Of a stretch of DNA of 64,000 bases, positions 1 through 64,000 are shown in pieces; positions within the stretch are counted from its first letter, which is position 1, and every line of letters begins with the position of its first letter. The DNA comes from Verrucomicrobiota bacterium. Lineage in GTDB: Bacteria; Verrucomicrobiota; Verrucomicrobiia; Opitutales; UBA953. The notes under the pieces were generated by a model. That model did no database searches, was not told where the DNA came from, and saw nothing but the letters and a program-made list of their open reading frames with translations. The stretch is from the NCBI GenBank assembly GCA_014193315.1, contig BJHS01000001.1, positions 1 through 64,000 of the forward strand, in the 5' to 3' direction. The position numbers and the translations under genes were made by a program.

Positions 1-3000
1 GGGTGACATCGCTCGGCCGACGGCCGAGAGGTCCGGCCCGATGGCGCCGCCTTGGGCTTCGATCCGGTGGCAGGAAAGGCAGGCGCGCGTGGCCGAGGAC
101 GCGATCTTCTCGCCCCGTCGCGCATCGCCCGTCGCCTGCGCGCTGGCCACCAGGCGAGCCACCACGCCAGCGTCGTAGGCGCCGACCGTCTCCGCCATAC
201 CCGCCGTGGCCTGCAAGGCTTGCCGCAGCGTGGGCGCGTCCGCCCCGACCTCGGCCATCCATCGCAACGCGAGGCGGGCGGTCTCGGCTCCGGGCGGGGC
301 CTGCCGCCAAGCGGTGAGGAGCGTGGCCTGCCCGGTCTTGAGTTCGAGCAAGGGCGCGAGCAGCGGGCCGATCTCGGCCGTGTCACGACAACCGGCGAGC
401 GCCGCCACCGCACGTTCGGCGACCACGGTTGGTGCGTAGGGAGCCAGCGCGGCGATGGTCGTCGCCCGCACGGTCCGGTCCGGGCTCGCAAGGAGCGGTG
501 CCAATTTCGGCCCGGCCTCCGTGCGACGCAGACGGGCATACGCCGTGATCGCCGCGAGGCGTAGTTCCGTCGGGGTCTCCGCCGTCAGCCAACCCTCGAG
601 TTTGGCGACGGCGCCGACGTCTTTCCCGGTCACGGCGAGCACCCGACAGGCGGTCGCGCGAGCGAGGGGCTCCGGTCGCTCGAGCCAGCCTCGGACCAGC
701 GCGGAGAAGTCCACGGTCGGGCGACCGCGCGCGGTGGCGACCCAGGCATCGGCCAAGGTGGTGTTGGCCGGCTCCAGCCGCAGCGCGAACTCCGCGTCGG
801 CCGCCGAACCCGCCTGGATGAGCACCGCGAGCAATTTCAGCCGGGCCTCGGGGCTCAGCCCCGCCTTCGTGGTCAGTGCGCGCAGGCGCGCCAGGGAATC
901 CGCCTCGCCCATCGTCGTGTAGAGCCGGGCCAAAGCCTCCGGCCTTGCCTCGAGACCGAGCTGCCCTTTGGCATCCGCCGCTTGCCACGCTGGTGCGAGC
1001 GCGTGGATCGTCTGGATCAGCGCGTGATCGAGGGGGGCATCCATCGGTTGGTCGACGACCAGGGTCGCGATTTTGACGGCCTCGGTCGCCCAAGTTGTCG
1101 GTGCCCACCCGCAGGAGACCACGGCCTCCATGCGCACGCGTGGGTGCGGGTCGCGCACGGCTTGGCGGAGCCAGGCCCGGGCTTCGGGTAAGGCCGCGCC
1201 CCACCCGGCCAGCAGGTGCGCACCCCAAGCCCGGTAGCGGAAGTCCTCGGACGCCAATAGGCGCTGCACCAAGGTGGCATTGGGTTGCTCGTGGGCGGCG
1301 AACACCCCGCTCAGTTCGTAGAGCATCGCCGGCGTCGCCTGGGCGAGGTCGATGGTCCGGAGCGCCGCGAGCACCTCGGTCGCGGGCAACCGGTAAAGCC
1401 GGAATTTGGCGACGTCGCGTTCCCAGCGCTCCGGCGAAGCCAACCGGCCGAGGAGTTGGGTCGCATTGAGCGACTCCAAGCTCGGCCGCTGCACGGTCGG
1501 ACGGCCTTCCGCCGTGATCCGCCAGATCCGGCCGTGCGATTGGTCGCGTCGCGGGTCGCGGTAGCTTGCTTGGTAATGCCCGATCACCGGGTTAAGCCAG
1601 TCCGCCACATAGATGGCGCCCTCGGGTCCCGCGCGTGACTCCACGGGTCGGAATTCCTTCCCGCCGGCCAGCAAGTCGCCCAGTTCTTCGGTGCGGAAGG
1701 AGGAGCCTTGGGCGATGAGCCGGTAGAGTTGTACCTGGCTGGTGAAGTAGGTGCTCTTCAGAAGAACGCCGCGGAGTTCCTCCGGTAAGTGGCTACTGCC
1801 GAGGATCTCGGGCTCCATGCTTTTGCCGCGCGACTGCGCCAACGCCGTCGGCAGCGGCTTCGGGTGGAGGGTGGGGATGAGTCCAGGGGAAGAATGCCAG
1901 ATCGGCGTATCCGCGCCGCTGCCGTGGAACATCTGGCCTTGGTCGTCCCACGCGGTGCCCCAGCAGTTCAGCCCTGCCGCGCTTTCGTTCAGGAACGAGT
2001 CCAGCCGCAAGGTCCGGGGGTTGAAGCGCCAGACGCCGCTGCGGTTGAGTTCCGTGAGCCCCTGCGGGGTCTCGACGTAGGACCAGATGTGGTAGCCCTG
2101 GGTGAACCATAGGCACCCGTCCGGTCCCCAGCGTAGCGAGTTGGCGTCTTGGTGCGTGTCGCCGGTGCCGAAGCCGCTCAAGATCACCTCGCGCCCGTCG
2201 GCCTTGCCGTCCCCGTCGCGATCGGTCAGGTGCACGAGCTGGGTGCTCTCGACGACATAGAGGCCTCCGCCGGCCTCGCCGGGGGCGAACTCGAAGCCCA
2301 GCGGCATCGTCAGACCCTCCGCGAAGCGCCAGGACTTGTCCGCCTTGCCGTCGCCATCGGTATCCTCGAGCACCAAGATGAAGTCCTTCCCGTGTTCGCC
2401 CGGTTGGAGTTGCGGGTAGGCTGGCGTGCAGGCGACCCAGAGCCGCCCGCGTTCATCCCAGCGGATCTGCACCGGGCGGATGACGCCGAGGGCTTCGTCG
2501 GCGAAGAGATTCACCTTGAAGCCGGGACGCACCTTGAAGCCGGCCAACTGCTCGGCCGGCGTCGGCGCGGGTGGGTCGGCACGGGTGGGGAGGGCGGGGG
2601 GCGCCGCAGGCGGCGGCTGCCCGGTCGCGAGCGCCCGGATGGTCGCGTCGGCGTGGGCCAGCATCGGCTGATGTTGACGAAGTTCGTCCACGAAACTCGG
2701 GTGGTTAGGCGCGGCTTTGGCGAACGGCTGCGTGGTCCGATCGCCGTAGGCGAAGGCCCAGTTCATGCAGCGCCAAGTGTCGAACCAGAGGCGGTTCTTG
2801 GTGACGATGGCGGCGCGGAGCGGTGCCGTCGGCGCGGCGCCACCGGGCAGGAGCTGGTCGGCGATGGTGGTGCCGACGAGGCGAGCGCCGTTTTCCGTGA
2901 AGTGAAGTCCGTCCCGGGTGAGCGTCTCGCCCACGCCGGGCTGGAGGCCGAGGAGGTCGACGTAGAGGAAGCCGTGTCGGCGGGCGATCGCTTCGGCGGC

Positions 3001-4743
3001 GCCGGCGAAGCGGACGAGGCGAGGGTTGAGTCCGGTATTGTCGCGCACGCGCGGGTCGCGCGGTTTCTCGAACGGCGGCGGGCCGATCACGACGAGCCGG
3101 GGCGTGACCTGCGCGAACTCGAGCAGGAGTTGCTCGTAGGCCGTCGCGAACGCCTCGGGCGTCTGGGTCGGGTCCAGCGCCTCCACCTGTCCGAACCAAG
3201 CGACCACGGTGGTCGCCCCGGCACCTTGCAGGTTGGCGTTCCAAGTACCCCAGGCCATCATGCGGTTCTGTCGGAAGACCGTGTCGCCCTCCCAGCCGAG
3301 GTGGCGGAACTTCGGGGCATTCGCGCCGAGGCGGGCCGTCAGCGTGCTTTCCAGCCCGCCGATCGACTGTTCGATGACCATGTTTTCCGCCCCGGCGAAC
3401 ACGACCACATCGTCCGCGTTGGCGTTAAACCGTCCGGCCGCGAAGGGTGCGGGGCGAGCCCGGGGGGCGACTCGGTCGGTCAGGCGGCCGACGGGTCCGT
3501 CCGTCGACACCTCCTCGACGGGTGCAGCGGAGTCAGGGAGGAGCTCCAACTTGAAATCTTTGAAAGCGGCGCGGCCGGAGCCACCGGGGGAGAGTTCGAG
3601 GGCGAGGGCTCCGCGCGTTCGGCGGGGGCCTTTCTCCTCATGGTCCTGCATCGCCACGCCATTCACCCACGTGCGCAGGCGGCGGCCTTCTGCCCGGAGC
3701 CGGTACTCGTTCCACTCCCCGGGCTTGACGGCGGCGTGGGCCTTGGCCTTCGGCGGGTAGGAAATCATGCCACCGTTCGGGCCCTCCTTGAAAAGCCCGC
3801 CGTCATAATCTTGGCCGATATCGAGTTGCCAGCCGAGGATGCGTTTGCCGGGTTCTACCGCGCTGCGGAAAAAGAGGCCCGTCCCTACCTGGCCCTCGGT
3901 GCGGGCTTGGAACGTGAGGTCGAAGTTCTCGAGCTCGCGGTCGGTGCGCAGCCAACTGTCGCGGGGCTGCGGCACGCCGTTGCTCACGAGCGCGCCGGCT
4001 TCGACCTTCCAGAAGGCGGCCGCCTCGCCGCCCCAACCTGTCAGGTCGCGGCCGTTGAAGAGCGGTCCCGCGGTCGGTGCCAGGCTCCCCGTCGTCGTTG
4101 TCGCCGGCGGGGTCGGGGAGTCCGGTAGGGTTTCCAGCACGATGTCCTTGTAGTGGACCCGCGAGAACGCGTTGCCGTGAATCTGCACGGCGATTTTCCC
4201 GACCAAGGGGATCGAGGGGTCGGTCTCGACGTAGTCGACTGTCGGGACACCGTTCAGCCAGATTTGGACCCGCGGTCCCTCGGCTCGGATACGGTAGGTG
4301 TTCCACTCTCCGGTCGGCTTCATGGCCTTTGCCTTCGTGGCCGCATCGGGTTGGGCGAGGAAACGATTGCGGCGGCTCTCGTCATAAAGCCCGCCATCGT
4401 AGCCCGCCCCAAGGTCGGCTTGGTAGCCGACCATCTCATGGTGGTGGGGCACCCGGCGGGAGCGCAGTTGGACCCCGCCGTTCACGAAGCCCTTCGTGCC
4501 TTCGAGTTTCCAGCGTAGCGTCAGGTCGAAGTTCGCAAGATCCGCGTGCCACGAGAGAAACTCGTTGCGGGGCTGGTTGCGGTCCAGGCTCCCCGCCTCG
4601 ATGCAACCGTCGACCACCCGCCAGGTCGTCGCCGTATCGCCTTCCCAGCCTGCCAAGGTGCGACCGTCGAAAATCGTCGTCGGGTCGGCCCGGGCGATCA
4701 GGGTGCAGAGCAGGGACAGGCAGGCGGCGAGCAAGGGGTGCAT
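1..4743 (-). CDS. PVC-type multidomain secreted protein (2x DUF1080, SGNH hydrolase, dehydrogenase propeller, HEAT, CxxCH haem), C-terminus cut by window edge
   Basis: The frame stays open from ATG at 4743 to the window edge, 1581 codons without a stop. A signal peptide (residues 1-19) precedes two DUF1080/3-keto-disaccharide-hydrolase-like lectin folds (about 20-200 and 228-395, each opening with LFNG/IFDG-R-x-L-x-GW). An SGNH/GDSL esterase-like domain (about 430-680) has its D-G-L-H-F catalytic block near residue 615. A PVC-type membrane-bound-dehydrogenase propeller (about 730-1080, with repeated DTDGDGKAD and DRDGDGKAD loops) and helical HEAT-like repeats (about 1090-1500) follow. A c-type haem site, C-L-S-C-H, lies at 1554-1558 with the usual IGPDL motif after it. 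Such proteins are typical of Planctomycetes and Verrucomicrobia and are thought to bind or oxidise sugars in the periplasm; the substrate is not readable here. A relative lies at 58059-62318. Domain boundaries are estimates. Confidence 0.9.
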   Translation of the reverse strand, partial: MHPLLAACLSLLCTLIARADPTTIFDGRTLAGWEGDTATTWRVVDGCIEAGSLDRNQPRNEFLSWHADLANFDLTLRWKLEGTKGFVNGGVQLRSRRVPHHHEMVGYQADLGAGYDGGLYDESRRNRFLAQPDAATKAKAMKPTGEWNTYRIRAEGPRVQIWLNGVPTVDYVETDPSIPLVGKIAVQIHGNAFSRVHYKDIVLETLPDSPTPPATTTTGSLAPTAGPLFNGRDLTGWGGEAAAFWKVEAGALVSNGVPQPRDSWLRTDRELENFDLTFQARTEGQVGTGLFFRSAVEPGKRILGWQLDIGQDYDGGLFKEGPNGGMISYPPKAKAHAAVKPGEWNEYRLRAEGRRLRTWVNGVAMQDHEEKGPRRTRGALALELSPGGSGRAAFKDFKLELLPDSAAPVEEVSTDGPVGRLTDRVAPRARPAPFAAGRFNANADDVVVFAGAENMVIEQSIGGLESTLTARLGANAPKFRHLGWEGDTVFRQNRMMAWGTWNANLQGAGATTVVAWFGQVEALDPTQTPEAFATAYEQLLLEFAQVTPRLVVIGPPPFEKPRDPRVRDNTGLNPRLVRFAGAAEAIARRHGFLYVDLLGLQPGVGETLTRDGLHFTENGARLVGTTIADQLLPGGAAPTAPLRAAIVTKNRLWFDTWRCMNWAFAYGDRTTQPFAKAAPNHPSFVDELRQHQPMLAHADATIRALATGQPPPAAPPALPTRADPPAPTPAEQLAGFKVRPGFKVNLFADEALGVIRPVQIRWDERGRLWVACTPAYPQLQPGEHGKDFILVLEDTDGDGKADKSWRFAEGLTMPLGFEFAPGEAGGGLYVVESTQLVHLTDRDGDGKADGREVILSGFGTGDTHQDANSLRWGPDGCLWFTQGYHIWSYVETPQGLTELNRSGVWRFNPRTLRLDSFLNESAAGLNCWGTAWDDQGQMFHGSGADTPIWHSSPGLIPTLHPKPLPTALAQSRGKSMEPEILGSSHLPEELRGVLLKSTYFTSQVQLYRLIAQGSSFRTEELGDLLAGGKEFRPVESRAGPEGAIYVADWLNPVIGHYQASYRDPRRDQSHGRIWRITAEGRPTVQRPSLESLNATQLLGRLASPERWERDVAKFRLYRLPATEVLAALRTIDLAQATPAMLYELSGVFAAHEQPNATLVQRLLASEDFRYRAWGAHLLAGWGAALPEARAWLRQAVRDPHPRVRMEAVVSCGWAPTTWATEAVKIATLVVDQPMDAPLDHALIQTIHALAPAWQAADAKGQLGLEARPEALARLYTTMGEADSLARLRALTTKAGLSPEARLKLLAVLIQAGSAADAEFALRLEPANTTLADAWVATARGRPTVDFSALVRGWLERPEPLARATACRVLAVTGKDVGAVAKLEGWLTAETPTELRLAAITAYARLRRTEAGPKLAPLLASPDRTVRATTIAALAPYAPTVVAERAVAALAGCRDTAEIGPLLAPLLELKTGQATLLTAWRQAPPGAETARLALRWMAEVGADAPTLRQALQATAGMAETVGAYDAGVVARLVASAQATGDARRGEKIASSATRACLSCHRIEAQGGAIGPDLSAVGRAMSP

Positions 4744-4882
4744 GGGGTGGCCGAGGGGTCGGCGCCCAATGGAACTAGTGGGGGCCTCGGGAGGGGGCAA
4801 CCGGACTCTCGCCCTGTGAATAAGTGCCCGACGTAGCCCGCGTTTGCCAAGTGCTCGAAAATCCCTTGGCTGAAGTCAGCCC

Positions 4883-5422
4883 ATGCGAACCTTTGCCTCT
4901 CTCCTCGCCATCTTCCTCATGCACACCGCCTCCGCCGCCGCGCCCGACCTGCTCGCCATCCCCGTCAAGGACATCGACGGCAAGGACGTCACCCTTGGCG
5001 CTTTCAAGGCCAAGGCCATCCTCGTCGTGAACGTCGCCAGCGAGTGCGGCTACACGCGCCAATACGCGGGCCTGCAGGCCTTGCATAAGGCCTATCAGGA
5101 CAAGGGCCTCGTCGTCGCTGGCTTCCCCTGCAATGACTTTGGCGGGCAGGAGCCGGGCACCGAGACCGAGATCCGAAAGTTCTGCTCCGCTCGCTTCAAT
5201 GTCACGTTTCCGCTCTTCGCCAAGGTCACGGTCCAAGGTGCCGCCGCGCACCCGCTGTTCGTCGCCCTCACCGGAAAGGAAGCCGGTCACCCCGGTCGCG
5301 TCACTTGGAACTTCAACAAGTTCCTCGTCACCCGCGAGGGCAAGTTACTCGCGCGGTTCGAGTCCGACGTCGAGCCCGACTCGCCGGAAATGAAGGCGGC
5401 CATCGAGCAGGCGTTGAAGTAA
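4883..5422 (+). CDS. Secreted glutathione peroxidase-family protein (probably thioredoxin-dependent)
   Basis: 179 aa. A signal peptide (cleavage near residue 19) is followed by a glutathione peroxidase fold. The catalytic tetrad is visible: Cys55 in VASECGYT, Gln88 in FPCNDFGGQEPG, and Trp141-Asn142 in VTWNFNKF. The peroxidatic residue is cysteine, not selenocysteine. Extra cysteines at 82 and 100 could resolve it, as in thioredoxin-dependent members of the family, so the electron donor is unlikely to be glutathione itself (inference). It should reduce peroxides in the periplasm or at the outer face of the membrane. It runs divergently from the PVC gene to its left and converges on the TIR-Sel1 gene to its right, so it is probably transcribed alone. 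Confidence 0.93.
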   Translation: MRTFASLLAIFLMHTASAAAPDLLAIPVKDIDGKDVTLGAFKAKAILVVNVASECGYTRQYAGLQALHKAYQDKGLVVAGFPCNDFGGQEPGTETEIRKFCSARFNVTFPLFAKVTVQGAAAHPLFVALTGKEAGHPGRVTWNFNKFLVTREGKLLARFESDVEPDSPEMKAAIEQALK

Positions 5423-5471
5423 GGCAGGCGCTGGCCGCGCTGGCCCCTCGCTAGCCTTCCTTGCGTTCCCG

Positions 5472-8321
5472 TCACTTTGCCGGAGTCGGCGGGGTGGCCG
5501 CCTCGGCAGGTATCGCCTTCAAAGGCTTGTACGCCTCGGCTCGTCGCCGGGCCTCGAGCAGCTGTTCGGCGGTCATCTTCGCCTCGATGCGCTTACGAGC
5601 GGCGACGCTGCCGGCCTGTTTGCTCCGGGACGCGAGTTGGTACCACTTGTCGGCCTCGATCAAGTCGACCGCGGTGCCGAGGCCTTGTTCGCAGGCCGCC
5701 CCGACCCAGAGCTGGGCCAGCGGCTGATCGCCATTGTTGGCCGCCTTCAGGTGGAGCTTGTATCGATTGGGTAGGTCTTTCGATTTCTGGTAGGTCAGGC
5801 CAAGTCCCATGAGGGCCAGGGAATCGGAGGCGAGCGCCCCGGGGGCGAGGTTCTGGGCGGCCTTGGCGAGATCTAGCGGCAGGCTGGTGTTCTCGAAGCC
5901 CTCGAAGTGGAGGTGACTCAGGCCGAGTTCGGTCAGCGCTTTGGGGTGGTCTCGCTGGGCCGCCAGCAGCATGGCCTTAATGTAATCAGGCGTGGTCTTG
6001 ACGGCGTTGGCCGCCTTCCGGGCCCGGGCTTGTTCGCTTTGTAACAGGAAACTTTTCACCTCGGGCTTGCCGTCGGCCAGGCTGAGCTCGCGGAGCTCGG
6101 TGGCCTTCGTCTGGTCGGACGTTAGTAGCGGCGGCCGGCCTTCGGCATAGAGCTCCGCCAGCATCGCTTGGGCGAGGGCATCCTTGCTCGCGGCGACCCG
6201 CTTGAGCAGTTCGAAGGCCTCCTCGAAACGGTCCTTCGGGTGTAGGTCGCGTTTCAGGAGCAGGTCCGCCAGGGTCACGAGCGCCTTGGTCTTGAGTTCC
6301 GACTTCGAATTGGCCACGGCCGTCAGCCATTGTTCGGCGGTGCGGCGGTCCGCCTCGGCGGAGGCGATGCCGTGCTGCGGGTCAAGGAAGAGGTCGGGGT
6401 AGGGTGTGTCTGTCGCCGGTCGGCCCTCGCGGGAGTTCAGCCAACGCGTGGCGGCGTAGAAGGCCTGTTGCTCCACCAGCCCGTTGATCAGCCGCTGCGA
6501 CATGTGGAACTGGCCTTCGTCGTCGCTCAGCTCGGCCGACTTGCGATACCAACTCAACGCCATCGCCTCGTCGGCGACCGGCGAGCGCGTGTCGGCATAA
6601 GTTTCCCCCAGTTGGAACGCGGCGCTACCGTTGCCTCGTGCCGCCACTTCGGTGAAGATCCGGATCGCCTCGGCGAGGTCGCCGCCGGCGGTTTCGGCCT
6701 TTTTGAGCCGGTGGTCACGGTACATCTTGCCGAGCTCGATCCGTGCCGAATCCGCTAACCTCGGGTCCGCCTTCTGCAGGGTCAGTCGGTGAAACCATTC
6801 CACCGCCGCCTGACCGTCCGCCGGCATGCCCTCGCCTTTCAGCAAGAGTTGCCCGAGGGTCCATTGCGCCGCGGGATGACCCAATTCCGCGGCCTGTCGC
6901 AGGTGCTGATGCGCGCTCGCCAAGTCGCGCGGCAGATCGCCGCGGTCGACCGATTGGACTTGATAGAGTTTGAACCAACCTTGGCCATCACCGCTTTTTC
7001 CCGCGCGTTCATACCATCGCGCCGCCCCGCGGAACCCGTCGTGGCCGGGCGTCCCGCGTTCCGCGACATACCCGAGGTTGATCATCGCCGGGGGGTAGCC
7101 TTTTTCGGCCGCGAATTGGAAGCATCGACCGGCCTCCACGATTCCGCCCGAGCGGCCCCAAAGCCGGTTGAGGTGGCAGATGCCCAGGAAGTTATTCGCT
7201 TCCAGATTGCCGCCGGCCGCGGCCATTTCCAACCACCTGACGCCCTCCAGGTCTTTTTGGTCGAGGAGGAGTCGGGCTAAGTTGTATTGGGCGGGGACGG
7301 AGCCGAGTTCGGCGGCTTCAAGGAGTTTGATCTTAGCCTGGGCCAGGCTCGCCGGGGTGTTATCCACCAATAACTTGATGGCCTCGTCATTGAGGCGAAT
7401 CGGGCGGAGCGTCTCGGCTTCTTTCTTGGCCTGCTCGATCGCGCGACTCGCCTCGCTCGCCAAGCGGTTGTTGCGCAACTCCTCTTCCTTCGCCGCGGCG
7501 GTGTCCACGCTGCTCTTCCAAGCGAGACCAGCCGCGGCCAGACCAACGGCGCTGAGCAAACCGAACAGGCTGACCCGGATCAAGGTTTGACGCTTCCGCT
7601 GGGCGGCGACCTGCTTCTGGTGGGCGAGGTCTCGTTCCGTCAGTTCACCGAGGCTGACGCCCAGCACGCCGGCGATGATTTTGAGCTTCATCAACCGAAG
7701 CCGCTCCCCGTAGGCTCGGGCCATCCGCTCCGCCGTCGGCTCGTCCATGCCGCCTTCGTGCAAGGCGTCGAGGTAGGCCGCCGGGTCGGGCCAGCCCTCG
7801 CCGCCGTCGGTGGTGCGAAAATCGGCGGCGATCGGCTCCGCGGGCGTCGATAGGAGTTCGCCGTGTTCGTCGACGTTGAAGCGCGTGGCCGCCGGGAAGC
7901 ATTCCAGTTCGGCCCGTTCCCCCGCCGCATGCGGGATGCCGGCGACGATCGCGGCGAGCAAGCGGTTGGACCGTCCGGACATCTTGTAGGTGCGGACGAC
8001 TTGGTCCACCAGCGGCGAGCGGGTCGCCCAAGGCGAGCAAAGCACGACGAGGTTCAGGCTGCGGCCGAGCTTGGCGGCGAGCGCCTCGTCGATGAGCGCC
8101 GCGGGATCCTTCTGGGATTTGGTGACGCAGACCGGCAGGAAGCCCGAGGGGATGACTTCGCCGCGGAGGTTACGTCGTCCCGCCAGCTTGGCGGGGATGG
8201 GAAAGCCGCCGACCTCCCGCTCGAGCCAGTCCGCCCAGGCGTCCCCGGGGGAGTGACCTTGCGATTGGTCGCTCAGAATGTGGCACCAGAAGTCGGGCGG
8301 GGTGGGGCGAGGCGGAGCCAT
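5472..8321 (-). CDS. TIR-like/TM/Sel1-repeat protein, degenerate TIR (second gene of pair)
   Basis: 949 aa. The N-terminal 200 residues align by eye with the TIR domain of the protein encoded at 8336-11023. Shared anchors include N-L-R-G near 51-54, C-S-P at 95-97 and the DGGEGWPD block. The TIR hallmarks have eroded: the F-I-S-Y-R-H motif is replaced by HILSDQSQ, and the putative catalytic Glu of helix C is Val108 (VDQVVR here, VDDEVR in the neighbour). One membrane segment lies at about 246-268. A Sel1/TPR-like solenoid of many A-x-Y-x-L-G-x-x-Y helical pairs fills the rest. Its start is 14 nt after the upstream paralogue's stop, so they form one transcript. The likely topology is a cytoplasmic TIR with an extracytoplasmic solenoid. 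It may be a scaffold or regulator of the active partner (inference). Confidence 0.85.
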   Translation of the reverse strand: MAPPRPTPPDFWCHILSDQSQGHSPGDAWADWLEREVGGFPIPAKLAGRRNLRGEVIPSGFLPVCVTKSQKDPAALIDEALAAKLGRSLNLVVLCSPWATRSPLVDQVVRTYKMSGRSNRLLAAIVAGIPHAAGERAELECFPAATRFNVDEHGELLSTPAEPIAADFRTTDGGEGWPDPAAYLDALHEGGMDEPTAERMARAYGERLRLMKLKIIAGVLGVSLGELTERDLAHQKQVAAQRKRQTLIRVSLFGLLSAVGLAAAGLAWKSSVDTAAAKEEELRNNRLASEASRAIEQAKKEAETLRPIRLNDEAIKLLVDNTPASLAQAKIKLLEAAELGSVPAQYNLARLLLDQKDLEGVRWLEMAAAGGNLEANNFLGICHLNRLWGRSGGIVEAGRCFQFAAEKGYPPAMINLGYVAERGTPGHDGFRGAARWYERAGKSGDGQGWFKLYQVQSVDRGDLPRDLASAHQHLRQAAELGHPAAQWTLGQLLLKGEGMPADGQAAVEWFHRLTLQKADPRLADSARIELGKMYRDHRLKKAETAGGDLAEAIRIFTEVAARGNGSAAFQLGETYADTRSPVADEAMALSWYRKSAELSDDEGQFHMSQRLINGLVEQQAFYAATRWLNSREGRPATDTPYPDLFLDPQHGIASAEADRRTAEQWLTAVANSKSELKTKALVTLADLLLKRDLHPKDRFEEAFELLKRVAASKDALAQAMLAELYAEGRPPLLTSDQTKATELRELSLADGKPEVKSFLLQSEQARARKAANAVKTTPDYIKAMLLAAQRDHPKALTELGLSHLHFEGFENTSLPLDLAKAAQNLAPGALASDSLALMGLGLTYQKSKDLPNRYKLHLKAANNGDQPLAQLWVGAACEQGLGTAVDLIEADKWYQLASRSKQAGSVAARKRIEAKMTAEQLLEARRRAEAYKPLKAIPAEAATPPTPAK

Positions 8322-8335
8322 CAGGAGGGTGGTTT

Positions 8336-11023
8336 TTAGCGGGATGGAGCCAACGGCGTGAACAAGGTGGCCGCTTGTTGGGCCTCCAGTCGCTGGGGCG
8401 GCGTGAGCCGTCCGGCGGCTGCACTGAGACGGCTGGATTGGGAATTCCGTTGCTCACGGGATAGCTCCGCGGGGTTGGCGGCGGCGATCAGGAGCCATTG
8501 ATAGGCTTCCTTGGGGTCGGGCTTGACCCCGGTCCCCGTCAGGAGGATTTCGCCTAACTGGTTTTGCGCCGGGGCGAAGCCTTGTTCGGCGGCCTTTCGC
8601 AACCAGGTCGCCCCCTTGGTCTGCTCGGATGCAGTGGTTGAATCCAAGAGGAGCGTCGCCAAGGCTACCTCGGCCTCGGCTTGCCCCTTTTCCGCCGCCA
8701 AGCCGAGCCAATGGATGGCCTCGATGCGGTTGGGCTTCAGGCCGTTGCCATCGCGTAAGGCGATGCCCAACGTGAACTGTCCCAAGGTCTCGCCTTGTTC
8801 GGCCGCCTTGCGGATCCAGCCGAGGGCGGCGGGTTTATCCGTCGGGTAAAGGAATAGTCCCAAGGCGCGTTGGGCTTCCGCGTTACCTTGCTCGGCGGTC
8901 TTGGTCAGCCAGTGCTGGGCCTGGGCGCTCACGGTGGCGTCTTTGCTTTTCTCGAATTTGACCAGGAGTCGCTGGCCGAGCTCCAGGCCCGACCGCGCGT
9001 GACCAGCCTCGGCGGCCTTGGTCAACCATTCCATGCCGGCCGGTTCCCCGCCGGCCATGCCGAAGCCGGCTTGCCGAGCCCATTCCGCGGCCTGCGGGTC
9101 GGTGATCGGTGCGTTGAAGCCTTTGAAATAGAGTTCGGCGACATCGTGCATCGACTGAAGGTGGCCTTGTCGTGCGGCCATTTCCTTGAACTTGAACGCA
9201 TCCGTGGGCCGATGCTGTCGCGACAGCCCTTTCGCGAAGAGCTCGCCGAGGTTGTACTGCGCGTCGGCGAAGCCGGCGGCCGCCGATTTCTCCAAGAAGT
9301 CGCTGGCTTTGTTCAGGTCGACGGGCACATCGAGCCCGTCGCGATAGGCCAAGCCGACCAAGTTCTGCGAGATCGCGTTGCCCGTGGTCGCGCGGGCCAG
9401 GTGCCACTGTAAGGCTTCCGCCCGAGACTTGGGGATGGTGGCCTCGTCCTTGAAAATGCGGGCGAGTTCCTTGGCCGCCTCCTGGTCGCCTTTACCTTCG
9501 GCCGCAAGGAGCCAGCGCAGCGCTTGGAGGATGTCAGCGTCCATCCCTTGGCCGCGCGCCAAGGCCCGGCCGAGCTCGCGTTGCGCGGGGGCGAGGCCCT
9601 GTTCCGCCGCTGCCTTGAGCCAGCGCTGACCAGCGGTCGTCTCCGGTCCGGAGGCCGAGCCGAGGAGAATCCTGCCAAGCTCGAACTGGGCTCCGGGATG
9701 GCCGCCTTGGGCGGCCGTCTCGAGCCAGCGCCGCGCTTCCGTCGCGTTACCACCCTGGCTCAACAGGCGGCCGAGTTCGAATTGGGCGGAGCCCAAATTC
9801 GTCTCCGCGGCCTGGCGCAACCAGCGTTCCGCTTGCCCCTGGTCCTTCTCCACGCCGCGCCCGTCGCGGTAGGCGACACCCATGGCTTCCATCGCGGGCG
9901 GGTAGGCTTGCTTGGCGGCCTCGGTGAACCAGCGGATTGCTTCGGCGTCGCCGCCAGTCTGGCCCAGCAATCGCTGACCAAGGGCGACCTGGGCCGCCGC
10001 GTGCCCCAGCTCGGCGGCGCTCCGGAACTTGGCCTCGACGAAGGCGAGGGAATAGCTCGGGAGGCTCTGTTGGGCCACCGCTTGCGCGTAGTCGGTCTCG
10101 GCTTGCACGCGGCGGGTCCGGACTTCCTCGGCGTCGCGCTGGGTCTTGCGTTCGAGGGTCGCCTGGGATTGGGCCTCGGCGGCTTTCGCCGCCACATCGG
10201 CCGCGTCGCCCTGTTCCATGGAGATGCGGATGCCTTGCCATGCGGCCAAGGCGAGCAAGGTCGCGCCCCCGCCCCAGAGAAGGAGCGAGCGGCGGCGAGC
10301 CCGGCGGAGCTCCGCTTGGTGGCGGTGATGGTGCTCGGCCAGCTTCGCGGCGGGCACCTCGAGCACGTGCGCCACGAGCATCAGGAATTGTTCCTCCAGG
10401 TGGCTCGTGAAGCCGTCGACCTCGACGGAAGCCTCCACGTCCTCCGTGCCGGCTGCCTCGAGGGCCTCCCGGTGGTGGTTCGCGTCCGTCCAGCCTTCCT
10501 GCCCGTCATGGGTCCGCAGGTCGACGAGGTTCAGCGGGATCTCTGGTTCCGCGAGGACCTCTCCGGCTTGGGTGGTCTGGTGGAGGTAGGCGCGCGGGAA
10601 ACTATTGTCGTCGCCCAGCCCCGCGGTATCGGGGGTGCCGGCGATGATCATGCCGAGAATACGTTCGCCCCGCGAAGCGCGCTTGAAGAGCCGGACCTCG
10701 TCGTCGACGAAACGCGAGGCGCGGGCGCGCGGCGAGCAGATGACGATCATGCCGAGGCTATGGTCCAAAGCCCGGAGAATCGGCGTGCTGAGGTCCGCAT
10801 CGGCCGGGAGCTCTTCCTCGTCCCGGAATACCGGGAAGATGCTGCGCGGCACCGGCTGACCGCGGAGATTGGCCGTCCCCACTAGCGAGGGAGGTACCGG
10901 GTACTTTTCCAGACGTTGGTGCAGCCACGTCGCCCAGCGCCGGCCAGCGTCGTGGTTATCGGCGTGGCGGTAGCTGATGAAGCATCGATAGGTCGTCGCG
11001 TTGATCTTATCGGAAGGTTTCAT
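8336..11023 (-). CDS. TIR/TM/Sel1-repeat protein, TIR motifs intact (first gene of pair)
   Basis: 895 aa. It opens with a TIR_2-type domain (about 11-200): strand A is CFISYRHAD (14-22), the BB-loop region contains FPVFRDEEEL, strand D is MIVICSP (92-98), and the candidate catalytic Glu109 sits in FVDDEVRLF. TIR domains with this glutamate often cleave NAD+ or make cyclic ADP-ribose isomers; activity is inferred. A charged helix leads to one membrane segment (about 243-262), followed by a heptad-like linker and about 14 Sel1-like repeats (A-x-x-x-L-G ... G ... D ... A ... W ... AA ... G). The domain order puts the TIR in the cytoplasm and the solenoid outside, as in a receptor. It heads a two-gene unit with 5472-8321 and is divergent from the SLOG membrane protein at 11197. 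Confidence 0.88.
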   Translation of the reverse strand: MKPSDKINATTYRCFISYRHADNHDAGRRWATWLHQRLEKYPVPPSLVGTANLRGQPVPRSIFPVFRDEEELPADADLSTPILRALDHSLGMIVICSPRARASRFVDDEVRLFKRASRGERILGMIIAGTPDTAGLGDDNSFPRAYLHQTTQAGEVLAEPEIPLNLVDLRTHDGQEGWTDANHHREALEAAGTEDVEASVEVDGFTSHLEEQFLMLVAHVLEVPAAKLAEHHHRHQAELRRARRRSLLLWGGGATLLALAAWQGIRISMEQGDAADVAAKAAEAQSQATLERKTQRDAEEVRTRRVQAETDYAQAVAQQSLPSYSLAFVEAKFRSAAELGHAAAQVALGQRLLGQTGGDAEAIRWFTEAAKQAYPPAMEAMGVAYRDGRGVEKDQGQAERWLRQAAETNLGSAQFELGRLLSQGGNATEARRWLETAAQGGHPGAQFELGRILLGSASGPETTAGQRWLKAAAEQGLAPAQRELGRALARGQGMDADILQALRWLLAAEGKGDQEAAKELARIFKDEATIPKSRAEALQWHLARATTGNAISQNLVGLAYRDGLDVPVDLNKASDFLEKSAAAGFADAQYNLGELFAKGLSRQHRPTDAFKFKEMAARQGHLQSMHDVAELYFKGFNAPITDPQAAEWARQAGFGMAGGEPAGMEWLTKAAEAGHARSGLELGQRLLVKFEKSKDATVSAQAQHWLTKTAEQGNAEAQRALGLFLYPTDKPAALGWIRKAAEQGETLGQFTLGIALRDGNGLKPNRIEAIHWLGLAAEKGQAEAEVALATLLLDSTTASEQTKGATWLRKAAEQGFAPAQNQLGEILLTGTGVKPDPKEAYQWLLIAAANPAELSREQRNSQSSRLSAAAGRLTPPQRLEAQQAATLFTPLAPSR

Positions 11024-11128
11024 GCCAAGGTTTGCCCTTGTTCTACCCAGCCGGTGACCGCCTAAAAGGAAAATCCTGCCTTGGACTCCGCCGGGCAGCC
11101 CTTGGGCGTGGTTTCCGCCCCTAGTCGT

Positions 11129-11156
11129 TTGACACTGCAGGGTCCTGACGTATCCA
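11129..11156 (+). promoter_or_regulatory. Candidate sigma-70-type promoter for the SLOG gene
   Basis: TTGACA at 11129-11134 matches the -35 consensus and TATCCA at 11151-11156 is a plausible -10, with a 16-nt spacer. It points at the ATG at 11197 and lies in the 173-nt divergent gap between the TIR operon and the SLOG gene. I found no equally good promoter on the other strand for the TIR operon. Confidence 0.45.
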
Positions 11157-11196
11157 AACTCTCACCCCTCCCTCCGGCGGGGTAAGCCCTCCGTCG

Positions 11197-12756
11197 ATGA
11201 AAACCCAACCCGAGTTCGTGCTAGGCTTCGTCGGCCATCGCCACCTATCCGACGAGGAGGGTTTGCGCCCGGCGATCCGGCTCTGCCTCGAACGGTTCGC
11301 CGAGGAGGCGGCCCGGCGGGGCGGACGGCTTAATGTCTATTGCTCGATCAGTTTCGGGGCCGATCTCCTGCTGATTGAGTGCGCCCATGAACTGGCGGTG
11401 CCCGTCCACCTCTTGCTGGCCAAGCCCCTGCCGACCTCGCTCGAGGAGGTCCCTACCGATGGCATCTCCGCCGATTTCAAAGAGGGGGCCGACCGGCTCA
11501 GGGATTGGCGGCGGGCCCGGCTGGCGATTCAGCGGGCCATGGACCGTGTCCATGGTGGTTCCTGGCGGGTCGTGAACCAGGCTTCCGGGGACCCGGGTTC
11601 CTATTATGACGCCGGGGTCATGCTCGTCGAAGGGAGCGATGCCGTCTTGGCCGTGTGGGATGGCCAGCCGGCCAAGGGCATCGGCGGCACGGGCGATTCC
11701 TGCGACTTCGCCCGCTCCACGGACAAGCCGGTCTTCGTGTTGTCGCCGAATCCCGCGGAGGCGCAGGTAACGGCGCAAAGTTTAGAGCCGTCCTTTCATG
11801 CGGTCCACCTTGCTTCCACCATCACCTTATTGACCCGGCGCAAGGCGAACGAGAATTCCCAGGAACTGTTCACCCGGCTGGACGTGGAGGCGTCCTCGAT
11901 CGGCACGGCGTTCCGCGAGCGGCTGAGTCGCTCGTCGCGTTTCTTTTATTACGCCACTTTGCTGGGCGCCGTGACCAGCACCAGCGCGGCGACCAACACC
12001 ATCGGGTGGTTGGTGCCCGTGCTCGGGGTGATCGCGGTGCTCAAGATGGGCTTCACGGGCGCGGCTTGGTTCATCCAGCGGGGTAATCGCCGGGACCGGG
12101 CGCAGGTCCGATGGTTGGAACTACGCTTCGCTTCTGAAATCGCGCGAAATCTCCGGGCGGCCCGTGATTTCACCGACCCGTTGCACCTGCCGATCGGGCG
12201 TTACCGGCCGGAGTGGGCGTTGTTTGCCCGGACGCTGGCCCTCGAGATTCGCCAAGAGCACCCGGCGCGCGGCTGGGAGGTCGGGCGTGATGAGTACGTC
12301 GTCGAGCACTTGGAATCGCAGGCCAAGTATTTCAAGTCACGGCAGGCCGCCGCGTCGGAGGAGTGCCGCAAACTTCGTAAACTCGGCAACTTCGCCGCCC
12401 AGATGTCCCCCTGCATCGTCCTCGCCGTGATCCTGCACATGGGGGTCCAACGGCTACCGATGGGCGAGTGGCCCTTCCTCAAGGGCAACCGGGTCTTGTT
12501 CAATCACCTCCTCGACTCCCTTTCGATGTGTATTCCGTTGACCGCGGGTTACCTCAGTTCGCTCCGCCAAGGCAGCAGCGCGAATCGACGGAGCCTGCAT
12601 TACGGAGACTTGTCCGTGCGACTGGCGGCGCTGGCCCTGCGGATCCGGATGATCCGCACGGAGGCCTATGCCCGGAAGTTGATTTTTGAGGCGGAGATGG
12701 TGCTCACCGAGGAGCAGCTGGAGTGGCGGTTGCGCGAAAGCGAAGGCATGGTGTGA
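11197..12756 (+). CDS. SLOG-domain protein with multiple membrane segments (SLATT/2TM-effector-like)
   Basis: 519 aa. Residues 1-200 form a SLOG-type Rossmann fold: a first strand VLGFVGHRHL (8-17), the S-x-x-x-G-A-D motif at 50-56, and the phosphate-binding VWDG...GGTGDS loop ending near residue 167. The rest has hydrophobic pairs at about 249-265/270-291 and 403-421/440-456, separated by amphipathic helices. It ends in a charged helix (E-A-E-M-V-L-T-E-E-Q-L-E-W) like the tail of SLATT (SMODS and SLOG-associating 2TM) domains. SLOG domains bind nucleotide-derived ligands; in ThsA of Thoeris, SLOG binds cyclic ADP-ribose isomers made by a TIR protein. I infer a sensor joined to a pore-like membrane effector. 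Two hydrophobic pairs rather than one is unusual. The protein is divergent from the TIR pair. Confidence 0.8.
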   Translation: MKTQPEFVLGFVGHRHLSDEEGLRPAIRLCLERFAEEAARRGGRLNVYCSISFGADLLLIECAHELAVPVHLLLAKPLPTSLEEVPTDGISADFKEGADRLRDWRRARLAIQRAMDRVHGGSWRVVNQASGDPGSYYDAGVMLVEGSDAVLAVWDGQPAKGIGGTGDSCDFARSTDKPVFVLSPNPAEAQVTAQSLEPSFHAVHLASTITLLTRRKANENSQELFTRLDVEASSIGTAFRERLSRSSRFFYYATLLGAVTSTSAATNTIGWLVPVLGVIAVLKMGFTGAAWFIQRGNRRDRAQVRWLELRFASEIARNLRAARDFTDPLHLPIGRYRPEWALFARTLALEIRQEHPARGWEVGRDEYVVEHLESQAKYFKSRQAAASEECRKLRKLGNFAAQMSPCIVLAVILHMGVQRLPMGEWPFLKGNRVLFNHLLDSLSMCIPLTAGYLSSLRQGSSANRRSLHYGDLSVRLAALALRIRMIRTEAYARKLIFEAEMVLTEEQLEWRLRESEGMV

Positions 12757-12796
12757 CGTTCGCGTCGCGCCCGTCCGGCCGCTCTCGCCGGGAGGG

Positions 12797-13549
12797 CTAG
12801 GCTGGCCAGAGCAGCTTCAGGACCAGCGCGAGCACGACCGCCAGGAAGACGCCACGGATAAGCCCCGCGCCGTGTTTGAGCACGAGCCCGGACCCGAGGC
12901 GCGCCCCGATGAGCTGGCCCGCGATCATCGCTAAGGCGACCCACGGGGCGACTTGGCCGTGCCCCGCGAAGACGACGAGCGAGCCGAGGTTGCTCGCGAG
13001 GTTGACGACCTTGGTGAAGGCGTTGGCACGGGTGAGTTCCTGCCCGAGCAAGGTGACGAGCCCGAGGATCCAGAACGCGCCGGTGCCGGGGCCGAAGAAG
13101 CCGTCGTAGAAGCCGAGCGAGAGCCCGAAGAGCCAGGCAAAAAGGGTGGCGTCGAGCCGCGCCTTCGCCGCGCCTCGCCCCAGTCGCGGGCTCACTGCGA
13201 CGTAGACGACGACCGCGAGCAACATCCAGGGGATGATGCGGCGGAGGGCGTCGTTGCCGATGAGGCCGACCGTCCACGCGCCCGCCATCGAGCCGAGGAA
13301 GGAGAGTCCGGCGGCGAGCCGGACTTCGCCCCAGCCGACGAGCCCGGCGCGGGCGTAACGGTTTGCGGCGATGATCGTCCCGCACGAACTTTGGGCCTTG
13401 TTGGTACCGAGCGCCAGCTGCGGGGATAACCCGACCCACAGCAACGTCGGCACGGTGATCAGGCCGCCGCCGCCCGCGATGGCGTCGATGAAGCCACCCG
13501 CCAGGCCGGCTCCGAAGAGCAAGGCGTAGTGGCTGGCGGTGAGGTCCAT
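12797..13549 (-). CDS. TauE/SafE (TSUP) family membrane permease
   Basis: 250 aa, almost entirely hydrophobic, with about eight membrane segments. It begins with the family-typical G-x-x-x-G-F-I-D-A-I-A-G-G-G-G block (residues 17-30) and T-N-K (about 49-51), and has the second-half repeat G-x-Y-D-G-F-F-G-P-G-T-G. Length and motifs match YfcA-like sulfite/organosulfonate exporter relatives; the actual substrate cannot be told. It converges on the SLOG gene with a 40-nt gap. The gap to the next plus-strand gene is short and shows no clear terminator. Probably a single-gene unit unrelated to the TIR/SLOG locus. Confidence 0.92.
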   Translation of the reverse strand: MDLTASHYALLFGAGLAGGFIDAIAGGGGLITVPTLLWVGLSPQLALGTNKAQSSCGTIIAANRYARAGLVGWGEVRLAAGLSFLGSMAGAWTVGLIGNDALRRIIPWMLLAVVVYVAVSPRLGRGAAKARLDATLFAWLFGLSLGFYDGFFGPGTGAFWILGLVTLLGQELTRANAFTKVVNLASNLGSLVVFAGHGQVAPWVALAMIAGQLIGARLGSGLVLKHGAGLIRGVFLAVVLALVLKLLWPA

Positions 13550-13634
13550 GGTCTGGGCATAGGCCTCGACCTTACTAGGGTCAATGCCTCTGGATTCGGC
13601 TTTGCTCGGGTGGGGCCTTGGTTAAAGTCCAGTC

Positions 13635-14186
13635 ATGTCCGCCGAACTCCCTCCAGCCCGTGAGGTCCGCTCCGGCTTCCTGCTCGGGTTGGGTTGCGTC
13701 GTCGCCTTAGTGCTGGGGGCTTTGGCTTTCTTCGGTCGGCAGCAGGCGGGCGTACCACGGCCCGGTGAAGCCGCCCGGGCGGTGGCCGCCAAGACAGTCC
13801 GAACCAACACCGGGCATCCCGTCCGGAGTTCGGCAAAACTGCAGCTGGACGAAGCTGGTAATATCCTGCCGGACGCCCCGGAACTGGGGCCAAAGGTTTT
13901 GGCGGATTTGGTCAATGTGAAGTTTGCCGAGTTACAGGCGCTGGCCGAGGAACTGGGTTGCGCCGATAAATCCCGCCTATTCGGCTTCAGTGCTTCGGCC
14001 GAGAAAGCCCTGGAGGAGATGATGAAGGACCCCCGCTGGAAACAATTAGGCCAAGAGATCGATGCTTTGGCGGAGTCTTGGCCCGAGGCTAATCAGGAGG
14101 AGCGACAGGTTATCCTCGATCGTACCTCCGCCTTCTGGGATCAGGGGATCATCGAGGCCCGCCGGCGATTGTCCGCCTTACGCTAA
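13635..14186 (+). CDS. Hypothetical single-pass membrane protein
   Basis: 183 aa. A hydrophobic helix at about 14-31 (FLLGLGCVVALVLGALAFF) serves as an uncleaved anchor or signal. The remaining 150 residues are soluble, helical and charged (runs such as LQALAEELG and EKALEEMMKD). I recognise no family. It ends 12 nt before the FAD oxidoreductase start and probably shares its transcript. Codon use and GC content resemble its neighbours, so I take it as a real gene. Confidence 0.7.
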   Translation: MSAELPPAREVRSGFLLGLGCVVALVLGALAFFGRQQAGVPRPGEAARAVAAKTVRTNTGHPVRSSAKLQLDEAGNILPDAPELGPKVLADLVNVKFAELQALAEELGCADKSRLFGFSASAEKALEEMMKDPRWKQLGQEIDALAESWPEANQEERQVILDRTSAFWDQGIIEARRRLSALR

Positions 14187-14198
14187 AAGCTAACACCC

Positions 14199-15854
14199 AT
14201 GACCTTCGCTTCCCCGCCCCGTCGGGCCTTTCTTCGGCAAATCGCCTGGCTCGGGGTCGGTGTCTGGGCCGCGCGGCTTCCGGCGGCGTCGGCCGGCGAG
14301 GCCTTTGACGTCTGCGTCTACGTCGGCAACGCCAGCGGCGTGATGGCGGCCTGCGCGGCCGCCAAGGAGGGCGCCAAGGTCGTCGTGATTGAGCCGAGCC
14401 GTTGGTTGGGCGGCATGACGGGTGGCGGCTTGATGCATGTTGACTGGGGCCGCGAGGAGGCCGTCAGCGGCTCCACCCGCCCGATTCTCAAGCAAGGTTT
14501 TGAGGACCCGCAGTACCGCGCGACTTTCGTGAAGATGCTGGCCGACGCGGGGATCCCGGTGATCTACGACCACCGCGTCAGCGCCGTGGAGAAGGTAGCC
14601 GGCCGGATCCGCGCCATCACGCTGGACCGCGCACCCTTTGACGCGACCGGCTGTCCGCCGGCCCAGCCGGCGCAAGCCGCGGCCCGGGTCATCCGCGCCC
14701 AGGTCTTCATTGATTGTTCCTACGAAGGCGACCTGCTGGCGCAGGCCGGCGTGGCTTACACCTTCGGCCGTGAGGCGCGCGATACCTATGGTGAGTCGCT
14801 CGCCGGTGCGCAGCCCCCGATGTCGGTCTACGCCATCGACCCTTACGTGCAGCCGGGCGACCCCGCCAGCGGCTTGCTGCCGATGTTGCAGCCAACGCCC
14901 GTGGCCGCGGTGGGGGCGGCGGATCGGCTCACGATGGGCTACGGCTTCCGCTGGAAGTTCACGTTCAAGGGCGACGGGCTGCCCATCGACCCGCCGGACG
15001 ACTACGACCCGAAGCAGTTCGAACTCTACCGCCGCGCCTTCCAGCAGGGCGTCGACATTCTCGCTGGTCGTGTGATGCGCGGCAAGGTCGACGGGTGGGA
15101 GTCGAGCGGTGGCCGCATCTTCTCCGGCGGCGCTGGTAATCTCGCCCGGGCCTTGTTCGCGCCCACGAACTACGGGAGCAACGCTGGCTACCCCGACGGC
15201 GACTACGCCACGCGCGCCCGTATCTGGAAGGCGCAGCAGGACTTCGTCCGCGGCATGACGCATTTCCTGCGGACCGACCCGTCCGTCCCGGAAAAACAGC
15301 GGGAACTCGCCCGCTCGGCCGGTCTGGCCAAGGGTATCTTCGACGAGACCCGCGGCTATCCCCATCAACTCTACGTCCGTGAAGCCCGGCGCATGGTCTC
15401 GGACTACGTCGTCACGCAGAAGGACCTGGCGGGGAAGGGGATGCCGGAGGATTCGGTCGGCCTGGCTTCCTACGGCGTCGACGAGTGGCCCTACGCCACC
15501 GTCCCGCTCGGGGGTAAGGTCGCCTTGATGGGCGGCTATTACTCCATGCTCTACCTGGAGGAGGAACATCGCGGTATTTACCGGATCCCTTACCGCGCGA
15601 TCCGACCGAAGCAGGCGCAGTGCACCAACCTGCTCGTCCCCGTCTGCGTCTCCGCCAGCCACATCGCCATGACCTCCCTCCGCATGGAGCCCGTCTGGAT
15701 GATCCTCGGGGAGAGCGCTGGGGTCGCGGCGGCGCTGGCCGTGCGCGCCGGCGTCGCCGTGCAGGAGGTGCCCTACGCGGAACTTTATCCCAAGCTCCGG
15801 GCGTTGACCCAGAAGGTCGACCTCCCGAAGCCAAAGGAGACTAAGCCGAAATAG
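14199..15854 (+). CDS. Tat-exported FAD-dependent oxidoreductase (FAD_oxidored family)
   Basis: 551 aa. A twin-arginine signal is visible at the N-terminus (RRAFLRQI, then a hydrophobic stretch to about residue 28). The FAD-binding Rossmann motif follows: [15 protein letters not shown], ending in the [18 protein letters not shown] block typical of Pfam FAD_oxidored. The C-terminal part carries the second FAD contact region ([13 protein letters not shown]). In Verrucomicrobia and Planctomycetes these proteins are usually secreted and sit with carbohydrate or sulfatase genes; the substrate is unknown. The last 14 nt overlap the convergent ferredoxin gene. The long opposite-strand frame here is a shadow. 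Confidence 0.9.
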
Positions 15855-16224
15855 GTCCGGCGAATCGCAGGTCCGCGACGACGTGGCCGCCGATGAGGTG
15901 TTCCTGGATGATGCGGTCGAGATTGGTCGGCGTGCAATCGCGATACCAGATGCCTTCGGGGTAGACCACCGCGATTGGCCCTTGCACGCAGACCCGGAGG
16001 CAGTCGGCCTTGGTTCGTTGCAAGCCGCCCCGCCCGTCGAGCCCAAGTTGTTTCAAGCGGGTTTTCAGGTGTTCCCACGACGTCACCGCGAGCGCGCCCC
16101 CGCAGCAGGCCTGCTCCGTTGATTTCACGCAAAGAAAGATGTGCCGTTGCGTGCCCTCCAAGCCGAGCGCGCGGGCTTGGGTGGTGGCGTCCCGCTTGCC
16201 AGTCGGGTCAGGGGGAGGGTTCAC
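15841..16224 (-). CDS. Thioredoxin-like [2Fe-2S] ferredoxin
   Basis: 127 aa. It matches the (2Fe-2S) ferredoxin domain with the thioredoxin fold: a strand RHIFLCVKS, then ACCGG, and the second cysteine pair C-L-R-V-C in [21 protein letters not shown]. These supply the four cluster ligands. The typical C-terminal W-Y-x-x-x-T-x-x-x-L-D-x-I-I-x-E-H-L is present. The start is GTG at 16224, which overlaps the TGA stop of the exonuclease gene (GTGA), so the two are translationally coupled. The end overlaps the convergent FAD oxidoreductase by 14 nt. The redox partner is not evident. Confidence 0.9.
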
Positions 16225-17078
16225 TCGAAACGCGGGGCGATCCCGCGCTTCTCGAGCTCCAGGAAAAGTTCGCGGCTATACCAGGCGTCGTTCGCCGCAT
16301 ACTGGATCTGATTGTCCTGCAGTTCCTCGTCCCAGTGCGAGGTCTGCACCTTCTTCGATTTCTTCATTTGGCGGCTGAGGTAGTGCGCCGCCAGGGCGCG
16401 CAGGCCGGTGTTTTCGACGCCCGCCTTCTTGGTGAAGTCGGCGATGTCGATGAAGCCTCGGCTGTCGAAGGGGGCGCGGGCCTGGAGGTTCTTGACATCG
16501 TCGCGGACCGCCACCCCGACCTTGGCCTGGCGGGGGTTGCAAAGGAGCGGGAAGATTGGGGCCAGCCCACCGCAGTGCAGGAGCGGCTGCCGCATCGGGC
16601 CATGCAGGCGGAAAATGTAGACGCAGTGCTCGCCCGCGAGCTGCAGGATGGCCGGCAGGTTCTTTGGCGGCTCGATCTCGATGGTGTCGCCCGCCCGGAC
16701 GTAATGCCCCGGGAAGGAGGCTTTGCCGTTCACCCAGAGGTAGGATTCCTCGATGCTCTTGCCGCGCATCAAGTGGCCCAGTTCGCGGCTGGCCTTGCTT
16801 TCGCCCGCGATGACTTTGTCGGCGCGGCCGGTGCGCTCCCGGACCTTGAAGATGAAAGATGGTCGACCGAAGACGGGGCGGGTCTCGGTGTCGAAGCCCA
16901 GGACCCGTTCCTTGGTTAATTGCGCCACCGCTTTCTCGGCGGCCTTGAGCGATTCGACAAGGACGATATCGCCCTCCCAGTGGGCGACGGGGAGGCTCTC
17001 GATGAACTCCGATTCGACGCGCAGACCCCGGGAAGCGCCTGGTTCGTGCGGCGGGGGGGTGTCGGCGGATTCTTCCAC
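16221..17078 (-). CDS. Ribonuclease D-like 3'-5' exonuclease with inserted S4-like RNA-binding domain
   Basis: 285 aa, GTG start at 17078. The DEDDy exonuclease motifs are visible: Exo I D63-x-E65 in GFDTETRP, Exo II Asp194 in VRDDVKNL, and Exo III with the [12 protein letters not shown] helix near the C-terminus. Between Exo I and the strand LPAILQL lies an extra segment of about 60 residues (79-140). It reads like an S4 domain: R-x-D-K-V-I-A, A-S-R-E-L, a VNGK turn, and [10 protein letters not shown] know of no standard ribonuclease D with an S4 domain here. The gene is coupled to the ferredoxin downstream. A role in RNA processing is inferred. Confidence 0.85.
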
Positions 17079-17145
17079 AAAACGAAGGCAACGGCACGAA
17101 TGTGCCTTGGCAACGCGTTACTTGGGTTGGGGCTGGAAAAAAGCG

Positions 17146-17174
17146 TTGACCCTCCCCCCGGCCCCATCTTTGTT
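17146..17174 (+). promoter_or_regulatory. Candidate promoter of tRNA-Ala
   Basis: TTGACC at 17146-17151 and TTTGTT at 17169-17174 are separated by 17 nt, and the tRNA starts 17 nt downstream. The -35 is good; the -10 is poor. Confidence 0.4.
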
Positions 17175-17190
17175 CATTCTCCCTTTTCAA

Positions 17191-17266
<76 letters not shown>

Positions 17267-17274
17267 TTAAACCG

Positions 17275-17310
17275 CCGGCCGTCTTCTCCTGAAGGCGGCC
17301 GGTCCTGTTT
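17275..17310 (+). terminator. Rho-independent terminator after tRNA-Ala
   Basis: An 11-bp stem (CCGGCCGTCTT with AAGGCGGCCGG, one G-U pair) closes a 6-nt loop and is followed by TCCTGTTT. It lies 8 nt after the tRNA CCA. The stem is also nearly symmetric, so it could end the minus-strand gene at 17322 in read-through, though the T-run fits the plus strand. Confidence 0.75.
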
Positions 17311-17321
17311 GGCGCGGGGGC

Positions 17322-18356
17322 CTACTTGCCGAGGTAGGGGGTGATCTTCAGGAGCAGGGATTGGCAGTCGCCTTGCAGGCGGCCTTCCATGGTCGTGGAC
17401 TCACGGGTGACTTTTTCCAAGGAGTCGGCCGCATTGCCGATGGTCTTCTTGAGGGAGAGGGCCTCCCCCTTGTCCTTGATCTCGGCCTTGTCGGCGATTT
17501 GGCCGGCCTGGGTCTCGTATTTGCGGAGGTTCGCGACCAGGGTCCGCCGGTCTTCCATCGCGCGGCGGAGGATGCCCCACGTCAGCCGCGCCCGCGGGCC
17601 GTTCTCGGTGAGCATCCGGAGGTAGCCCAAGCCGTTGAACGCCCGGACCTCGTTCTCGAGGTCCTTCTTCACGGCCTCCTCGTGGGCCTTGTTCTCGCTG
17701 GAGCGCTGGGCGCTGACTTGACTGTCCTTGGCGCGGCTGGCCGCGGAGGTCTTGTTGGTGGAGTTGCCGGCCTTGGCGGAAGTCGCGGGCTTCTTCTCTT
17801 TGACCGTTTCCTTGACGTCTTTCTCCATCTCCTTATCCGCGGATTTATCGGCGGCCTCGGCGGCTTTGGTGGCGCCGGCGACTTTGCCGGCCTTCTTTAA
17901 TTCATCGTAGGCCTTCCAGAAGGCCGCCTCGTCGATGTCGGCATCCTTGCACAAGGCGTCGATCGAGGCGACCGGGATGCCCTTCAGCCCGTCTTGCAGG
18001 GAGGCGGCCAGGTTCTTGACCAAGGTCTTGAGGTCGGGCGGGGGCAACTCCTTGGCGAAAGGGTCGACTTCCTCTTCCTTCGCCTTCTCCATTTTCTTTT
18101 CCGGGCTATCTTCCGGTTTGATGAGCAACTGCCGCTCGGCCCAGATCTTGGGTTGGTTCTTTTTGACCCAGTCTTGGTCGAGGTCTTCCCACTTATAGGT
18201 CAGGAGCGTGTCCTTGCCGGGGAGCTGGACCGTGATGGTGTCCTCGTCCTGGGTGATGTATTCGAACGTCACCACGTTGCCGTTCTTGCGGAGCTGAACG
18301 GTCTCGGCTTTGGCGAGGCCGGCGACGAGCAGGCAAAGGGCGAGGAGGGGTCTCAC
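17322..18356 (-). CDS. Secreted hypothetical protein with SHD1-like N-terminus and charged helical body
   Basis: 344 aa, GTG start. A signal peptide (1-17, cleavage after AKA) precedes a small beta region (about 18-75: VQLRKNGNVVTFEYI, then a KWEDLDQDWVKKN helix). That region resembles the SHD1-like modules common in PVC secreted proteins; this is a weak match. The middle is very rich in Lys, Glu and Ala (about 150-235) and probably disordered or coiled-coil. The C-terminal 100 residues are predicted helical. No function is assignable. It follows the acp gene on the same strand with a 76-nt gap and may be transcribed separately. Confidence 0.75.
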   Translation of the reverse strand: MRPLLALCLLVAGLAKAETVQLRKNGNVVTFEYITQDEDTITVQLPGKDTLLTYKWEDLDQDWVKKNQPKIWAERQLLIKPEDSPEKKMEKAKEEEVDPFAKELPPPDLKTLVKNLAASLQDGLKGIPVASIDALCKDADIDEAAFWKAYDELKKAGKVAGATKAAEAADKSADKEMEKDVKETVKEKKPATSAKAGNSTNKTSAASRAKDSQVSAQRSSENKAHEEAVKKDLENEVRAFNGLGYLRMLTENGPRARLTWGILRRAMEDRRTLVANLRKYETQAGQIADKAEIKDKGEALSLKKTIGNAADSLEKVTRESTTMEGRLQGDCQSLLLKITPYLGK

Positions 18357-18432
18357 AAAGGAAATATGAGCCGCGGGCGGAGCCGGGGCAAATCTAGAAC
18401 ACCGCCGCGGGGCGGTAGTTTCCGGCCAGGCC

Positions 18433-18693
18433 TTACTTGGCGCCTTTGGCGAGGAACTTGGGGAGCAGGTACTCGGCGCAGGAGTCGAGGGACGCCAGCT
18501 GGACGTAATCGGCCTCCGGGACCTCGATGCCGTGCTTCTTCCGCAGCTCCATGACGATATCCAGGAAGTCCATGGAATCGAGGGAGAGCTGGTCGCGGAG
18601 GCGGACCTCCGGTTTCACGCTGGTGAGATTCTCGTCCGGCGCGATGTCGGCAATGATGTCGAGCACGACTTGCTTGATGTCTTCCTTCGTCAT
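18433..18693 (-). CDS. Acyl carrier protein
   Basis: 86 aa from ATG at 18693; upstream in-frame sequence belongs to the ketosynthase gene. The phosphopantetheine attachment motif is LSLDSMDFLD with Ser40. The four-helix acidic ACP pattern (PDENL...LRDQLSLDSMD...VMELRKKHGIEVPEAD) is clear. It begins 35 nt after the stop of the ketosynthase, so the two form a condensing-enzyme/carrier pair. The C-terminal tail (LPKFLAKGAK) is more basic than that of a housekeeping AcpP. The product of the pair is unknown. Confidence 0.92.
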   Translation of the reverse strand: MTKEDIKQVVLDIIADIAPDENLTSVKPEVRLRDQLSLDSMDFLDIVMELRKKHGIEVPEADYVQLASLDSCAEYLLPKFLAKGAK

Positions 18694-18728
18694 GGGCTTA
18701 GGGCTTTGTTTCAAACGCCCAAACGCGG

Positions 18729-19970
18729 TCAGGCAACCCCATATTTCTTCACGATGAGGGCGGAATTGATGCCGAGCATCCCGAACGAGTTGTTCAGGAT
18801 CGCCGTGACCTTGTCCACCTTGACCGGCAGGTTGACCACCAGCCCCGGAAGGGCGCATTCGGGGTCGATATCCTTGATATTAATGGTCGGGTGGACCCAG
18901 CCATCCATGAAGGAGGGGAGGTTGCCCGCCAGTTCGAGGGCGCCGGCCGCCCCCATGCAGTGCCCGATGAAGCTCTTGGTGTTGTTGATGCGGGTATCCG
19001 GGCAGCCGGCGAACACCGCCCGGAGGGCCGTGCATTCCTGGATGTCGCCCAAGGCCGTGGCGGTGGCGTGGGTCGAGACGATGTGGATGTCGTTGGGCGC
19101 CATTCCCGCGCGGGCGAGGGCCAAGCGGACGCATTCGGTCTGGCGTTCGGGGTTGGGCAGGACGGCATCGGTGGCGTCGGAGTTGATGCACCAGCCGGCG
19201 ATCTCGGCGATGATCCGGGCGCCGCGGGCGAGGGCGTCGTCGAGGCGTTCGAGCACGTAAATCGCGCCACCTTCGGAGATCACGATGCCGTTGCGCTCCT
19301 TGTCGAACGGGCGGGACGCCTGGTTCGGGTCGGCGTGCTGGGCGAGCGCGCCTTGGTTCTTGAAGCCGGCGAAGATCCCGAAGGTGTGGATCGACTCGGA
19401 GACGCCGCCGGCGAAGGCGAAATCGACCTCCCCGAGCTGCAGCATCTGGGCCGCCTGGATCAGGCCGGCGTTCCCTGCCGCGCAGGCCGCGCCGATGGTG
19501 TAGTGCGGCCCGGTGATGCCGAGGTTCATCGTCACCTCACCGGCCGGGTTGTTGGCCACCGTCCGCGGGTTGTGGTGATGCGTCCAATACTTCGTGTCGT
19601 TGCCGAACTGGGAGATGTTGTGGATCTCATTCTCCGTCTCCACGTTGCCGTGCTCGGTGATGCCGAGGTAGACGCCGACGCGGGACTTGTCGATCTGGTC
19701 CCACGCAAGCCCGGCGTCGCCGAGGGCTTCGCGGGCGCAGTAGATGGAGATGGAGCCGACCCGCGTGCCGTTGCGGATTTCCTTCCGCTTCTGCCATTTG
19801 GTCGTATCAAAGTCACAGACCCCCGCCGGGTGCCGGCCCATGTGGCGTACATCGATCTCCGCGATGCGGGCTTTGCCGGCCAGCAGGTTGGCGCGGAACT
19901 CGGCCAGCGTGTTGCCGTTGGGGGCCGTGAGGCCGAGGCCGGTGATGACGATGCGAGGTTTCGAGGACAT
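18729..19970 (-). CDS. Beta-ketoacyl-ACP synthase (FabF/KAS II-like)
   Basis: 413 aa from ATG at 19970, chosen because GGAG lies 9 nt upstream; an alternative ATG at 19985 adds five residues. Thiolase-fold catalytic residues are visible: Cys in TIGAACAAGN (about 163), His in VSTHATATALGD (about 299) and His in KSFIGHCMGAAGALE (about 339). The N-terminal RIVITGLGLTAPNG is typical. Length matches FabF. It is paired with the ACP at 18433 and has no other fatty-acid gene beside it, which points to a specialised lipid or secondary role rather than the main fab cluster (inference). Confidence 0.93.
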   Translation of the reverse strand: MSSKPRIVITGLGLTAPNGNTLAEFRANLLAGKARIAEIDVRHMGRHPAGVCDFDTTKWQKRKEIRNGTRVGSISIYCAREALGDAGLAWDQIDKSRVGVYLGITEHGNVETENEIHNISQFGNDTKYWTHHHNPRTVANNPAGEVTMNLGITGPHYTIGAACAAGNAGLIQAAQMLQLGEVDFAFAGGVSESIHTFGIFAGFKNQGALAQHADPNQASRPFDKERNGIVISEGGAIYVLERLDDALARGARIIAEIAGWCINSDATDAVLPNPERQTECVRLALARAGMAPNDIHIVSTHATATALGDIQECTALRAVFAGCPDTRINNTKSFIGHCMGAAGALELAGNLPSFMDGWVHPTINIKDIDPECALPGLVVNLPVKVDKVTAILNNSFGMLGINSALIVKKYGVA

Positions 19971-20067
19971 CAGACGAGTCTCCATCAAGCCCCCGCCGGC
20001 GTTGAAGTCAAACCCCGCCCCCGCTTGCCCTTGCCATTCCCCCGTCCCGCCCTTTCCTGCCAAGGAG

Positions 20068-20550
20068 ATGTCCCAGCCGCTCAAGTGCTCGCTTTGCGCC
20101 GAGGTCGCGACCGTCCACCTTTCCCAGGTGGTCGGAGGGAAGGTCACGAAGGTGCACCTTTGCGAAGCCTGCGCCGGGAAGGGTGGGGCCGTCGACCCCG
20201 CGGTCTTCCAATTGGCCGACGCCCTGCATGCCCCGGGACCGCCCGCGGAGCTGACCTGCCCGCAGTGCGGCTTCACCGACGTCGATTTCCGGAAGCGTGG
20301 TCGGCTGGGCTGTCCGGCTTGCTGGGAGATTTTCGGCGGGGCGTTGAGCCCCCTCTTGGTCAAGGTTCAGCACGAGACTGCGCATGTCGGCCGGGCCCCC
20401 CCCGGCGTGGCCCCGCTCGGCCAGTTACGCCAGCGTTTGGCCGCGGCCCGCACCGCCATGGCCGCCGCCATCACCGCCGAGGATTACGAGGTCGCCGCTC
20501 GCTTGCGCGACGAAATCGCCGGACTCGAAGCCACCCTCAACCCCGCCTGA
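20068..20550 (+). CDS. mcsA: McsA-like zinc-finger/UVR-motif protein
   Basis: 160 aa. Four CxxC pairs are visible (CSLC, CEAC, CPQC, CPAC), as in McsA. The C-terminal UVR motif AEDYEVAARLRDEIAGLEA is the usual UvrB/UvrC-interaction helix pair. McsA activates the arginine kinase McsB, and mcsB follows after 2 nt. I start at ATG 20068 because the first zinc pair begins six residues later, as in the family. The purine-rich AAGGAG abuts the ATG with no spacer, which is unusual. Function is inferred from family and neighbour. Confidence 0.9.
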   Translation: MSQPLKCSLCAEVATVHLSQVVGGKVTKVHLCEACAGKGGAVDPAVFQLADALHAPGPPAELTCPQCGFTDVDFRKRGRLGCPACWEIFGGALSPLLVKVQHETAHVGRAPPGVAPLGQLRQRLAAARTAMAAAITAEDYEVAARLRDEIAGLEATLNPA

Positions 20551-20552
20551 CC

Positions 20553-21623
20553 ATGTCCGTGCAGGAAATCCTCGCCGATGACCACGACCCGGCCCGGGCC
20601 TCCGGGGCGCAGGCCGTCGTGCTCAGCACCCGTATCCGGCTCGCGCGCAACCTCGCAGGTCAGCCCTTCCCGGGGTGGGCCAAGGCGCCGCAGCGCTTGG
20701 AGATCACCGAGCGTTGCATCACCGCTTTGACCGAGCTCCCGCGCTTCCGCCGCGGGCATGTGCTCCGCATGGCCCAGCAGACCGACCTCGATCGCGCGGT
20801 GCTGGTGGAGCGTCACCTCGTCTCCAAGGAGCTCGCCTCGGGGCAGGCGGGGGCCGCGGTCATCAGCCGCGACCAGACCTGCTCCGTGATGATCAACGAG
20901 GAAGACCACTTGCGCGTGCAGGTCCTGCGACCTGGCTGGCACCTACGTGGGACCTGGAACCTCGCCGAACAGCTGGACGATGCCTTGGCGGGCTCGTTGC
21001 CGCTGGCTTTTTCCGAAAGCCTCGGCTACCTCACGGCCTGCCCCACCAACGTCGGCACTGGGCTGCGCGCCTCGGCCATGGTGCACCTGCCGGGGCTCTG
21101 TCTCTCCGGCCAGGTGGACAAGGTCACGCGGGCCCTTGGCCAGGACGGCTTGGCGGTGCGGGGCTGGCTGGGCGAAGGCACGGAGGCCGCCGGTAACATC
21201 TTCCAGATTTCCAACCAGCAGACGCTCGGCCTGTCCGAGGACGACATCCTCAAGCATCTCGGCTACTGGATCAAGCATCTGGTCGAGCAGGAGTGGAACG
21301 CCCGGCGCAAGCTCGCCCTCGACGAAGGCGACAAATTTGTCGACCGGCTGGCGCGCTCGTTTGGCGTGCTGTGCCACGCCCGCCTGCTCTCGAGCGCGGA
21401 GGCCATGAACATGCTCTCGCACCTGCGGCTGGCCTGCGACCTGGGTTGCCTGCCCGAGGCGTTGCGCGACCAGGTCGACCGCCTGCTGATCGAAGGCCAG
21501 CCCGCCCATGTGCAGGTCCGGCATGGGTCCGCCCTGGATAGCGACGGCCGCGACCTCCGTCGCGCCGCCGTCATCCGGGCGGCACTGCAGGCGTTCCCGG
21601 AGGTCGGTCCGCCGACCGCTTGA
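20553..21623 (+). CDS. mcsB: Protein-arginine kinase McsB
   Basis: 356 aa with ATG at 20553, 2 nt after mcsA. It carries the ATP:guanido phosphotransferase blocks: LSTRIRLARNL near the N-terminus, VMINEEDHLRVQVL, a catalytic loop YLTACPTNVGTGLRAS, and GEGTEAAGNIFQISNQ. No key block is missing, so it should be active in phosphorylating protein arginines. In Firmicutes this marks proteins for ClpCP and controls CtsR; neither ctsR nor clpC is adjacent here. It converges on rbfA with no gap (mcsB ends 21623, rbfA ends 21624). Confidence 0.94.
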   Translation: MSVQEILADDHDPARASGAQAVVLSTRIRLARNLAGQPFPGWAKAPQRLEITERCITALTELPRFRRGHVLRMAQQTDLDRAVLVERHLVSKELASGQAGAAVISRDQTCSVMINEEDHLRVQVLRPGWHLRGTWNLAEQLDDALAGSLPLAFSESLGYLTACPTNVGTGLRASAMVHLPGLCLSGQVDKVTRALGQDGLAVRGWLGEGTEAAGNIFQISNQQTLGLSEDDILKHLGYWIKHLVEQEWNARRKLALDEGDKFVDRLARSFGVLCHARLLSSAEAMNMLSHLRLACDLGCLPEALRDQVDRLLIEGQPAHVQVRHGSALDSDGRDLRRAAVIRAALQAFPEVGPPTA

Positions 21624-21992
21624 TTACTCGGCGTCGGGTTTAGGCTTGGTGCCGTCCTGGCGGGATAACTCGTCCAGCATCGCTTGCACCCGCGCCACGG
21701 CCCCGGTCACGTCGTCTTCGGCGAACAAAAGTTCCGGGGTGCTCTTCAACTGCAGGGCGGCGCCGACGGTGGCCCGGAGCTCGGAGCGGACGCGCTTCAG
21801 CAAGGCGCGGGCCGACTTGCGCGCGGCGTCGTCCCCGGAGACCGCGTAGCCGACGCGCACCTGGCGCAGGTCGGGGGTGACGGTCGCCCGCGTGATGGTG
21901 ATCAACGCCGCTTCCGTGGCCCAGCCTTGGCGCAGCGCGGAGGAAACCTCGCGCTGGACCAATTCGGCCACCCGGAGCTGACGTTGCGACAT
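21624..21992 (-). CDS. rbfA: Ribosome-binding factor A
   Basis: 122 aa from ATG at 21992, which lies 5 nt after the infB stop. The KH-like fold is recognisable: RVAELVQREVSSALRQ, then ITITRATVTPDLRQVRVGYAV, and LRSELRATVGAALQLKSTPELLFAEDD. RbfA assists late 30S maturation. Its place behind nusA and infB is the classic order. Confidence 0.95.
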   Translation of the reverse strand: MSQRQLRVAELVQREVSSALRQGWATEAALITITRATVTPDLRQVRVGYAVSGDDAARKSARALLKRVRSELRATVGAALQLKSTPELLFAEDDVTGAVARVQAMLDELSRQDGTKPKPDAE

Positions 21993-21997
21993 GCGGC

Positions 21998-24397
21998 TTA
22001 GAGCGTGGGGCGGATCTGCAGGAGCTCGATCGCCTCGATGATATCGCCCGGCTGGTAATCGTCGTAGCCCCCGAGCTTGATGCCGCACTCGAAGCCAGCC
22101 TTGACCTCGGAGGCGTCGTCCTTGAAGCGGCGGAGCGTCTCGACCGGGCCGTTGTGCACGACATTGCCGGCGCGCACCACGCGGGCCTTGGCGGCGCGGC
22201 GGATGAGCCCTTCGGTGACCATGCAACCGGCGACCTTGTGTTCCTTGCCCTGCGGGAAGACCGCGCGGACCTCGGCGGCGCCGAGCTTGTTCTCGCGGAT
22301 CTCGGGATCGAGGAGCTCGGACATGGCCTCCTTCACGAGCGTGATGAGTTCGTAGATGATGTCGTGGCCGATGATGCGGACCCCGGTGCGCTTAAGGTGG
22401 GGCTGCACCCCGTTCTCCAGCTTGGTGTCGAAGGCAACGATGCAAGCCCGGGCGGCCTCGGCGAGGGCGACGTCGCCCTGGGTGACGGGGCCGACGGAGC
22501 CACCGACGATCTCGAGGCGGACCTTGGTCGACTTGATTTCCTGGAGGCAGCCTTGGAGGGCTTCCAGCGTGCCATTGACGTCGGCCTTGAGCAGGATGCG
22601 CAGGATTTTCTCCTTGTCCTGGGCGAGGGCGGCCATCAGGCGCTCGAGGTCGGACATGCCGGGGCGGGCCCCGGTGTTCGGAGCCTGCTGCTGCGCTTCG
22701 GCTTCCTTGCGGGCGGCGAGCGCGGATTCTTCGGCCAGTTCGCGGGCTTCGCGGTCGTTCTTCACCACGCGGAATTTGGCCCCGGGGCTCGGGACGGCGT
22801 CCCAGCCAAGGATGAGCGCAGGCGTGCCGGGCGCAGCGCTCGGCAGGCGGTTGCCGCAGTCATCCATGAGCGCGCGGACCTTGCACCAGGTCTCGCCGCA
22901 GACAAAGGAATCGCCGGCCTTCAAGGTGCCCTTCTGGACGATGACGGTCGCGGTCGGGCCGCGGCCGGTCTCCATCTGGGATTCGATGACGGAGCCTTGG
23001 GCCGGGCACTTGGCGTTGGCCTTCAGGTCGAGAATCTCGGCCTGCAGGAGGATGGATTCAATCAGCTCGTTCATGCCCGTGCCCTTGAGCGCGGAGACCG
23101 GGGCCGTGATGACTTCGCCACCCCAGTCCTCGGGGGTGATGCCGCGCTGCTGCATCTGCTGCTTCACGCGGTCGATGTTGGCACCCTTGGCGTCGACCTT
23201 ATTGATCGCGGTCACGATGGCGCTGGCGTGCTTCTGGGCGAACTTGAGGGCTTCCTCCGTCTGCGGCATGAAGCCGTCGTCGGCGGCGACGACCAGGATC
23301 GCGATATCGGTCACGGAGGCGCCGCGTTCGCGCATCTTGGCGAAGGCCGCGTGGCCGGGTGTGTCGAGGAAGGTGACGGACCGACCCTTGTACTCGGGCT
23401 TCTCGCCCTGGTAGGCGACGGTGTAGGCGCCGATGTGCTGGGTGATGCCGCCGGCTTCGCCCGAGACGACGTTGGTCTTGCGGAAGAAGTCGAGGAGCGT
23501 GGTCTTACCGTGGTCGACGTGACCGAGCACGCAGACGACCGGCGGGCGGGTGGTCATCAGGGCCGGGTCATCCTCGGACGGCTTCTCGACCTTCTTGACC
23601 GGCTGGGTCCCTTCGCCGCGGTGGCGGATTTCCAGGGTGTAGCCATGGCGTTCGGCCACCTTGCGGGCGTCGGCCTCTTCGATGACGGAGGTCGCGCTGA
23701 CGACCTTGTTCAGTTCCATCAGGTTACCGATGACCTGGAAAGGCTTGAGGTTGAGCGCGATCGCGAAGTCGCGGACCACGATGGGCGGACGGACGGTGAC
23801 CGCGCCTTTGCTGCCAGGGGTGACGCTGCTGCCGGTGGCGGCGGGGCGGTTCACCATGGGCGCGACCGGCGGGCGGACCAGCGGGGGGGGCGTGCTGGGG
23901 CGGGTGCTCGGGGCGGCGATCGGGGTGATCACGATGGGCGGCAGGTCGTTCTTCGGCGGCGTCGGCGCGATGGGCGCCCGGGGCGGCAAGGCGGGTGCCA
24001 TGGGCGGGCGGGCGGTCACCGTGGGGGGGCTCGGGGGTCGGGCGACGGGAGCCACGGGCGGCGGGGTCGACGCCGTCACGGGCTTGGCGGCCTCGACGGG
24101 CTTCGGGGGTTCGACTTTCGTCGGCTCGCGGGCTGGCGCGGGCTCTTCCTTCTTCGGCAGCTTGTCGGCGGCGAATTTCAGGAAGTCATCCCGGAAGAAC
24201 TTGCTGAAGTTGCTCGAGGCCGACGGCTTCTTGCCTTCGGCGTAGATGAGCTCCTTGAAGTCTGGGTGCGCTTCGACGAACTGGTCCGCCAGGGCGAGCA
24301 GCGCCTTGACCTCGAGCCCAAGCTCCTTGGCCACGTCGCTGTAGCGCTGCGTGGTGGAGGCCTTCTTGGTCTCGGGCTTCTTCTTCTTCTCGGTCAT
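21998..24397 (-). CDS. infB: Translation initiation factor IF-2
   Basis: 799 aa. An N-terminal helical piece is followed by a long Pro/Ala/Val linker (about 95-200, rich in PPP and ARPP). The GTPase domain has G1 [11 protein letters not shown] at about residue 291, a DTPGHAAF G3 and an NKVD G4. EF-Tu-like domain II and the C-terminal fMet-tRNA binding domains follow. It delivers initiator tRNA to the 30S subunit. The linker is unusually proline-rich for its length. It lies 49 nt downstream of nusA. Confidence 0.97.
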
Positions 24398-24446
24398 GGG
24401 CGCTGGCTGGGTGTTCGGCGGAAGGGCGGGAGGGGTTGGGTGGGGC

Positions 24447-25694
24447 TTAGGCCTTGGCGACCTTGGCGACGGCGGCGAGGAACGTCTGGATCTCGTCGGA
24501 GGCGATGCCGGTATCCTGGAGTTCCTCGGCGGTCACGTTCGCCGCGACGGCGACCTCGGTCAGGCCGAGCTGCACGAACTTCGCGACGAGTTCGAACGGC
24601 AGGCCGAGCTGCTCGGCCAGACGCGTCGCCTTTTCGCCCAACTGGGCCTCGACGCTTTCGGGCGTGTTCGTGGCCTTGGCGATGTTGAGACCCCAACCCA
24701 TGAGTTTCGAGGTCAGGCGGGCGTTGCGACCCTTGGAGCCGATGGCGATACGCATGTCCTCCTCGTCCACTTCGAAGTGGATGGAACGGTTGCGTTCGTC
24801 GATGCGGACGTTGCGGGGGCGGGCCGGGCGGATGGCCTCCTCGAGCAGTTTGAGCGGCTCCTTATGGAAGCGGATGATATCAATCTTCTCCCCGCCGAGC
24901 TCCTTGACGATGTTGCGGACGCGGGCGCCGCGGGCGCCGACGCAGGCGCCGACGGGGTCGACCTTGGGGTCGCTCGAGTCGACGGCGATCTTGGTGCGGT
25001 AGCCCGGGTCGCGGGCCATCTTGGCGATGGTGACGGTCTTGTCGGCGATTTCGGCCACTTCGAGCTCGAGCAGGCGGCGGACGAAGCCGTCGTTGGCGCG
25101 GGAGAGCACGAACTCGCGGCCGCGTTGCGGGTCCTCGCGGATCTCGAGCAGCAGACAGCGGATGCGGTCGCCGGTGCGGAACTCGTCGCCGTGGCAACGC
25201 TCCTTGTGCGTGAGGACGGCCTCGGCCGTGCCCAGCTCGACGATGACGTTGCCGCGCTCGGTGCGGCGGACGATCCCGGTGACGATGTCGCCGACCTTGT
25301 CCTTGTACTCCAGGAAGACCTGGTCCTTCTCAATCTTACGGAAGCGTTGGTTGAGCAGCTGCTGGGTCGTCTTGGCGGCGATGCGCCCGAGGTCGGCCAC
25401 GTTGATGGGCTTGCGGACCTCGTCCCCGACGACGGCGCCGGGCTGGAGGAGGGCGGCGGCGACCGGGTTGATCTCGCGGAGAGGGTCCGAGACCGAGTCG
25501 GTCACGGAGTAGATGACGTGGGCGTCGAGCTTGCCGGTGGCCGGGTCGGCCGTGACCTCGACGTTCTGGCCGGACATGACCGATTTCTCGACGGAGGACT
25601 TGATGGCCTCGACGATGAGGGCGCAGGCTTCATCCTTGGGGATGTGCTTCTCTTTTTCGAGGTATTGGAGGTAGGGTTTGATGTCGACGCTCAT
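24447..25694 (-). CDS. nusA: Transcription termination/antitermination factor NusA
   Basis: 415 aa from ATG at 25694 (MSVDIKPYLQYLEKEK). The order is an N-terminal RNAP-binding domain, an S1 domain (GDIVTGIVRR near residue 120), and KH1/KH2 (DPVGACVGARGARVRNIVKELGG; then RIAIGSKGRNARL). A helical C-terminal acidic repeat region resembles the HhH part of longer NusA. It heads nusA-infB-rbfA. The usual upstream rimP is absent: the next gene upstream, ettA, is divergent. The leader holds a terminator-like structure (25729-25769), suggesting attenuation. Confidence 0.96.
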   Translation of the reverse strand: MSVDIKPYLQYLEKEKHIPKDEACALIVEAIKSSVEKSVMSGQNVEVTADPATGKLDAHVIYSVTDSVSDPLREINPVAAALLQPGAVVGDEVRKPINVADLGRIAAKTTQQLLNQRFRKIEKDQVFLEYKDKVGDIVTGIVRRTERGNVIVELGTAEAVLTHKERCHGDEFRTGDRIRCLLLEIREDPQRGREFVLSRANDGFVRRLLELEVAEIADKTVTIAKMARDPGYRTKIAVDSSDPKVDPVGACVGARGARVRNIVKELGGEKIDIIRFHKEPLKLLEEAIRPARPRNVRIDERNRSIHFEVDEEDMRIAIGSKGRNARLTSKLMGWGLNIAKATNTPESVEAQLGEKATRLAEQLGLPFELVAKFVQLGLTEVAVAANVTAEELQDTGIASDEIQTFLAAVAKVAKA

Positions 25695-25728
25695 GGATGT
25701 GCGGTGGGTGCGGTGAAAATTTAGGGAC

Positions 25729-25769
25729 AAAAAAAGCGGGTCCGGCTGGACCCACCTTCATTCAAGGTG
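25729..25769 (-). terminator. Double hairpin with U-tract in the nusA leader (attenuator candidate)
   Basis: Read on the minus strand, a hairpin CACCTT-GAATG-AAGGTG abuts a second, GGGTCC-AGCC-GGACCC, followed by GC and seven T. This is a textbook intrinsic terminator placed 35 nt before the nusA ATG and after the only apparent promoter. No minus-strand gene lies between promoter and hairpin, so its natural role would be to attenuate nusA itself. Confidence 0.7.
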
Positions 25770-25780
25770 ACTGCGGGGGT

Positions 25781-25811
25781 AACTTAGCCGAGCCCCCCGG
25801 GGGGTTGTCAA
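25781..25811 (-). promoter_or_regulatory. Candidate nusA promoter with GC palindrome in the spacer
   Basis: On the minus strand TTGACA (25811-25806) and TAAGTT (25786-25781) are separated by 19 nt, longer than ideal. The spacer contains the perfect palindrome CCCCCCGGGGGG. A CTAAGT reading gives an 18-nt spacer. Confidence 0.45.
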
Positions 25812-25878
25812 GTGCTGTCCATGGCCCCGGCGGCTGGTTCCGCTTGCCCCCGGGGGGCTTGTGCCAACCCTGTCCCCC

Positions 25879-27555
25879 ATGGCCGACGAAAAAGTGATCT
25901 TCACTATGACGGGGGTGACCAAGTCCTTCGAGAAGAAGCCGGTCTTCCGCGATATTTCCCTCTCCTATTTCTTCGGCGCCAAAATCGGGGTCCTCGGTCT
26001 CAATGGTTCCGGCAAGTCGACCCTGCTGAAGATCATGGCCGGCGAGGATCGGGAATTCGATGGCGCAATCAGCCAGGTTCCGGGCTACACCTTGGGGTAT
26101 CTCGCGCAGGAACCGCGACTGGATGAGCATCTCACCGTGTTGGAGTGCGTGATGCAGGCCGCCGCCGAGATGAAGGCCCTGCTCGAGGAGTACGACGACA
26201 CTTTCATCAAGGTCTCCGAGACCGACGACGCGAAGGAGCAGGAGCAGATCCTCGCCCGCCAAGGCGAGATCCAGTCCATCCTCGACGCCCGCGGCGGCTG
26301 GGATCTCGACGCCCGGATCGAGATGGCGATGGAAGCGTTGCGCTGCCCGCCGCCCGACGTCAAGGTCGCCGGCTTGTCCGGCGGCGAGAAACGCCGCGTT
26401 GCCTTGTGCCGGCTGCTCCTGATGGAGCCGGATATCCTCTTGTTGGATGAACCGACGAACCACCTCGACGCCGATACGGTCGGCTGGTTGGAGCGTCACC
26501 TTCAGGCTTACAAAGGCACGGTCATCGCGATCACGCACGACCGCTATTTCCTCGATAATGTCGCGGGTTGGATCCTGGAACTGGACCGCGGTCGCGGGAT
26601 CCCGTGGAAGGGAAACTACTCGTCTTGGTTGGAGCAGAAGCGGCGGCGACTGGAGATGGAGGAGAAGCAGTCCGCCGCCCGTTCCCGCTCGCTGGAACGT
26701 GAACGGGAATGGGCCGCCTCCTCGCCCAAGGCGCGGGTGGCCAAGAACAAGGCCCGTCTGCGTTCCTACGAGCAGATGCTGACGCAGGACCAAGGCGCCC
26801 AGGAGAAGGCCGCCGAAATCTGGATCCCGCCTGGCCCGCGCCTTGGCGGCGCCGTCATCGAGGCCCGTGGGCTCACCAAGGGCTTCGGCGACCGTATCCT
26901 GATGGAAGATGTCCATTTCAGCCTGCCCGCGGGCGGGATCGTCGGCATTGTCGGGCCCAACGGGGCCGGCAAGACCACGCTTTTCCGAATGATCACCGGG
27001 CAGGAGAAGCCCGACCGGGGTACCTTGACGTTGGGCGACACGGTCAAGCTCGCCTATGTCGACCAGACGCGCGACGCGTTACCCGCGGACAAGCCGCTCT
27101 GGGAGGCGATCTCCGACGGGCAGGAGATGGTGCACCTCGGCAAGATCTTGGTTCCGGCGCGCGCCTATGCGGCTCGCTTCGGCTTCACCGGGGACGTCCA
27201 GCAACGGAAGGTCGGCATCATGTCCGGCGGGGAGCGCAACCGCATTCACCTCGCGCGCTTGATCAAGGCGGGCGCCAACGTCCTCCTCCTCGATGAGCCG
27301 ACCAATGACCTCGACGTGAACACGATTCGCGCGCTGGAGGACGCCCTCGAGGGGTTCGCCGGTTGCGCCGTCATCATCACGCACGACCGCTGGTTCCTCG
27401 ATCGGGTCGCCACCCACATCATGGCCTTCGAGGACGAAGGCCGGATTGTCTGGCATGAGGGCAATTACGGGGACTACCTCGAAGACCGCCGTAAGCGTCT
27501 CGGGTTGGAGTCGGACACCCCGCGTCGTCCCAAGTACCGCCGCCTCACGCGCTGA
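25879..27555 (+). CDS. ettA: Energy-dependent translational throttle protein EttA (ABC-F ATPase)
   Basis: 558 aa from ATG at 25879; a GTG 18 nt upstream is less likely because EttA starts near the first strand (VIFTMTGVTKSF). It has two ABC cassettes: Walker A GLNGSGKSTLL and GPNGAGKTTLF, signature motifs LSGGEKRRVAL and MSGGERNRIHL, and Walker B LLLDEPTNHLD and LLLDEPTNDLD. There is no membrane segment. The cassettes are joined by the charged ABC-F linker (RSRSLEREREWAA). Length matches EttA. It gates the first elongation step according to ATP/ADP on the ribosome. It is divergent from nusA, and its end overlaps malQ by 11 nt. Confidence 0.95.
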   Translation: MADEKVIFTMTGVTKSFEKKPVFRDISLSYFFGAKIGVLGLNGSGKSTLLKIMAGEDREFDGAISQVPGYTLGYLAQEPRLDEHLTVLECVMQAAAEMKALLEEYDDTFIKVSETDDAKEQEQILARQGEIQSILDARGGWDLDARIEMAMEALRCPPPDVKVAGLSGGEKRRVALCRLLLMEPDILLLDEPTNHLDADTVGWLERHLQAYKGTVIAITHDRYFLDNVAGWILELDRGRGIPWKGNYSSWLEQKRRRLEMEEKQSAARSRSLEREREWAASSPKARVAKNKARLRSYEQMLTQDQGAQEKAAEIWIPPGPRLGGAVIEARGLTKGFGDRILMEDVHFSLPAGGIVGIVGPNGAGKTTLFRMITGQEKPDRGTLTLGDTVKLAYVDQTRDALPADKPLWEAISDGQEMVHLGKILVPARAYAARFGFTGDVQQRKVGIMSGGERNRIHLARLIKAGANVLLLDEPTNDLDVNTIRALEDALEGFAGCAVIITHDRWFLDRVATHIMAFEDEGRIVWHEGNYGDYLEDRRKRLGLESDTPRRPKYRRLTR

Positions 27556-29056
27556 GCCGACCGACCTGGGCGAGGGTTGTTCGCCATCCCGCGGCCGCCG
27601 TCGTCAGTTGGTCCAGCTGGGCTGTCGTCAGGCGCCAGCTCCAGTTGCCCTGCGGGTTCCCCGGGGTATTGAAGCGCGTTTCGGCGCCTAGGCCGAGCAG
27701 GTCCTGGGCGGGGACGAAGGCCGCCACGGCCGGAGAGGCGAGCACCGCTTCGATCAACCGCCGCGGCGTCACCGCCGGCCCGTAAAGTTCGCTGAGTCGG
27801 TCGGCTTCCTCCGTCGAGGCTTGGGCGAGCCAGCCGACCAGCGTGTCGTTGTCGTGCGTGCCGGTGTAGGCGATCCGGTCTGCCGGGATATTCGGCGGGT
27901 AGTGCGGGTTGCCGGCCACCTCCCCCCCGAAGCCAAACTGTAGCACCGACATGCCCGGCAGGCCGGCGCTCGTGCGCAAGGTTTCGACCCCGGGGGAAAG
28001 GAGGCCGAGGTCTTCCGCCACGAGCGGGAGATCGCCGAGCGCCGCCGTGAACGCAAGGTCAGGGCCGGCGCACCAGACGCCTTCGCGGGCATTGGGCGCC
28101 CCGGCGGGGACGCTCCAGAAGTCATGGAGCCCGCGGAAATGGTCGATGCGGATGGCGTCGAATAACCCGAGGTCGTGGTGGATTCGGGCCTTCCACCAGG
28201 CGAAGCCATCCGCGGTATGCCGACTCCAGTCGTACAAGGGATTGCCCCAGAGTTGGCCGTCGGCGGCGAAGTAATCCGGCGGCACCCCCGCGACCACCGT
28301 GGGGCGCCCGGCGGCGTCGAGCTGGAAGAGTTCGGGCCGGAATTTTGCGTCGCAGCCGTCGGCCGAAACGTAGATGGGCTCATCGCCAAAAAGCTGGACG
28401 CCCCGGGCATGGGCATAGGCGCGGAGTGCCCGCCATTGCTCGGCGAAGAGGAATTGGAGCGCCGCCGCCGCATCCCGGGCGGAGCTGTCGGGGGCGAGGT
28501 CGTTCCAGGTGGCGGGTGCGGTGAAGCCGTGGGCTTCGCGGAGTGCCGCGAAAAGGGTCCAAGCATCGAGCCAGCCCGCTTGCTCCTGACGGAAGCGGGC
28601 GAAGGCGCCGTCGTTCGCCAGGGCGGTGGCGGCGCGGCGACCTACCCGATCGAGCAGCGGGCGGAGCCCCGTCCAGAGGTGCCCGAAGTCGACCGCCCCG
28701 CTGGCGGGCCGGTGGACTTCCGCGACCTCGGCCGCGGTGACGAGCCCACGCTCGGTGAGGTCCGTCAGGTCGAGGAGGTAAGGATTCCCCGCGAAGACGG
28801 AGAGCGCTTGATAAGGGGAGTCGCCGTAGCCGGTCGGGCCCAGCGGGCAGACTTGCCACCAGCCGAAGCCACCTGCGTCCAGGGCGTCCACCAAGCGGCG
28901 GGCTTCGCTGCCCAGGGAGCCGACCGGTCCCGGGCCGGGCAAGGCGGTTACGTGCAGCAAGACCCCGGCGGTCCGCCGGGGAAAGGCGCGACACCGGAAT
29001 GGAGGAAGCTCCGCCCGCCTCGCCGTGGGGTCGTCGGGCGTCGGTCGGTCGGGCAT
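27545..29056 (-). CDS. malQ: 4-alpha-glucanotransferase (GH77)
   Basis: 503 aa. The GH77 barrel is clear: RTAGVLLHVTALPG at the N-terminus and GFGWWQVCPLGPTGYGDSPYQ. The nucleophile Asp lies in DAIRIDHFRGL (about 303), the acid/base Glu in VAEDLG (about 348) and the third Asp in GTHDNDT (about 397). It transfers maltodextrin segments in glycogen or maltose metabolism. Its start follows the SurA-like gene by 1 nt, so it is the last gene of a small-mfd-surA-malQ transcript. No other glycogen gene is nearby. It converges on ettA with an 11-nt overlap. Confidence 0.95.
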   Translation of the reverse strand: MPDRPTPDDPTARRAELPPFRCRAFPRRTAGVLLHVTALPGPGPVGSLGSEARRLVDALDAGGFGWWQVCPLGPTGYGDSPYQALSVFAGNPYLLDLTDLTERGLVTAAEVAEVHRPASGAVDFGHLWTGLRPLLDRVGRRAATALANDGAFARFRQEQAGWLDAWTLFAALREAHGFTAPATWNDLAPDSSARDAAAALQFLFAEQWRALRAYAHARGVQLFGDEPIYVSADGCDAKFRPELFQLDAAGRPTVVAGVPPDYFAADGQLWGNPLYDWSRHTADGFAWWKARIHHDLGLFDAIRIDHFRGLHDFWSVPAGAPNAREGVWCAGPDLAFTAALGDLPLVAEDLGLLSPGVETLRTSAGLPGMSVLQFGFGGEVAGNPHYPPNIPADRIAYTGTHDNDTLVGWLAQASTEEADRLSELYGPAVTPRRLIEAVLASPAVAAFVPAQDLLGLGAETRFNTPGNPQGNWSWRLTTAQLDQLTTAAAGWRTTLAQVGRLSA

Positions 29057-29057
29057 C

Positions 29058-30161
29058 TCAGTTCCCGCGTTCCATTTCGCCGATTTCCCAGTGATGCTTG
29101 GAGCGAAGTTCCTTTAGCCAGACCTCCACGGCGTCTTTTGTCGCCACGGCGCGGAGGCGGGACTCGACTTCGGCCAGCACCTCGGGCTCGCTGAGGGGGG
29201 CGGCACCGGGGGCGCGCCAGCCTTCGCGCCGAAGGATGAACCACACGGTCTTGGCCCCAGGTGTCTCGAATTTCAGCGGGGCCGTGACGCCTTGATCGGG
29301 CAGGCTGCGGATCGCCGCGACAATCCGCTCGTTCAGGCTCGTGACATTCAGCCATCCCGCGTCGCCGCCGCGCGCGGCGAAGTCGTCCGTGCTCACCCAC
29401 TTGGCGAGGTCAGCGAAGGCCTCGACCGGCGTGCCCGCCGGGACGGCGACCTTATGGCGGGCGAGGGTGGCGGCGATCTTCTCGGGGTGGGCGGCGGCCG
29501 CGGCCCAGTCGGCGGCCCGCCGGTCGGCGGCCGCGGCATCCTCGGCCGCGCCTTGGGTGATCGTGATCTGGCGGAAGTGGACCTGCTCCGCGCGGGTGAA
29601 GAGCGAGGGGTTCGTCGCGTAAAATTCCTGGGCCCGGCCGGGTCCCACCTCGGCCGCGGCGCGGCGGACTTGACCGATCATGTAATCGACGATGATGCGT
29701 TCCTCGATGAACTTCCGGTAGGAGAGCGGGGTCAGGCCGCGGGTCCGCAAGGAGGCGACGAAGCGGTTGCGGTCACCCGCGAAGTCGCGGCGGATCGTGT
29801 CCTCGATGTCGGCGTCGATGAAGGAATCGGGCAACCTCGAGCGTTCCGACTTGAACTCGGCGACGATGAGTTGGCGATCGCGGGCGCCGTCGACCATCTC
29901 CTTGTGCGCGGTCTGGAGTTTGAGGAAAAAGTCTTGTTCCGACATCTCGGGCGTCCGGAGCTGATTGAGCATCGGCTCCAATTGGCGCCGAATATCCGAG
30001 TAGATGATCGGCGTGCCGGCGGCGGTGGCGATGACCTTGTCCCTATTGGTCTCGGCCCACCGTATCGCCGCGGTCTCTTCGAGCGTGGGTTTGCGCAATA
30101 CCTGGGCGGGGGCGAGGGGGACGCCCAGCAGCAGGGCGGCGGAAAGGAGCGGGAGTTTCAT
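29058..30161 (-). CDS. SurA/PpiC-like periplasmic peptidyl-prolyl isomerase
   Basis: 367 aa from ATG at 30161, which overlaps the mfd stop as ATGA. A signal peptide (about 1-19, LLGVPLAPAQ) leads into a SurA-type N-terminal chaperone region (VIATAAGTPIIYSDIRRQL; then LIVAEFKSERSRLPDSFIDADIEDTI). A parvulin-like domain (about 205-320, starting EQVHFRQITI) follows. Family members chaperone outer-membrane proteins. The parvulin domain carries Ala-rich inserts and the catalytic residues are hard to place, so isomerase activity is uncertain. It is translationally coupled to mfd, a pairing that is not functionally obvious. Confidence 0.85.
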   Translation of the reverse strand: MKLPLLSAALLLGVPLAPAQVLRKPTLEETAAIRWAETNRDKVIATAAGTPIIYSDIRRQLEPMLNQLRTPEMSEQDFFLKLQTAHKEMVDGARDRQLIVAEFKSERSRLPDSFIDADIEDTIRRDFAGDRNRFVASLRTRGLTPLSYRKFIEERIIVDYMIGQVRRAAAEVGPGRAQEFYATNPSLFTRAEQVHFRQITITQGAAEDAAAADRRAADWAAAAAHPEKIAATLARHKVAVPAGTPVEAFADLAKWVSTDDFAARGGDAGWLNVTSLNERIVAAIRSLPDQGVTAPLKFETPGAKTVWFILRREGWRAPGAAPLSEPEVLAEVESRLRAVATKDAVEVWLKELRSKHHWEIGEMERGN

Positions 30162-33100
30162 CGGTCGGCGGGCGCGGGCAATCGCGACAGAAAGCCGCGG
30201 ATTTCCTTTAGTTTCCGCAGGGGGTCCTGCACGGTCAAGCGGGGAAAGCGGTTCCCGATCAGGATCGGGGTCGGGGGGCGTCCTCGCCCGGCCTGTTCGC
30301 AGCGCAGCAGCGGCCCGTCGGTCGAGACGGTCACGACCTGCCGCGCTTCCGCCAGGCAGCGGATCTCCGCCAGACCCAGCAAGGCTTCGGCTTCCGGTGG
30401 GAGCTTCCCGTAACGGTCCCGGAGCGAGTCGCGGAGCTCGGCGACCTCGGCGCCGTCCAGCGCCATGGCCACGCGCCGGAAGGCCTCGATGCGAAGCCGG
30501 GTCTCGGGGATCCAGTCGGAGGGCAGCGTCGCGGTGAGCAGGGTCACGTCGCGGCCGCTGGTCGGCTCGGTGCCGAGCGCGGCCTGGGTGTGGTCGATGA
30601 AGTCCAGCTGGACTTCGCACCGGTCGATGATCGCCCCTTTGTCGCCCCGCAGCTTGGCCACGCTGCGTCGCAGGAGCTGGCAGTAGAGGTCGAAGCCGAC
30701 TTTGGCCACGTGGCCGCTCTGGGCTGCGCCAAGGATATTGCCCGCGCCGCGTAGCTCAAGGTCGCGCATCGCGATCCGGAAGCCGGCGCCGAGCTGGTTG
30801 TACTGGCGGATCGCCGAGAGCCGCCGGTGCGCGGTCCCGACGAGGGCGGCGTGTCGGTGCAGGAAAAGGTAGGCGTAGGCCTGGCGGTTGAAGCGCCCGA
30901 CCCGCCCGCGGAGTTGGTAGAGTTGGGCGAGGCCGAAGCGATCGGCGCCTTCGATGATCAGGGTATTGCAGTTGGGGATATCCAGTCCCGTCTCGATGAT
31001 CGTCGTGCAGACGAGGATGTCGAAGTCGCCGGCGACGAAGGCGGCCATCGTCTCCTCGAGCTCGCCGGCCCCCATCTGGCCGTGCCCGACGACGATTCGC
31101 GCTTTGGGCAGGAGGGCCGCGAGCCGCTCCGCCACGCCCCGAATCGTCTCGACCCGGTTGTGCAGGTAGAAGACTTGGCCGCCGCGGGCGAGCTCGGCTT
31201 TCACGGCGTCCCGCACGAGTTTCTCGTCGTAGCTGCGGACGATGGTGCGGATGGGGAGGCGTTCGCGTGGCGGGGTCTCGATGACGCTGAGGTCGCGGGC
31301 GCCCACGAGCGCGAGGTAGAGCGTCCGCGGGATCGGGGTGGCGCTCATGGCGAGGACATCGACCTCGGAGCGCAGCTGCTTCAGGCGCTCCTTGTGGCGG
31401 ACGCCGAAGCGGTGCTCCTCGTCGATGATGACGAGGCCGAGTTTACCGAAGCTCGTGCCGTCCGCAAGGAGGGCGTGCGTCCCCACGACGAGGTCGACGG
31501 TGCCGGCCGCGGCCCGCGCCCGGACGTCGGCCTTCTGCTTGGCGGTGCGGTAGCCGCTGAGCAGTTCGACGGAGACCGGCCAGCGCGCGAGGCGCTCCTT
31601 GAAACTCTCGAAATGCTGCTGGGCGAGTACCGTCGTCGGGGCGAGGATGGCGACCTGGCGGCCGCCCAGCACGCACTTGAAGGCGGCGCGGAGGGCCACC
31701 TCGGTCTTGCCGAACCCGACGTCCCCGCTGACCAGTCGATCCATGGGGGCGGCGCGTTCGAGGTCGCTCTTCACGTCGGCGATGGCCCGGGCTTGGTCCG
31801 GCGTCTCGCGGTGGGGGAAGGAACGTTCGAATTCCCCCATCCAAGGGTTGTCCGCATCCCGCGGGTGGGCGATGCCCGGCTTGGTCGAGCGCTCCGCCTG
31901 CATCGCGAGCAATTGCGCCGCTAGGTCCGTGGTCGCCTGCTCGGCGGCCTTGCGGGACTTTTCCCACCCGCCGCCGCCGAGTTTGGAGAGCTTCGGTTGC
32001 GTCCGGCCGATGCCGATGTAGCGGGAGAGCAGGTGCGATTCTCGGACTGGCAGGTGTAACCTCGACTTCTCGGCGAACTCCAGCTCGATGAAGTCCTCGG
32101 TGCGGCCGTTGTGCGCGTGCGCCTGGATGCCACGGAAGAGGCAGATGCCTTGCGTGGCGTGCACGAGCGCATCGCCATGCGCCACTTCCCCGAAGTCCAG
32201 GGCCCGGCCGATGGCCGCGCGGACCGCGGTGCGGCGGCGGGGTAGCGAGGCCAGCGGGCGTTTGCGTCGACCGAAGAGCTCGCGTTCCGTGAGCAGCACC
32301 AGCCCGTCCTTCAGCAGGCCGGGTAGCTTGCCCGGGGCCACGAGGATGCCGCCGCCAAAGCGACCGGCGCAGATGCGTGGTTTAAAGCCGCGGATCCCGG
32401 CCGCCGCGACGTCCGCCGTCAGCCGGTCGACGGAGCCTTCCGTATCGCCCGCGAGCAGGCAGGGGCGGCCGTCCTTGGCGAGGGCGGCCGCGGCGCGCAG
32501 CAGCGCCGGGCGGGCTTCCGCCCCATCCGTCGCCGCGCCGATGAGCAACGACTCGGCGGGGAGGCATTCGAGCGGCGTGCCGACGTAGCCCGCCGGGGTG
32601 TCGTCGGTTTCCGCCAGCACGAGTTCCTCGAGCGGGGTGTCGTGCCAGGTCAAGCAAAGCGGGTCGTCCTGGCATTGGTCGATGGTCACGATCAGCGCGC
32701 CGCGCGGGAGGTGGCGGAAGAACGGGGCCTCGGCGAGCGTGCCCGTCCCATCGCTGGGCGCGCAGATCACGAGCCCTTCGACCTCGCCCTCGCTGCGTTG
32801 CGTGGCGGGATCGAAGGGTCGCAGGGATTCGACCGTGTCGCCGAAAAGATCGATGCGGACCGGCATCTGCGCGTTGAGCGGGTAGACGTCGAGGATCCCG
32901 CCGCGCAGGGCATATTCGCCCGGCTGCTCGCAGAGCGCCTCGTGGTCGTAACCGAACTCGGTCGCGAGCCGATGAGCGAAGTCGCGCAGGGCGAGCCGGT
33001 CGCCCTTGCGGATGACGAGTTCGGCGCGGGCGACGGCTTCCGGGGCGGGGGTGCGGCGCGCGAGCGATGCCGGGGTGCAGGCGATGAGCAGTGGTCGCCG

Positions 33101-33412
33101 GGTATCGTGACCGCCGTGGCGCAGCGCCGCGAGCACCCCTAGAAGGTCGCAGTCCGCTTCGAAGGCCGGCACCGCCGCGTCCGCCTCGGTCAGGGTGCGG
33201 GCGACCGGGGTGGCGGCGTTGAGCAAGGTCAGTAATTGGGCGGTCTCCTCGGCCAGGGTTTCTGCCGCGCCGAGGTTCGAGGCTAGCAGCACGATCACGG
33301 CCCGGTCCGCCGCCTCCGAGCAGGTCACGGCCGCCTGGGCGTGCGCGGGCACGCCGGTCAGGGCTCGGCGTGGCTGGGCGGGCATGTTGTCATCCAGCCG
33401 GGAAGTCCCCAT
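30158..33412 (-). CDS. mfd: Transcription-repair coupling factor Mfd
   Basis: 1084 aa from ATG at 33412; ATG at 33385 is an alternative. The order is a UvrB-homology region (GGILDVYPLNAQMPVRIDLFGD), the RNAP-interaction domain, the RecG-like translocase with Walker A GDVGFGKTEVALR (about 560) and DEEH (about 662), motif RTLYLALVGARDLSVI, helicase motif VI QLRGRVGR, and the TRCF C-terminal domain. It displaces stalled RNA polymerase and recruits UvrA. It is preceded by a small protein and coupled to the SurA-like gene. Confidence 0.97.
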   Translation of the reverse strand: MGTSRLDDNMPAQPRRALTGVPAHAQAAVTCSEAADRAVIVLLASNLGAAETLAEETAQLLTLLNAATPVARTLTEADAAVPAFEADCDLLGVLAALRHGGHDTRRPLLIACTPASLARRTPAPEAVARAELVIRKGDRLALRDFAHRLATEFGYDHEALCEQPGEYALRGGILDVYPLNAQMPVRIDLFGDTVESLRPFDPATQRSEGEVEGLVICAPSDGTGTLAEAPFFRHLPRGALIVTIDQCQDDPLCLTWHDTPLEELVLAETDDTPAGYVGTPLECLPAESLLIGAATDGAEARPALLRAAAALAKDGRPCLLAGDTEGSVDRLTADVAAAGIRGFKPRICAGRFGGGILVAPGKLPGLLKDGLVLLTERELFGRRKRPLASLPRRRTAVRAAIGRALDFGEVAHGDALVHATQGICLFRGIQAHAHNGRTEDFIELEFAEKSRLHLPVRESHLLSRYIGIGRTQPKLSKLGGGGWEKSRKAAEQATTDLAAQLLAMQAERSTKPGIAHPRDADNPWMGEFERSFPHRETPDQARAIADVKSDLERAAPMDRLVSGDVGFGKTEVALRAAFKCVLGGRQVAILAPTTVLAQQHFESFKERLARWPVSVELLSGYRTAKQKADVRARAAAGTVDLVVGTHALLADGTSFGKLGLVIIDEEHRFGVRHKERLKQLRSEVDVLAMSATPIPRTLYLALVGARDLSVIETPPRERLPIRTIVRSYDEKLVRDAVKAELARGGQVFYLHNRVETIRGVAERLAALLPKARIVVGHGQMGAGELEETMAAFVAGDFDILVCTTIIETGLDIPNCNTLIIEGADRFGLAQLYQLRGRVGRFNRQAYAYLFLHRHAALVGTAHRRLSAIRQYNQLGAGFRIAMRDLELRGAGNILGAAQSGHVAKVGFDLYCQLLRRSVAKLRGDKGAIIDRCEVQLDFIDHTQAALGTEPTSGRDVTLLTATLPSDWIPETRLRIEAFRRVAMALDGAEVAELRDSLRDRYGKLPPEAEALLGLAEIRCLAEARQVVTVSTDGPLLRCEQAGRGRPPTPILIGNRFPRLTVQDPLRKLKEIRGFLSRLPAPADR

Positions 33413-33429
33413 GCGTCAAACCCAACCCC

Positions 33430-33669
33430 TCACTTCAGGACTTCGCCGGCCTCGATGAACCAGTCGCGGGCGTTGCTGAGGTCGCCTTCGATGAGATGGA
33501 GGAGCGCGTGGATCCAAGCGCCGGTCGGCGTCTCGGTGTTCTGGTCGATGAGGTGGGCCTGTTCCCAGTCGCCGCGGCGGGTGAACCAGAGGGCGCGGCC
33601 CTCGGGCGAAAGGTCCGCCGGCGGGACGGCGTCGGCGAGGGCGGAGGCGCTCAACTGGGCCGGGGTCAT
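33430..33669 (-). CDS. Small conserved-looking hypothetical protein upstream of mfd
   Basis: 79 aa with its own ATG, ending 17 nt before mfd on the same strand. It is acidic and Trp-rich, with two helical hairpins (RALWFTRRGDWEQAHLIDQ; then WIHALLHLIEGDLSNARDWF) that look like a TPR-type helix pair. The G-x-x-x-x-A-x-x-W pattern suggests a genuine fold rather than a chance frame. I do not recognise the family. It probably heads the mfd transcript, because a terminator separates it from the gene upstream. Confidence 0.7.
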   Translation of the reverse strand: MTPAQLSASALADAVPPADLSPEGRALWFTRRGDWEQAHLIDQNTETPTGAWIHALLHLIEGDLSNARDWFIEAGEVLK

Positions 33670-33704
33670 CGGGTGAAGTTGGTTCGGGCGGGGAGAGCGG
33701 GCAA

Positions 33705-33732
33705 TAAAAAGGGCCGCGTTTACACGCGGCCC
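33705..33732 (-). terminator. Rho-independent terminator of the 92-aa secreted protein gene
   Basis: On the minus strand an 8-bp stem GGGCCGCG/CGCGGCCC with a 6-nt loop is followed by TTTTT. It lies 22 nt after the stop at 33755 and before the start of the mfd transcript. Confidence 0.9.
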
Positions 33733-33754
33733 TCGTTGGAGAATCCTGGAAGGA

Positions 33755-34033
33755 TTACTTGGCGGCGGCGACGGAAAGAGCCTTGCTCTTCGCGTGCACC
33801 GAGACTTCGACGGTCACAGCCTTGCCGACGAGGTCCTTGACGGCGTCAGCACCCTTGGTCTCAGGGGTGAGGGTGACCTTGGTGGCCTTGCCTTCCTTGG
33901 GGGTGATGGTCAGCTCCTTGGTCTTCTCGTCGAAGGACTTGAGGGTGCCTTCGGCGGTGGAGGTCTTACCGCAGCCGGCCTGAGCGGAGGCGGCGAGGGC
34001 GAGGGCGGCGAGGATCGTGAGGGTGTTCTTCAT
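33755..34033 (-). CDS. Small secreted hypothetical protein
   Basis: 92 aa from ATG at 34033. A clean signal peptide (1-19, LAALALAASAQA) precedes a 70-residue, Lys/Thr-rich, beta-looking domain (GTLKSFDEKTKELTITPKEGK; then VGKAVTVEVSVHA). The pattern recalls small OB-like secreted proteins in which a metal or hydroxide equilibrium term repeats, but I cannot name a family. It has its own terminator and is divergent from the HupE-like gene, so it is likely monocistronic. The strong terminator suggests high expression. Confidence 0.8.
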   Translation of the reverse strand: MKNTLTILAALALAASAQAGCGKTSTAEGTLKSFDEKTKELTITPKEGKATKVTLTPETKGADAVKDLVGKAVTVEVSVHAKSKALSVAAAK

Positions 34034-34153
34034 GGTAGGGTTGGGTTGAGGTTCTTTTGCTGTGGCTTTGGCGGCAGAAAGCAACCCGACAATGGGGGTT
34101 GAATCCCATGCCGGGCCTCCCATCTTGCCCGAATGGACGGGCTCGTTCGGCTT

Positions 34154-35308
34154 ATGAAACCTTGGCTAATCGGCGTTTTATGCCTCTTTTCGGCGGTTGC
34201 CGGGGCTCATTCCATCCCGGAAATCCCTGTCCACGGCCGTTTTCACACTGACGGCACGGCGGAGATTTCCATCGAGATCAACCCCCGTAACTGGGAAGCG
34301 ACCCCTTCCGAGGCGCCCTCCTTGGAGCAGAAGGTCTGGGCGAAACTGACGCCGGCACAGCAGGCGGAACTGATTCGCAAGGCGCAGGAGTATATCGCCC
34401 GGGCCGTCGAGTTTACCTTTGAGCCCTTGGGGCGGGTGCAGCCTGACTTCGTCTTCACGTTCGGGGCGGAGGATGGTAAGCCGCTTTACAAGCCGGACGA
34501 TGCGGTGGTCATGGTCGGGCGCTGGAAGACGCGGGTGCCCGCCGGGCTGACCGGCTGGAAGGTCCGCTCCTTGCCTGGGCATAAGGTCTCGGTGCTCTTC
34601 ATCAATACGGTGAACGGCACGCCCCACCCCCGGGTGGAGACCCTCTTCCCCGGCGAAGTGAGTTTCACGCTCAATCTGGCCGGGTTGACCGTCGCCCGTC
34701 CCGAGGGCCCTTCCGCGGGTAGCGTGCCGGCAACCGGCGGGGACCATGATGGTTGGAGCGTCTTCCTTAATTTTCTGCGCTTCGGCTTCCATCATGTCCT
34801 GCCCGAGGGGTTTGACCATATCCTGTTCGTGCTGGGGTTGTTCCTGCTGAGCCGGTCTTGGAAGCCCATGGTCACCCAGGTCACCGCTTTCACCTTGGCG
34901 CATTCGGTGACCTTGGCCTTGGCCGCCGCCGGCAAGGTGCACGTTCCTTCCTCCATCGTTGAGCCAGTCATCGCCCTGAGCATCGTCTTCCTGGCCCTGG
35001 AGAATATCTTCTTCCCGCGATACCGCCCTTGGCGCCTGTTCGTCGTCTTTGTCTTCGGCGCCATCCACGGGCTCGGCTTCGCCAGCGGGTTGAGCGAGAA
35101 GCCCATCCCGACCGGCTCCTTCCTGGCGGCCCTCACGGGCTTCAATGTCGGGGTGGAATGCGCCCAGCTTGCCATCCTCTCTCTGGCGCTCGCGGCGACC
35201 TGCTGGCTGCGCGATGAGGCGAAGTACCGCCGGTGGGTGGTGATCCCCGCGTCGGTGGTCATCGCCCTCGCCGGCCTCTGGTGGGCGGTTGAGCGCCTCC
35301 GGGTTTAA
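34154..35308 (+). CDS. HupE/UreJ_2-family membrane protein with secreted N-terminal domain
   Basis: 384 aa from ATG at 34154. A signal peptide (to about 18, ends AGAHS) precedes a soluble domain of about 190 residues with beta strands. The C-terminal HupE/UreJ_2 domain (about 210-384) has six membrane segments and the motifs FHHVLPEGFDHILFVLGLF, TAFTLAHSVTLALA, VEPVIALSIVFLALEN and GAIHGLGFASGL. The conserved His and Asp residues suggest metal transport, as HupE proteins are linked to nickel; the metal is unknown. It converges on the ATPase gene with a 9-nt gap. Confidence 0.9.
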   Translation: MKPWLIGVLCLFSAVAGAHSIPEIPVHGRFHTDGTAEISIEINPRNWEATPSEAPSLEQKVWAKLTPAQQAELIRKAQEYIARAVEFTFEPLGRVQPDFVFTFGAEDGKPLYKPDDAVVMVGRWKTRVPAGLTGWKVRSLPGHKVSVLFINTVNGTPHPRVETLFPGEVSFTLNLAGLTVARPEGPSAGSVPATGGDHDGWSVFLNFLRFGFHHVLPEGFDHILFVLGLFLLSRSWKPMVTQVTAFTLAHSVTLALAAAGKVHVPSSIVEPVIALSIVFLALENIFFPRYRPWRLFVVFVFGAIHGLGFASGLSEKPIPTGSFLAALTGFNVGVECAQLAILSLALAATCWLRDEAKYRRWVVIPASVVIALAGLWWAVERLRV

Positions 35309-35317
35309 GTCCCTCGC

Positions 35318-36070
35318 TTAGGTGCGGAGCTGCTCGTAGGCCTCGCCCGGGGTGACGAGGAAGCCCTCGCCGATCTTGAGCGTGCCGAGCCTACCCACGA
35401 GCCGGCTGGTGGGCGTGGCGAGGGGCTGACCGTATTGGTTGATCGGCGTGGGCTTACCCGAGGGGTTCGTCTCCGCCGCGCCGGTCGTGGCCAGGAGGTT
35501 TTCCGCCATCACCCGCAGGCAGCGCTTATAGAAATGGTAGAAGGCGACGTGGCTGGTGAAGAGGGCCGGGAGGCCCGGCTCCAGTGAGCTCGGCGACTGG
35601 CTGGTCACGATCAAGGTGCAGCCGAGCGAACGGGCCTGGCGCAACAAGGGCCCGAACGAGCGGAGGGCGGGCGTGAGCGGGGCGACGTCGATGACGAGGA
35701 AGCGCCGCGTGCCGGCGGGCGTCGGCGTCGCCGCGAGCGACGCGGGTAGGTCCGCAAAGAGCTGTTCGGCTTGCGCCTCCCGTTCGGGGTGCGTCCCGGT
35801 CAGCGTGACCAGCGTGGGCTTGGCCAGCAGTTCGACGATGGTAGTCGAACCCGCGGGCCCGAACGTCACGCTGCGGAGGCCGAGGGTGGGCCCGTGGCCC
35901 GTGGCCGGGTCTTGGATGACGAGCACCGGGTCGCCGGTGCGCACCAAGGCCGGGAGGAGGGTGCCGTTGAGGAGTCGCGATTTCCCCGTGCCGGGCGCGC
36001 CGGAAATCAACAGGTGGCCGCCCGCGAGCGCCAAGGCGGTGTGACGGGGGGTCCAGGGCGCGGAAGGCAT
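35318..36070 (-). CDS. Stand-alone P-loop ATPase, VirD4/HerA-like
   Basis: 250 aa. Walker A is SGAPGTGKSRLL (about 23-34) and a Walker B-like strand RRFLVIDVAP appears near 140, without the usual Glu after the Asp. A sensor-like IVTSQSPSSLEPGLP follows (about 175), of the type seen in conjugation and FtsK/HerA-family ATPases, where TQ/SQ ends strand 4. There is no membrane segment. No secretion or mobility gene lies nearby. It begins 56 nt after the acyltransferase gene on the same strand, so it may be the last gene of that transcript. Function unknown. Confidence 0.75.
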   Translation of the reverse strand: MPSAPWTPRHTALALAGGHLLISGAPGTGKSRLLNGTLLPALVRTGDPVLVIQDPATGHGPTLGLRSVTFGPAGSTTIVELLAKPTLVTLTGTHPEREAQAEQLFADLPASLAATPTPAGTRRFLVIDVAPLTPALRSFGPLLRQARSLGCTLIVTSQSPSSLEPGLPALFTSHVAFYHFYKRCLRVMAENLLATTGAAETNPSGKPTPINQYGQPLATPTSRLVGRLGTLKIGEGFLVTPGEAYEQLRT

Positions 36071-36126
36071 GACCGGGGCTTAAGCCGCCCGGTCCGGCTT
36101 GGCTACGTAAATGACCGCGGCGGGCG

Positions 36127-37893
36127 TCAGGCGTGAAAATCGTGGTACTCCAGGAAACTGCGGGCGCCTTCCTCGCTCAAGTAGGCCGCCAGGAGCTTCG
36201 GGTCCACCTTGGTGAGATCGACCACGATGAGCCCGTCCAGGCAACCGCCAAAGGAGTCGTCGACGTTGAAGGTGATGAGCCGGCCGTTGAGCTTGAGGTA
36301 GTGCTTGAGCAGCACGGGCACCTGTTTCGCGTCGGGCTCCAAGTCGCTGACGAGGCCCGAGACATGCTCCAGGTCGAACGCGCATCGCTGCAGGACGTCG
36401 AGGTCGGCCTGATGCAGGCTCATCGCCCGCGGGGGCTTCTTCGCGCGCACGAACGGCACCAGGTCGTCGGCCAGCCGGTTGTGGCGGAGGTAGGAAAGGA
36501 TCAGTTCCTTGGACGCCTGCCCGTACTCCGGGTTGATGCTGACCGGGCCGAAGAGCAGGTGGTATTGCGGGAAGCGGAGCACGTAGCGACCGATGCCGCG
36601 CCAGAGCAGCGGCAGGCTCGTCGGGCGGCGCTGGTATTCCGGGCGGATGAAGGAGCGGCCCATCTCGAGCGCCGGATCCATCCGCTTGAAGAAGTCGCCC
36701 TTGAACTCGAACAACGTCGAGGTGTAGAGCCCGTGCTTGCCGCGGAGCGGGAGGATGCGGTCCGTCGGGCCCAGTCGGTAGCCCCCCACGATGCGATTTT
36801 CCTTTTCGTCCCAGAGCACGAGCTGGTCGTACCAAGCGTCGAAGGCGTCGAGGTCGCAGGCCAACCCGGTGCCCTCCGAAACGGAGCGGAAGGTTAGCTC
36901 GCGGAGCCGGCCCACCTCACGGAGCGTGTGCGGTAGGTCGGCGCCGAGGAAGCGGTAGATGCGGAAATCCCCGGAGGTGAGCAGGAGGTCTTCGGCGGGC
37001 AGGCTTTGCAGTTCGGCGCGCACGAGGGCGGGATTTATCGGCGCGATCAACTCGGCCTGTTTTGGTGCATCGGGCGCCGCCGCACGCGGCGCGCGTTCCC
37101 GGCGAGGTAGGAGTTCGCAGCGCAGGCGGACGAACTCGGCCGCTTCGGCATCGTCGGGGTGCTGGGCGAGCTGGGCGGGCGTCACGGGGCTGGCCGCGCG
37201 TAGGCGGATCACCTGGCCGCGCTGGCGCTGGAATTCGCGGAGGAGCAGGAGGGTGCGTAATCGCGGGTGGGCCAAGCCGGCCACCTGGAAGAGGCCGGAG
37301 TTCCGGCCAGCGATGTGCATGGGCAGCACGGTCGCCTGGGCCCGCCGCGCGAGCCGCACGAAACTATCCGCCCAGCGCGGGTCCTCGACCCGACGGCGCC
37401 ACGGCCGCAGGCTGGAGACTTCGCCCGCGGGGAACATCAGGATCGCGCCGCCGTGCTTCAGGTGGTCCAGGATGCGGCGCGTCCCGGCGAGGTTCGATTG
37501 TCCGTCGGGATCCACCTCGATGAGCCAGGGTCGGATGCCGGGAATCTGCGCCAACCACTCGTTGCCCACCACCAAGGTGTCGGGCCGCGCACGGAGCAGG
37601 AATTCCATGGCTACAAACCCGTCGGCGCGCCCGTGCGGGTGATTCGCCACGGCGAGCAAAGGTCCGGCGCGGGGGATGCGCGCCAAGCATTCATCTGCCC
37701 AACCGGGCTTGACGTCCGCCTGCTCCAGCGCTGACGCGAAAAAATCGGGGCGCCCCGCCTGGTGGATGCGTGCAAGGAAGTCGTCGAAGTGCGAGACCTT
37801 CAGGAAACCGTCGAGCGAACGCGTGGCCCAACCCAACGGACCGAGGCGTCGCTTCATTTCATCGAGGTTGGAGGGCGGCGTTTTCGTGGGCAT
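36127..37893 (-). CDS. Fused lysophospholipid (PlsC-like) and GNAT N-acyltransferase, ornithine-lipid-type
   Basis: 588 aa from ATG at 37893; a TTG 9 nt upstream is less likely. The N-terminal half is a PlsC-like acyltransferase with H-x5-D in NHPHGRADG (His85-Asp91) and a FPAGEVS block near 157. The C-terminal half (about 300-588) is an OlsB/hemolysin-type N-acyltransferase (SGDFRIYRFLGADLP; then TSTLFEFKGDF and LEMGRSFIRPEYQRR). The two activities together match OlsF-like enzymes, which make ornithine or other aminolipids. Such lipids replace phospholipids under phosphate limitation in some bacteria. It follows the glycolipid-type glycosyltransferase by 60 nt. Substrate is inferred. Confidence 0.9.
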   Translation of the reverse strand: MPTKTPPSNLDEMKRRLGPLGWATRSLDGFLKVSHFDDFLARIHQAGRPDFFASALEQADVKPGWADECLARIPRAGPLLAVANHPHGRADGFVAMEFLLRARPDTLVVGNEWLAQIPGIRPWLIEVDPDGQSNLAGTRRILDHLKHGGAILMFPAGEVSSLRPWRRRVEDPRWADSFVRLARRAQATVLPMHIAGRNSGLFQVAGLAHPRLRTLLLLREFQRQRGQVIRLRAASPVTPAQLAQHPDDAEAAEFVRLRCELLPRRERAPRAAAPDAPKQAELIAPINPALVRAELQSLPAEDLLLTSGDFRIYRFLGADLPHTLREVGRLRELTFRSVSEGTGLACDLDAFDAWYDQLVLWDEKENRIVGGYRLGPTDRILPLRGKHGLYTSTLFEFKGDFFKRMDPALEMGRSFIRPEYQRRPTSLPLLWRGIGRYVLRFPQYHLLFGPVSINPEYGQASKELILSYLRHNRLADDLVPFVRAKKPPRAMSLHQADLDVLQRCAFDLEHVSGLVSDLEPDAKQVPVLLKHYLKLNGRLITFNVDDSFGGCLDGLIVVDLTKVDPKLLAAYLSEEGARSFLEYHDFHA

Positions 37894-37953
37894 GCCCCGC
37901 AATCATGCCTGCACGGCGTGCGGGGTCCGCGGCGATGGCGTGACGTTCCGGTG

Positions 37954-39045
37954 TCAACGCAGGGCGAGCTCGCGCAGGGCGAGGTCGGCGACGCGGTCGG
38001 CCCCGCCGGCGTCGCCGAGGTTCGCGACGGCCTGCTTCCAGCCGCGCCAGACCTTGGCGTCGTCGGCGAAAGCCGCGGCCACGGCCGCCTTGGCCGCGGC
38101 CGGCGTGAGCCCGTAGGCGCCGGCGCCATGCTCGACGATGAGGCGAGCGTTGCCGGCTTCCTGCCCGGGGATCACCTGCGTCACGATCATCGGCGTGCCG
38201 GCCGCGACGCACTCGTGCGTGGTCGCGCCGCCCGCCTTGCTGATGACGAGGTGGGAGGATAGCATGAGCTCCGGGATGCGGGTCGTCCAGCCAAGCACCT
38301 CGGCCTTGCCCGCCGTCGCGGCGACCACCGCTTCGCGGAAGTCGGCGTCTTTGCCAACCGTGATCGTGAGCGCGATGTCGAGCGAGGCGAGGCTGGCGGC
38401 GAGATCCACGGCGTCGCGTTTCCCCGGATTGAGCATCAGCAGCACCCGGGGTTTCTCGCCGGCGCGGGCGGAGGAGCGCGGGGCCAGTTGAGGGGAGACC
38501 GGGAAGCCGAAGGGCAGTACTTTGGCGGCCGGCACGCCCTGGCGGATCATCACGTCTGCCGTCGCCTGGTTCGGCGTGATGTACCAGTCGGAGTGCGCGC
38601 GGTGCCAGGCTCGGTTCACGGAGACCGAGTCGGTGACGACCGTGATGAGGCGGGGCCGGGCGGGGTCATCGCGCCGCCAGCGTCGGGCCATCATGTAGTT
38701 GTAGAGCGGGTAGGCCGAGATCACCATGGGCGGGCGAGTCGCATCAAGTAGCTGGTTGAGGGCCCGTTCGACGGGTCGCACGAAGGGCAGGGAGGCCCCG
38801 ACGAGCGGCAGGCGATCCAGCCCGGCGTAAAGCCAGCCCCAGAGCCGCGGGTGGCGGTTCGCGACACCGATGTACGCATCGCGCTGGCGGCGGGACTTCT
38901 CGGGCCCGTAGGCCGCGAAGAAGAGGTCGTGCATCTGGCCGGCGAGTTGACCGGCGGAGACCCGCCCCAGCGCCTCCACCACCGCGCGGGCGGCCGCGTT
39001 GTGACCCTCCCCGAAGCCGGCCGACAACACCGGGACCTCGGTCAT
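37954..39045 (-). CDS. MGDG-synthase-type glycosyltransferase (diacylglycerol/lipid glycosylation)
   Basis: 363 aa. The N-terminal MGDG_synth domain begins VLSAGFGEGHNAAARAVVEAL and ends near 180, and a GT28-type C-terminal domain follows (SHLVISKAGGATTHECVAAG, the UDP-sugar binding GGAT). The family makes mono- or diglycosyldiacylglycerol, or related glycolipids, at the inner membrane. The start overlaps the LpxH-like gene stop as ATGA. The partner genes suggest a membrane-lipid remodelling unit. The sugar and acceptor cannot be told. Confidence 0.92.
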   Translation of the reverse strand: MTEVPVLSAGFGEGHNAAARAVVEALGRVSAGQLAGQMHDLFFAAYGPEKSRRQRDAYIGVANRHPRLWGWLYAGLDRLPLVGASLPFVRPVERALNQLLDATRPPMVISAYPLYNYMMARRWRRDDPARPRLITVVTDSVSVNRAWHRAHSDWYITPNQATADVMIRQGVPAAKVLPFGFPVSPQLAPRSSARAGEKPRVLLMLNPGKRDAVDLAASLASLDIALTITVGKDADFREAVVAATAGKAEVLGWTTRIPELMLSSHLVISKAGGATTHECVAAGTPMIVTQVIPGQEAGNARLIVEHGAGAYGLTPAAAKAAVAAAFADDAKVWRGWKQAVANLGDAGGADRVADLALRELALR

Positions 39046-39905
39046 CGGGCCGGGACGAGTTCGCGGGTTTGCGCGGCGGCTTCGTGCAGGGCGCGTTGGG
39101 CGGCGATGCGGTCGCGGAGTTCGGCGCGCTCGACCACCCGGAGGGTGCCATCGGTTTCCTCCACGATCGCCGTGAGCGACTCGACCCAGTCGCCGGAGTT
39201 GAGGTAGCGGATGGTCCCGATCTGGCGATCTTCGGCCTTATGGATGTGGCCGCACATGACGCCATCGCAGCCTCGGCGCGCGGCCAAGGCCTGCAGGTGC
39301 TTCTCGAAGCTGGAGATGAAACTGACGGCCGACTTGACCTTGCCCTTGATCGCCTGCGACAGGGAGAAGTACTCCTTGCCGCGCCAGGCGCGCCACTTGT
39401 TGTAGAGCCGGTTGATATCGAGGAGAATCTGGTAGCTGATGTCGCCCAGCACCGCGAGCCAGCGCATCTTCGCCGTCACTGTGTCGAAGGCGTCCCCATG
39501 GATGCAAAGGAAGCGTCGCCCGTGCAGGTCGACGTGGATATGCTCCTCCGCGAGCTCGATGCGGTCGAGGGTGATCGGGATCAGGTGGCGGATGAAGTCG
39601 TCATGGTTGCCGCGTAGGTAGACGACCTTGGTGCCATCCTTCTCCGCCATCTTCATGATGCGGCGGAGGACGGCGGTGTGGGCGGGGGTCCAGTGGTTCT
39701 TGCGGCGGAGCGACCAGAGGTCGATGATGTCGCCGTTCAGGATCAGCTTGTCGCAGCGAATCCCGCGCAGGACGTCGAGGAGTTCGCGCGCCTGGGCATC
39801 CTTGGTCCCGAGGTGGAGGTCGGAGAGGACGAGGGTGCGGAAGTGGATCTTGGCCGGGGGCAGCGGTTCCTGCGGGGGGCCGATGAACCTCTCTTGGTCT
39901 TCCAT
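39042..39905 (-). CDS. LpxH-like metallophosphoesterase (UDP-2,3-diacylglucosamine diphosphatase-type)
   Basis: 287 aa. The two-metal calcineurin-like motifs are all visible: SDLHLG (Asp29, His31), LNGDIID, RGNHDD, a CIHGD strand and CGHIHKAE. It resembles the UDP-2,3-diacylglucosamine diphosphatase-like proteins found beside lipid genes, longer than E. coli LpxH (about 240). The inserted helix region (SYQILLDINRLYNKWRAW) is typical of the longer relatives. It heads the lipid group and is coupled to the glycosyltransferase. It may hydrolyse a sugar-nucleotide lipid or other phosphoester; the substrate is unproven. Confidence 0.85.
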   Translation of the reverse strand: MEDQERFIGPPQEPLPPAKIHFRTLVLSDLHLGTKDAQARELLDVLRGIRCDKLILNGDIIDLWSLRRKNHWTPAHTAVLRRIMKMAEKDGTKVVYLRGNHDDFIRHLIPITLDRIELAEEHIHVDLHGRRFLCIHGDAFDTVTAKMRWLAVLGDISYQILLDINRLYNKWRAWRGKEYFSLSQAIKGKVKSAVSFISSFEKHLQALAARRGCDGVMCGHIHKAEDRQIGTIRYLNSGDWVESLTAIVEETDGTLRVVERAELRDRIAAQRALHEAAAQTRELVPAR

Positions 39906-39983
39906 GTTGCCTCATCGTAAGCGACGCCTGTGTCGATTCCGCGTCGGTTTCGACACAATGTCGGCAAACGCCGGCGGGCCAGC

Positions 39984-40967
39984 TTAGCGGTCCGGGTCGA
40001 GCCGGGCGCGGGCCGCGGCGTCCGCCTCCGGCATCTGGGCCAGCCATTGCGCGGCCTGGTCCTGGGCTCCCAGCTTCTCGGCCACGGTCAAGCTCGTCTC
40101 GAGGGTATCGCGCCGCCGCCGCGGCTCTGCCTTGTCCTCGGCCAGTTGCAGTTCCACCAGCGTCCAAGCGTAGGCCAGTTTGCGATCGCCTTCGACCTTG
40201 GCGCCCTGCTCGTAGCGTTCGGCGAGGGTGCGGGCCGCCCGCTCATCCCGTCGCAAGGCCGCGTGCTTGAAGTATTCGGTCGCCAGGCGGTGGTTCCGCG
40301 GCCGACCGAGGTCGCCTTGGTCATGGATCCCCGCGAGCAGCTTGAGCGCGCCCGCGTTGCCGCGTTCGGCCGCGACCCCGAGGTTGCTCAGGGCCGCTTG
40401 GATCTCCGCTTCAAGTTCCGCGAGTTCGCGCGACCGCGTGGTTGCGCTGCGACCAGCTTCGGTCGGCGTGAGCCAAAGCTCCGTGAAGAGTTTCTCCGCC
40501 CGCTTGAGGTGGCATTCGCCCAGCACGCGGTAGCCAAGGACCTGCCCTTTGGCCTTGGCTTGCGAAGCCAGTTCCATGGCCTTCTCCAGATTCTTTTTGG
40601 TGCCCCAGGCATTCAGGTGGTAGAGCGCCAGCACCGCCTCGGCCCGAGGTCGGTTGGAGAGGCCCGCCGCTTTCTCCATGTAGGTGAAGGCCAGTTCGCG
40701 GTTGGTGGCGATCCGCAGGTCCCGGGGGCAGTAGACCGTATGTCTCAGGGCGAAGTAATAGGCGGCCAAGGTGTTGCCTTGGTCGGCTTTTTGGTGGAGC
40801 TCCTCCGCCGGGTCGTCCGCCTCCACCCGGCTCAGGAACCGGTCGTAGACCTCGTTGGGCACCTGCACCATCGGTACCCGGAGGGCGGTCGAGGTGTTGA
40901 AGGTCGCGAGGAAAAGGATGGCACCGGTCGCAAGGTACGGGCGGGACTTGACGTAGAGGCGGAGCAT
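39984..40967 (-). CDS. Sel1-repeat protein with N-terminal membrane anchor
   Basis: 327 aa from ATG at 40967, which has AAGGA 8 nt upstream; a TTG 18 nt earlier is less likely. A hydrophobic anchor (about 10-29, YLATGAILFLATFNTSTAL) is followed by Sel1-like repeats (DQGNTLAAYYFALRH; AEAVLALYHLNAWGT; NAGALKLLAGIHDQGDLG). It lacks a TIR domain, unlike the two Sel1 proteins at 5472-11023, and shares only the repeat type. It ends 78 nt before the LpxH-like gene and could be part of that transcript. Function unknown; Sel1 proteins are usually protein-protein interaction scaffolds. Confidence 0.82.
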   Translation of the reverse strand: MLRLYVKSRPYLATGAILFLATFNTSTALRVPMVQVPNEVYDRFLSRVEADDPAEELHQKADQGNTLAAYYFALRHTVYCPRDLRIATNRELAFTYMEKAAGLSNRPRAEAVLALYHLNAWGTKKNLEKAMELASQAKAKGQVLGYRVLGECHLKRAEKLFTELWLTPTEAGRSATTRSRELAELEAEIQAALSNLGVAAERGNAGALKLLAGIHDQGDLGRPRNHRLATEYFKHAALRRDERAARTLAERYEQGAKVEGDRKLAYAWTLVELQLAEDKAEPRRRRDTLETSLTVAEKLGAQDQAAQWLAQMPEADAAARARLDPDR

Positions 40968-41028
40968 CGGGGCTTCCTTATCCAAGACGCCTATTAATAG
41001 AAGGCAAGGCCGCGGGGCCGGGCCGCGG

Positions 41029-42117
41029 TCAGAAATCGAAGACGTGCTCGACCGTCACCTGGTCCGTCTGCATCCGGCGCAGGGTGGTGTGCAACGCGGA
41101 GACCGGGGTGGCGATGGCCCACCGGCTCCGGCCGGGCTCGGTCGGGATCGGCTGGCTGAAGAGCGCGGTCATCTCGCCCGTCGGCACCCATTGGGCGGGC
41201 CCGACGGCGCTGATGAGGATGGCGGCCCGGTTGCCCGCGATCTCCCGGAAGCCGACGCCTTGGCGCGCCGCCTCGATTGCGAGCGGCGTGAAGGGGCCGT
41301 AGCGGGGCCACTCGGCCAGGACGCTGCCGTCCGGGTAGGTCTTCTGGATCGTGACGCCGTCCAGCTTTCCCGTGGGGGCCCGGTCGAGGATGACGTAGGT
41401 GACCATCAACGGCTTGCCGTAGGCGAAGAGCGCGGCCTGCTTGTTGGCCCACCCATACACGGACTTGGTGAGCATCTCGGAGGTCAGGAAGAACCGGCGC
41501 TCGAGTTTACGGAAGGGGTGGGCACCGAACCACGGCACGTCGGACCAGAGCGTCTTGGTCTGCTTGATGAAGTCGAATTCATACCAAGGGACATAATAGA
41601 TGACATCGATGTACTCCTGGGAGAAGCGGGCGGCAAAGCGGTCTTCCTCGGTCGCGATCGTCCCGGCGCCGACGTCGGTCAGTCGCCCGATGACCTCCTC
41701 GTAGCCCGCCTTGAGGCCGAACTCGAACGTCGAACTGGTGTTGATGACCCGGATCATCGTGTTGTATTCGTCGTTCGGCGGGTAGGCTCCGGCGATCTGG
41801 TCGCCGACGGCGGCGTAACTTTCCCAGGCCTGGAAGATGTGCGTCGTGAGCGGGAACGTGGTCGCGGTCCGGGTCCGCATCGCGGTGGCGTACTCCGCCG
41901 GGCCGAAGACCAGGAACCACTCGGGGTAGGTCAGGTAGGTCTGGTCAGGCGTGCGGACGTGCTCGGCCGGGGTCAGCCCGGTGGCCGCCGGGTGGAGCCA
42001 GGCCGCGGGCACGGGCGCCCGTTCGGCCGGCCGGAAGGTCGTCGCCGGCCGCACGTAGCAGAAGCAGGCGACGGCGAGGAGGGCGGCGCCCCAGGCGCTG
42101 AAATAAAGTCGGCGCAT
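41029..42117 (-). CDS. Conserved-looking membrane-anchored hypothetical protein
   Basis: 362 aa from ATG at 42117. A hydrophobic N-terminus (about 5-21, FSAWGAALLAVACFCYV) anchors or exports it. The body is rich in aromatic motifs (YPEWFLVFGPAEYA; IIYYVPWYEFDFIKQ), an arrangement I do not recognise as a named family. There are no obvious catalytic motifs. It starts 5 nt after the methyltransferase stop, so it is the third gene of a tight unit with the methyltransferase and the DUF805-FAD oxidoreductase. It may be a third component of the same pathway (inference). Confidence 0.8.
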   Translation of the reverse strand: MRRLYFSAWGAALLAVACFCYVRPATTFRPAERAPVPAAWLHPAATGLTPAEHVRTPDQTYLTYPEWFLVFGPAEYATAMRTRTATTFPLTTHIFQAWESYAAVGDQIAGAYPPNDEYNTMIRVINTSSTFEFGLKAGYEEVIGRLTDVGAGTIATEEDRFAARFSQEYIDVIYYVPWYEFDFIKQTKTLWSDVPWFGAHPFRKLERRFFLTSEMLTKSVYGWANKQAALFAYGKPLMVTYVILDRAPTGKLDGVTIQKTYPDGSVLAEWPRYGPFTPLAIEAARQGVGFREIAGNRAAILISAVGPAQWVPTGEMTALFSQPIPTEPGRSRWAIATPVSALHTTLRRMQTDQVTVEHVFDF

Positions 42118-42122
42118 GCGCG

Positions 42123-42983
42123 TCAGTTCTTGATCAAGCGGATCAAGGCGTTGTCCGAGGGGTCGTTCGGCTGGAAGAGGGCCTTGCCCACGGGCGTGAA
42201 GCCGTGGGTCGCCAGGAGGTCCGACCAGGCTTGGATCGGGCGGAAGCCCTTGAAGTCCGCGGCGTCGACCTCCCAGGTCGCGCCGAGACCGAGGTTGAAG
42301 ACCGTGTGGACCAACGAGACAAAGGTCGCCATCTCCGGGGTGCGCACGTCGTGGTCGCGCACGATGAGCGTGCCGCCCTTGCGGAGCGTGCGGTGGATCG
42401 ATGCGAGGAAGCCCGGCAGTTGCGGAAGCGGGCAATGGTGGAAGCCGATGTAGATGGTCGCCAAGTCGAGGCTCGCGTCGGGGATGTCCGTGGCCGCGAT
42501 CGGCTGGTAGTTGTTAAGGGGGAGGAATCGCCCAAGTTTGGTCAGCTGGCCGCGCTCGAGGATGTCGCCCGGGCTGTTGGTCGGGGCGACGTCATTGATC
42601 AGGTAAATCGGGCCTTCAAAGGGGAGATGCTTGCGGAGCTCGCTGACGTAGCGGCCCGTGGAGCCGATCTCGAGGTAGCCCCGGACCGGCCCGCGTTGAC
42701 CGAGCAGTTCCAGCGTCTCCCGGGCCATCTCTTTCTTCTGGGTGCGTAACGCCGGCAACCCATAGGTCAGCACGGAGAGGAACGGCGTGACCTCGGGCAG
42801 GCGGCGCTGGACTTCGCGATAGATGGCCTCGTCGTTGTCGAGCTTGCCGCACACTTCGTGGATGAGGTGGTGGAATTTGTCTTCCGGGTAGAGGTGGAAG
42901 ACCACTTGCAGGAAGCGGTAGAAGGCGTCGCGCGATTCGGTACGGTCGAAGACGGTGTGGAATTCAGAGGCTGGTTTGGTCAT
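42123..42983 (-). CDS. Class I SAM-dependent methyltransferase
   Basis: 286 aa. The SAM-binding motif I appears as GYLEIGSTGRYVSELRKHL (about 100), with IYLINDVAPTN as the acidic strand 2 and the motif IV-like strand LDLATIYIGFHHCP. An RTLRKGGTLIVRDHD strand is typical of ubiquinone/SAM methyltransferases. The N-terminal 90 residues are a helical cap. The start overlaps the FAD oxidoreductase gene by 20 nt. The substrate is unknown; coupling to a FAD oxidase suggests a small-molecule or lipid modification step. Confidence 0.88.
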   Translation of the reverse strand: MTKPASEFHTVFDRTESRDAFYRFLQVVFHLYPEDKFHHLIHEVCGKLDNDEAIYREVQRRLPEVTPFLSVLTYGLPALRTQKKEMARETLELLGQRGPVRGYLEIGSTGRYVSELRKHLPFEGPIYLINDVAPTNSPGDILERGQLTKLGRFLPLNNYQPIAATDIPDASLDLATIYIGFHHCPLPQLPGFLASIHRTLRKGGTLIVRDHDVRTPEMATFVSLVHTVFNLGLGATWEVDAADFKGFRPIQAWSDLLATHGFTPVGKALFQPNDPSDNALIRLIKN

Positions 42984-44718
42984 GAGGGTGAGGGTAATAG
43001 GAGCTCCAGAGGACGTGCCGCAGGCGGTAGTCCGGGTCGAGTTGGCGCTTCAGAGCGAAGAGTTCGCGGGCGCGGGGGTAGGCTCGGTGGAATTGGTCCG
43101 GGGTCGCATGTGCCTGGTAGGGCAGGTAGTACGTTCCCCCCAGGGTGAGCGCGGCCTCGATCAGTTCGCGCGTCCAGACGGCGACGGCGCCGCGGGCGCT
43201 CAGGGTGGTGTCTTGTTTGTGGTAGATGACGAAGGCGAAGACCTCTTCGCGGGCCCAGGACAGGAGCGTGCCGGGGTCGGGCAGGGCGTGGCGGATCGAG
43301 ATGTTGAGGATCTTGACGTGATGGCGCGTGAGGATTTCCGTCAGCCGGTCGGCGTAAGCATCGAAATGGCGGACCGGGATGAAGTACTCCTGCAACACGT
43401 AGGTGTCGGCCTGTCGCGATTTCGGCTCCAGTTCCGCCACGTCGTAGCCGGCTTCGTAGTTGCGCCAATAAACGCGATTGCGGAAGAAGAAGACCGGGTC
43501 GAACAGGTGTTCTCGCCGCCAGTGGCCACCCGGGGTCTCCGTGTAGGCCCAGATGAAGTAGCGCATGGCCGGGTACGCGGCGTTCAAGGGCATCAGCCGC
43601 GTGGGGGTCGTCGGGGTCCGTTCGGTCTTCCGCCAGGTGACGGAGTTGACCCGGCGATAGTCCGGCGGGTACATGTCGCCGTTGTGCAGGACGGTGAGCG
43701 GGTCGTCGCGGACCTCCGTCCGGAAGTGCCGGGCGTAATCGGCGCGTGCCAGCTTCCGGTTGGTGCATTCGATGGCTGTGTTGTCGGCGAGATCCAGCTC
43801 GGCCTCGACGATGATCCCGATGGCGCCGTAGCCGCCGATCGCGGCGAAGAAAATCTCGGGGTTCTCCGTCCGGCTGGCCCGACGCACGCTGCCGTCCGCC
43901 AGCATCACCTCGATCCGGCGGACCGAAAGGACGGCCGGCCCGAAGCCGATGTAACGTCCGTGGGCGTTGACGCTCAACGCCCCGCCGACGGTGAAGTTGG
44001 CGTAGGTCTGCATGATCTTCACGCTCAGCCCGTGCGGGTCGATGTGGCGCTGGATGTCGCACCAGCGCGCCCCGGCTTGCACGCGGATCCACTTCTGCTC
44101 GGGGGAGAAAGCGGTGACCGCGTTGAGCCCGCGCAGGTCGAGGTGCAGGCTGCCCGGGCTGGCGGTCTGCCCGCCCATGCTGAACCGTCCGCCGCCGATC
44201 GAGACCGGCCCCGTAGTCTGGCTGAGGAGCGCCCGCAAGGCGGCGAGGGTGGTCGGTCGCTCGACCTTCGAGACGACGATGGGGTGCAGCCCGGTGACTT
44301 CGTTGATGATCACGCCGTCCCCGGAGGCGCAGGGTTGGCCTCCGTCATTGCGGAGATAATCCTCGGCCGCGTCCCGAGCCGGGCCGTAGGCGTTGGCTCC
44401 TGCCTGCGCGCCTCGGATGAGTAGTTGCCAGCCGAGCCAAACCAGGCCGAGCACCGGGATGACGATGACGAGCAGCCACCTGCCGGAGCGTCCCCGGTCA
44501 TGCAGGCGTTTGGTCGAGGTCGCGAAGAGGCCCCACAGGAGGATCAGGTTCAGGAACCAAGGCGGCGATGACCCCAAGGTCAGGGTCAGTCCGCGCAAGA
44601 GGAGGTAGAACGCGCTCAGCAGGAACAGCACGCCGTGGAAGTATTCCACGCGACCGATGCGACCTCGGAGCGTGAAGAGCAGGTAGGTTAGCGGAATCTG
44701 GCGACGCAGGTCAGGCAT
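42964..44718 (-). CDS. DUF805 membrane domain fused to FAD-linked oxidoreductase
   Basis: 584 aa. Residues 1-110 form a DUF805-type membrane domain: GRIGRVEYFHGV and TSTKRLHDRGRSGRW, with three to four hydrophobic helices. A short linker leads to a FAD-binding oxidoreductase of the PCMH/vanillyl-alcohol-oxidase type (about 130-584): VSIGGGRFSMGGQ for pyrophosphate binding, then VGGALSVNAHG and IGGYGAIGIIVEAEL. The C-terminus has the QYFIPV-like strand and RQLDPDYRL end seen in L-gulonolactone/D-arabinono-lactone oxidase relatives. The membrane anchor replaces the usual quinone or cytochrome docking, so electrons may go to the membrane (inference). The substrate is unknown. It heads a three-gene unit. 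Confidence 0.87.
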   Translation of the reverse strand: MPDLRRQIPLTYLLFTLRGRIGRVEYFHGVLFLLSAFYLLLRGLTLTLGSSPPWFLNLILLWGLFATSTKRLHDRGRSGRWLLVIVIPVLGLVWLGWQLLIRGAQAGANAYGPARDAAEDYLRNDGGQPCASGDGVIINEVTGLHPIVVSKVERPTTLAALRALLSQTTGPVSIGGGRFSMGGQTASPGSLHLDLRGLNAVTAFSPEQKWIRVQAGARWCDIQRHIDPHGLSVKIMQTYANFTVGGALSVNAHGRYIGFGPAVLSVRRIEVMLADGSVRRASRTENPEIFFAAIGGYGAIGIIVEAELDLADNTAIECTNRKLARADYARHFRTEVRDDPLTVLHNGDMYPPDYRRVNSVTWRKTERTPTTPTRLMPLNAAYPAMRYFIWAYTETPGGHWRREHLFDPVFFFRNRVYWRNYEAGYDVAELEPKSRQADTYVLQEYFIPVRHFDAYADRLTEILTRHHVKILNISIRHALPDPGTLLSWAREEVFAFVIYHKQDTTLSARGAVAVWTRELIEAALTLGGTYYLPYQAHATPDQFHRAYPRARELFALKRQLDPDYRLRHVLWSSYYPHPHDQTSL

Positions 44719-45027
44719 GGACTTCGGGGTGGGGCGGGCCCCCTACGGGGGTGCAGGGAATGATAGGGCAGGCTCATCGGTCAACACGCTTAATCGACGG
44801 CTAGTTTCGTCGCCTGCCCGGTCGGGCAACCCGTTGCCTCCGACCGGCTGAGACGAACTGATGGTGCCCGTGCGAATCTGGCCGGATTATACCTGCTATT
44901 CGCCCGAAGGGTTTATCGATAAAAGTGATGGGGCTTATCGGTCTGATCGATGAGGTGTCGGCGGGCGGACGGCCTCGGGCTTGCCTGCGACGGACGCCTG
45001 GCCATGGTCGAGCAATCACCCTTCGCC
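44719..45027. other. 309-nt divergent intergenic region with a strong hairpin and a palindrome
   Basis: No gene is supported. A near-perfect 13-bp hairpin lies at 44818-44847 (CCGGTCGG-GCAAC and GTTGC-CT-CCGACCGG, 2-nt loop). A perfect 12-nt AT-rich palindrome, TTTATCGATAAA, lies at 44912-44923. Both stand between the minus-strand FAD gene and the plus-strand propeller gene and are candidate regulatory sites. I see no clear promoter. Confidence 0.5.
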
Positions 45028-46071
45028 ATGCGCCTTCTTGTTTGTTTGTGTTGTCTCGCCGCCTTCGCCGAAGACAAGTCGCCGGTCCTCGGGCAGGGCG
45101 ACCTGCGCTACACGGTCGACCTGCGGTGGGCCCAGGCCGACCCCGCAGTCGCCCCGGTGGTCAACGCGCACGCGCTGGCCGAAGGGAAGGATGGCCGCAT
45201 CTACCTGGTGACGGACCACCCGAAGAACGATTTCATCATCTTTGAAAAGGATGGTCGCTACGTTCGCTCAATCAGCGCCGGGCTGGGCGGCGGGCATGGC
45301 CTGGTCATTTTTGAAAAGGACGGCGTGGAGTATCTCGTGCACGTCGACTCCGGTTGGCACATGGCGGCCGAAGGCTGGAATCCCTCCGCCGTCGAGGGGC
45401 GCATCACCTTGCTGACCACCGACGGTCGGGTCATCCGTAAGTTTCCGACGCCGAAGGAACTCGGCTTGAGCGACGGTAAATTCATGCCCTGCGCCGTCGC
45501 CTGGACCCCCGCCGGCACGTTGCTCGTCGCCGATGGTTACGGTTCGAACTTCATTTACGAGTTCACGCTGGAAGGGAAACTGCTCAAGAAGTGGGGTGGG
45601 CCCACCCCGGACGCGGCTAATCTGAGCAACGCCCACGGTATCTCGATCGACCCGGTCGATCCGCGTGGCCCGCTGGTCTGGGTGCCTTCGCGCAGCCAGA
45701 ACCAGCTCAAGGCGTTCACCTTGGAGGGTAAGTATGTCGACACCATCGACTTGCCGGGCGCGTTCGCCGGCCAGCTTTGTTTCCGCGGCGACAAGGTTTA
45801 CACGGCCGTCTGCTGGAGCAAGGACGCCAAGGGGAAGCGCCTCGGGCAGTCGGGTTTCCTGCTCGTGCTGGATCGCGCGACGAAGAAGGTCCTTAGCGCC
45901 CCGGGCGGCAGCGAGCCGAAGTACGTGGATGGCAAGCTCCAGCCGCTCAGTCAGGCGCAGCCCGTCTTCAAGCACGGCCACGACCTCTTCGTCGACTCCG
46001 CCGGTGACATCTACCTTGGCGAATGGAACGCCGCCCGCCGCTACCCGTCGAAATTGACACGGGTCAAATAA
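45028..46071 (+). CDS. Secreted NHL-type six-bladed beta-propeller protein
   Basis: 347 aa from ATG at 45028; an ATG 24 nt upstream is possible. A signal peptide (to about 14) precedes repeated blades of the NHL pattern: VVNAHALAEGKDGRIYLVT, HGLVIFEKDGVEYLVHVD, MPCAVAWTPAGTLLVADGYG, NAHGISIDPVDPRGPLVWV, and HGHDLFVDSAGDIYLGEWN. That fits a six-bladed propeller. Related 6-bladed proteins in Verrucomicrobia and Planctomycetes bind or hydrolyse sugars or act with haem proteins; no catalytic residue is clear. It converges on the hypothetical gene at 46073 with a 1-nt gap. Confidence 0.88.
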   Translation: MRLLVCLCCLAAFAEDKSPVLGQGDLRYTVDLRWAQADPAVAPVVNAHALAEGKDGRIYLVTDHPKNDFIIFEKDGRYVRSISAGLGGGHGLVIFEKDGVEYLVHVDSGWHMAAEGWNPSAVEGRITLLTTDGRVIRKFPTPKELGLSDGKFMPCAVAWTPAGTLLVADGYGSNFIYEFTLEGKLLKKWGGPTPDAANLSNAHGISIDPVDPRGPLVWVPSRSQNQLKAFTLEGKYVDTIDLPGAFAGQLCFRGDKVYTAVCWSKDAKGKRLGQSGFLLVLDRATKKVLSAPGGSEPKYVDGKLQPLSQAQPVFKHGHDLFVDSAGDIYLGEWNAARRYPSKLTRVK

Positions 46072-46072
46072 C

Positions 46073-46768
46073 TCAGCTGATCAGCAGCAGGCGCGGTTCC
46101 CCGGGACGGTTTGCCGGCGCCCGGTGGATGCACGGCGGCACGGGGCTGCCAGGCCAGCGGGTCGCGATGCGCCAAAGCGCGAAGCGTCCGAAGGCGTAAG
46201 GCTGCGCCCCGGGCTGGGGCGCGTAATGGGAGTCGTAGCTGTGCTCCTGCAAGAATTCCGCGAAGCCCGCGTCGTCCGCGCCACCGTACTCATTGAGCAG
46301 CGCCGCGCGGGTCGCAGGTAGGTCGACCTTGAGCCAGGCGTCCTCGTTCGCGAGCCCTTCGCTGCCGGCTCCGTGGTAGGTGCAGAGCCAGGTGTCGACT
46401 TCGACGGGGGCGCTGTCGACGTGGAACGAGGTGACGTCGGTGGGGACGGTGCCGGCGTCTGGTCCACGCACGCAGTCGTAGACGCAGTTCAACGAAGGCG
46501 CGAGGTCATGGGTGCGCAGGAGCTGCTGATCGACGAGCATGGTCTCGGCGGCCAGGCGACCGGCCGGCGTCAGGTCAAGCGCGCGGATGCGTTCGTCGTC
46601 GAGCGGCACGATGCCTTCGCCTGGGCCGAGCTGCGCGATGACCTCTGCGAAATCGCCCGGCTGCGTTCGTTCCCAGCACAGGGCATTCACGCCACCGACG
46701 AAGGGTGTCGCGAGCAATTCGGCGAAGTCCCGGACCCGCCGGACTTGGCTGCGGGCACCCCCGCTCAC
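46073..46768 (-). CDS. Hypothetical protein with dioxygenase-like HxD...H pattern
   Basis: 231 aa, GTG start at 46768 overlapping the parA stop as GTGA. A histidine pair stands out: H-V-D in TSFHVDSAP, then PCIHRAP about 90 residues on, with an Arg close behind (EPRLLLIS at the very end). The H-x-D...H...R spacing resembles Fe(II)/2-oxoglutarate oxygenases, but the fold is not proven. An aromatic core (WLCTYHGAG; PYAFGRFALWRIATRW) looks well conserved. It is coupled to parA in a fabV-parA-this-gene transcript. I do not recognise the family. Confidence 0.78.
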   Translation of the reverse strand: MSGGARSQVRRVRDFAELLATPFVGGVNALCWERTQPGDFAEVIAQLGPGEGIVPLDDERIRALDLTPAGRLAAETMLVDQQLLRTHDLAPSLNCVYDCVRGPDAGTVPTDVTSFHVDSAPVEVDTWLCTYHGAGSEGLANEDAWLKVDLPATRAALLNEYGGADDAGFAEFLQEHSYDSHYAPQPGAQPYAFGRFALWRIATRWPGSPVPPCIHRAPANRPGEPRLLLIS

Positions 46769-47550
46769 TTCAGGCCGAATCGCGCGATGAACTCCTTGGC
46801 CAGGGCCTCATACGCGACGGCGCCGGGGGAATGGACGTCGTACTGGAAGATGGTCTGGCCGTGGCTCGGGCACTCGGAAAGGCGGATGGTGCGCGGAATC
46901 ATCGTCTCCATGACCAGGGCGGGGAAGTGGGTCTTCACTTCCTCGACGACTTGGCGCGAGAGCTTGGTCCGCACGTCATACATCGTCATCACGATACCGC
47001 CGAGGGCGAGTTTGTCGGTGGCGCCGGCGGTCTTAAGTTGGTCGACGACGCCGACGATTTGGCCGAGGCCTTCCATCGCGAGGTACTCGGTCTGCAACGT
47101 GACGAATAGGAAGTCGGCCGCGCTCAGTGCGTTCATCGAGAGCATCCCCAGGGCGGGCGGGCAGTCGATGAGGATGGCGCGGTATTGGCCGGCGGTGATG
47201 AGCGGGGCGAGCGCGGCGCGCATCCGGCCCAGGTAGTTCTCGGCCTGAGCGAGCTCGGATTCCACCGCGGCGAGGTCGAGCTCGGAGGGGATGAGGTCGA
47301 GGTGCTCCGTGGAAGTCGGGATGACCATGTCCGCGGCCAAGGCTTCGCCGTGGAGCACGCGGTACATCGAACGGCCTTCGGTCTTCTCGAGGCCCAGGGC
47401 GCTGGTGGCGTTAGCCTGGGCGTCGAGGTCGATGAGCAGGGTGGGGAGGCCGAGGCGGGCGAGGCCAGCCGCGAGGTTCACGGCGGTGGTCGTCTTGCCG
47501 ACGCCCCCCTTCTGATTCGCGATGGCGAAGACCTTGGTCACGTCAGGCAT
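46765..47550 (-). CDS. ParA/Soj-family partition ATPase
   Basis: 261 aa. It has the deviant Walker A KGGVGKTT (IANQKGGVGKTTTAVNLAAGLA), Walker A' IDLDAQANAT and a strand ILIDCPPALGMLS. The classic chromosomal ParA length and C-terminus (RLSECPSHGQTIFQYD) are present. In chromosome segregation it works with ParB on parS sites, but no parB lies next to it here. The start overlaps fabV by 8 nt, and the stop overlaps the next gene by 4 nt. It may still act with a ParB encoded elsewhere. Confidence 0.93.
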   Translation of the reverse strand: MPDVTKVFAIANQKGGVGKTTTAVNLAAGLARLGLPTLLIDLDAQANATSALGLEKTEGRSMYRVLHGEALAADMVIPTSTEHLDLIPSELDLAAVESELAQAENYLGRMRAALAPLITAGQYRAILIDCPPALGMLSMNALSAADFLFVTLQTEYLAMEGLGQIVGVVDQLKTAGATDKLALGGIVMTMYDVRTKLSRQVVEEVKTHFPALVMETMIPRTIRLSECPSHGQTIFQYDVHSPGAVAYEALAKEFIARFGLK

Positions 47551-48745
47551 CCTCGATGGGGCGTTCGACCTCGGTCGGCGCTTCGTAATCGACCCCGGCG
47601 ACGCCGAAACCGAAGTTCTTCAGGAAGTCGGACTGGTAGCCGGCGAAGTCGGCGTGCGCGTCGAAGGTCTCGGTGGTGACCTGCGGCCAGATATCGAAGA
47701 CCGCCTTTTGCACGTCGGGCGCCATCTCCCGGTCGTCGATGCGGACGCGGCCCTGCTCGTCGAAGTCGAGGGCGTTGCCGTTATACATCTGCTGCTCGAA
47801 GAGACGCTGGATCTGCTCGATGCAGCCTTCATGCGTGCCCTTGGCCTTCATGATCTTGAACAGCAGCGAGACGTAGAGCGGGACGACGGGGATGGCGGAG
47901 CTGGCCTGCGTGACGACGGCCTTGTTCACCGAGACGAAGGCGCGGCCGCGATGCAGTTTCATCAAGGCGTCGATCTTGCGGCCGGCGCGCTCGAGGTCCT
48001 CCTTGGCCTTGCCGATGGTGCCGTCCTTATAGATCGGCCAAGTGACCTGCGGGCCGATGTAGGAGTAGGCGACCGTCTGGCAGCCTTCCTTCAGGACGCC
48101 AGCGCCGTCGAGGGCGTTCATCCAGAGCTCCCAGTCCTCGCCGCCCATGACCTTGACCGTCTGCGCGATGTCGTCCGCCGAGGCGGTCTCGAGGGTGACC
48201 TCGTTCACGACCTTCTTGTCGGTGTCGAGGTTCTTGGCGTGGAAAGCGGCGCCGGTCGGCTTGAGCGCGGACTTGTAGGTGACGCCGTCGGGCGCCGTAC
48301 GGCGCGGCGAGGCGAGGGAGTAGACGACGAGGTCGATCTTGCCGCCGGGCATCTTCGCCTTGATGTCGGCGATGACCTGGGCCTTGAGCTCCGCCGAGAA
48401 GGCGTCGCCGTTGAGCGAGAAGGCCTTGAGGCCGGCTTGCTTCGCCGTGGCGTGGAAGCCGGTGGTGTTGTACCAGCCCGGCGAGCCGGGCTTGTCGCCT
48501 TCGCCGTTGCGTTCGAAGAAGACGCCGAGCGTGGCCGCGCCGGAACCGAAGGCGGCCGCGATACGGGAGGAGAGGCCGTAGCCGGTGGAAGCGCCGATGA
48601 CCAGGACCGATTTCGGGCCGTCCTTGAGGGCCGGGCGCGAGCGCACATGGGCGATCTGTTCCCGGACGTGGGCGGCACAACCCTCGGGGTGCGCGGTGAT
48701 GCAAATGAACCCACGGACGCGGGGCTTCAGGACTTGCTGGGACAT
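47543..48745 (-). CDS. fabV: Trans-2-enoyl-ACP/CoA reductase FabV
   Basis: 400 aa from ATG at 48745; frames further upstream run into the divergent aminotransferase leader. FabV features are visible: KPRVRGFICITAHPEGC at the N-terminus, the NADH-binding GASTGYGLSSRIAAAF, and the long-spaced Y-x8-K active site (YKDGTIGKAK, about 240-249). Length matches FabV (about 400). It performs the last reduction in fatty-acid elongation and tends to replace FabI. It heads a transcript with parA, an unrelated gene, which suggests coupling of growth and segregation genes by chance or regulation. Confidence 0.96.
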   Translation of the reverse strand: MSQQVLKPRVRGFICITAHPEGCAAHVREQIAHVRSRPALKDGPKSVLVIGASTGYGLSSRIAAAFGSGAATLGVFFERNGEGDKPGSPGWYNTTGFHATAKQAGLKAFSLNGDAFSAELKAQVIADIKAKMPGGKIDLVVYSLASPRRTAPDGVTYKSALKPTGAAFHAKNLDTDKKVVNEVTLETASADDIAQTVKVMGGEDWELWMNALDGAGVLKEGCQTVAYSYIGPQVTWPIYKDGTIGKAKEDLERAGRKIDALMKLHRGRAFVSVNKAVVTQASSAIPVVPLYVSLLFKIMKAKGTHEGCIEQIQRLFEQQMYNGNALDFDEQGRVRIDDREMAPDVQKAVFDIWPQVTTETFDAHADFAGYQSDFLKNFGFGVAGVDYEAPTEVERPIEDA

Positions 48746-48881
48746 AGCGACACCTTTGGAGGGGGAGGGGATGAGTTCAATCTGGAATTGGGTGGCCAAG
48801 TCGGAGGGGGACCGGTGGTGGCTGGCGCTGGGCGCCGCCTTTTGCCTCGCTTGTCCCTTCTTGTTGCCGACTCTTCCGCCC

Positions 48882-50051
48882 ATGTTTAGTTCGAGACTCT
48901 CTTTCGCCGACACGACCAATGCCCTCAGCAAGGCGAAGGAGAAGCGGCTCGCGGATGGTCTGCCGCTTGTCGACCTAGCGGACTCCAATCCGGCCAACGC
49001 CGGGTTCGCTTGGTCGGCCGCCGAGCTCGGCCCCCTGTTGCGCCGCGATGGCATCCAGCGCCAAGATCCCGACCCCCGCGGCCTCCCCGCGGCCCGCACC
49101 GCCATCGCGGATTACTACCTTGCCCGTGGTCAGCGCGTGCCGTTGGACCGCATCTTCCTTTCCTCCAGCACGAGCGAGGCTTACGCCTGGGTCTTCAAGC
49201 TCCTCTGTAATCCCGGCGACGAACTGCTCGTCCCGGAGCCGGCCTACCCGCTGCTGGAGGTCATCGCCGCGCTGGAGGGCGTGACCTTGCGTCCGTATCG
49301 GCTGGCCCAGCTCGCGGGGGAGTGGGTCATCGATACGGCGACCCTCACGATGGGTCGCCAGACTCGGGGGATCCTCTGCATCAACCCGTCCAACCCGACC
49401 GGGGCCTTCGTCGGCCGTCGGGATCGGGATGTCCTCCGCGGGTTCGCGCTCAAGCATGGGCTCGCCCTGATCTGCGATGAAGTCTTCCTGGATTACCCCG
49501 CCGAAGGCGTCGCTTCACCCGGCACCTGGGTGGGCGAGACGCAGGTCCCGATGTTCGTCCTCAGCGGCCTGTCGAAGGTCGCCCTGACGCCGCAGCTCAA
49601 GCTCGCTTGGGTCGTGGTAGCCGGCGCCCCGGAATTCGTCCGCGAGGCTGGCCGTCGCTTGGAGCACATCGCCGATGCCTTCCTTTCGGTGAACACCCCG
49701 GTCCAGCTGGCCGCTTCCGACCTTCTGCGCCGGGCCGAACCGCTGCGCGCGGCCGTCCGGGCCCGGGTCGCCCAGAACGAGGCGGCGCTGCGGACCTGGG
49801 TCACCGTTGCCGGCCAGCGTTGCACCGTTTACCCCCGTCCGGCCGGCTGGACCGCGATCCTCGGCTTGCCTCCCGGGGTCGCGGAGGAGCGTTTCCTGCT
49901 TCGCGGGGTGGAGGAGGGGGTCTGGGCTCACCCGGGTTATTTCTATGGCCTCCCGGAGAGCACCCCGAGCGTGGTTTTAAGCCTTTTGACCAATCCAGAC
50001 GCCTTTTCGCAGGGGCTCGCGGCCCTGGATAAAGCCCTGCGGCGGAGCTGA
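48882..50051 (+). CDS. PLP-dependent class I/II aminotransferase
   Basis: 389 aa from ATG at 48882. The PLP lysine lies in LSGLSKVALTPQLKLAWV (the S-x-x-K motif). Family features include LADSNPANAGF, a cofactor-phosphate strand FLSSSTSEAY, NPSNPTGAF and CDEVFLDYP. It resembles the aspartate/alanine-type aminotransferases; the substrate is not readable. It is divergent from fabV. A 71-nt gap leads to rpmB. Confidence 0.9.
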   Translation: MFSSRLSFADTTNALSKAKEKRLADGLPLVDLADSNPANAGFAWSAAELGPLLRRDGIQRQDPDPRGLPAARTAIADYYLARGQRVPLDRIFLSSSTSEAYAWVFKLLCNPGDELLVPEPAYPLLEVIAALEGVTLRPYRLAQLAGEWVIDTATLTMGRQTRGILCINPSNPTGAFVGRRDRDVLRGFALKHGLALICDEVFLDYPAEGVASPGTWVGETQVPMFVLSGLSKVALTPQLKLAWVVVAGAPEFVREAGRRLEHIADAFLSVNTPVQLAASDLLRRAEPLRAAVRARVAQNEAALRTWVTVAGQRCTVYPRPAGWTAILGLPPGVAEERFLLRGVEEGVWAHPGYFYGLPESTPSVVLSLLTNPDAFSQGLAALDKALRRS

Positions 50052-50122
50052 GGGGGCAAATACCGCTTGCCAAGCGTCCCCGCAGTCCTTTGCTCCGACT
50101 TTCCTAAAGGAGCTCGAACACC

Positions 50123-50353
50123 ATGTCCCGTATCTGCAGCGTCACCGGCAAGCGCCCCGTCAAGGGCCGCCGCATCATCCACCGCGGTCAGTCCAAGAAA
50201 AGCGGCGGCATCGGCTTCCAGCTGGTCAAGCAGACCAAGCGCGTGTTCCGTCCGAACGTCCAGCGCATCCGCGTCCTGCAGCCCAACGGTAGCGTGAAGC
50301 GCCAGTGGGTTTCGGTCAAGGCCCTCAAGGCCGGCCTCGTCACCAAGGCCTAA
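50123..50353 (+). CDS. rpmB: Ribosomal protein bL28
   Basis: 76 aa, strongly basic. The N-terminal MSRICSVTGKRPVKG and the VSVKALKAGLV end are typical of bL28. A good ribosome-binding site, AAAGGAG, lies at 50106-50112, 10 nt before ATG. It has its own terminator, so it is likely monocistronic. Confidence 0.97.
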   Translation: MSRICSVTGKRPVKGRRIIHRGQSKKSGGIGFQLVKQTKRVFRPNVQRIRVLQPNGSVKRQWVSVKALKAGLVTKA

Positions 50354-50380
50354 GCCCTGCCTCCCCGGGAACTCGAATCG

Positions 50381-50404
50381 CCCGCCGACCTCGGCGGGCT
50401 TTTT
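50381..50404 (+). terminator. Rho-independent terminator of rpmB
   Basis: An 8-bp stem CCCGCCGA/TCGGCGGG with a 2-nt CC loop (likely a 4-nt loop in practice) is followed by CTTTTTC, 28 nt after the rpmB stop. Confidence 0.88.
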
Positions 50405-50516
50405 CGTGCCCAGTCGGTCAGCGTCACCGGGCCAGTAACCTTCGGTTGGGCTGGGGCAGGCGGGTATCCAGCGGAGTGTCGCCCGAAAGGAGCAAGGCTC
50501 CGAAGCATCCCGGCGG

Positions 50517-50927
50517 TTAAGGGGGCGGGAGGAGGACGAACTTCTGCCAAAGGACCGTGCCCCAGACGGCCAGGGCGATCACGATGGTCAGGAAGACGGC
50601 GGCGCTGCCCATGTCCTTGGCCCGTTTGGCCAACGGGTGACGCTCCAATGAGATGTGGTCGGTGTTCGCCTCGATGGCGGAGTTGATCAGCTCAACGATG
50701 AGGATGAGCTGGAGCACCGCGAAGAGCAGGGCCCGCTCCGGCAGGGTCACGGGGACCAACCAAGCGACGATCGAAAGGGGGATCACCACGCAGAGTTCCT
50801 GTTTGAACGCTTCCTCGTGCTTGGCCGCGGCGCACAGGCCATCCCAGGTGTAGCGGAGCGCCTTGACGATGCGGTTCAGCCCGCCCTTGGATTTCATCGC
50901 CTCGCCGTAAGGCTCCGGGGTTTGCAT
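50517..50927 (-). CDS. dgkA: Diacylglycerol/undecaprenol kinase (DgkA family)
   Basis: 136 aa. Three membrane helices and the family motifs HEEAFKQELCVV, ELINSAIEANTDHIS and AKRAKDMGSAAVFL are visible, the Glu residues being active-site. The cytoplasmic N-terminus is a little longer than usual. It phosphorylates diacylglycerol or undecaprenol at the inner membrane. It sits alone between rpmB and rpoZ, converging on rpmB. Confidence 0.94.
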   Translation of the reverse strand: MQTPEPYGEAMKSKGGLNRIVKALRYTWDGLCAAAKHEEAFKQELCVVIPLSIVAWLVPVTLPERALLFAVLQLILIVELINSAIEANTDHISLERHPLAKRAKDMGSAAVFLTIVIALAVWGTVLWQKFVLLPPP

Positions 50928-51045
50928 GGTGGGGTCTTATTGCCTCCAAAAACCTAGCGCAAAGGCATTTTTAGGGGGTCCAGAAAGCGCTTGCCAGAGG
51001 GGGGGTCTGCCTTAGGTTTATTGGTTCCCTAGTCGGAAAACCACC

Positions 51046-51264
51046 ATGCGCGACGAATACCTCCAAGAAGCCCGGAAGAAAATCACCGATCCGAATATCC
51101 TGATCAATGTCGTCTCGAAGCGCGTCAAGCAGCTCCGCAGCGGAGCGAACCCCCTCGTCGAATCCCTGGAAAAGCTCGCCCTCGAGGACATCGCCCTGCG
51201 CGAAATCATCGAAGACCGCATCACTTGGGAGTTCGCTCCCGAGGAGCCGACCGCTCAGGCCTAA
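51046..51264 (+). CDS. rpoZ: RNA polymerase omega subunit
   Basis: 72 aa. It carries the omega pattern: NVVSKRVKQLRSGANPLVE near the middle and LALEDIALREIIEDRI, the helices that clasp beta-prime. It is of standard short length. A TTGCCA box at 50991-50996 upstream could be a -35, but the -10 is unclear. It precedes smpB by 51 nt. Confidence 0.88.
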   Translation: MRDEYLQEARKKITDPNILINVVSKRVKQLRSGANPLVESLEKLALEDIALREIIEDRITWEFAPEEPTAQA

Positions 51265-51315
51265 CGCCTGCCCGGTTCCCCCGGGGTCGCCGGCGCGACG
51301 CCTTCCCGTTTACCG

Positions 51316-51783
51316 ATGGCCGCTCGCCGCGAACAAACCTTGCCTGAGGTCAGCAACCCTAAGGCGGGGCGTGACTATTTCATCGGCCCGACCTACGAGG
51401 CCGGCCTGATGCTGCTCGGCACCGAGGTCAAGGCCCTGCGCCTCGGCCGCGCGAACATCGCCGACGCCTTCATCCGCATCAGCCCGAAAGGGCCGGTGCT
51501 CTACCATGCGCACATCGCCGAGTATGATTTCGGCAACCTGAACAACCACGCGACCTACCGCCCGCGCAAGTTGCTGCTCAAGCAGGCCGAAATCGCCAAG
51601 ATCACGGCGGAGGTGCAGTCAGGCGGCTCCGCCATCGTGCCCTTGAAAATCTACTTCAAGCACGGCTTGGCCAAGTGCCTCCTCGCGGTTGGTAAGGGCA
51701 AGAAGCAGCACGACAAGCGGCACGACCTCAAGGAACGCGACGCCAAGCGCGAGATTGCACGCGCGATGAGCCGACGGAAGTGA
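51316..51783 (+). CDS. smpB: SsrA-binding protein SmpB
   Basis: 155 aa. The SmpB OB-fold core is present: GTEVKALRLGRANIADAFIRI, EYDFGNLNNHATYRPRKLLL, and the basic C-terminal tail GKGKKQHDKRHDLKERDAKREI that folds on the ribosome. It binds tmRNA and rescues stalled ribosomes. No ssrA gene was found in the window. The stop overlaps trmL as GTGA. Confidence 0.96.
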   Translation: MAARREQTLPEVSNPKAGRDYFIGPTYEAGLMLLGTEVKALRLGRANIADAFIRISPKGPVLYHAHIAEYDFGNLNNHATYRPRKLLLKQAEIAKITAEVQSGGSAIVPLKIYFKHGLAKCLLAVGKGKKQHDKRHDLKERDAKREIARAMSRRK

Positions 51784-52259
51784 AGCCGCCGCTCCACCTC
51801 GTCCTGCTCCGTCCGGAGATCCCCCCGAACACCGGCAACGTCGGCCGCATGTGCGCCGTGACGGGATGCGTGCTGCACCTCGTCCATCCGCTAGGCTTCA
51901 AGATCGACGACGCCAAGCTGCGTCGAGCCGGTATGGATTACTGGCACGAGCTCGATGTCCGGCATCACGATAACTGGGAAGCCTTCCTCGCCTCGCCCGG
52001 CCGCCCGGAACGCCTCTGGCTCTTCACGACCAAGACGACACGCGGCCTCTGGGATGCGGAGTTCCAAGAAGGCGACGGACTCGTCTTCGGCAACGAAGGC
52101 TCCGGCACGTCCGACGACATCCACGCGTGGTTCGGTCCGGACCGCGAAGTGAAGATCCCGCACTTCAATGATAAGACCCGTTCGCTCAACCTTTCGACCG
52201 CCTGCGGGATCGCGACCTACGAGGCGCTGAGGCAGATTAAGAAGAGAGGACTGAGTTGA
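51780..52259 (+). CDS. trmL: tRNA (cytidine/uridine-34 2'-O)-methyltransferase TrmL
   Basis: 159 aa, GTG start overlapping the smpB stop. SPOUT knot motifs are visible: LVLLRPEIPPNTGNVGRMC, LVFGNEGSGTSD and RSLNLSTACGIATYEALRQ. Length is typical of TrmL. It methylates the wobble ribose of some tRNAs. The last 16 nt of the gene lie within the left arm of an inverted repeat (52244-52282). Confidence 0.94.
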   Translation: MKPPLHLVLLRPEIPPNTGNVGRMCAVTGCVLHLVHPLGFKIDDAKLRRAGMDYWHELDVRHHDNWEAFLASPGRPERLWLFTTKTTRGLWDAEFQEGDGLVFGNEGSGTSDDIHAWFGPDREVKIPHFNDKTRSLNLSTACGIATYEALRQIKKRGLS

Positions 52260-52282
52260 GGACTGGATGGAGGTCTGAATTG
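52244..52282. repeat. Left arm of an imperfect inverted repeat
   Basis: GAGAGGACTGAGT (52244-52256), then a GAGGACTGGATGGAGG segment and CTGAATTG. The same pieces occur inverted at 52781-52822, in a slightly different order. The arm overlaps the end of trmL. Confidence 0.6.
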
Positions 52283-52384
52283 GAACGCAGATTTTAAGGC
52301 GGAGTTTGCCTAGGGGTGACTGAGGTGATTGGCGACGGGCTGGTGTGGGCGCGAATGCTTCGATATCCGGATGGAGGAAGGGTC

Positions 52385-52738
52385 TTGGGTCCAGATTACC
52401 GAAGGTTGTCGGCGTGGTCGGAGGCCTGCGACCTTGCGGTCTCTGCGTATTTAATGTGCCGAGCCAATTGAGCACGGCTTGATGCCGACATCATCCATCA
52501 GTTGAGACGTGCGGCGGTTTCGGTGCCGTCGAATATCGCCGAGGGTAACGCCAAGGGTACGAATAAGGATGCATTGAAGTTTCTGTACATCGCCAGGGGG
52601 TCGCTGGCCGAGCTCGAGACGCAGGTACTTATCAGCATTAAGGCGGGCTTGCTGAAGGAATCGGACGTCTTTTGGGTCACCGAACACAGTAATCGGGTGG
52701 GGCGCCTTACTGGAGGTCTCATCCGGTATCGGAAACCC
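52385..52738 (+). pseudogene. Four-helix-bundle (23S rRNA intervening-sequence-type) pseudogene
   Basis: The family signature LRRAAVSVPSNIAEG at 52502-52546 is followed by LKFLYIARGSLAELETQVLI, matching small four-helix-bundle (S23/IVP-type) proteins. The matching N-terminal helix (YRRLSAWSEACDLAVSAYL) lies upstream in the same frame but is cut by TGA at 52469-52471. No stop closes the natural C-terminus, so the frame runs on to 53170 through unrelated sequence. It therefore looks decayed. It lies between the arms of the inverted repeat at 52244 and 52781, as an isolated cassette. The function of the family is unknown. Confidence 0.75.
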
Positions 52739-52780
52739 CGGTTAGACGGACAGCCCGTCCACTTGATTCATCGATGGAGC

Positions 52781-52822
52781 CCTCCGTCCGGTCCTCAATT
52801 CAGCCCGCCACTCAGTCCTCTC
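52781..52822. repeat. Right arm of the imperfect inverted repeat
   Basis: CCTCCGTCCGGTCCT, CAATTCAG and ACTCAGTCCTCTC (52781-52822) are the reverse complement of the pieces of the left arm. The exact 13-nt match is 52810-52822 against 52244-52256. Confidence 0.6.
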
Positions 52823-52874
52823 ATTTTCTCCGCCCTCCGCTTGCCTTTCGCCCTCGTCCCTTACTCTTCCATTC

Positions 52875-53648
52875 ATGTCCCGACTCGATGTCGTCCGCGC
52901 CCGTATCGCGCCCGCCCGCCAGCGCCTGCTCGCGCACCCCCTCTACGCCCGGATGGCCTCGCTCGACGACGTCCGCGTGTTCATGTGTTCGCACGTCTTC
53001 GCGGTCTGGGATTTCATGTCGCTCCTGAAGCGCCTGCAGCGCGACCTGACCTGCGTGACGGTTCCCTGGGTGCCGTTCGGCGACGCCGAGGTGCGTTTCT
53101 TGATCAACGAGATAGTCTGCGGCGAAGAATCCGACGTCGACCCGCGTGGCGGTCGTGTCGCGCACTTTGATCTCTATCTGCGGGCGATGCACGAGGCCGG
53201 TTCCGATACGGCCGCGGTCGATAAGGCGCTCGCCTCGGTCCGGTCAGGTGGTTCGACCGCCACCGCGTTGGTCTCCACCGGCGTCCCGGCAGGTGCCGCC
53301 GCTTTCTCCGGCGCGACCTTCGCCTTGGCGACGAATGGGAAGTCCCACGAGGTCGCCGCGGCCTTCACCTTCGGACGCGAAGACCTGATCCCCGACCTGT
53401 TCACGGAATTGGTCACGCGTCTCAGCCGGGAATACCCGGGCAAGCTTGATACCTTCCGTTATTACCTCGAACGGCATATCGAGGTCGACGGCGGCCATCA
53501 TGGCGCCATCTCGCTTCGCATGGTCGAGCTACTCTGCGGCGACGATGATCGCAAGTGGGCCGAAGCCGCCGAGGCTGCCGTTGCCGCCATCGAGTCGCGC
53601 ATCGCCCTTTGGGATACGATTGTCGGGGAGCTTCCCCGTCATGGGTAA
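52875..53648 (+). CDS. DUF3050 family protein (haem-oxygenase-like helical fold)
   Basis: 257 aa. It matches the DUF3050 pattern: HPLYARMASLDDVRVFMCSH, VWDFMSLLKRLQRDLT, INEIVCGEESD and RHIEVDGGHHGAIS. Histidine and glutamate residues in these motifs look like metal ligands of the haem-oxygenase-like superfamily of di-iron proteins. The enzymatic role is unknown. The gene is intact and starts 53 nt after the right inverted-repeat arm. Its end overlaps the broken DUF2306 gene by 8 nt. Confidence 0.88.
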   Translation: MSRLDVVRARIAPARQRLLAHPLYARMASLDDVRVFMCSHVFAVWDFMSLLKRLQRDLTCVTVPWVPFGDAEVRFLINEIVCGEESDVDPRGGRVAHFDLYLRAMHEAGSDTAAVDKALASVRSGGSTATALVSTGVPAGAAAFSGATFALATNGKSHEVAAAFTFGREDLIPDLFTELVTRLSREYPGKLDTFRYYLERHIEVDGGHHGAISLRMVELLCGDDDRKWAEAAEAAVAAIESRIALWDTIVGELPRHG

Positions 53649-54239
53649 GGCCGCCTTCTGGGCGATCACGGCCGCATCCATGGCCGTCGCCATCTATGCG
53701 CTGGTCGGTTACGCTTTCCTCACGCTGGCCAGACGGTCCACCCGTCGATGCAGGCGGCCTACGCGGAACACCCTTGGCGCATCCTCACCCATGTCGGGGC
53801 TTCGCTGGTCGCGCTGGCCATCGGGCCGTGGCAGTTCATCCCCGCCTTGCGTCGTCGCAAGGCCTTGCATCGCGGACTCGGCTTCGCCTACTTCCTCACG
53901 GTCTTGGTCGGCGGCATCTCCGGTTTGTTCACGGCGTTCATCGCCCAAGGTGGTGCCATCTCGATGGCCGGCTTCGTGGTGCTCTCCGCCTTCTGGATCG
54001 GCACCGCGCTTCTTGCCCTCGCCGCCGTGAAGGGTGCCGATTACGCCGCCCATGAGCGCTGGGCGATCCGGAATTTCTCGCTTACTTTTGCGGCGGTGAC
54101 GATCCGCTGGCAACTGGGCGCGGGCTTCGCGGTCGGCCGGCCCTTTGAGGATTTCTACTGGATGCTCTCGTGGACCTGCTGAATCCCGAACCTGCTGGTC
54201 GCCGAATGGCTGATCCGGCGCCGCCGGGCCGAGGCCTAG
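53641..54239 (+). pseudogene. DUF2306 membrane protein, disrupted by frameshift and nonsense codon
   Basis: The N-terminal hydrophobic helix (AFWAITAASMAVAIYALVGY) is in the frame of ATG 53641. The rest (HPWRILTHVGASLVALAIGPWQFIPALRRRKALHRGLGFAY and on) is in another frame, so a one-base shift lies near 53735. Near the end, TGA at 54180-54182 stands where the family has Trp (SWTC-stop-IPNLLVAEWLIRR), and the frame continues to TAG at 54237. The two lesions point to a dead gene. It overlaps the end of the DUF3050 gene and was probably coupled to it. Confidence 0.85.
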
Positions 54240-54291
54240 TTCAGGTTTTGGGGTGGCCTCTGCGCTCGATCGCGATTGGAGTCTCGCCCGC

Positions 54292-55083
54292 ATGCTCACC
54301 CCCGAAGTCTTGCCTCCCTTGTTGACCGGCCCGCGCGGCACGGTCGGGGGCATCGCCTTGCAGAGCCTGCTCAACTATGCCTTCTGGGCCGGCCTCGCTT
54401 GGTTGCTCGGCTACGTGCTGTTTCGTCGTCGTTGGGCCGCCCGGAAGATCATCCCGGCTTACCCCGCCGGCGCCGACGTCCGGCGCGAGCTCGGCTGGTC
54501 GCTGCTCACCGTCGTCGTTTACGGGACTGTGGGCGCGGGCACGCTGTGGCTGGCGAAGCAAGGTTGGACGCGGCTTTACTGGAAGCTCGACGCGCATGGG
54601 CCGCTGTGGTTCTGGACGACCGTCGCGGCCGCGATCCTGCTCCACGACACCTACTTCTACTGGACGCATCGGCTGATGCATCACCCGCGCCTGTTCCGGT
54701 GGTTCCATCGCGTGCACCATGAGAGCGTTAACCCGAGCCCGTGGGCCGCGTATTGCTTCAGCCCGCTCGAGGCCGCGGTCCAGGCCGGCATCTTCCCCCT
54801 GGTGGCCTGCCTCTTGCCGATCCACCCCTTGGCGTTCGCCGCTTTCATGGTTTGGCAGATCGTCTTCAACGTGCTGGGGCATGCGGGCTACGAGTTCTAC
54901 CCGCCGTGGTTGCTGGACGGTTGGCTCGGGCGCTTCCTCAACACCCCGACGAACCATATCCAGCACCACGAGTCCTTCCGCGGGAACTACAGTCTTTATT
55001 TCAACTATTGGGACCGCTGGATGGGGACGAACCACCCCGGTTACGAGGCACGCTTCCGCGAGGTCACGACCCGGCCGCGCTGA
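54292..55083 (+). CDS. Sterol desaturase/fatty acid hydroxylase-family membrane protein
   Basis: 263 aa from ATG at 54292; a GTG at 54253 would add 13 residues. Several membrane segments and the di-iron histidine clusters are visible: HDTYFYWTHRLMHH, RWFHRVHHES and NHIQHHESF. Together they match the H-x3-4-H, H-x2-H-H, H-x2-H-H arrangement. Members hydroxylate lipids or sterol precursors. No obvious acceptor genes are nearby, though lipid genes occur elsewhere in the window. It begins 52 nt after the broken DUF2306 gene. Confidence 0.93.
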   Translation: MLTPEVLPPLLTGPRGTVGGIALQSLLNYAFWAGLAWLLGYVLFRRRWAARKIIPAYPAGADVRRELGWSLLTVVVYGTVGAGTLWLAKQGWTRLYWKLDAHGPLWFWTTVAAAILLHDTYFYWTHRLMHHPRLFRWFHRVHHESVNPSPWAAYCFSPLEAAVQAGIFPLVACLLPIHPLAFAAFMVWQIVFNVLGHAGYEFYPPWLLDGWLGRFLNTPTNHIQHHESFRGNYSLYFNYWDRWMGTNHPGYEARFREVTTRPR

Positions 55084-55112
55084 CCAGAGGTCGCGCGCAA
55101 GAAGAAAGGTGA

Positions 55113-55193
55113 CCGTCCTGGTGGCTTAGCGGTCGCATGACCGCGGCCGTGCACAAACCCAACAAGCTATGAACAATCCAGCCGCCAGGACGG
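55113..55193. repeat. Inverted repeat enclosing a small hairpin, convergent intergenic region
   Basis: Arms CCGTCCTGGTGGC (55113-55125) and GCCGCCAGGACGG (55181-55193) pair with one mismatch. Between them a second hairpin GCGGTC-GCAT-GACCGC is centred near 55135. No T-run follows. The element lies between the convergent hydroxylase and EamA genes and could act as a bidirectional terminator or a folded RNA. Confidence 0.45.
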
Positions 55194-55289
55194 GTTCCGG
55201 TTCAGGAACTTAGTAAGTATGCGGTTGCCGAGCATCGCCTGCAATCGGTTCGGCATAGGGTAAAAACCCTAGACGCTTTAGATAGACAG

Positions 55290-56222
55290 TTAACCTGCTG
55301 AATTAAAGTGACTTAGGAAACTAACTCCAATGTTGGGATTGCGCAGGAGGACCACCCCGGTAACCGCGATACCCCCGCCTGCCCAGACGCGGGTGCTGGG
55401 CCTTTGCCCCTCGACCACCCATTGGAATAGCAGAGCCAGTAGTGGGGACATCGCCACGATGCTGAGCACGACCGCGGCGGGTTGGGTGGTCAGGGCCCAT
55501 TGGTAGCAAGCGACGCCGATGCCTGGACCCGAAACGCCGTTCATCAGCGCCCAGCCCCGCGCCTTCCAGCCGTCGTAGGGCCGGCGGATTTGGGCGAGCA
55601 GGCCGCGCTTGCGCGTGTTCCAGAGGACGAAGGCGAGCACGATGGGCAGGCCACCAAGGATACGCAGGAAGCCTTGGGTCCAGCCATCCGGTACCTCCAC
55701 CTGCGCCGCCACGCACGCCGCCTTCGCCATCGGCGTGCTCACGGCGCCGCAGGCCTGGCCCAACGCCGCGAGGATCGAGAGGGCGATCCCGGCCCGCCAG
55801 TAACGCGGGTCGCCGACCGGGCGAGAGCCGAGGGCGGTCGCGACGCCGACGAGGATGACGGCGGCCGCGGCCATCTGCGCGGGCGAGGGGGCGTGCCCCA
55901 GCACGAGGTACTCGAGGAGGAGGGCGAACGGCGCCGCCAACGTTTGCATCACGAGCAGGGCGAGGCCCGCGCCGATCCGGGTCAGCGAGTGGAAGCTGGC
56001 GATATCGCCCACGCCGAGGCCGATGGCTCCGCCGAGCAGCAACCAGGGCCAGCCGGGGACGAGGAGCGGTTGGTGGGTGCCGAGGATGACGGTGCCAATC
56101 GCAAGGAAGGCGATGGTGATGCGTGCGAGGTTCGCAAGGTCCGCCCCGTGGTGGAACGAGCTGCGCCGGGCGCAGGTGATCGACCACGCAAAGAAGAAGG
56201 CGGCTCCGAAGGCGGACTCCAT
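55290..56222 (-). CDS. EamA/DMT-family transporter
   Basis: 310 aa with about ten membrane segments and two EamA repeats (about 5-130 and 150-295). Motifs include GLGVGDIASFHSLTRIGAGLALL and AAVVLSIVAMSPLLALLFQWV. The substrate is unknown; many family members export amino acids or nucleotide-sugar-like metabolites. The start ATG overlaps the hemW stop (TGATG), so it is translationally coupled in the sufT-hemW-EamA unit. Confidence 0.92.
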   Translation of the reverse strand: MESAFGAAFFFAWSITCARRSSFHHGADLANLARITIAFLAIGTVILGTHQPLLVPGWPWLLLGGAIGLGVGDIASFHSLTRIGAGLALLVMQTLAAPFALLLEYLVLGHAPSPAQMAAAAVILVGVATALGSRPVGDPRYWRAGIALSILAALGQACGAVSTPMAKAACVAAQVEVPDGWTQGFLRILGGLPIVLAFVLWNTRKRGLLAQIRRPYDGWKARGWALMNGVSGPGIGVACYQWALTTQPAAVVLSIVAMSPLLALLFQWVVEGQRPSTRVWAGGGIAVTGVVLLRNPNIGVSFLSHFNSAG

Positions 56223-57364
56223 CAGTCGAAGCGTTCGAGGATCGCGACGCCCACCGCATCGGCGCGCATCCGGCCCTCGCCGGTGAGGCGGACGCCGTCA
56301 CCGCTGGTTTCCATCAGGCCTTCCGTGATGAGGTCTTGGAAGAGGCCGGCGACGCGGGCGGGGAGGGGCGTCGCGAACCGCGTCGCCAGCGCGGCGGGGT
56401 CGACGCCGGCGTTCAGACGCAGTCCGAACACCAAGGCGTCGCCGAGCAGGTCCGCCGGGCTCAGGTCCTTGACCTGCTCGAGCGTCGGCGTGCCGGCCTC
56501 GATGCCTTGGATCCATTGGTCCAGGTTGGCGGGATTGGTCCAGCGACGGTCGCCCCATTGCGAGGCGGCGGAGGGGCCGTAGCCGATCCAGGAGCCCATC
56601 TCCCAGGTGATGAGGTTGTGCCGACAGGCATGGCCCGCGCGGGCGAAGTTGGAGGTCTCGTACTGCGCGTAGCCGTGCGCCTCGAGCTGCTCCCAGGTTT
56701 GCCGGTAAAGGCGCGCCTCGAGTTCGCGGTCGATCTTCACCTTGCCCTGCGAGAGTTTCACGAACATCGCCGTATCCTCCTCGAACGTCAGGCAGTAGGT
56801 CGAGAGGTGGTCGGGGCGCAGCGCCATCGCCCGGCGCAGGTCTTCGGTCCATCGCCGCTCATCCTGGCCGGGGATGGCGAAGATGAGGTCGAGGTTGCGC
56901 GAGGCGAAGCCGGCGGCCTCGATGAGCTCCCAGGCTTCTATGATCTGCTTCGGCGAATGCCGGCGGCCGAGGGCGTCGAGCGTGGCGTCGTCGAAACTCT
57001 GCACGCCCATCGAGACGCGGGTGACGCCGATTTCCTTGAGCGCCGCGAGCTTGTCGGCTCGGACGGAGGAAGGCGCGAGCTCGACGGTCCATTCGGCCGG
57101 CTGGCCCGCCGCCCGCACCATCGCGGTCCCGAGGCGGCGCAGGTCGTCGGCGGGGAGCAGGCCGGGCGTCCCGCCGCCCCAGAAGGCGGTCTCGACCCGT
57201 CCTGGCGGGTGCAAGGCGAGTTCCCGCTCGATGGCGGCGAGGAAGCGCTCGACCTCGCCCCGCTTCGGCTGCTCCTGATAGAACGAGCAGAAGTCGCAGG
57301 ACGACGCGCAGAACGGGACGTGCAGGTAGAGGGCTGTCGCGGGCTGCACGAGCGTGGCCATCAT
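56222..57364 (-). CDS. hemW: HemW-like radical SAM protein (haem chaperone)
   Basis: 380 aa from ATG at 57364, overlapping the sufT stop (ATGA). The radical-SAM cysteines are C19-x3-C23-x2-C26 (CASSCDFC). HemW-type motifs follow: GGGTPGLLPADDL, a GVQSFDDATLDALGRRHSPKQ block and YETSNFARAGHACRHN. The shape is that of HemW rather than the HemN oxidase. HemW binds haem for delivery to respiratory enzymes. Pairing with sufT fits an Fe-S-dependent role. Confidence 0.94.
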   Translation of the reverse strand: MMATLVQPATALYLHVPFCASSCDFCSFYQEQPKRGEVERFLAAIERELALHPPGRVETAFWGGGTPGLLPADDLRRLGTAMVRAAGQPAEWTVELAPSSVRADKLAALKEIGVTRVSMGVQSFDDATLDALGRRHSPKQIIEAWELIEAAGFASRNLDLIFAIPGQDERRWTEDLRRAMALRPDHLSTYCLTFEEDTAMFVKLSQGKVKIDRELEARLYRQTWEQLEAHGYAQYETSNFARAGHACRHNLITWEMGSWIGYGPSAASQWGDRRWTNPANLDQWIQGIEAGTPTLEQVKDLSPADLLGDALVFGLRLNAGVDPAALATRFATPLPARVAGLFQDLITEGLMETSGDGVRLTGEGRMRADAVGVAILERFD

Positions 57365-57906
57365 TCCAACCCGAGTTGCTTGCGGCCGGCTTCGGAGATC
57401 ATCCGCGGGTTCCAGACCGGGTCCCAGACAATGGCGACCTCGGCGGACTCGATCCCGGCGAGGGCCTCGAGCTTGGCTTGGGCGTCCGCGGCGATGACGG
57501 GCCCCATGCCGCACCCTTGCGCGGTGAGGGTCATCTTCACGGCGACCTTCTGACCGCCGCGTTCACCCGGGGCGAGCGCCAGGTCGTAGATGAGGCCGAG
57601 GTCCACGATGTTGACCGGGATTTCCGGATCAAAGCATCCCTTGAGCGCCTCCCAGAGCGCGGACTCGTCGAGCGGGCCGGTCGCGACGTTCCCGGCCTTC
57701 GCGGCGTAGAGTTCGACCGCGTCCGCGCCGAGGGCCGCCAGGTCGGCCGGCGCGATGCGGAAGAGTCCCATCGGGGTGCGGACCGTCGCCGAGCCGCCGA
57801 GCGCCTGGGTGACCTCGACTTCCGTCCCGGCCTCGAGGATCGCCGCATCCCCGGCGGGGATGACGGTGACGGGACAGTCGCGGAGCAGGCGGTGGTGCGA
57901 GGACAT
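57361..57906 (-). CDS. sufT: Fe-S cluster assembly protein SufT (MIP18/DUF59 family)
   Basis: 181 aa. The C-terminal domain has the SufT/PaaD pattern: IPVNIVDLGLIYDLAL, VKMTLTAQGCGMGPVIAADAQAKLEAL and VAIVWDPVWNPRMISEAGRK. The DUF59 domain is preceded by a small beta domain (LRDCPVTVIPAGDAAILEAGT). The Cys in TAQGCGMG is the usual conserved residue. It helps mature Fe-S proteins, and hemW, an Fe-S enzyme, follows directly. No sufBCDS gene is in the window. Confidence 0.92.
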   Translation of the reverse strand: MSSHHRLLRDCPVTVIPAGDAAILEAGTEVEVTQALGGSATVRTPMGLFRIAPADLAALGADAVELYAAKAGNVATGPLDESALWEALKGCFDPEIPVNIVDLGLIYDLALAPGERGGQKVAVKMTLTAQGCGMGPVIAADAQAKLEALAGIESAEVAIVWDPVWNPRMISEAGRKQLGLE

Positions 57907-58058
57907 GGGGTTAACCTTGGCTTCCGGGCCCGGGACGCAAGCGTCCGCTGCGGCCGCCCCCGGCCCTCATGTGCTTTTCGCGCTAGCAGACTTGCGTTTC
58001 AGGATGACATGCGGGGTTGTCCGCCCCGGCCGGCCGGCTAGGGTAGGAGACCCCTGCC

Positions 58059-61000
58059 ATGCGTCCCCGCCTCCTCTCCGCCCTGTTCCTCGGCCTCGCC
58101 TTGGTCGCCGCCGCCGCGCCGGTCTCCTTGTTCGACGGCAAGACCCTTGACGGCTGGGAGGGCGACCCCGCTTGGTGGCGCGTCGAGGACGGCGAGATCC
58201 GCGGTGGTTCGACCACGCAGAACGTGCCGCGCAACTTCTTCCTCGCGACGAACCAGAGCTACCAGAACTTCGAACTGCGCGTGAAGCTCCGCCTGACCGG
58301 CACCGGCTTCGTGAACAGCGGCGTGCAGATCCGTAGCGTTCGCGTCCCCAACAACACCGAGATGTCAGGTTATCAGGTGGACTTCGGGCCGGGTTGGTAC
58401 GGCAAGCTCTACGACGAGAGCCGCCGCAACAAGGTCATCGCCGACTCGACCGACCCCAAGGCCGTCCAGGCCGCGGTCAAGGAAGGCGACTGGAACGAGT
58501 ACCGCATCCGCGCCGAGGGTCGCCGCCTCCGCTCCTGGATCAACGGCGTGCCGGCGTTGGATTACACCGAGGCCGACGCTTACATCGCAACGGACGGCCG
58601 GATTGGCCTCCAGATCCATGCCGGCGGCAAAGCCGTCATCCAAGCCAAGGACATCGAGATCGAGGAACTGCCCGCGACCCCCGCCGAAATGACCTGGGCG
58701 AAGCTCAAGGCCGCCGCCCCCGCGAAGGCCGAGGCCCCGAAGAAGAAGGATATCGGGTACAATAACGTGCAGGGCGTGCGCCGCACCGCCGAGGAGCAGC
58801 GGAAGCTCTTCCACCTGCCCGAGGGTTTCGAGATCGAGCTCTTCGCCCAGGAGTCGCCCGGTTTTGGCAAGTTCGTCATGCTCGTCTTCGACCAGCAGGG
58901 CCGCGCCTGGTCCAGCACCGCGCTGGAGTATCCGGTCGACGCCAACGAGAACCCGGCCGCGGCCGAGGCCCTCTATAAGTCGAAGGCGCGCGACAAAGTC
59001 ATCGTCTTCGACCGTCCGTTCGCCGGCAGCCCGCAGGAGCCCCGCGTCTTCGCCGACGGGCTCGCGATCCCCGAGGGCGTGCTGCCTTACAAGGACGGCG
59101 CAATCGTTCAGCACGGCCACGACGTCGTCTTCTTGCGCGACACCGATGGCGACGGTCAGGCCGACAAGCGGGAGGTCCTGCTGACCGGCTTCGGCATCCA
59201 GGATTCCCACTTGTTCCCGCACCAGTTCACGCGCGCCCCAGGGGGTTGGTTCTGGCTCGCGCAGGGTGCGTTCAACTCCGGCAAGGTGACCACCACGAAA
59301 GGGGAGACCACCGATTTTCCCAGCACGCGCATGGCCCGTTTCCGGCCCGATGGAAGTTTCTTCGAGCCGACGAGCACCGGCCCGTGCAATATCTGGGGAC
59401 TCGTGCTGACGGGCCAGGGCGAGACCTTCATCCAGGAGGCCAACGACTATGGCTACCCCGTGATGCCGTTCCACGAGTACGCTTGGTATCCCGGCTGCGC
59501 CGATCGCCTCGCGAAGTCCTACCAGCCGCCGTTCCCCGTGCAGGCGCCCCAGTTCAAGATGGGTGGGACGGGCCTCAGCGGCCTCGCCTTGAGCGATCAT
59601 GGCATCTGGCCCCAGGGCTACGCCGACGTCATGTATGTGGCCAACCCGATCACCTCGAAGGTCAACGCCATCAAGATGTCGGGGGATGGGGCGGGCTATT
59701 CCTTGGAGAAGCTGGCCGACCTCGTCACCTGCGACGACCCGTTCTTCCGCCCGATTGCGATGACGATGGGCCCCGACGGCTGCCTCTACGTGATCGATTG
59801 GTACAACAAGATCATCAGCCATAACGAAGTCGCCCGTAACCACCCCGACCGCGATAAGCAGTCGGGTCGTATCTGGCGCATCAAGCCGAAGGGGTATGTC
59901 GCCCCGGCGATCCCTAATTACACTAAGCTCAGCTCCGCCGACCTTATCGCCCGCCTCGGTGGCGCGATCGTCGGCGACGCGCATCTGGCTTGGCAGACCC
60001 TGGCTGACCGTGCCCCTGAGGCCGCCACCACCGCCGCCCTGCGCCAGCTCGCGCAGGACGACGCCGCCCCGGCCGCCCGCCGGATTCAGGCACTTTGGGT
60101 GCTGGGTTGGCAGCAAAAGCACCCGGTCGACCTCGTGGCTGGCCTATTGAAGTCATCCAATCGCAACGTCCGCCGAGAAGCGGTGAGCGTGCTACGTTAC
60201 GCCGGTTCGCTCGACGCCGCCCAGATTGCCTTGTTGGCCGGGTTGCGCACGGACGTCGATGCCGAGGTGCGCCAGGCGGCGATCAAGACCCTGGGGGAGG
60301 CGACGACTTCCGCCGCCGCGCTGCCGGCGTTGCTCACGTATGGTCAACCTTCCTTGGCCGGGCCCGTGGCGCCTTCGCGTGATGGCAAGCCGATCAAGGT
60401 CGGGGAGGCCTACTACCGTGAGTTCGAACGCTTTCTGGTGCGCATGTACCTCGAGCGTCAGCCTGCCGCCGTGGCCACGCTCCTGCAGCGGACCGACTCT
60501 GGTCTTTCCGGCGAGGCGAGGCTTTTCGCCACCTTGGCCTTGGAGCCGAAGGCCGGCGCGACCATCCTCGCCGCCGTGCTCCCCACGTTGGCGCGTGCTC
60601 CGACCAGCGAGGAACTATTCAGTCTTGCCCAGTCCATCTCGGTCCCGGCTTGCGCCGACGCGCTGCGCGCGTTGCTCCGGAAGCCCGCCGTGCGTGCGGA
60701 GGTCGCGGAGGGCTTGCTGGCGGCCCGCACGAAGCTCGACCCCGCGAAGGTCGGCCCGCTGCTGGCCGATGTCGCCAAGGAGCTGCTGACCGGGGACGCG
60801 AAGTCCCGCGCCCTCGCGGTGGCCCTCATCGGCGGGTTCCAACTCGCCGCCCTCGAGCCCGACTTGGTAGCCTTCGCCCAGGCGACCCAGGAGCCCGCGG
60901 CTCTCGCCGCCTCGCTCCAAGCGTTGCGTGACCTGCGCAGCGCGGAGGTCGCCCTTTTCGTCGAGCTCGCCGCTTCGCCGGACGCGGGGGTCGTCGACCA

Positions 61001-62318
61001 AGCGCTCGCCGCCCTTGCCGCCTCGCGCTCGCCGCAGGCCCCGGCCGCGGCTCTCGGCTTGCTACCTAAGCTCGACGTGCTTCGCCGCCGGGCGGTCCTC
61101 GGTGGCTTGAGTTCCGCGAAGGAGGGGGCGCGGGCGGTCGCCGCGGCCATCCTGGCCAAGACCTTAGCGAAGGAGGAGATCGATGGCCCGACCGCCGAGA
61201 AACTGGCGCTGACTTTGGGCGAGAGCCCGGAACTGCAGTCCTTGATGGCGGAGCTGGGCGCAGTCTTCCGCCCGGTGCTCCAACTGGATGGTTCCGATGG
61301 CGCCGTGGCCGAGACCAAACTGGACCTCAAGGGACCCTTCACCCTCGAGTTCTGGGTGCGGCTCGCCCCGGGGATCGATAACAATGACGGGGTGCTCGGC
61401 GCACCTGGTCAGCTTGACCTCAACTTCTCCGGCTCCCTGCTGCGACTCTACGTCTTCCCGCCGCTGGGCGACGTGTTGGTCGCCAAGAAGCCGATTACGC
61501 CGGAACTTTGGATGCATTATGCGATCACGCGCGACGCCAAGGGCGAACTGCGCCTCTACGGCAACGGCGAGCTGGAATCCGTCGGCCGGTTTCCCGTACC
61601 GAAGGACTTCCTTGGTTGTGATGTGGCCTGGACCGTGCCGAAGCGCGGCACGCAGGGCGCCCTGGCGGAATACCGCGTGTGGAGCGTCGCCCGCTCGGCG
61701 AAGGAGATCCGCGATAACTTCACCCGCACGTTCGCCGGCGAGGACCGTCCGGCCGGCCTGACGTTCTTCAATGCAGGCGGCGACGCCTCTTGGGCCAAGC
61801 TCGGCAAGGGCGCCAAGGTCGTCCGGACCACCGATGTCCCTCCGCTCATCACCAAGGCGCAGTTCGATGTCCTCGCGCGCAAGCAGGCGCACTACATGGC
61901 CCTCGGTCACAAGGGCGGTAACGTCGCTCAGGGCAAGGCCCTCGCGGCGATCTGCCAGACCTGCCACACCATCAACGGGCAGGGTGGCCTCATCGGTCCC
62001 AACCTCAGCGGCGCCGGCGCGATGGGCCTCGAGGGCGTGGTCCGCAACGTGATGGATCCCAACGCCGCGATGGAGGCCGCCTACCGCGTCTTCCGTCTCG
62101 AGCTGGTCAATGGCGAGGTCCTCGATAGTTTCTACGTGACCGAGGACGCCAAGGCCTACGTCATCCGCCAGCCGGGAAGCGAGGAGATCCGCGTCCCCAA
62201 GGACAAGGTGCGCTCCGCCCGTTACCTGCGCCGCTCGCTCATGCCGGAAGGCCTGCTCGACGCCATGTCGGACCAGCAGGTGGCCGATCTCCTGGCCTAC
62301 CTGATGACGCTGAAGTAA
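58059..62318 (+). CDS. PVC-type multidomain secreted protein (DUF1080, dehydrogenase propeller, HEAT, LamG-like, CxxCH haem)
   Basis: 1419 aa. A signal peptide (1-20) precedes one DUF1080 lectin-like domain (about 20-210: LFDGKTLDGW, FVNSGVQIRS). The PVC membrane-bound-dehydrogenase propeller (about 240-620: DTDGDGQADKREV) and HEAT repeats (about 640-1060) follow. A LamG/concanavalin-like domain (about 1085-1240: FTLEFWVRLAPG) comes next. The c-type haem site CQTCH is at 1299-1303 with GLIGPNL after it, and a C-terminal L-x-x-Y-L-M-T end is typical. It differs from the left-end protein in lacking the SGNH domain and second DUF1080. It is predicted to be periplasmic with a sugar-related role; substrate unknown. 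It probably stands alone. Confidence 0.94.
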   Translation: MRPRLLSALFLGLALVAAAAPVSLFDGKTLDGWEGDPAWWRVEDGEIRGGSTTQNVPRNFFLATNQSYQNFELRVKLRLTGTGFVNSGVQIRSVRVPNNTEMSGYQVDFGPGWYGKLYDESRRNKVIADSTDPKAVQAAVKEGDWNEYRIRAEGRRLRSWINGVPALDYTEADAYIATDGRIGLQIHAGGKAVIQAKDIEIEELPATPAEMTWAKLKAAAPAKAEAPKKKDIGYNNVQGVRRTAEEQRKLFHLPEGFEIELFAQESPGFGKFVMLVFDQQGRAWSSTALEYPVDANENPAAAEALYKSKARDKVIVFDRPFAGSPQEPRVFADGLAIPEGVLPYKDGAIVQHGHDVVFLRDTDGDGQADKREVLLTGFGIQDSHLFPHQFTRAPGGWFWLAQGAFNSGKVTTTKGETTDFPSTRMARFRPDGSFFEPTSTGPCNIWGLVLTGQGETFIQEANDYGYPVMPFHEYAWYPGCADRLAKSYQPPFPVQAPQFKMGGTGLSGLALSDHGIWPQGYADVMYVANPITSKVNAIKMSGDGAGYSLEKLADLVTCDDPFFRPIAMTMGPDGCLYVIDWYNKIISHNEVARNHPDRDKQSGRIWRIKPKGYVAPAIPNYTKLSSADLIARLGGAIVGDAHLAWQTLADRAPEAATTAALRQLAQDDAAPAARRIQALWVLGWQQKHPVDLVAGLLKSSNRNVRREAVSVLRYAGSLDAAQIALLAGLRTDVDAEVRQAAIKTLGEATTSAAALPALLTYGQPSLAGPVAPSRDGKPIKVGEAYYREFERFLVRMYLERQPAAVATLLQRTDSGLSGEARLFATLALEPKAGATILAAVLPTLARAPTSEELFSLAQSISVPACADALRALLRKPAVRAEVAEGLLAARTKLDPAKVGPLLADVAKELLTGDAKSRALAVALIGGFQLAALEPDLVAFAQATQEPAALAASLQALRDLRSAEVALFVELAASPDAGVVDQALAALAASRSPQAPAAALGLLPKLDVLRRRAVLGGLSSAKEGARAVAAAILAKTLAKEEIDGPTAEKLALTLGESPELQSLMAELGAVFRPVLQLDGSDGAVAETKLDLKGPFTLEFWVRLAPGIDNNDGVLGAPGQLDLNFSGSLLRLYVFPPLGDVLVAKKPITPELWMHYAITRDAKGELRLYGNGELESVGRFPVPKDFLGCDVAWTVPKRGTQGALAEYRVWSVARSAKEIRDNFTRTFAGEDRPAGLTFFNAGGDASWAKLGKGAKVVRTTDVPPLITKAQFDVLARKQAHYMALGHKGGNVAQGKALAAICQTCHTINGQGGLIGPNLSGAGAMGLEGVVRNVMDPNAAMEAAYRVFRLELVNGEVLDSFYVTEDAKAYVIRQPGSEEIRVPKDKVRSARYLRRSLMPEGLLDAMSDQQVADLLAYLMTLK

Positions 62319-62335
62319 AAGGGTAGGGATGGAGC

Positions 62336-62480
62336 TAGGGCTTGGGCCAGGGCTAGGGCTGGTTGATGCCAAAGTCAGCGCGACGGCAGGGGTTCACCCT
62401 GCTTTCGCTTACTGGCCCTGCATGGTCTCTTGTCGCTGCCGACCTAGCTTCTTCGAGCCCAAGCCCTGGCCCAAGCCCTA
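62336..62480. repeat. Long inverted-repeat element between the PVC gene and argS
   Basis: A 25-nt arm at 62336-62360 (short repeats of GGGCTTGGGCCA and GGGCTAG) and its reverse complement at 62456-62480 match at 24 of 25 positions, separated by 95 nt. Inside is a smaller hairpin (GCAGGG/CCCTGC) near 62390. Another GCCCTGGCCCA follows the right arm. It could fold into a long cruciform or act as a terminator for the PVC gene. No T-run is present. Confidence 0.65.
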
Positions 62481-62548
62481 GCCCTGGCCCACATCTTGCC
62501 AGGCCTTCTTCGCTTGCCGAGGGGGCGTAGGGGCTTACGGCTTGAGGT

Positions 62549-64000
<1,452 letters not shown>

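Follow-up and report, generated by a model that had tools for sequence, protein, structure and literature searches.

A segment of 64 residues was found inside the catalytic domain of a DEDDy 3'-5' exonuclease; by sequence comparison it is most likely a divergent S4 domain, of the type present in RluA/RluD pseudouridine synthases. The gene is encoded in the window analysed here, a stretch of 64,000 nucleotides from a genome of Verrucomicrobiota (Opitutales). Our main reading, to which we assign a probability of about 0.6, is that a chromosomal DEDDy nuclease of freshwater Opitutales gained a divergent S4 insert a single time and that this insert would act as an RNA clamp.

The open reading frame that the preliminary description had placed at 16221..17078 is genuine and lies on the minus strand, where it encodes 285 residues (GTG start at 17078, TGA stop at 16223-16221). 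A tRNA-Ala (GGC) gene detected by ARAGORN is its neighbour on the opposite strand (17191..17266, plus). The Exo I D-x-E, Exo II D and Exo III Y-x3-D residues of the nuclease are all intact, and the three motifs are invariant in the alignment. Exo I (F-D-T-E-T, residues 62-66, with D63 and E65) is encoded at 16881..16895, the Exo II aspartates D193 and D194 at 16497..16502, and the YxxxD motif of Exo III (Y260-D264, reading YAAND), which provides the DEDDy signature, at 16287..16301, all on the minus strand. The whole protein matched PF01612 (DNA_pol_A_exo1) with an E-value of 1.5e-15 (57.9 bits, cut-off 23.6), the main match covering residues 172-278, and it was the only protein in the source genome to match this family. 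By its motifs the protein is classed as a single-domain DEDDy 3'-5' exonuclease. The preliminary description had called it an RNase D type; the DEDDy part of that assignment holds, although the protein is not RNase D proper as no HRDC domain was matched by Pfam. The Ribonuclease D model rnd (TIGR01388) gave 21.5 bits, far below its cut-off of 298.95, and the relatives with solved structures are the DEDDy domains of WRN and EXD2 (the best matches) and of NrnC-like enzymes.

Alignment with insert-free orthologues from congeners places the inserted segment (64 residues, 192 bp; 16662..16853, minus) after the strand bearing Exo I and before the next strand, where it interrupts the nuclease domain in the stretch that separates Exo I from Exo II. 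The insert-free orthologues read ...FDTETKPSHTRGEY followed directly by NLPSILQLAG... at the junction, which sets the boundaries at residues 76-139. The proposal that a domain had been inserted between these two motifs of a DEDDy nuclease is thus borne out, with its limits shifting slightly from the residues 79-140 first suggested, and the S4 landmarks named for it (R85-A-D-K-V, A-S-R-E-L, V-N-G-K and V-R-A-G-D-T-I) are all present. When residues 76-139 were removed in silico, PF01612 gave one continuous match over profile positions 3-171 of 173 (E 5.9e-18, 65.7 bits). A second insertion specific to the same clade, with approximate boundaries, adds eight residues (GPMRQPLL) at about 160-167 (16578..16601, minus), shortly after the next strand, at a site where the insert-free relatives read FRLD--------VCGG. 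Near this second site, a longer and separate insertion is present in another clade of the genus (L027-L030).

Orthologues of the nuclease were found in 53 of 57 related genomes. Besides the source genome, only the orthologue in G014 matches without a break among these genomes, the others being without roughly residues 73-138. When the segment by itself was searched for across the family, insert carriers were recovered in three of the 55 genus members (G000, which is the source genome, G014 and G082) and none in the other genera, and no further carriers were found in samples of 372 genomes from the order and 387 from the phylum. Ordinary relatives in these genus, order and phylum searches therefore lack the insert. 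The original proposal would have been refuted had ordinary RNase D carried the insertion across many phyla, and no such case emerged. The named carriers are freshwater Opitutae assemblies (an Erken-D3 bin and BS10). The presence of the insert in three separate genomes rules out an assembly artefact, with identities of 93-94% between the insert of G000 and those of the other two carriers. In the tree, the proteins with the insert fall into a single clade (support 100/100), for which one gain suffices.

The preliminary description had also noted a translationally coupled [2Fe-2S] ferredoxin as an odd partner for the nuclease. The overlap is real: a thioredoxin-like ferredoxin gene of 127 residues resembling the nuoE type lies downstream of the nuclease (15841..16224, minus) and its open reading frame overlaps the nuclease stop codon (GTGA). 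Most congeners without the insert have the overlapping ferredoxin gene at this position too, while in a few the ferredoxin was not found beside the nuclease. The ferredoxin thus says nothing about the insert, and a partnership between the two is ruled out. The ferredoxin of G000 is only 77-78% identical to that of its sister species, for which the nuclease and RluD show 94-95%, and 83-87% identical to those of a more distant group of congeners (G032, G017, G023 and G020). With G014 the values are 78% for the ferredoxin and 95% for the nuclease. The closer resemblance to the distant group makes it likely that the ferredoxin gene of G000 was replaced by recombination.

The assignment of the insert to S4 depends on the profile used. 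The Pfam S4 model (PF01479) listed neither the nuclease nor the insert alone at E-values up to 10, and scanning the insert by itself against Pfam and NCBIfam revealed no S4 domain. This model is weak in the clade, where the S4 domain of the genus's own RluD just clears the cut-off (24.2 against 22.8 bits, a margin of 1.4). A profile of RluD S4 domains, for which the sequences were picked by their catalytic domain and independently of the insert to avoid circularity, gave 20.7 bits against the insert, a score that none of 5000 shuffled sequences reached (best 8.4), and hhalign returned a probability of 96% for the same pair. The comparison of the segment with S4 by which the preliminary description proposed to check its claim is therefore positive with the clade-specific profile and negative with Pfam. 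In a decoy test on 4456 six-frame open reading frames, the clearly non-S4 frames reached at most 5.7 bits, and the insert proteins scored 12.9-15.1 bits, which places them with genuine S4 proteins and above most ribosomal-S4, RsuA and TyrRS S4 domains of the same genomes. A phylum-wide search with an insert profile gave ten non-self matches at E 0.05, seven of which fall in the S4 domains of enzymes of the RluA, RluD or RsuA kind, and RluD and RsuA S4 domains were also among the matches in the order and family searches. S4 domains are a tiny share of each genome (5-7 matches), so their dominance among the insert matches is far above chance.

The two halves of the insert contribute unequally to this resemblance. 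The second half (VNG...GD.IE) scored 14.2 bits with the RluD-S4 profile, and the N-terminal half (R-x-DK...ASR) scored a weak 7.8 bits, reached by one of 2000 shuffles; the insert aligns with S4 only if a gap of 3-4 residues is allowed to separate the R-x-DK part from the VNG part. In the RluD of G041 (L145, G041:C157), the S4 domain itself is longer by about 16 residues, which lie between its R-x-D and SR motifs.

The insert could instead be a beta-grasp domain of the ubiquitin-like kind (Ub-Mut7C, TGS or MoaD/ThiS-like) that contacts RNA or protein, families which have the VNG...GD.I pattern in common with S4. The sole Pfam match in the insert, over its second half, was to Ub-Mut7C (PF14451; E 0.008-0.036), at 14.4-16.5 bits and thus below the cut-off of 23. 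An AlphaFold model of the insert alone, built from a two-sequence alignment (pLDDT 62, pTM 0.41), shows a beta-hairpin, a helix and further strands and not the two-helix start of S4, so that this low-confidence model looks more beta-grasp-like than S4. Foldseek and VIA-align searches with it gave nothing significant; the top Foldseek rows included Rel TGS domains and MoaD (all E >= 2), and S4 was unlisted, which does not exclude it. The full-length model of the nuclease, from a five-sequence alignment, had a pLDDT of 31 and was discarded as unusable, and PDB sequence searches with the insert returned chance matches only. A ThiS control profile, on the other hand, scored -2.1 bits against the insert with an hhalign probability of 0.6%, TGS and ThiS proteins were absent from the genome-wide insert matches in which S4 proteins dominate, and the R-A-D-K-V-x-A and A-S-R motifs are of the S4 type. 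We therefore consider a beta-grasp domain unlikely and retain a divergent S4 domain as the most likely identity of the insert: match enrichment and the clade-specific profiles favour the S4 identity first claimed, Pfam does not, and structure prediction is too weak to decide. Separately, 19 related genomes all proved to be without a TGS domain (PF02824) match at E 0.001, whereas each of 14 control genomes has the domain; in this order, the TGS domain of threonyl-tRNA synthetase or Rel may be missing or very divergent.

The origin of the insert was followed in the source genome and in mobile elements. No other copy was found in the source genome at the DNA or protein level, and phages, plasmids and viral contigs contained no significant relatives. 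A DNA match of 22 bp was found between the insert and the start of the S4 region of the genome's own rluD (E 0.14); it is suggestive of a link, but a shared motif together with codon use could explain it. The sharp boundaries of the insert and its restriction to one clade would also suit a selfish or random in-frame insertion, such as a palindromic coding element, that is tolerated and has no function. A mobile palindromic element is ruled out by the lack of another genomic copy and of inverted repeats. Selection points the same way: the inserts of G000 and G014 differ at 23 nucleotides and five amino acids (dN 0.033, dS 0.54; dN/dS about 0.06), as compared with a dN of 0.028 and a dS of 0.78 for the rest of the nuclease gene. 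The insert is kept by purifying selection comparable to that on its host gene, and with its detectable S4 homology in addition, a functionless insertion is very improbable.

The nuclease core of the insert clade has changed rapidly, with identities of 67-71% to the nearest congeners, compared with 83-87% for RluD in the same species pairs; this gap is smaller or absent in most of the insert-free pairs compared. We read the fast change of the core, together with the eight-residue insertion, as refitting of the fold after the insert was gained, although relaxed constraint around the time of the insertion is an alternative cause. Refitted contacts would also be expected if the insert, whether derived from S4 or not, were a structural or protein-interaction element (an oligomer interface or a regulatory lid) without RNA binding, and the second insertion in the same clade would agree with this. 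NrnC, a single-domain DEDDy enzyme in which substrate entry is governed by oligomerisation (PMC6330322), speaks for the same reading. The S4 domains of characterised enzymes bind RNA, however, and several basic residues are preserved in the insert along with the SR motif. We regard an interface or lid without RNA binding as rather improbable, and an RNA-contacting S4 insert as the better account.

The proposed clamp rests on the position of the insert and on analogy with better-known proteins. In the mechanism that we favour, the 64-residue segment was gained once, in the loop that leads from the Exo I strand to the following one. Its spatial placement draws on the sequence and on what is generally known of DEDD folds: a segment directly after Exo I would project near the catalytic cleft, and the insert is thus predicted to sit beside the cleft. 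There it may select or hold structured RNA, for example rRNA or tRNA 3' ends, and the DEDDy site would trim RNA 3' ends while the insert grips the substrate. A comparable arrangement is known from RluB, whose S4 domain takes hold of the substrate stem-loop at its loop end and fixes it beside the active site, an arginine of the domain being the main RNA anchor (PMC3919597); the insert keeps the A-S-R motif. In MUT-7/EXD3, a DEDDy nuclease, the added RNA-binding domain MUT7-C raises both the binding of RNA and its degradation (PMC11347159). A more specific version, in which an RluD-type S4 domain was captured once in the nuclease catalytic fold, the substrate range changed and the core co-adapted rapidly, is possible and is put forward tentatively, being somewhat doubtful as a whole. 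If this version holds, an internal domain insertion would have turned a general exonuclease into a targeted one acting, for example, on structured rRNA or tRNA 3' ends.

The insert-free sister enzymes are about 70% identical to the insert-bearing nuclease and so provide a natural before/after pair for asking what a domain inserted internally does to the specificity of a nuclease and how the fold that receives it adapts. Our literature search, the coverage of which was incomplete, found no account of a DEDD nuclease that contains an S4 domain.

Compared with known systems, the nuclease shares its Exo I, II and III motifs and its PF01612 match with the DEDDy enzymes of this family (NrnC, EXD2, the WRN exonuclease domain and the RNase D catalytic domain) and differs from them in having 64 additional residues between Exo I and Exo II. 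The insert in turn has the R-A-D-K-V-x-A, A-S-R, V-N-G-K and G-D-x-I-E motifs in the same order as the S4 domains of RluA and RluD (PF01479) and, with a local profile, reaches scores typical of divergent S4 domains, whereas it has 3-4 extra residues before the VNG strand and receives no Pfam S4 call. The S4 domain of RluA and RluD is N-terminal to the synthase, while the insert is embedded in the nuclease. The resemblance to Ub-Mut7C is a short sub-threshold match over the VNG...GD part that leaves the first half of the insert unmatched. MUT-7/EXD3 is likewise a DEDDy nuclease with an added domain, but MUT7-C is C-terminal and unrelated and the present insert lies inside the catalytic domain. 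Extra substrate-binding domains of RNase D-type nucleases are normally found at the ends of the protein (HRDC, MUT7-C and HEAT-like repeats); here, in one small clade, an RNA-binding-like domain lies within the catalytic fold itself and adjoins the Exo I motif, which binds metal.

Follow-up and report, generated by a model that had tools for sequence, protein, structure and literature searches.

A recurrent three-gene unit joining a DUF805–flavoenzyme fusion, a methyltransferase, and an unnamed third protein family in Verrucomicrobiota and other bacteria

A DUF805–flavoenzyme fusion, a methyltransferase, and a third protein of an unnamed family are encoded in a Verrucomicrobiota bacterium (UBA953) by three genes that form one unit and probably serve one pathway; the whole 64,000-nucleotide stretch of DNA analyzed is referred to here as the window. 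The description of these genes as a linked redox-plus-methylation unit is supported by gene fusions in other bacteria. We tentatively propose, at somewhat less than an even chance, that the unit is a membrane-associated redox and methylation system with a membrane lipid as its substrate; the likeliest target is the acyl chain of a phospholipid or some other group attached to a lipid. If true, this proposal would assign a function to a family that has no name in either Pfam or NCBIfam, place the DUF805 and DUF4383-like domains in a context, and reveal a new way in which bacteria couple redox and methyl chemistry at their membranes. No description of such a system was found in the literature searched, most subscription papers lying outside its scope, which is not proof that the system is unpublished.

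All three genes lie on the minus strand of the window. The first (42964–44718) is a single open frame with an ATG start that encodes 584 residues, namely the DUF805 membrane domain (residues ~15–113; 44380–44676), a FAD_binding_4 domain (residues 149–281), and a C-terminal part extending to residue 584. DUF805 (PF05656; 53.8 bits, Pfam cut-off 25.7) and FAD_binding_4 (PF01565; 71.1 bits, cut-off 26.4) both exceed their cut-offs within this one frame, in agreement with the earlier note, which had described a membrane domain and a flavoenzyme joined in one protein. The gene for the SAM-dependent methyltransferase of the Methyltransf_11 type (42123–42983; 286 residues) overlaps the first gene by exactly 20 nt (42964–42983). 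The gene order and this overlap, both claimed earlier, are thus borne out by the coordinates, except that the start of the third gene has been corrected. Its longest frame (41029–42435) begins at a TTG and encodes 468 residues; this start was dropped because the ATG at 42117, which sits 5 nt past the methyltransferase stop, agrees with the start of the relatives. Since the start position is kept in relatives with a gap of 4–5 nt (L031, L032, and L033), the ATG is the likely start, giving a gene at 41029–42117 for a 362-residue protein with an N-terminal helix, a helical domain, and a C-terminal alpha/beta part. A promoter scan across the three-gene unit found none.

The three-gene order, when sought in other genomes, was found to recur in other phyla, with cultured Lysobacter, Duganella, and Dyella among the bacteria whose records contain the system; the genes do travel together, a point on which the earlier note had staked its reading. 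Among 80 loci holding the third gene, the flavoenzyme is present at 71. Five of the nine loci lacking it end at a contig edge upstream, and the other four (L067, L071, L082, and L095) have readable flanks with no flavoenzyme at the survey threshold. L071 does have a pair of FAD frames that an early profile picks up at 1e-16 to 1e-20, but they miss that threshold. The methyltransferase is present at 35 of the 80 loci and is fused to the flavoenzyme in 26 of these 35, its part of the chain being split over two frames in L045 and L052. DUF805, flavoenzyme, and methyltransferase form a single chain in L047 and L049, and the flavoenzyme is fused to the third protein in one locus, L086. Furthermore, the methyltransferase and the third gene occur in identical sets of genomes both in the Lysobacter family (5 of 149) and in the genus of the window (5 of 55), the search-centre genome being included in each count. 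The parts can also occur apart, which counts against the proposed system: in G341 flavoenzyme and methyltransferase are fused but the third gene is missing, whereas G207 has the third gene with the flavoenzyme and no methyltransferase. With the genes traveling together and two of the pairs naturally fused, the single pathway suggested earlier is graded as probable. A small genome (2.36 Mb) in which genes overlap or nearly touch could bring three unrelated genes side by side, but this explanation is contradicted by the recurrence, the fusions, and the identical co-occurrence, and its probability is negligible.

As to the question of whether DUF805 is always fused, the survey of 80 loci gave a negative answer: the domain is fused in nine loci and encoded by a separate upstream gene in 13. 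The separate genes in L036, L037, L040, and L044 score 60.9–70.1 bits. Twelve of the loci, together with the window, supplied the sequences for the DUF805 profile (12 plus one), so its match in these is by construction. The fusion is kept in all five unit-bearing genomes of the genus of the window; besides the window, it is found there in G013 (a fused frame at 84% identity), G596, G598, and G601. It also appears in L035, and five loci from outside the phylum share it (L047, L049, L055, L057, and L059). An assembly artifact or a local accident, the latter being the weak point that the earlier note had named, is ruled out by this recurrence in the genus and under record titles from four phyla.

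The closest characterized family of the flavoenzyme depends on the search. In a single-sequence PDB search, DprE1—a member of the same flavoprotein superfamily—was the best match of the window protein and also of its C-terminal 150 residues, and the DprE1 match of the relative L085 spans nearly the whole length. In a search with the family profile, L-galactono-lactone dehydrogenase is the top match, followed by DprE1. The enzyme shares its flavin domain with this dehydrogenase and the other aldonolactone oxidoreductases. DprE1 acts on a polyprenyl-linked sugar, that is, a lipid-linked substrate, and works with the DprE2 reductase encoded nearby. Unlike DprE1, the window enzyme is fused to DUF805, and its relatives are also fused to a methyltransferase. 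The window protein scores 88.9 bits against the DprE1 NCBIfam equivalog, far under the cut-off of 500, and the lysine in the displayed YTAKD stretch of DprE1, an active-site residue of that enzyme, aligns with Tyr400, invariant in a 72-row alignment. The flavoenzyme alignment (A4) left out two cut loci (L058 and L081) of the 71 and included two added Ruegeria plasmid rows.

These DprE1 matches lend some weight to an envelope-sugar pathway, in which the flavoenzyme would oxidize a polyprenyl-phosphate-linked sugar, the methyltransferase would O-methylate it, and the third protein, whose periplasm-facing position would suit a transferase, would transfer it to a periplasmic envelope glycan. L041 is surrounded by seeming polysaccharide genes judged by eye only (nucleotide-sugar dehydrogenase, epimerase, and MraY/WecA-like genes), surroundings that favor such a pathway, and in L047 the gene after the unit is SDR-like. 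However, L041 is the only locus at which such sugar neighbors caught the eye, and the equivalog score and the tyrosine at the lysine position also argue against this pathway, which we consider unlikely, though the likeliest of the alternatives.

Residues of the flavoenzyme allow further predictions. The residue before the SMGG motif, from which it is taken as the putative flavinylation position, is His in none of the 35 methyltransferase-linked enzymes and in 36 of the 37 others, with Phe in the window protein; the 35 form one clade (SH-aLRT 100). Plant GalDH also lacks the flavinylation histidine (PMC11099136). The gatekeeper column is Gln in all 72 aligned flavoenzymes and aligns with Ala113 of GalDH, which is described as blocking O2 (PMC11099136). 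The GalDH alignment as displayed covers positions other than those of its catalytic Arg388/Lys456 pair. From its residues, the flavoenzyme is predicted to be a dehydrogenase or reductase, not an O2-consuming oxidase. A quinone may be its electron acceptor. It differs from the aldonolactone oxidoreductases in scoring under the family cut-offs, in having Gln rather than Ala/Gly as gatekeeper, and in having a membrane partner and a methyltransferase.

The predicted dehydrogenase-type gatekeeper and the top PDB match of the profile would also suit a lactone-type dehydrogenase making a quinone-linked or ascorbate-like antioxidant that is then methylated, and L055, L057, and L059 each have, directly upstream, a gene of 422–423 aa on the same strand; that of L055, the one scanned, encodes a Pyr_redox_2 oxidoreductase. 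Against such a product, which we hold to be very unlikely, the window protein scores 64.1 bits on the sugar-1,4-lactone oxidase model TIGR01678 (cut-off 396.8), the ALO domain is under its cut-off or absent from the match list in the members scanned, and no lactonase or ascorbate gene was recognized by eye in the first 40 neighbor clusters, annotated in part.

The window methyltransferase exceeds the cut-off of Methyltransf_11 (PF08241; 26.0 bits, cut-off 21.2), and its Pfam matches are Methyltransf_11, 25, 23, and 12 only. Methyltransf_11 is matched by 32 of 33 family members at E ≤ 0.01; the alignment (A3) left out three of the 35 loci, namely L045 and L052, which are split, and L056, which is without a start. 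CMAS is not among the ten Pfam families matched by the 33 members. BfaB is a methyltransferase of this cyclopropane-synthase (CMAS) type, and the window methyltransferase differs from it in the lack of a CMAS match, the likeness of the two systems being judged from descriptions rather than sequences. BfaA and BfaB (TmsA and TmsB) are described as a FAD oxidoreductase and a methyltransferase with a 4-bp gene overlap that act in sequence to make 10-methyl stearic acid (PMC5660069), an arrangement resembling the overlapping genes of the window; the text consulted mentions neither DUF805 nor a third protein of the present family (PMC5660069). In the furan fatty acid pathway, a methyltransferase and redox enzymes (UfaM, UfaD, and UfaO) modify phospholipid acyl chains (PMC7380195). 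Compared by description, UfaD is unlike the window enzyme, its NAD/FAD domain being likened to those of phytoene dehydrogenases and desaturases (PMC7380195).

In a raw adjacency count based on a blastp cluster, LplT/Aas-type frames, indicative of lysophospholipid salvage, adjoin seven of the 35 loci with a methyltransferase and no locus without one. NCBIfam equivalog cut-offs are passed by L066 and by both L049 genes; the frames of L045 and L065 fall under them, and the member in L048 is a 113-aa fragment with no Pfam match. Three of the seven loci belong to one genus, Sulfurovum, and the window unit itself has no LplT/Aas neighbor. From these neighbors we infer a membrane-lipid substrate rather than the antioxidant small molecule suggested earlier, for which no direct support was obtained. 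The polyprenyl-linked substrate of DprE1, the best single-sequence PDB match, is a further hint at a lipid.

The system also has a second version, in which both the methyltransferase and DUF805 are missing. Among the 45 loci without the methyltransferase, 42 hold a different, DUF4383-like membrane protein that precedes the third gene, and the other three are truncated at the edge of a contig. In this version the flavoenzyme carries, by eye, an export-type leader (twin-arginine-like or a single helix) in addition to the flavinylation histidine. Two histidines in hydrophobic stretches of the DUF4383-like protein are kept in nine of nine aligned seeds, and no locus combines DUF805 with a DUF4383-like protein. 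These conserved histidines, and the presence of a separate membrane partner in each version, are also consistent with a respiratory or redox-repair module, in which the flavoenzyme would pass electrons to quinone via its DUF805 or DUF4383-like partner and repair oxidized membrane lipids or proteins of the periplasm, with accessory roles for the methyltransferase and the third protein. We regard this module as quite unlikely, since at ten methyltransferase loci the upstream DNA is readable and contains no DUF805 (seven Campylobacterota loci, L048, L065, and L086), and a redox cofactor site in either membrane protein would be conjectural.

The most far-reaching form of our proposal, again given rather less than an even chance, is that there are two interchangeable versions of one lipid-modification system—a chain of DUF805, flavin dehydrogenase, and methyltransferase, presumably on the inside, or a flavoenzyme that is exported, binds its flavin covalently, and is paired with a DUF4383-like membrane subunit—both serving an unnamed periplasm-facing family without a clear solved fold relative. 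In the first version, as the domain and its fusion suggest, DUF805 would tether the flavoenzyme to the inner membrane. This DprE1-like enzyme of the VAO/PCMH superfamily is predicted from its residues to bind FAD in the absence of the histidine that usually forms the covalent link, and it would act as a dehydrogenase or reductase. The methyltransferase, often on the same polypeptide, would transfer the methyl group of SAM to the substrate of the flavoenzyme on the cytoplasmic face of the membrane. The third protein, membrane-anchored and with its domain outside to judge from the N-terminus, might, at a guess, bind, transfer, or trim the modified lipid in the periplasm, and next to LplT/Aas the released lysophospholipid could be flipped in and re-acylated.

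The third protein of the window matched no family in Pfam or NCBIfam and no named family in PADLOC. The 74 members examined gave no credible match in either library: Pfam returned scattered weak ones (best E 0.0047), and in NCBIfam a single member matched one model at E 0.0025. A sequence search of the PDB gave only one match (E 1.7), and Foldseek searches with the whole model or the helical domain alone, as well as a search of a viral fold library, gave nothing at E ≤ 0.001. VIA-align gave a best Z of 6.8 over 73 residues for the protein, and residues 50–236 aligned with a PhoU-like bundle at Z 8.5 (rmsd 5.7, 172 aligned), which is under the level that the tool considers meaningful for bundles. 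Because these matches are partial or of the bundle type, the modeled fold may be a known one, and its novelty is not claimed. The model opens with a helix at residues 2–21 that fits a signal anchor, making plausible the secreted or anchored location proposed earlier; calls of leader, anchor, and topology were made from hydropathy windows and inspection. The alignment of the family (A2) left out seven of the 80 loci: L042, L048, L055, L059, L072, and L080, with broken or short profile matches, and L086, which is fused. Viral contigs searched with the third protein of the window held no relative, and plasmids held no methyltransferase relative at E 1e-6. Five plasmid records, two of them from Tritonibacter, hold a relative of the third protein; one of the other three, which were examined further, is a Legionella plasmid that carries a distant third gene on its own.

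On the minus strand of the window, a gene for a 584-aa protein with DUF805 and FAD_binding_4 domain matches in one chain (42964-44718) is followed by that for a 286-aa methyltransferase (42123-42983), with a 20-nt overlap, and then, after a 5-nt gap, by a third gene encoding 362 aa; the gene order and the overlap are as the earlier note had described them. ATG 42117 was chosen as the start of the third gene despite a longer open frame, because the starts of its relatives match (gaps of 4-5 nt). Downstream on the same strand (37954-39905) lie genes for an LpxH-like phosphoesterase and a diglucosyl-diacylglycerol-synthase-like glycosyltransferase, overlapping by 4 nt, both of which fall under their NCBIfam equivalog cut-offs and, in G013, of the window's genus, do not adjoin the unit. 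The divergent gene adjoining the first gene (44950-46071) gave weak beta-propeller matches under the cut-off, and stands in the same place in G013.

A genome-collection scan based on three aligned third proteins returned 102 relatives, and the presence of each part was scored with profiles of all parts in the loci of the best 80 of these 102. Of the 80 loci, 71 have the flavoenzyme (57 of them with it no more than 1.5 kb away on the same strand) and 35 the methyltransferase, bearing out the expectation that the genes travel together. The two enzymes share an open frame in 26 loci, including L045 and L052, whose methyltransferase part is itself split. Among the nine loci lacking the flavoenzyme, a contig edge lies less than 0.8 kb upstream in five (L034, L043, L046, L056, and L069), and the remaining four (L067, L071, L082, and L095), with none by profile, are not cut upstream by a contig edge. 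The DUF805 domain was found in 22 loci—fused to the flavoenzyme in 9, and as a gene of its own immediately upstream in 13—so fusion recurs without being universal. Pfam confirms the domain in 4/4 separate genes scanned and in 4/4 fused ones scanned outside the window. Record titles place the fused forms in Verrucomicrobiota, Eremiobacterota, a Sideroxydans MAG, and one Flavobacteriales MAG, of which the Flavobacteriales one is a 6.3-kb contig that may be mis-binned; MAG titles in this locus set are a poor guide to taxonomy (e.g., L033, titled Akkermansia muciniphila). Single chains combine DUF805, flavoenzyme, and methyltransferase (L047, L049) or flavoenzyme and third protein (L086). Three DUF805–flavoenzyme frames have a gene for 422-423 aa on their strand whose end meets the frame or lies no more than 30 nt from it (L055:3210-4478, L057:3093-4358, and L059:3091-4359); the one copy scanned, that of L055, encodes a pyridine-nucleotide oxidoreductase. 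A distant third-protein relative (25% identity to that of G207, described below) occurs on a Legionella adelaidensis plasmid (L030:7989-9050), where neither flavoenzyme nor membrane partner was found in the 17 kb read around it.

In whole genomes, the parts are strongly linked yet separable. The methyltransferase and third-protein profiles match the same five of 55 genomes in the window's genus, and likewise the same five of 149 in the family of Lysobacter (L040), each set containing the genome at the centre of its search. DUF805 is fused in all five unit-bearing genomes of the genus, which refutes a local accident there. Despite these matching sets, the parts are regarded as separable because two of the 387 genomes in the phylum hold only some of them: besides the window's genome, the methyltransferase profile matches G341, where flavoenzyme and methyltransferase are fused and the 13 kb read contain no third gene or DUF805, and the third-protein profile matches G207, whose third gene adjoins a flavoenzyme bearing one N-terminal helix. 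Two more genomes from the window's order show a parallel pairing, of a distantly related FAD enzyme with an adjoining methyltransferase of another family, LCM (PF04072) (L021:158-3173 and L020:4787-7080); in one case a DUF6962 membrane protein follows.

The system occurs in two versions. One clade (SH-aLRT 100) unites the 35 methyltransferase-linked flavoenzymes in a quick tree of a 72-row alignment, rooted for drawing only and with some other forks unsure owing to long branches. The flavoenzymes of L061 and L063, from MAGs whose titles name two different CPR phyla, are nearly identical (end branches 0.007 and 0.011), which suggests recent transfer or mis-binning. Among the 45 genome loci that lack the methyltransferase, 42 encode a DUF4383-like membrane protein upstream of the third gene, and three (L034, L043, and L046) are cut by the contig end; the membrane protein is found in none of the 35 methyltransferase loci. 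The DUF4383 match is weak (23.4-29.0 bits in five of six proteins scanned; cut-off 27). This second version is also present on two annotated Ruegeria plasmids. Across the DUF4383-like proteins (42 genome loci plus L028 and L029), one His in D..LH..SA.WA and another in.(L/I/V)PH are kept in 9/9 aligned seeds, and could serve as cofactor ligands.

The flavoenzymes of the two versions also differ before the flavin-loop motif SMGG, where His stands in 36/37 second-version enzymes (the exception, Pro in L092, has an aligned N-terminus that looks faulty), and Phe (26), Tyr (8), or Cys (1), never His, in the 35 methyltransferase-linked ones. Judging from the motif, this residue would correspond to the flavinylation position of aldonolactone oxidoreductases, in which, according to an excerpt of PMC11099136, flavin is bound covalently through a His close to its ring, with Leu in that place in the dehydrogenase lineage. 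By eye, second-version enzymes have twin-arginine-like or single-helix leaders, and several methyltransferase fusions start directly with the enzyme. Probably, covalent flavin is present in the exported copies and absent from those linked to a methyltransferase.

The best PDB match of the window's flavoenzyme is DprE1 (6.2e-19), also for the C-terminal 150 residues (0.0039), and the L085 flavoenzyme aligns with DprE1 over nearly its full length; the family profile places L-galactono-lactone dehydrogenase (GalDH) first and DprE1 next. Identity with DprE1 was rejected, since the score is far under the equivalog cut-off and the Lys of the DprE1 stretch YTAKD aligns with a Tyr that is invariant in this family. 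Opposite GalDH Ala113, the alignment has Gln in 72/72 enzymes; because Ala there already restricts oxygen access in GalDH (PMC11099136, in part), the enzyme is predicted to be a dehydrogenase or reductase rather than an oxidase.

The third protein was modeled with confidence (pLDDT 91.0, pTM 0.87) as an N-terminal helix, which fits a signal anchor, followed by a helical domain and an alpha/beta part. Across 74 members, 19 columns do not vary, including Glu66, Trp67, Glu132, Arg203, Glu206, Arg207, and His358. Among these members, Pfam gave no credible match (scattered, best E 0.0047) and NCBIfam one weak match in a single member. Structure searches with the whole model and with the helical domain alone returned no convincing relative; PhoU-like bundles top the list for the latter (Z 8.5, rmsd 5.7), possibly reflecting, as the tool warns, just a common arrangement. 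The modeled protein thus appears to have no clear structural relative, and a new fold is not claimed.

The enzymes are of known kinds; the searched libraries yielded neither their combination, nor its two versions, nor the third family, and no earlier description turned up in the literature searched, whose coverage leaves out most subscription papers. The chemistry of the system may prove a variant of known lipid methylation. In BfaA/BfaB, an FAD enzyme and a methyltransferase, likewise encoded by overlapping genes, make 10-methyl stearate from oleate (PMC5660069, partial text). Neighboring open frames were clustered by blastp (E 1e-5, at least 50% coverage of the shorter), and a lysophospholipid-salvage cluster lies near 7 of the 35 methyltransferase loci (L045, L048, L049, L065, L066, L068, and L070), with no member from second-version loci; the L048 member is a 113-aa fragment with no Pfam hit, and L066, L068, and L070 are all Sulfurovum. 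In L049 (Sideroxydans), Aas and LplT genes precede the fused gene and both products pass their NCBIfam equivalog cut-offs, as does the fused MFS–acyltransferase–ligase of L066; the salvage genes of L045 and L065 fall under theirs. LplT flips lysophospholipids inward, after which Aas re-acylates them (PMC11416262, in part). Furthermore, the unit has alpha/beta hydrolase neighbors in L040 and L042; in L043, which is cut on the other side, the third gene has one. On account of these salvage and hydrolase neighbors, in a minority of loci, and the BfaA/BfaB precedent, a membrane lipid is tentatively preferred as the substrate. Counting against a lipid, the unit of an alphaproteobacterial MAG (L041:1809-10181) lies among polysaccharide-like genes, surroundings that would suit a DprE1-like envelope-sugar pathway instead; by eye, these neighbors include a nucleotide-sugar dehydrogenase, an epimerase, and a MraY/WecA-like protein.
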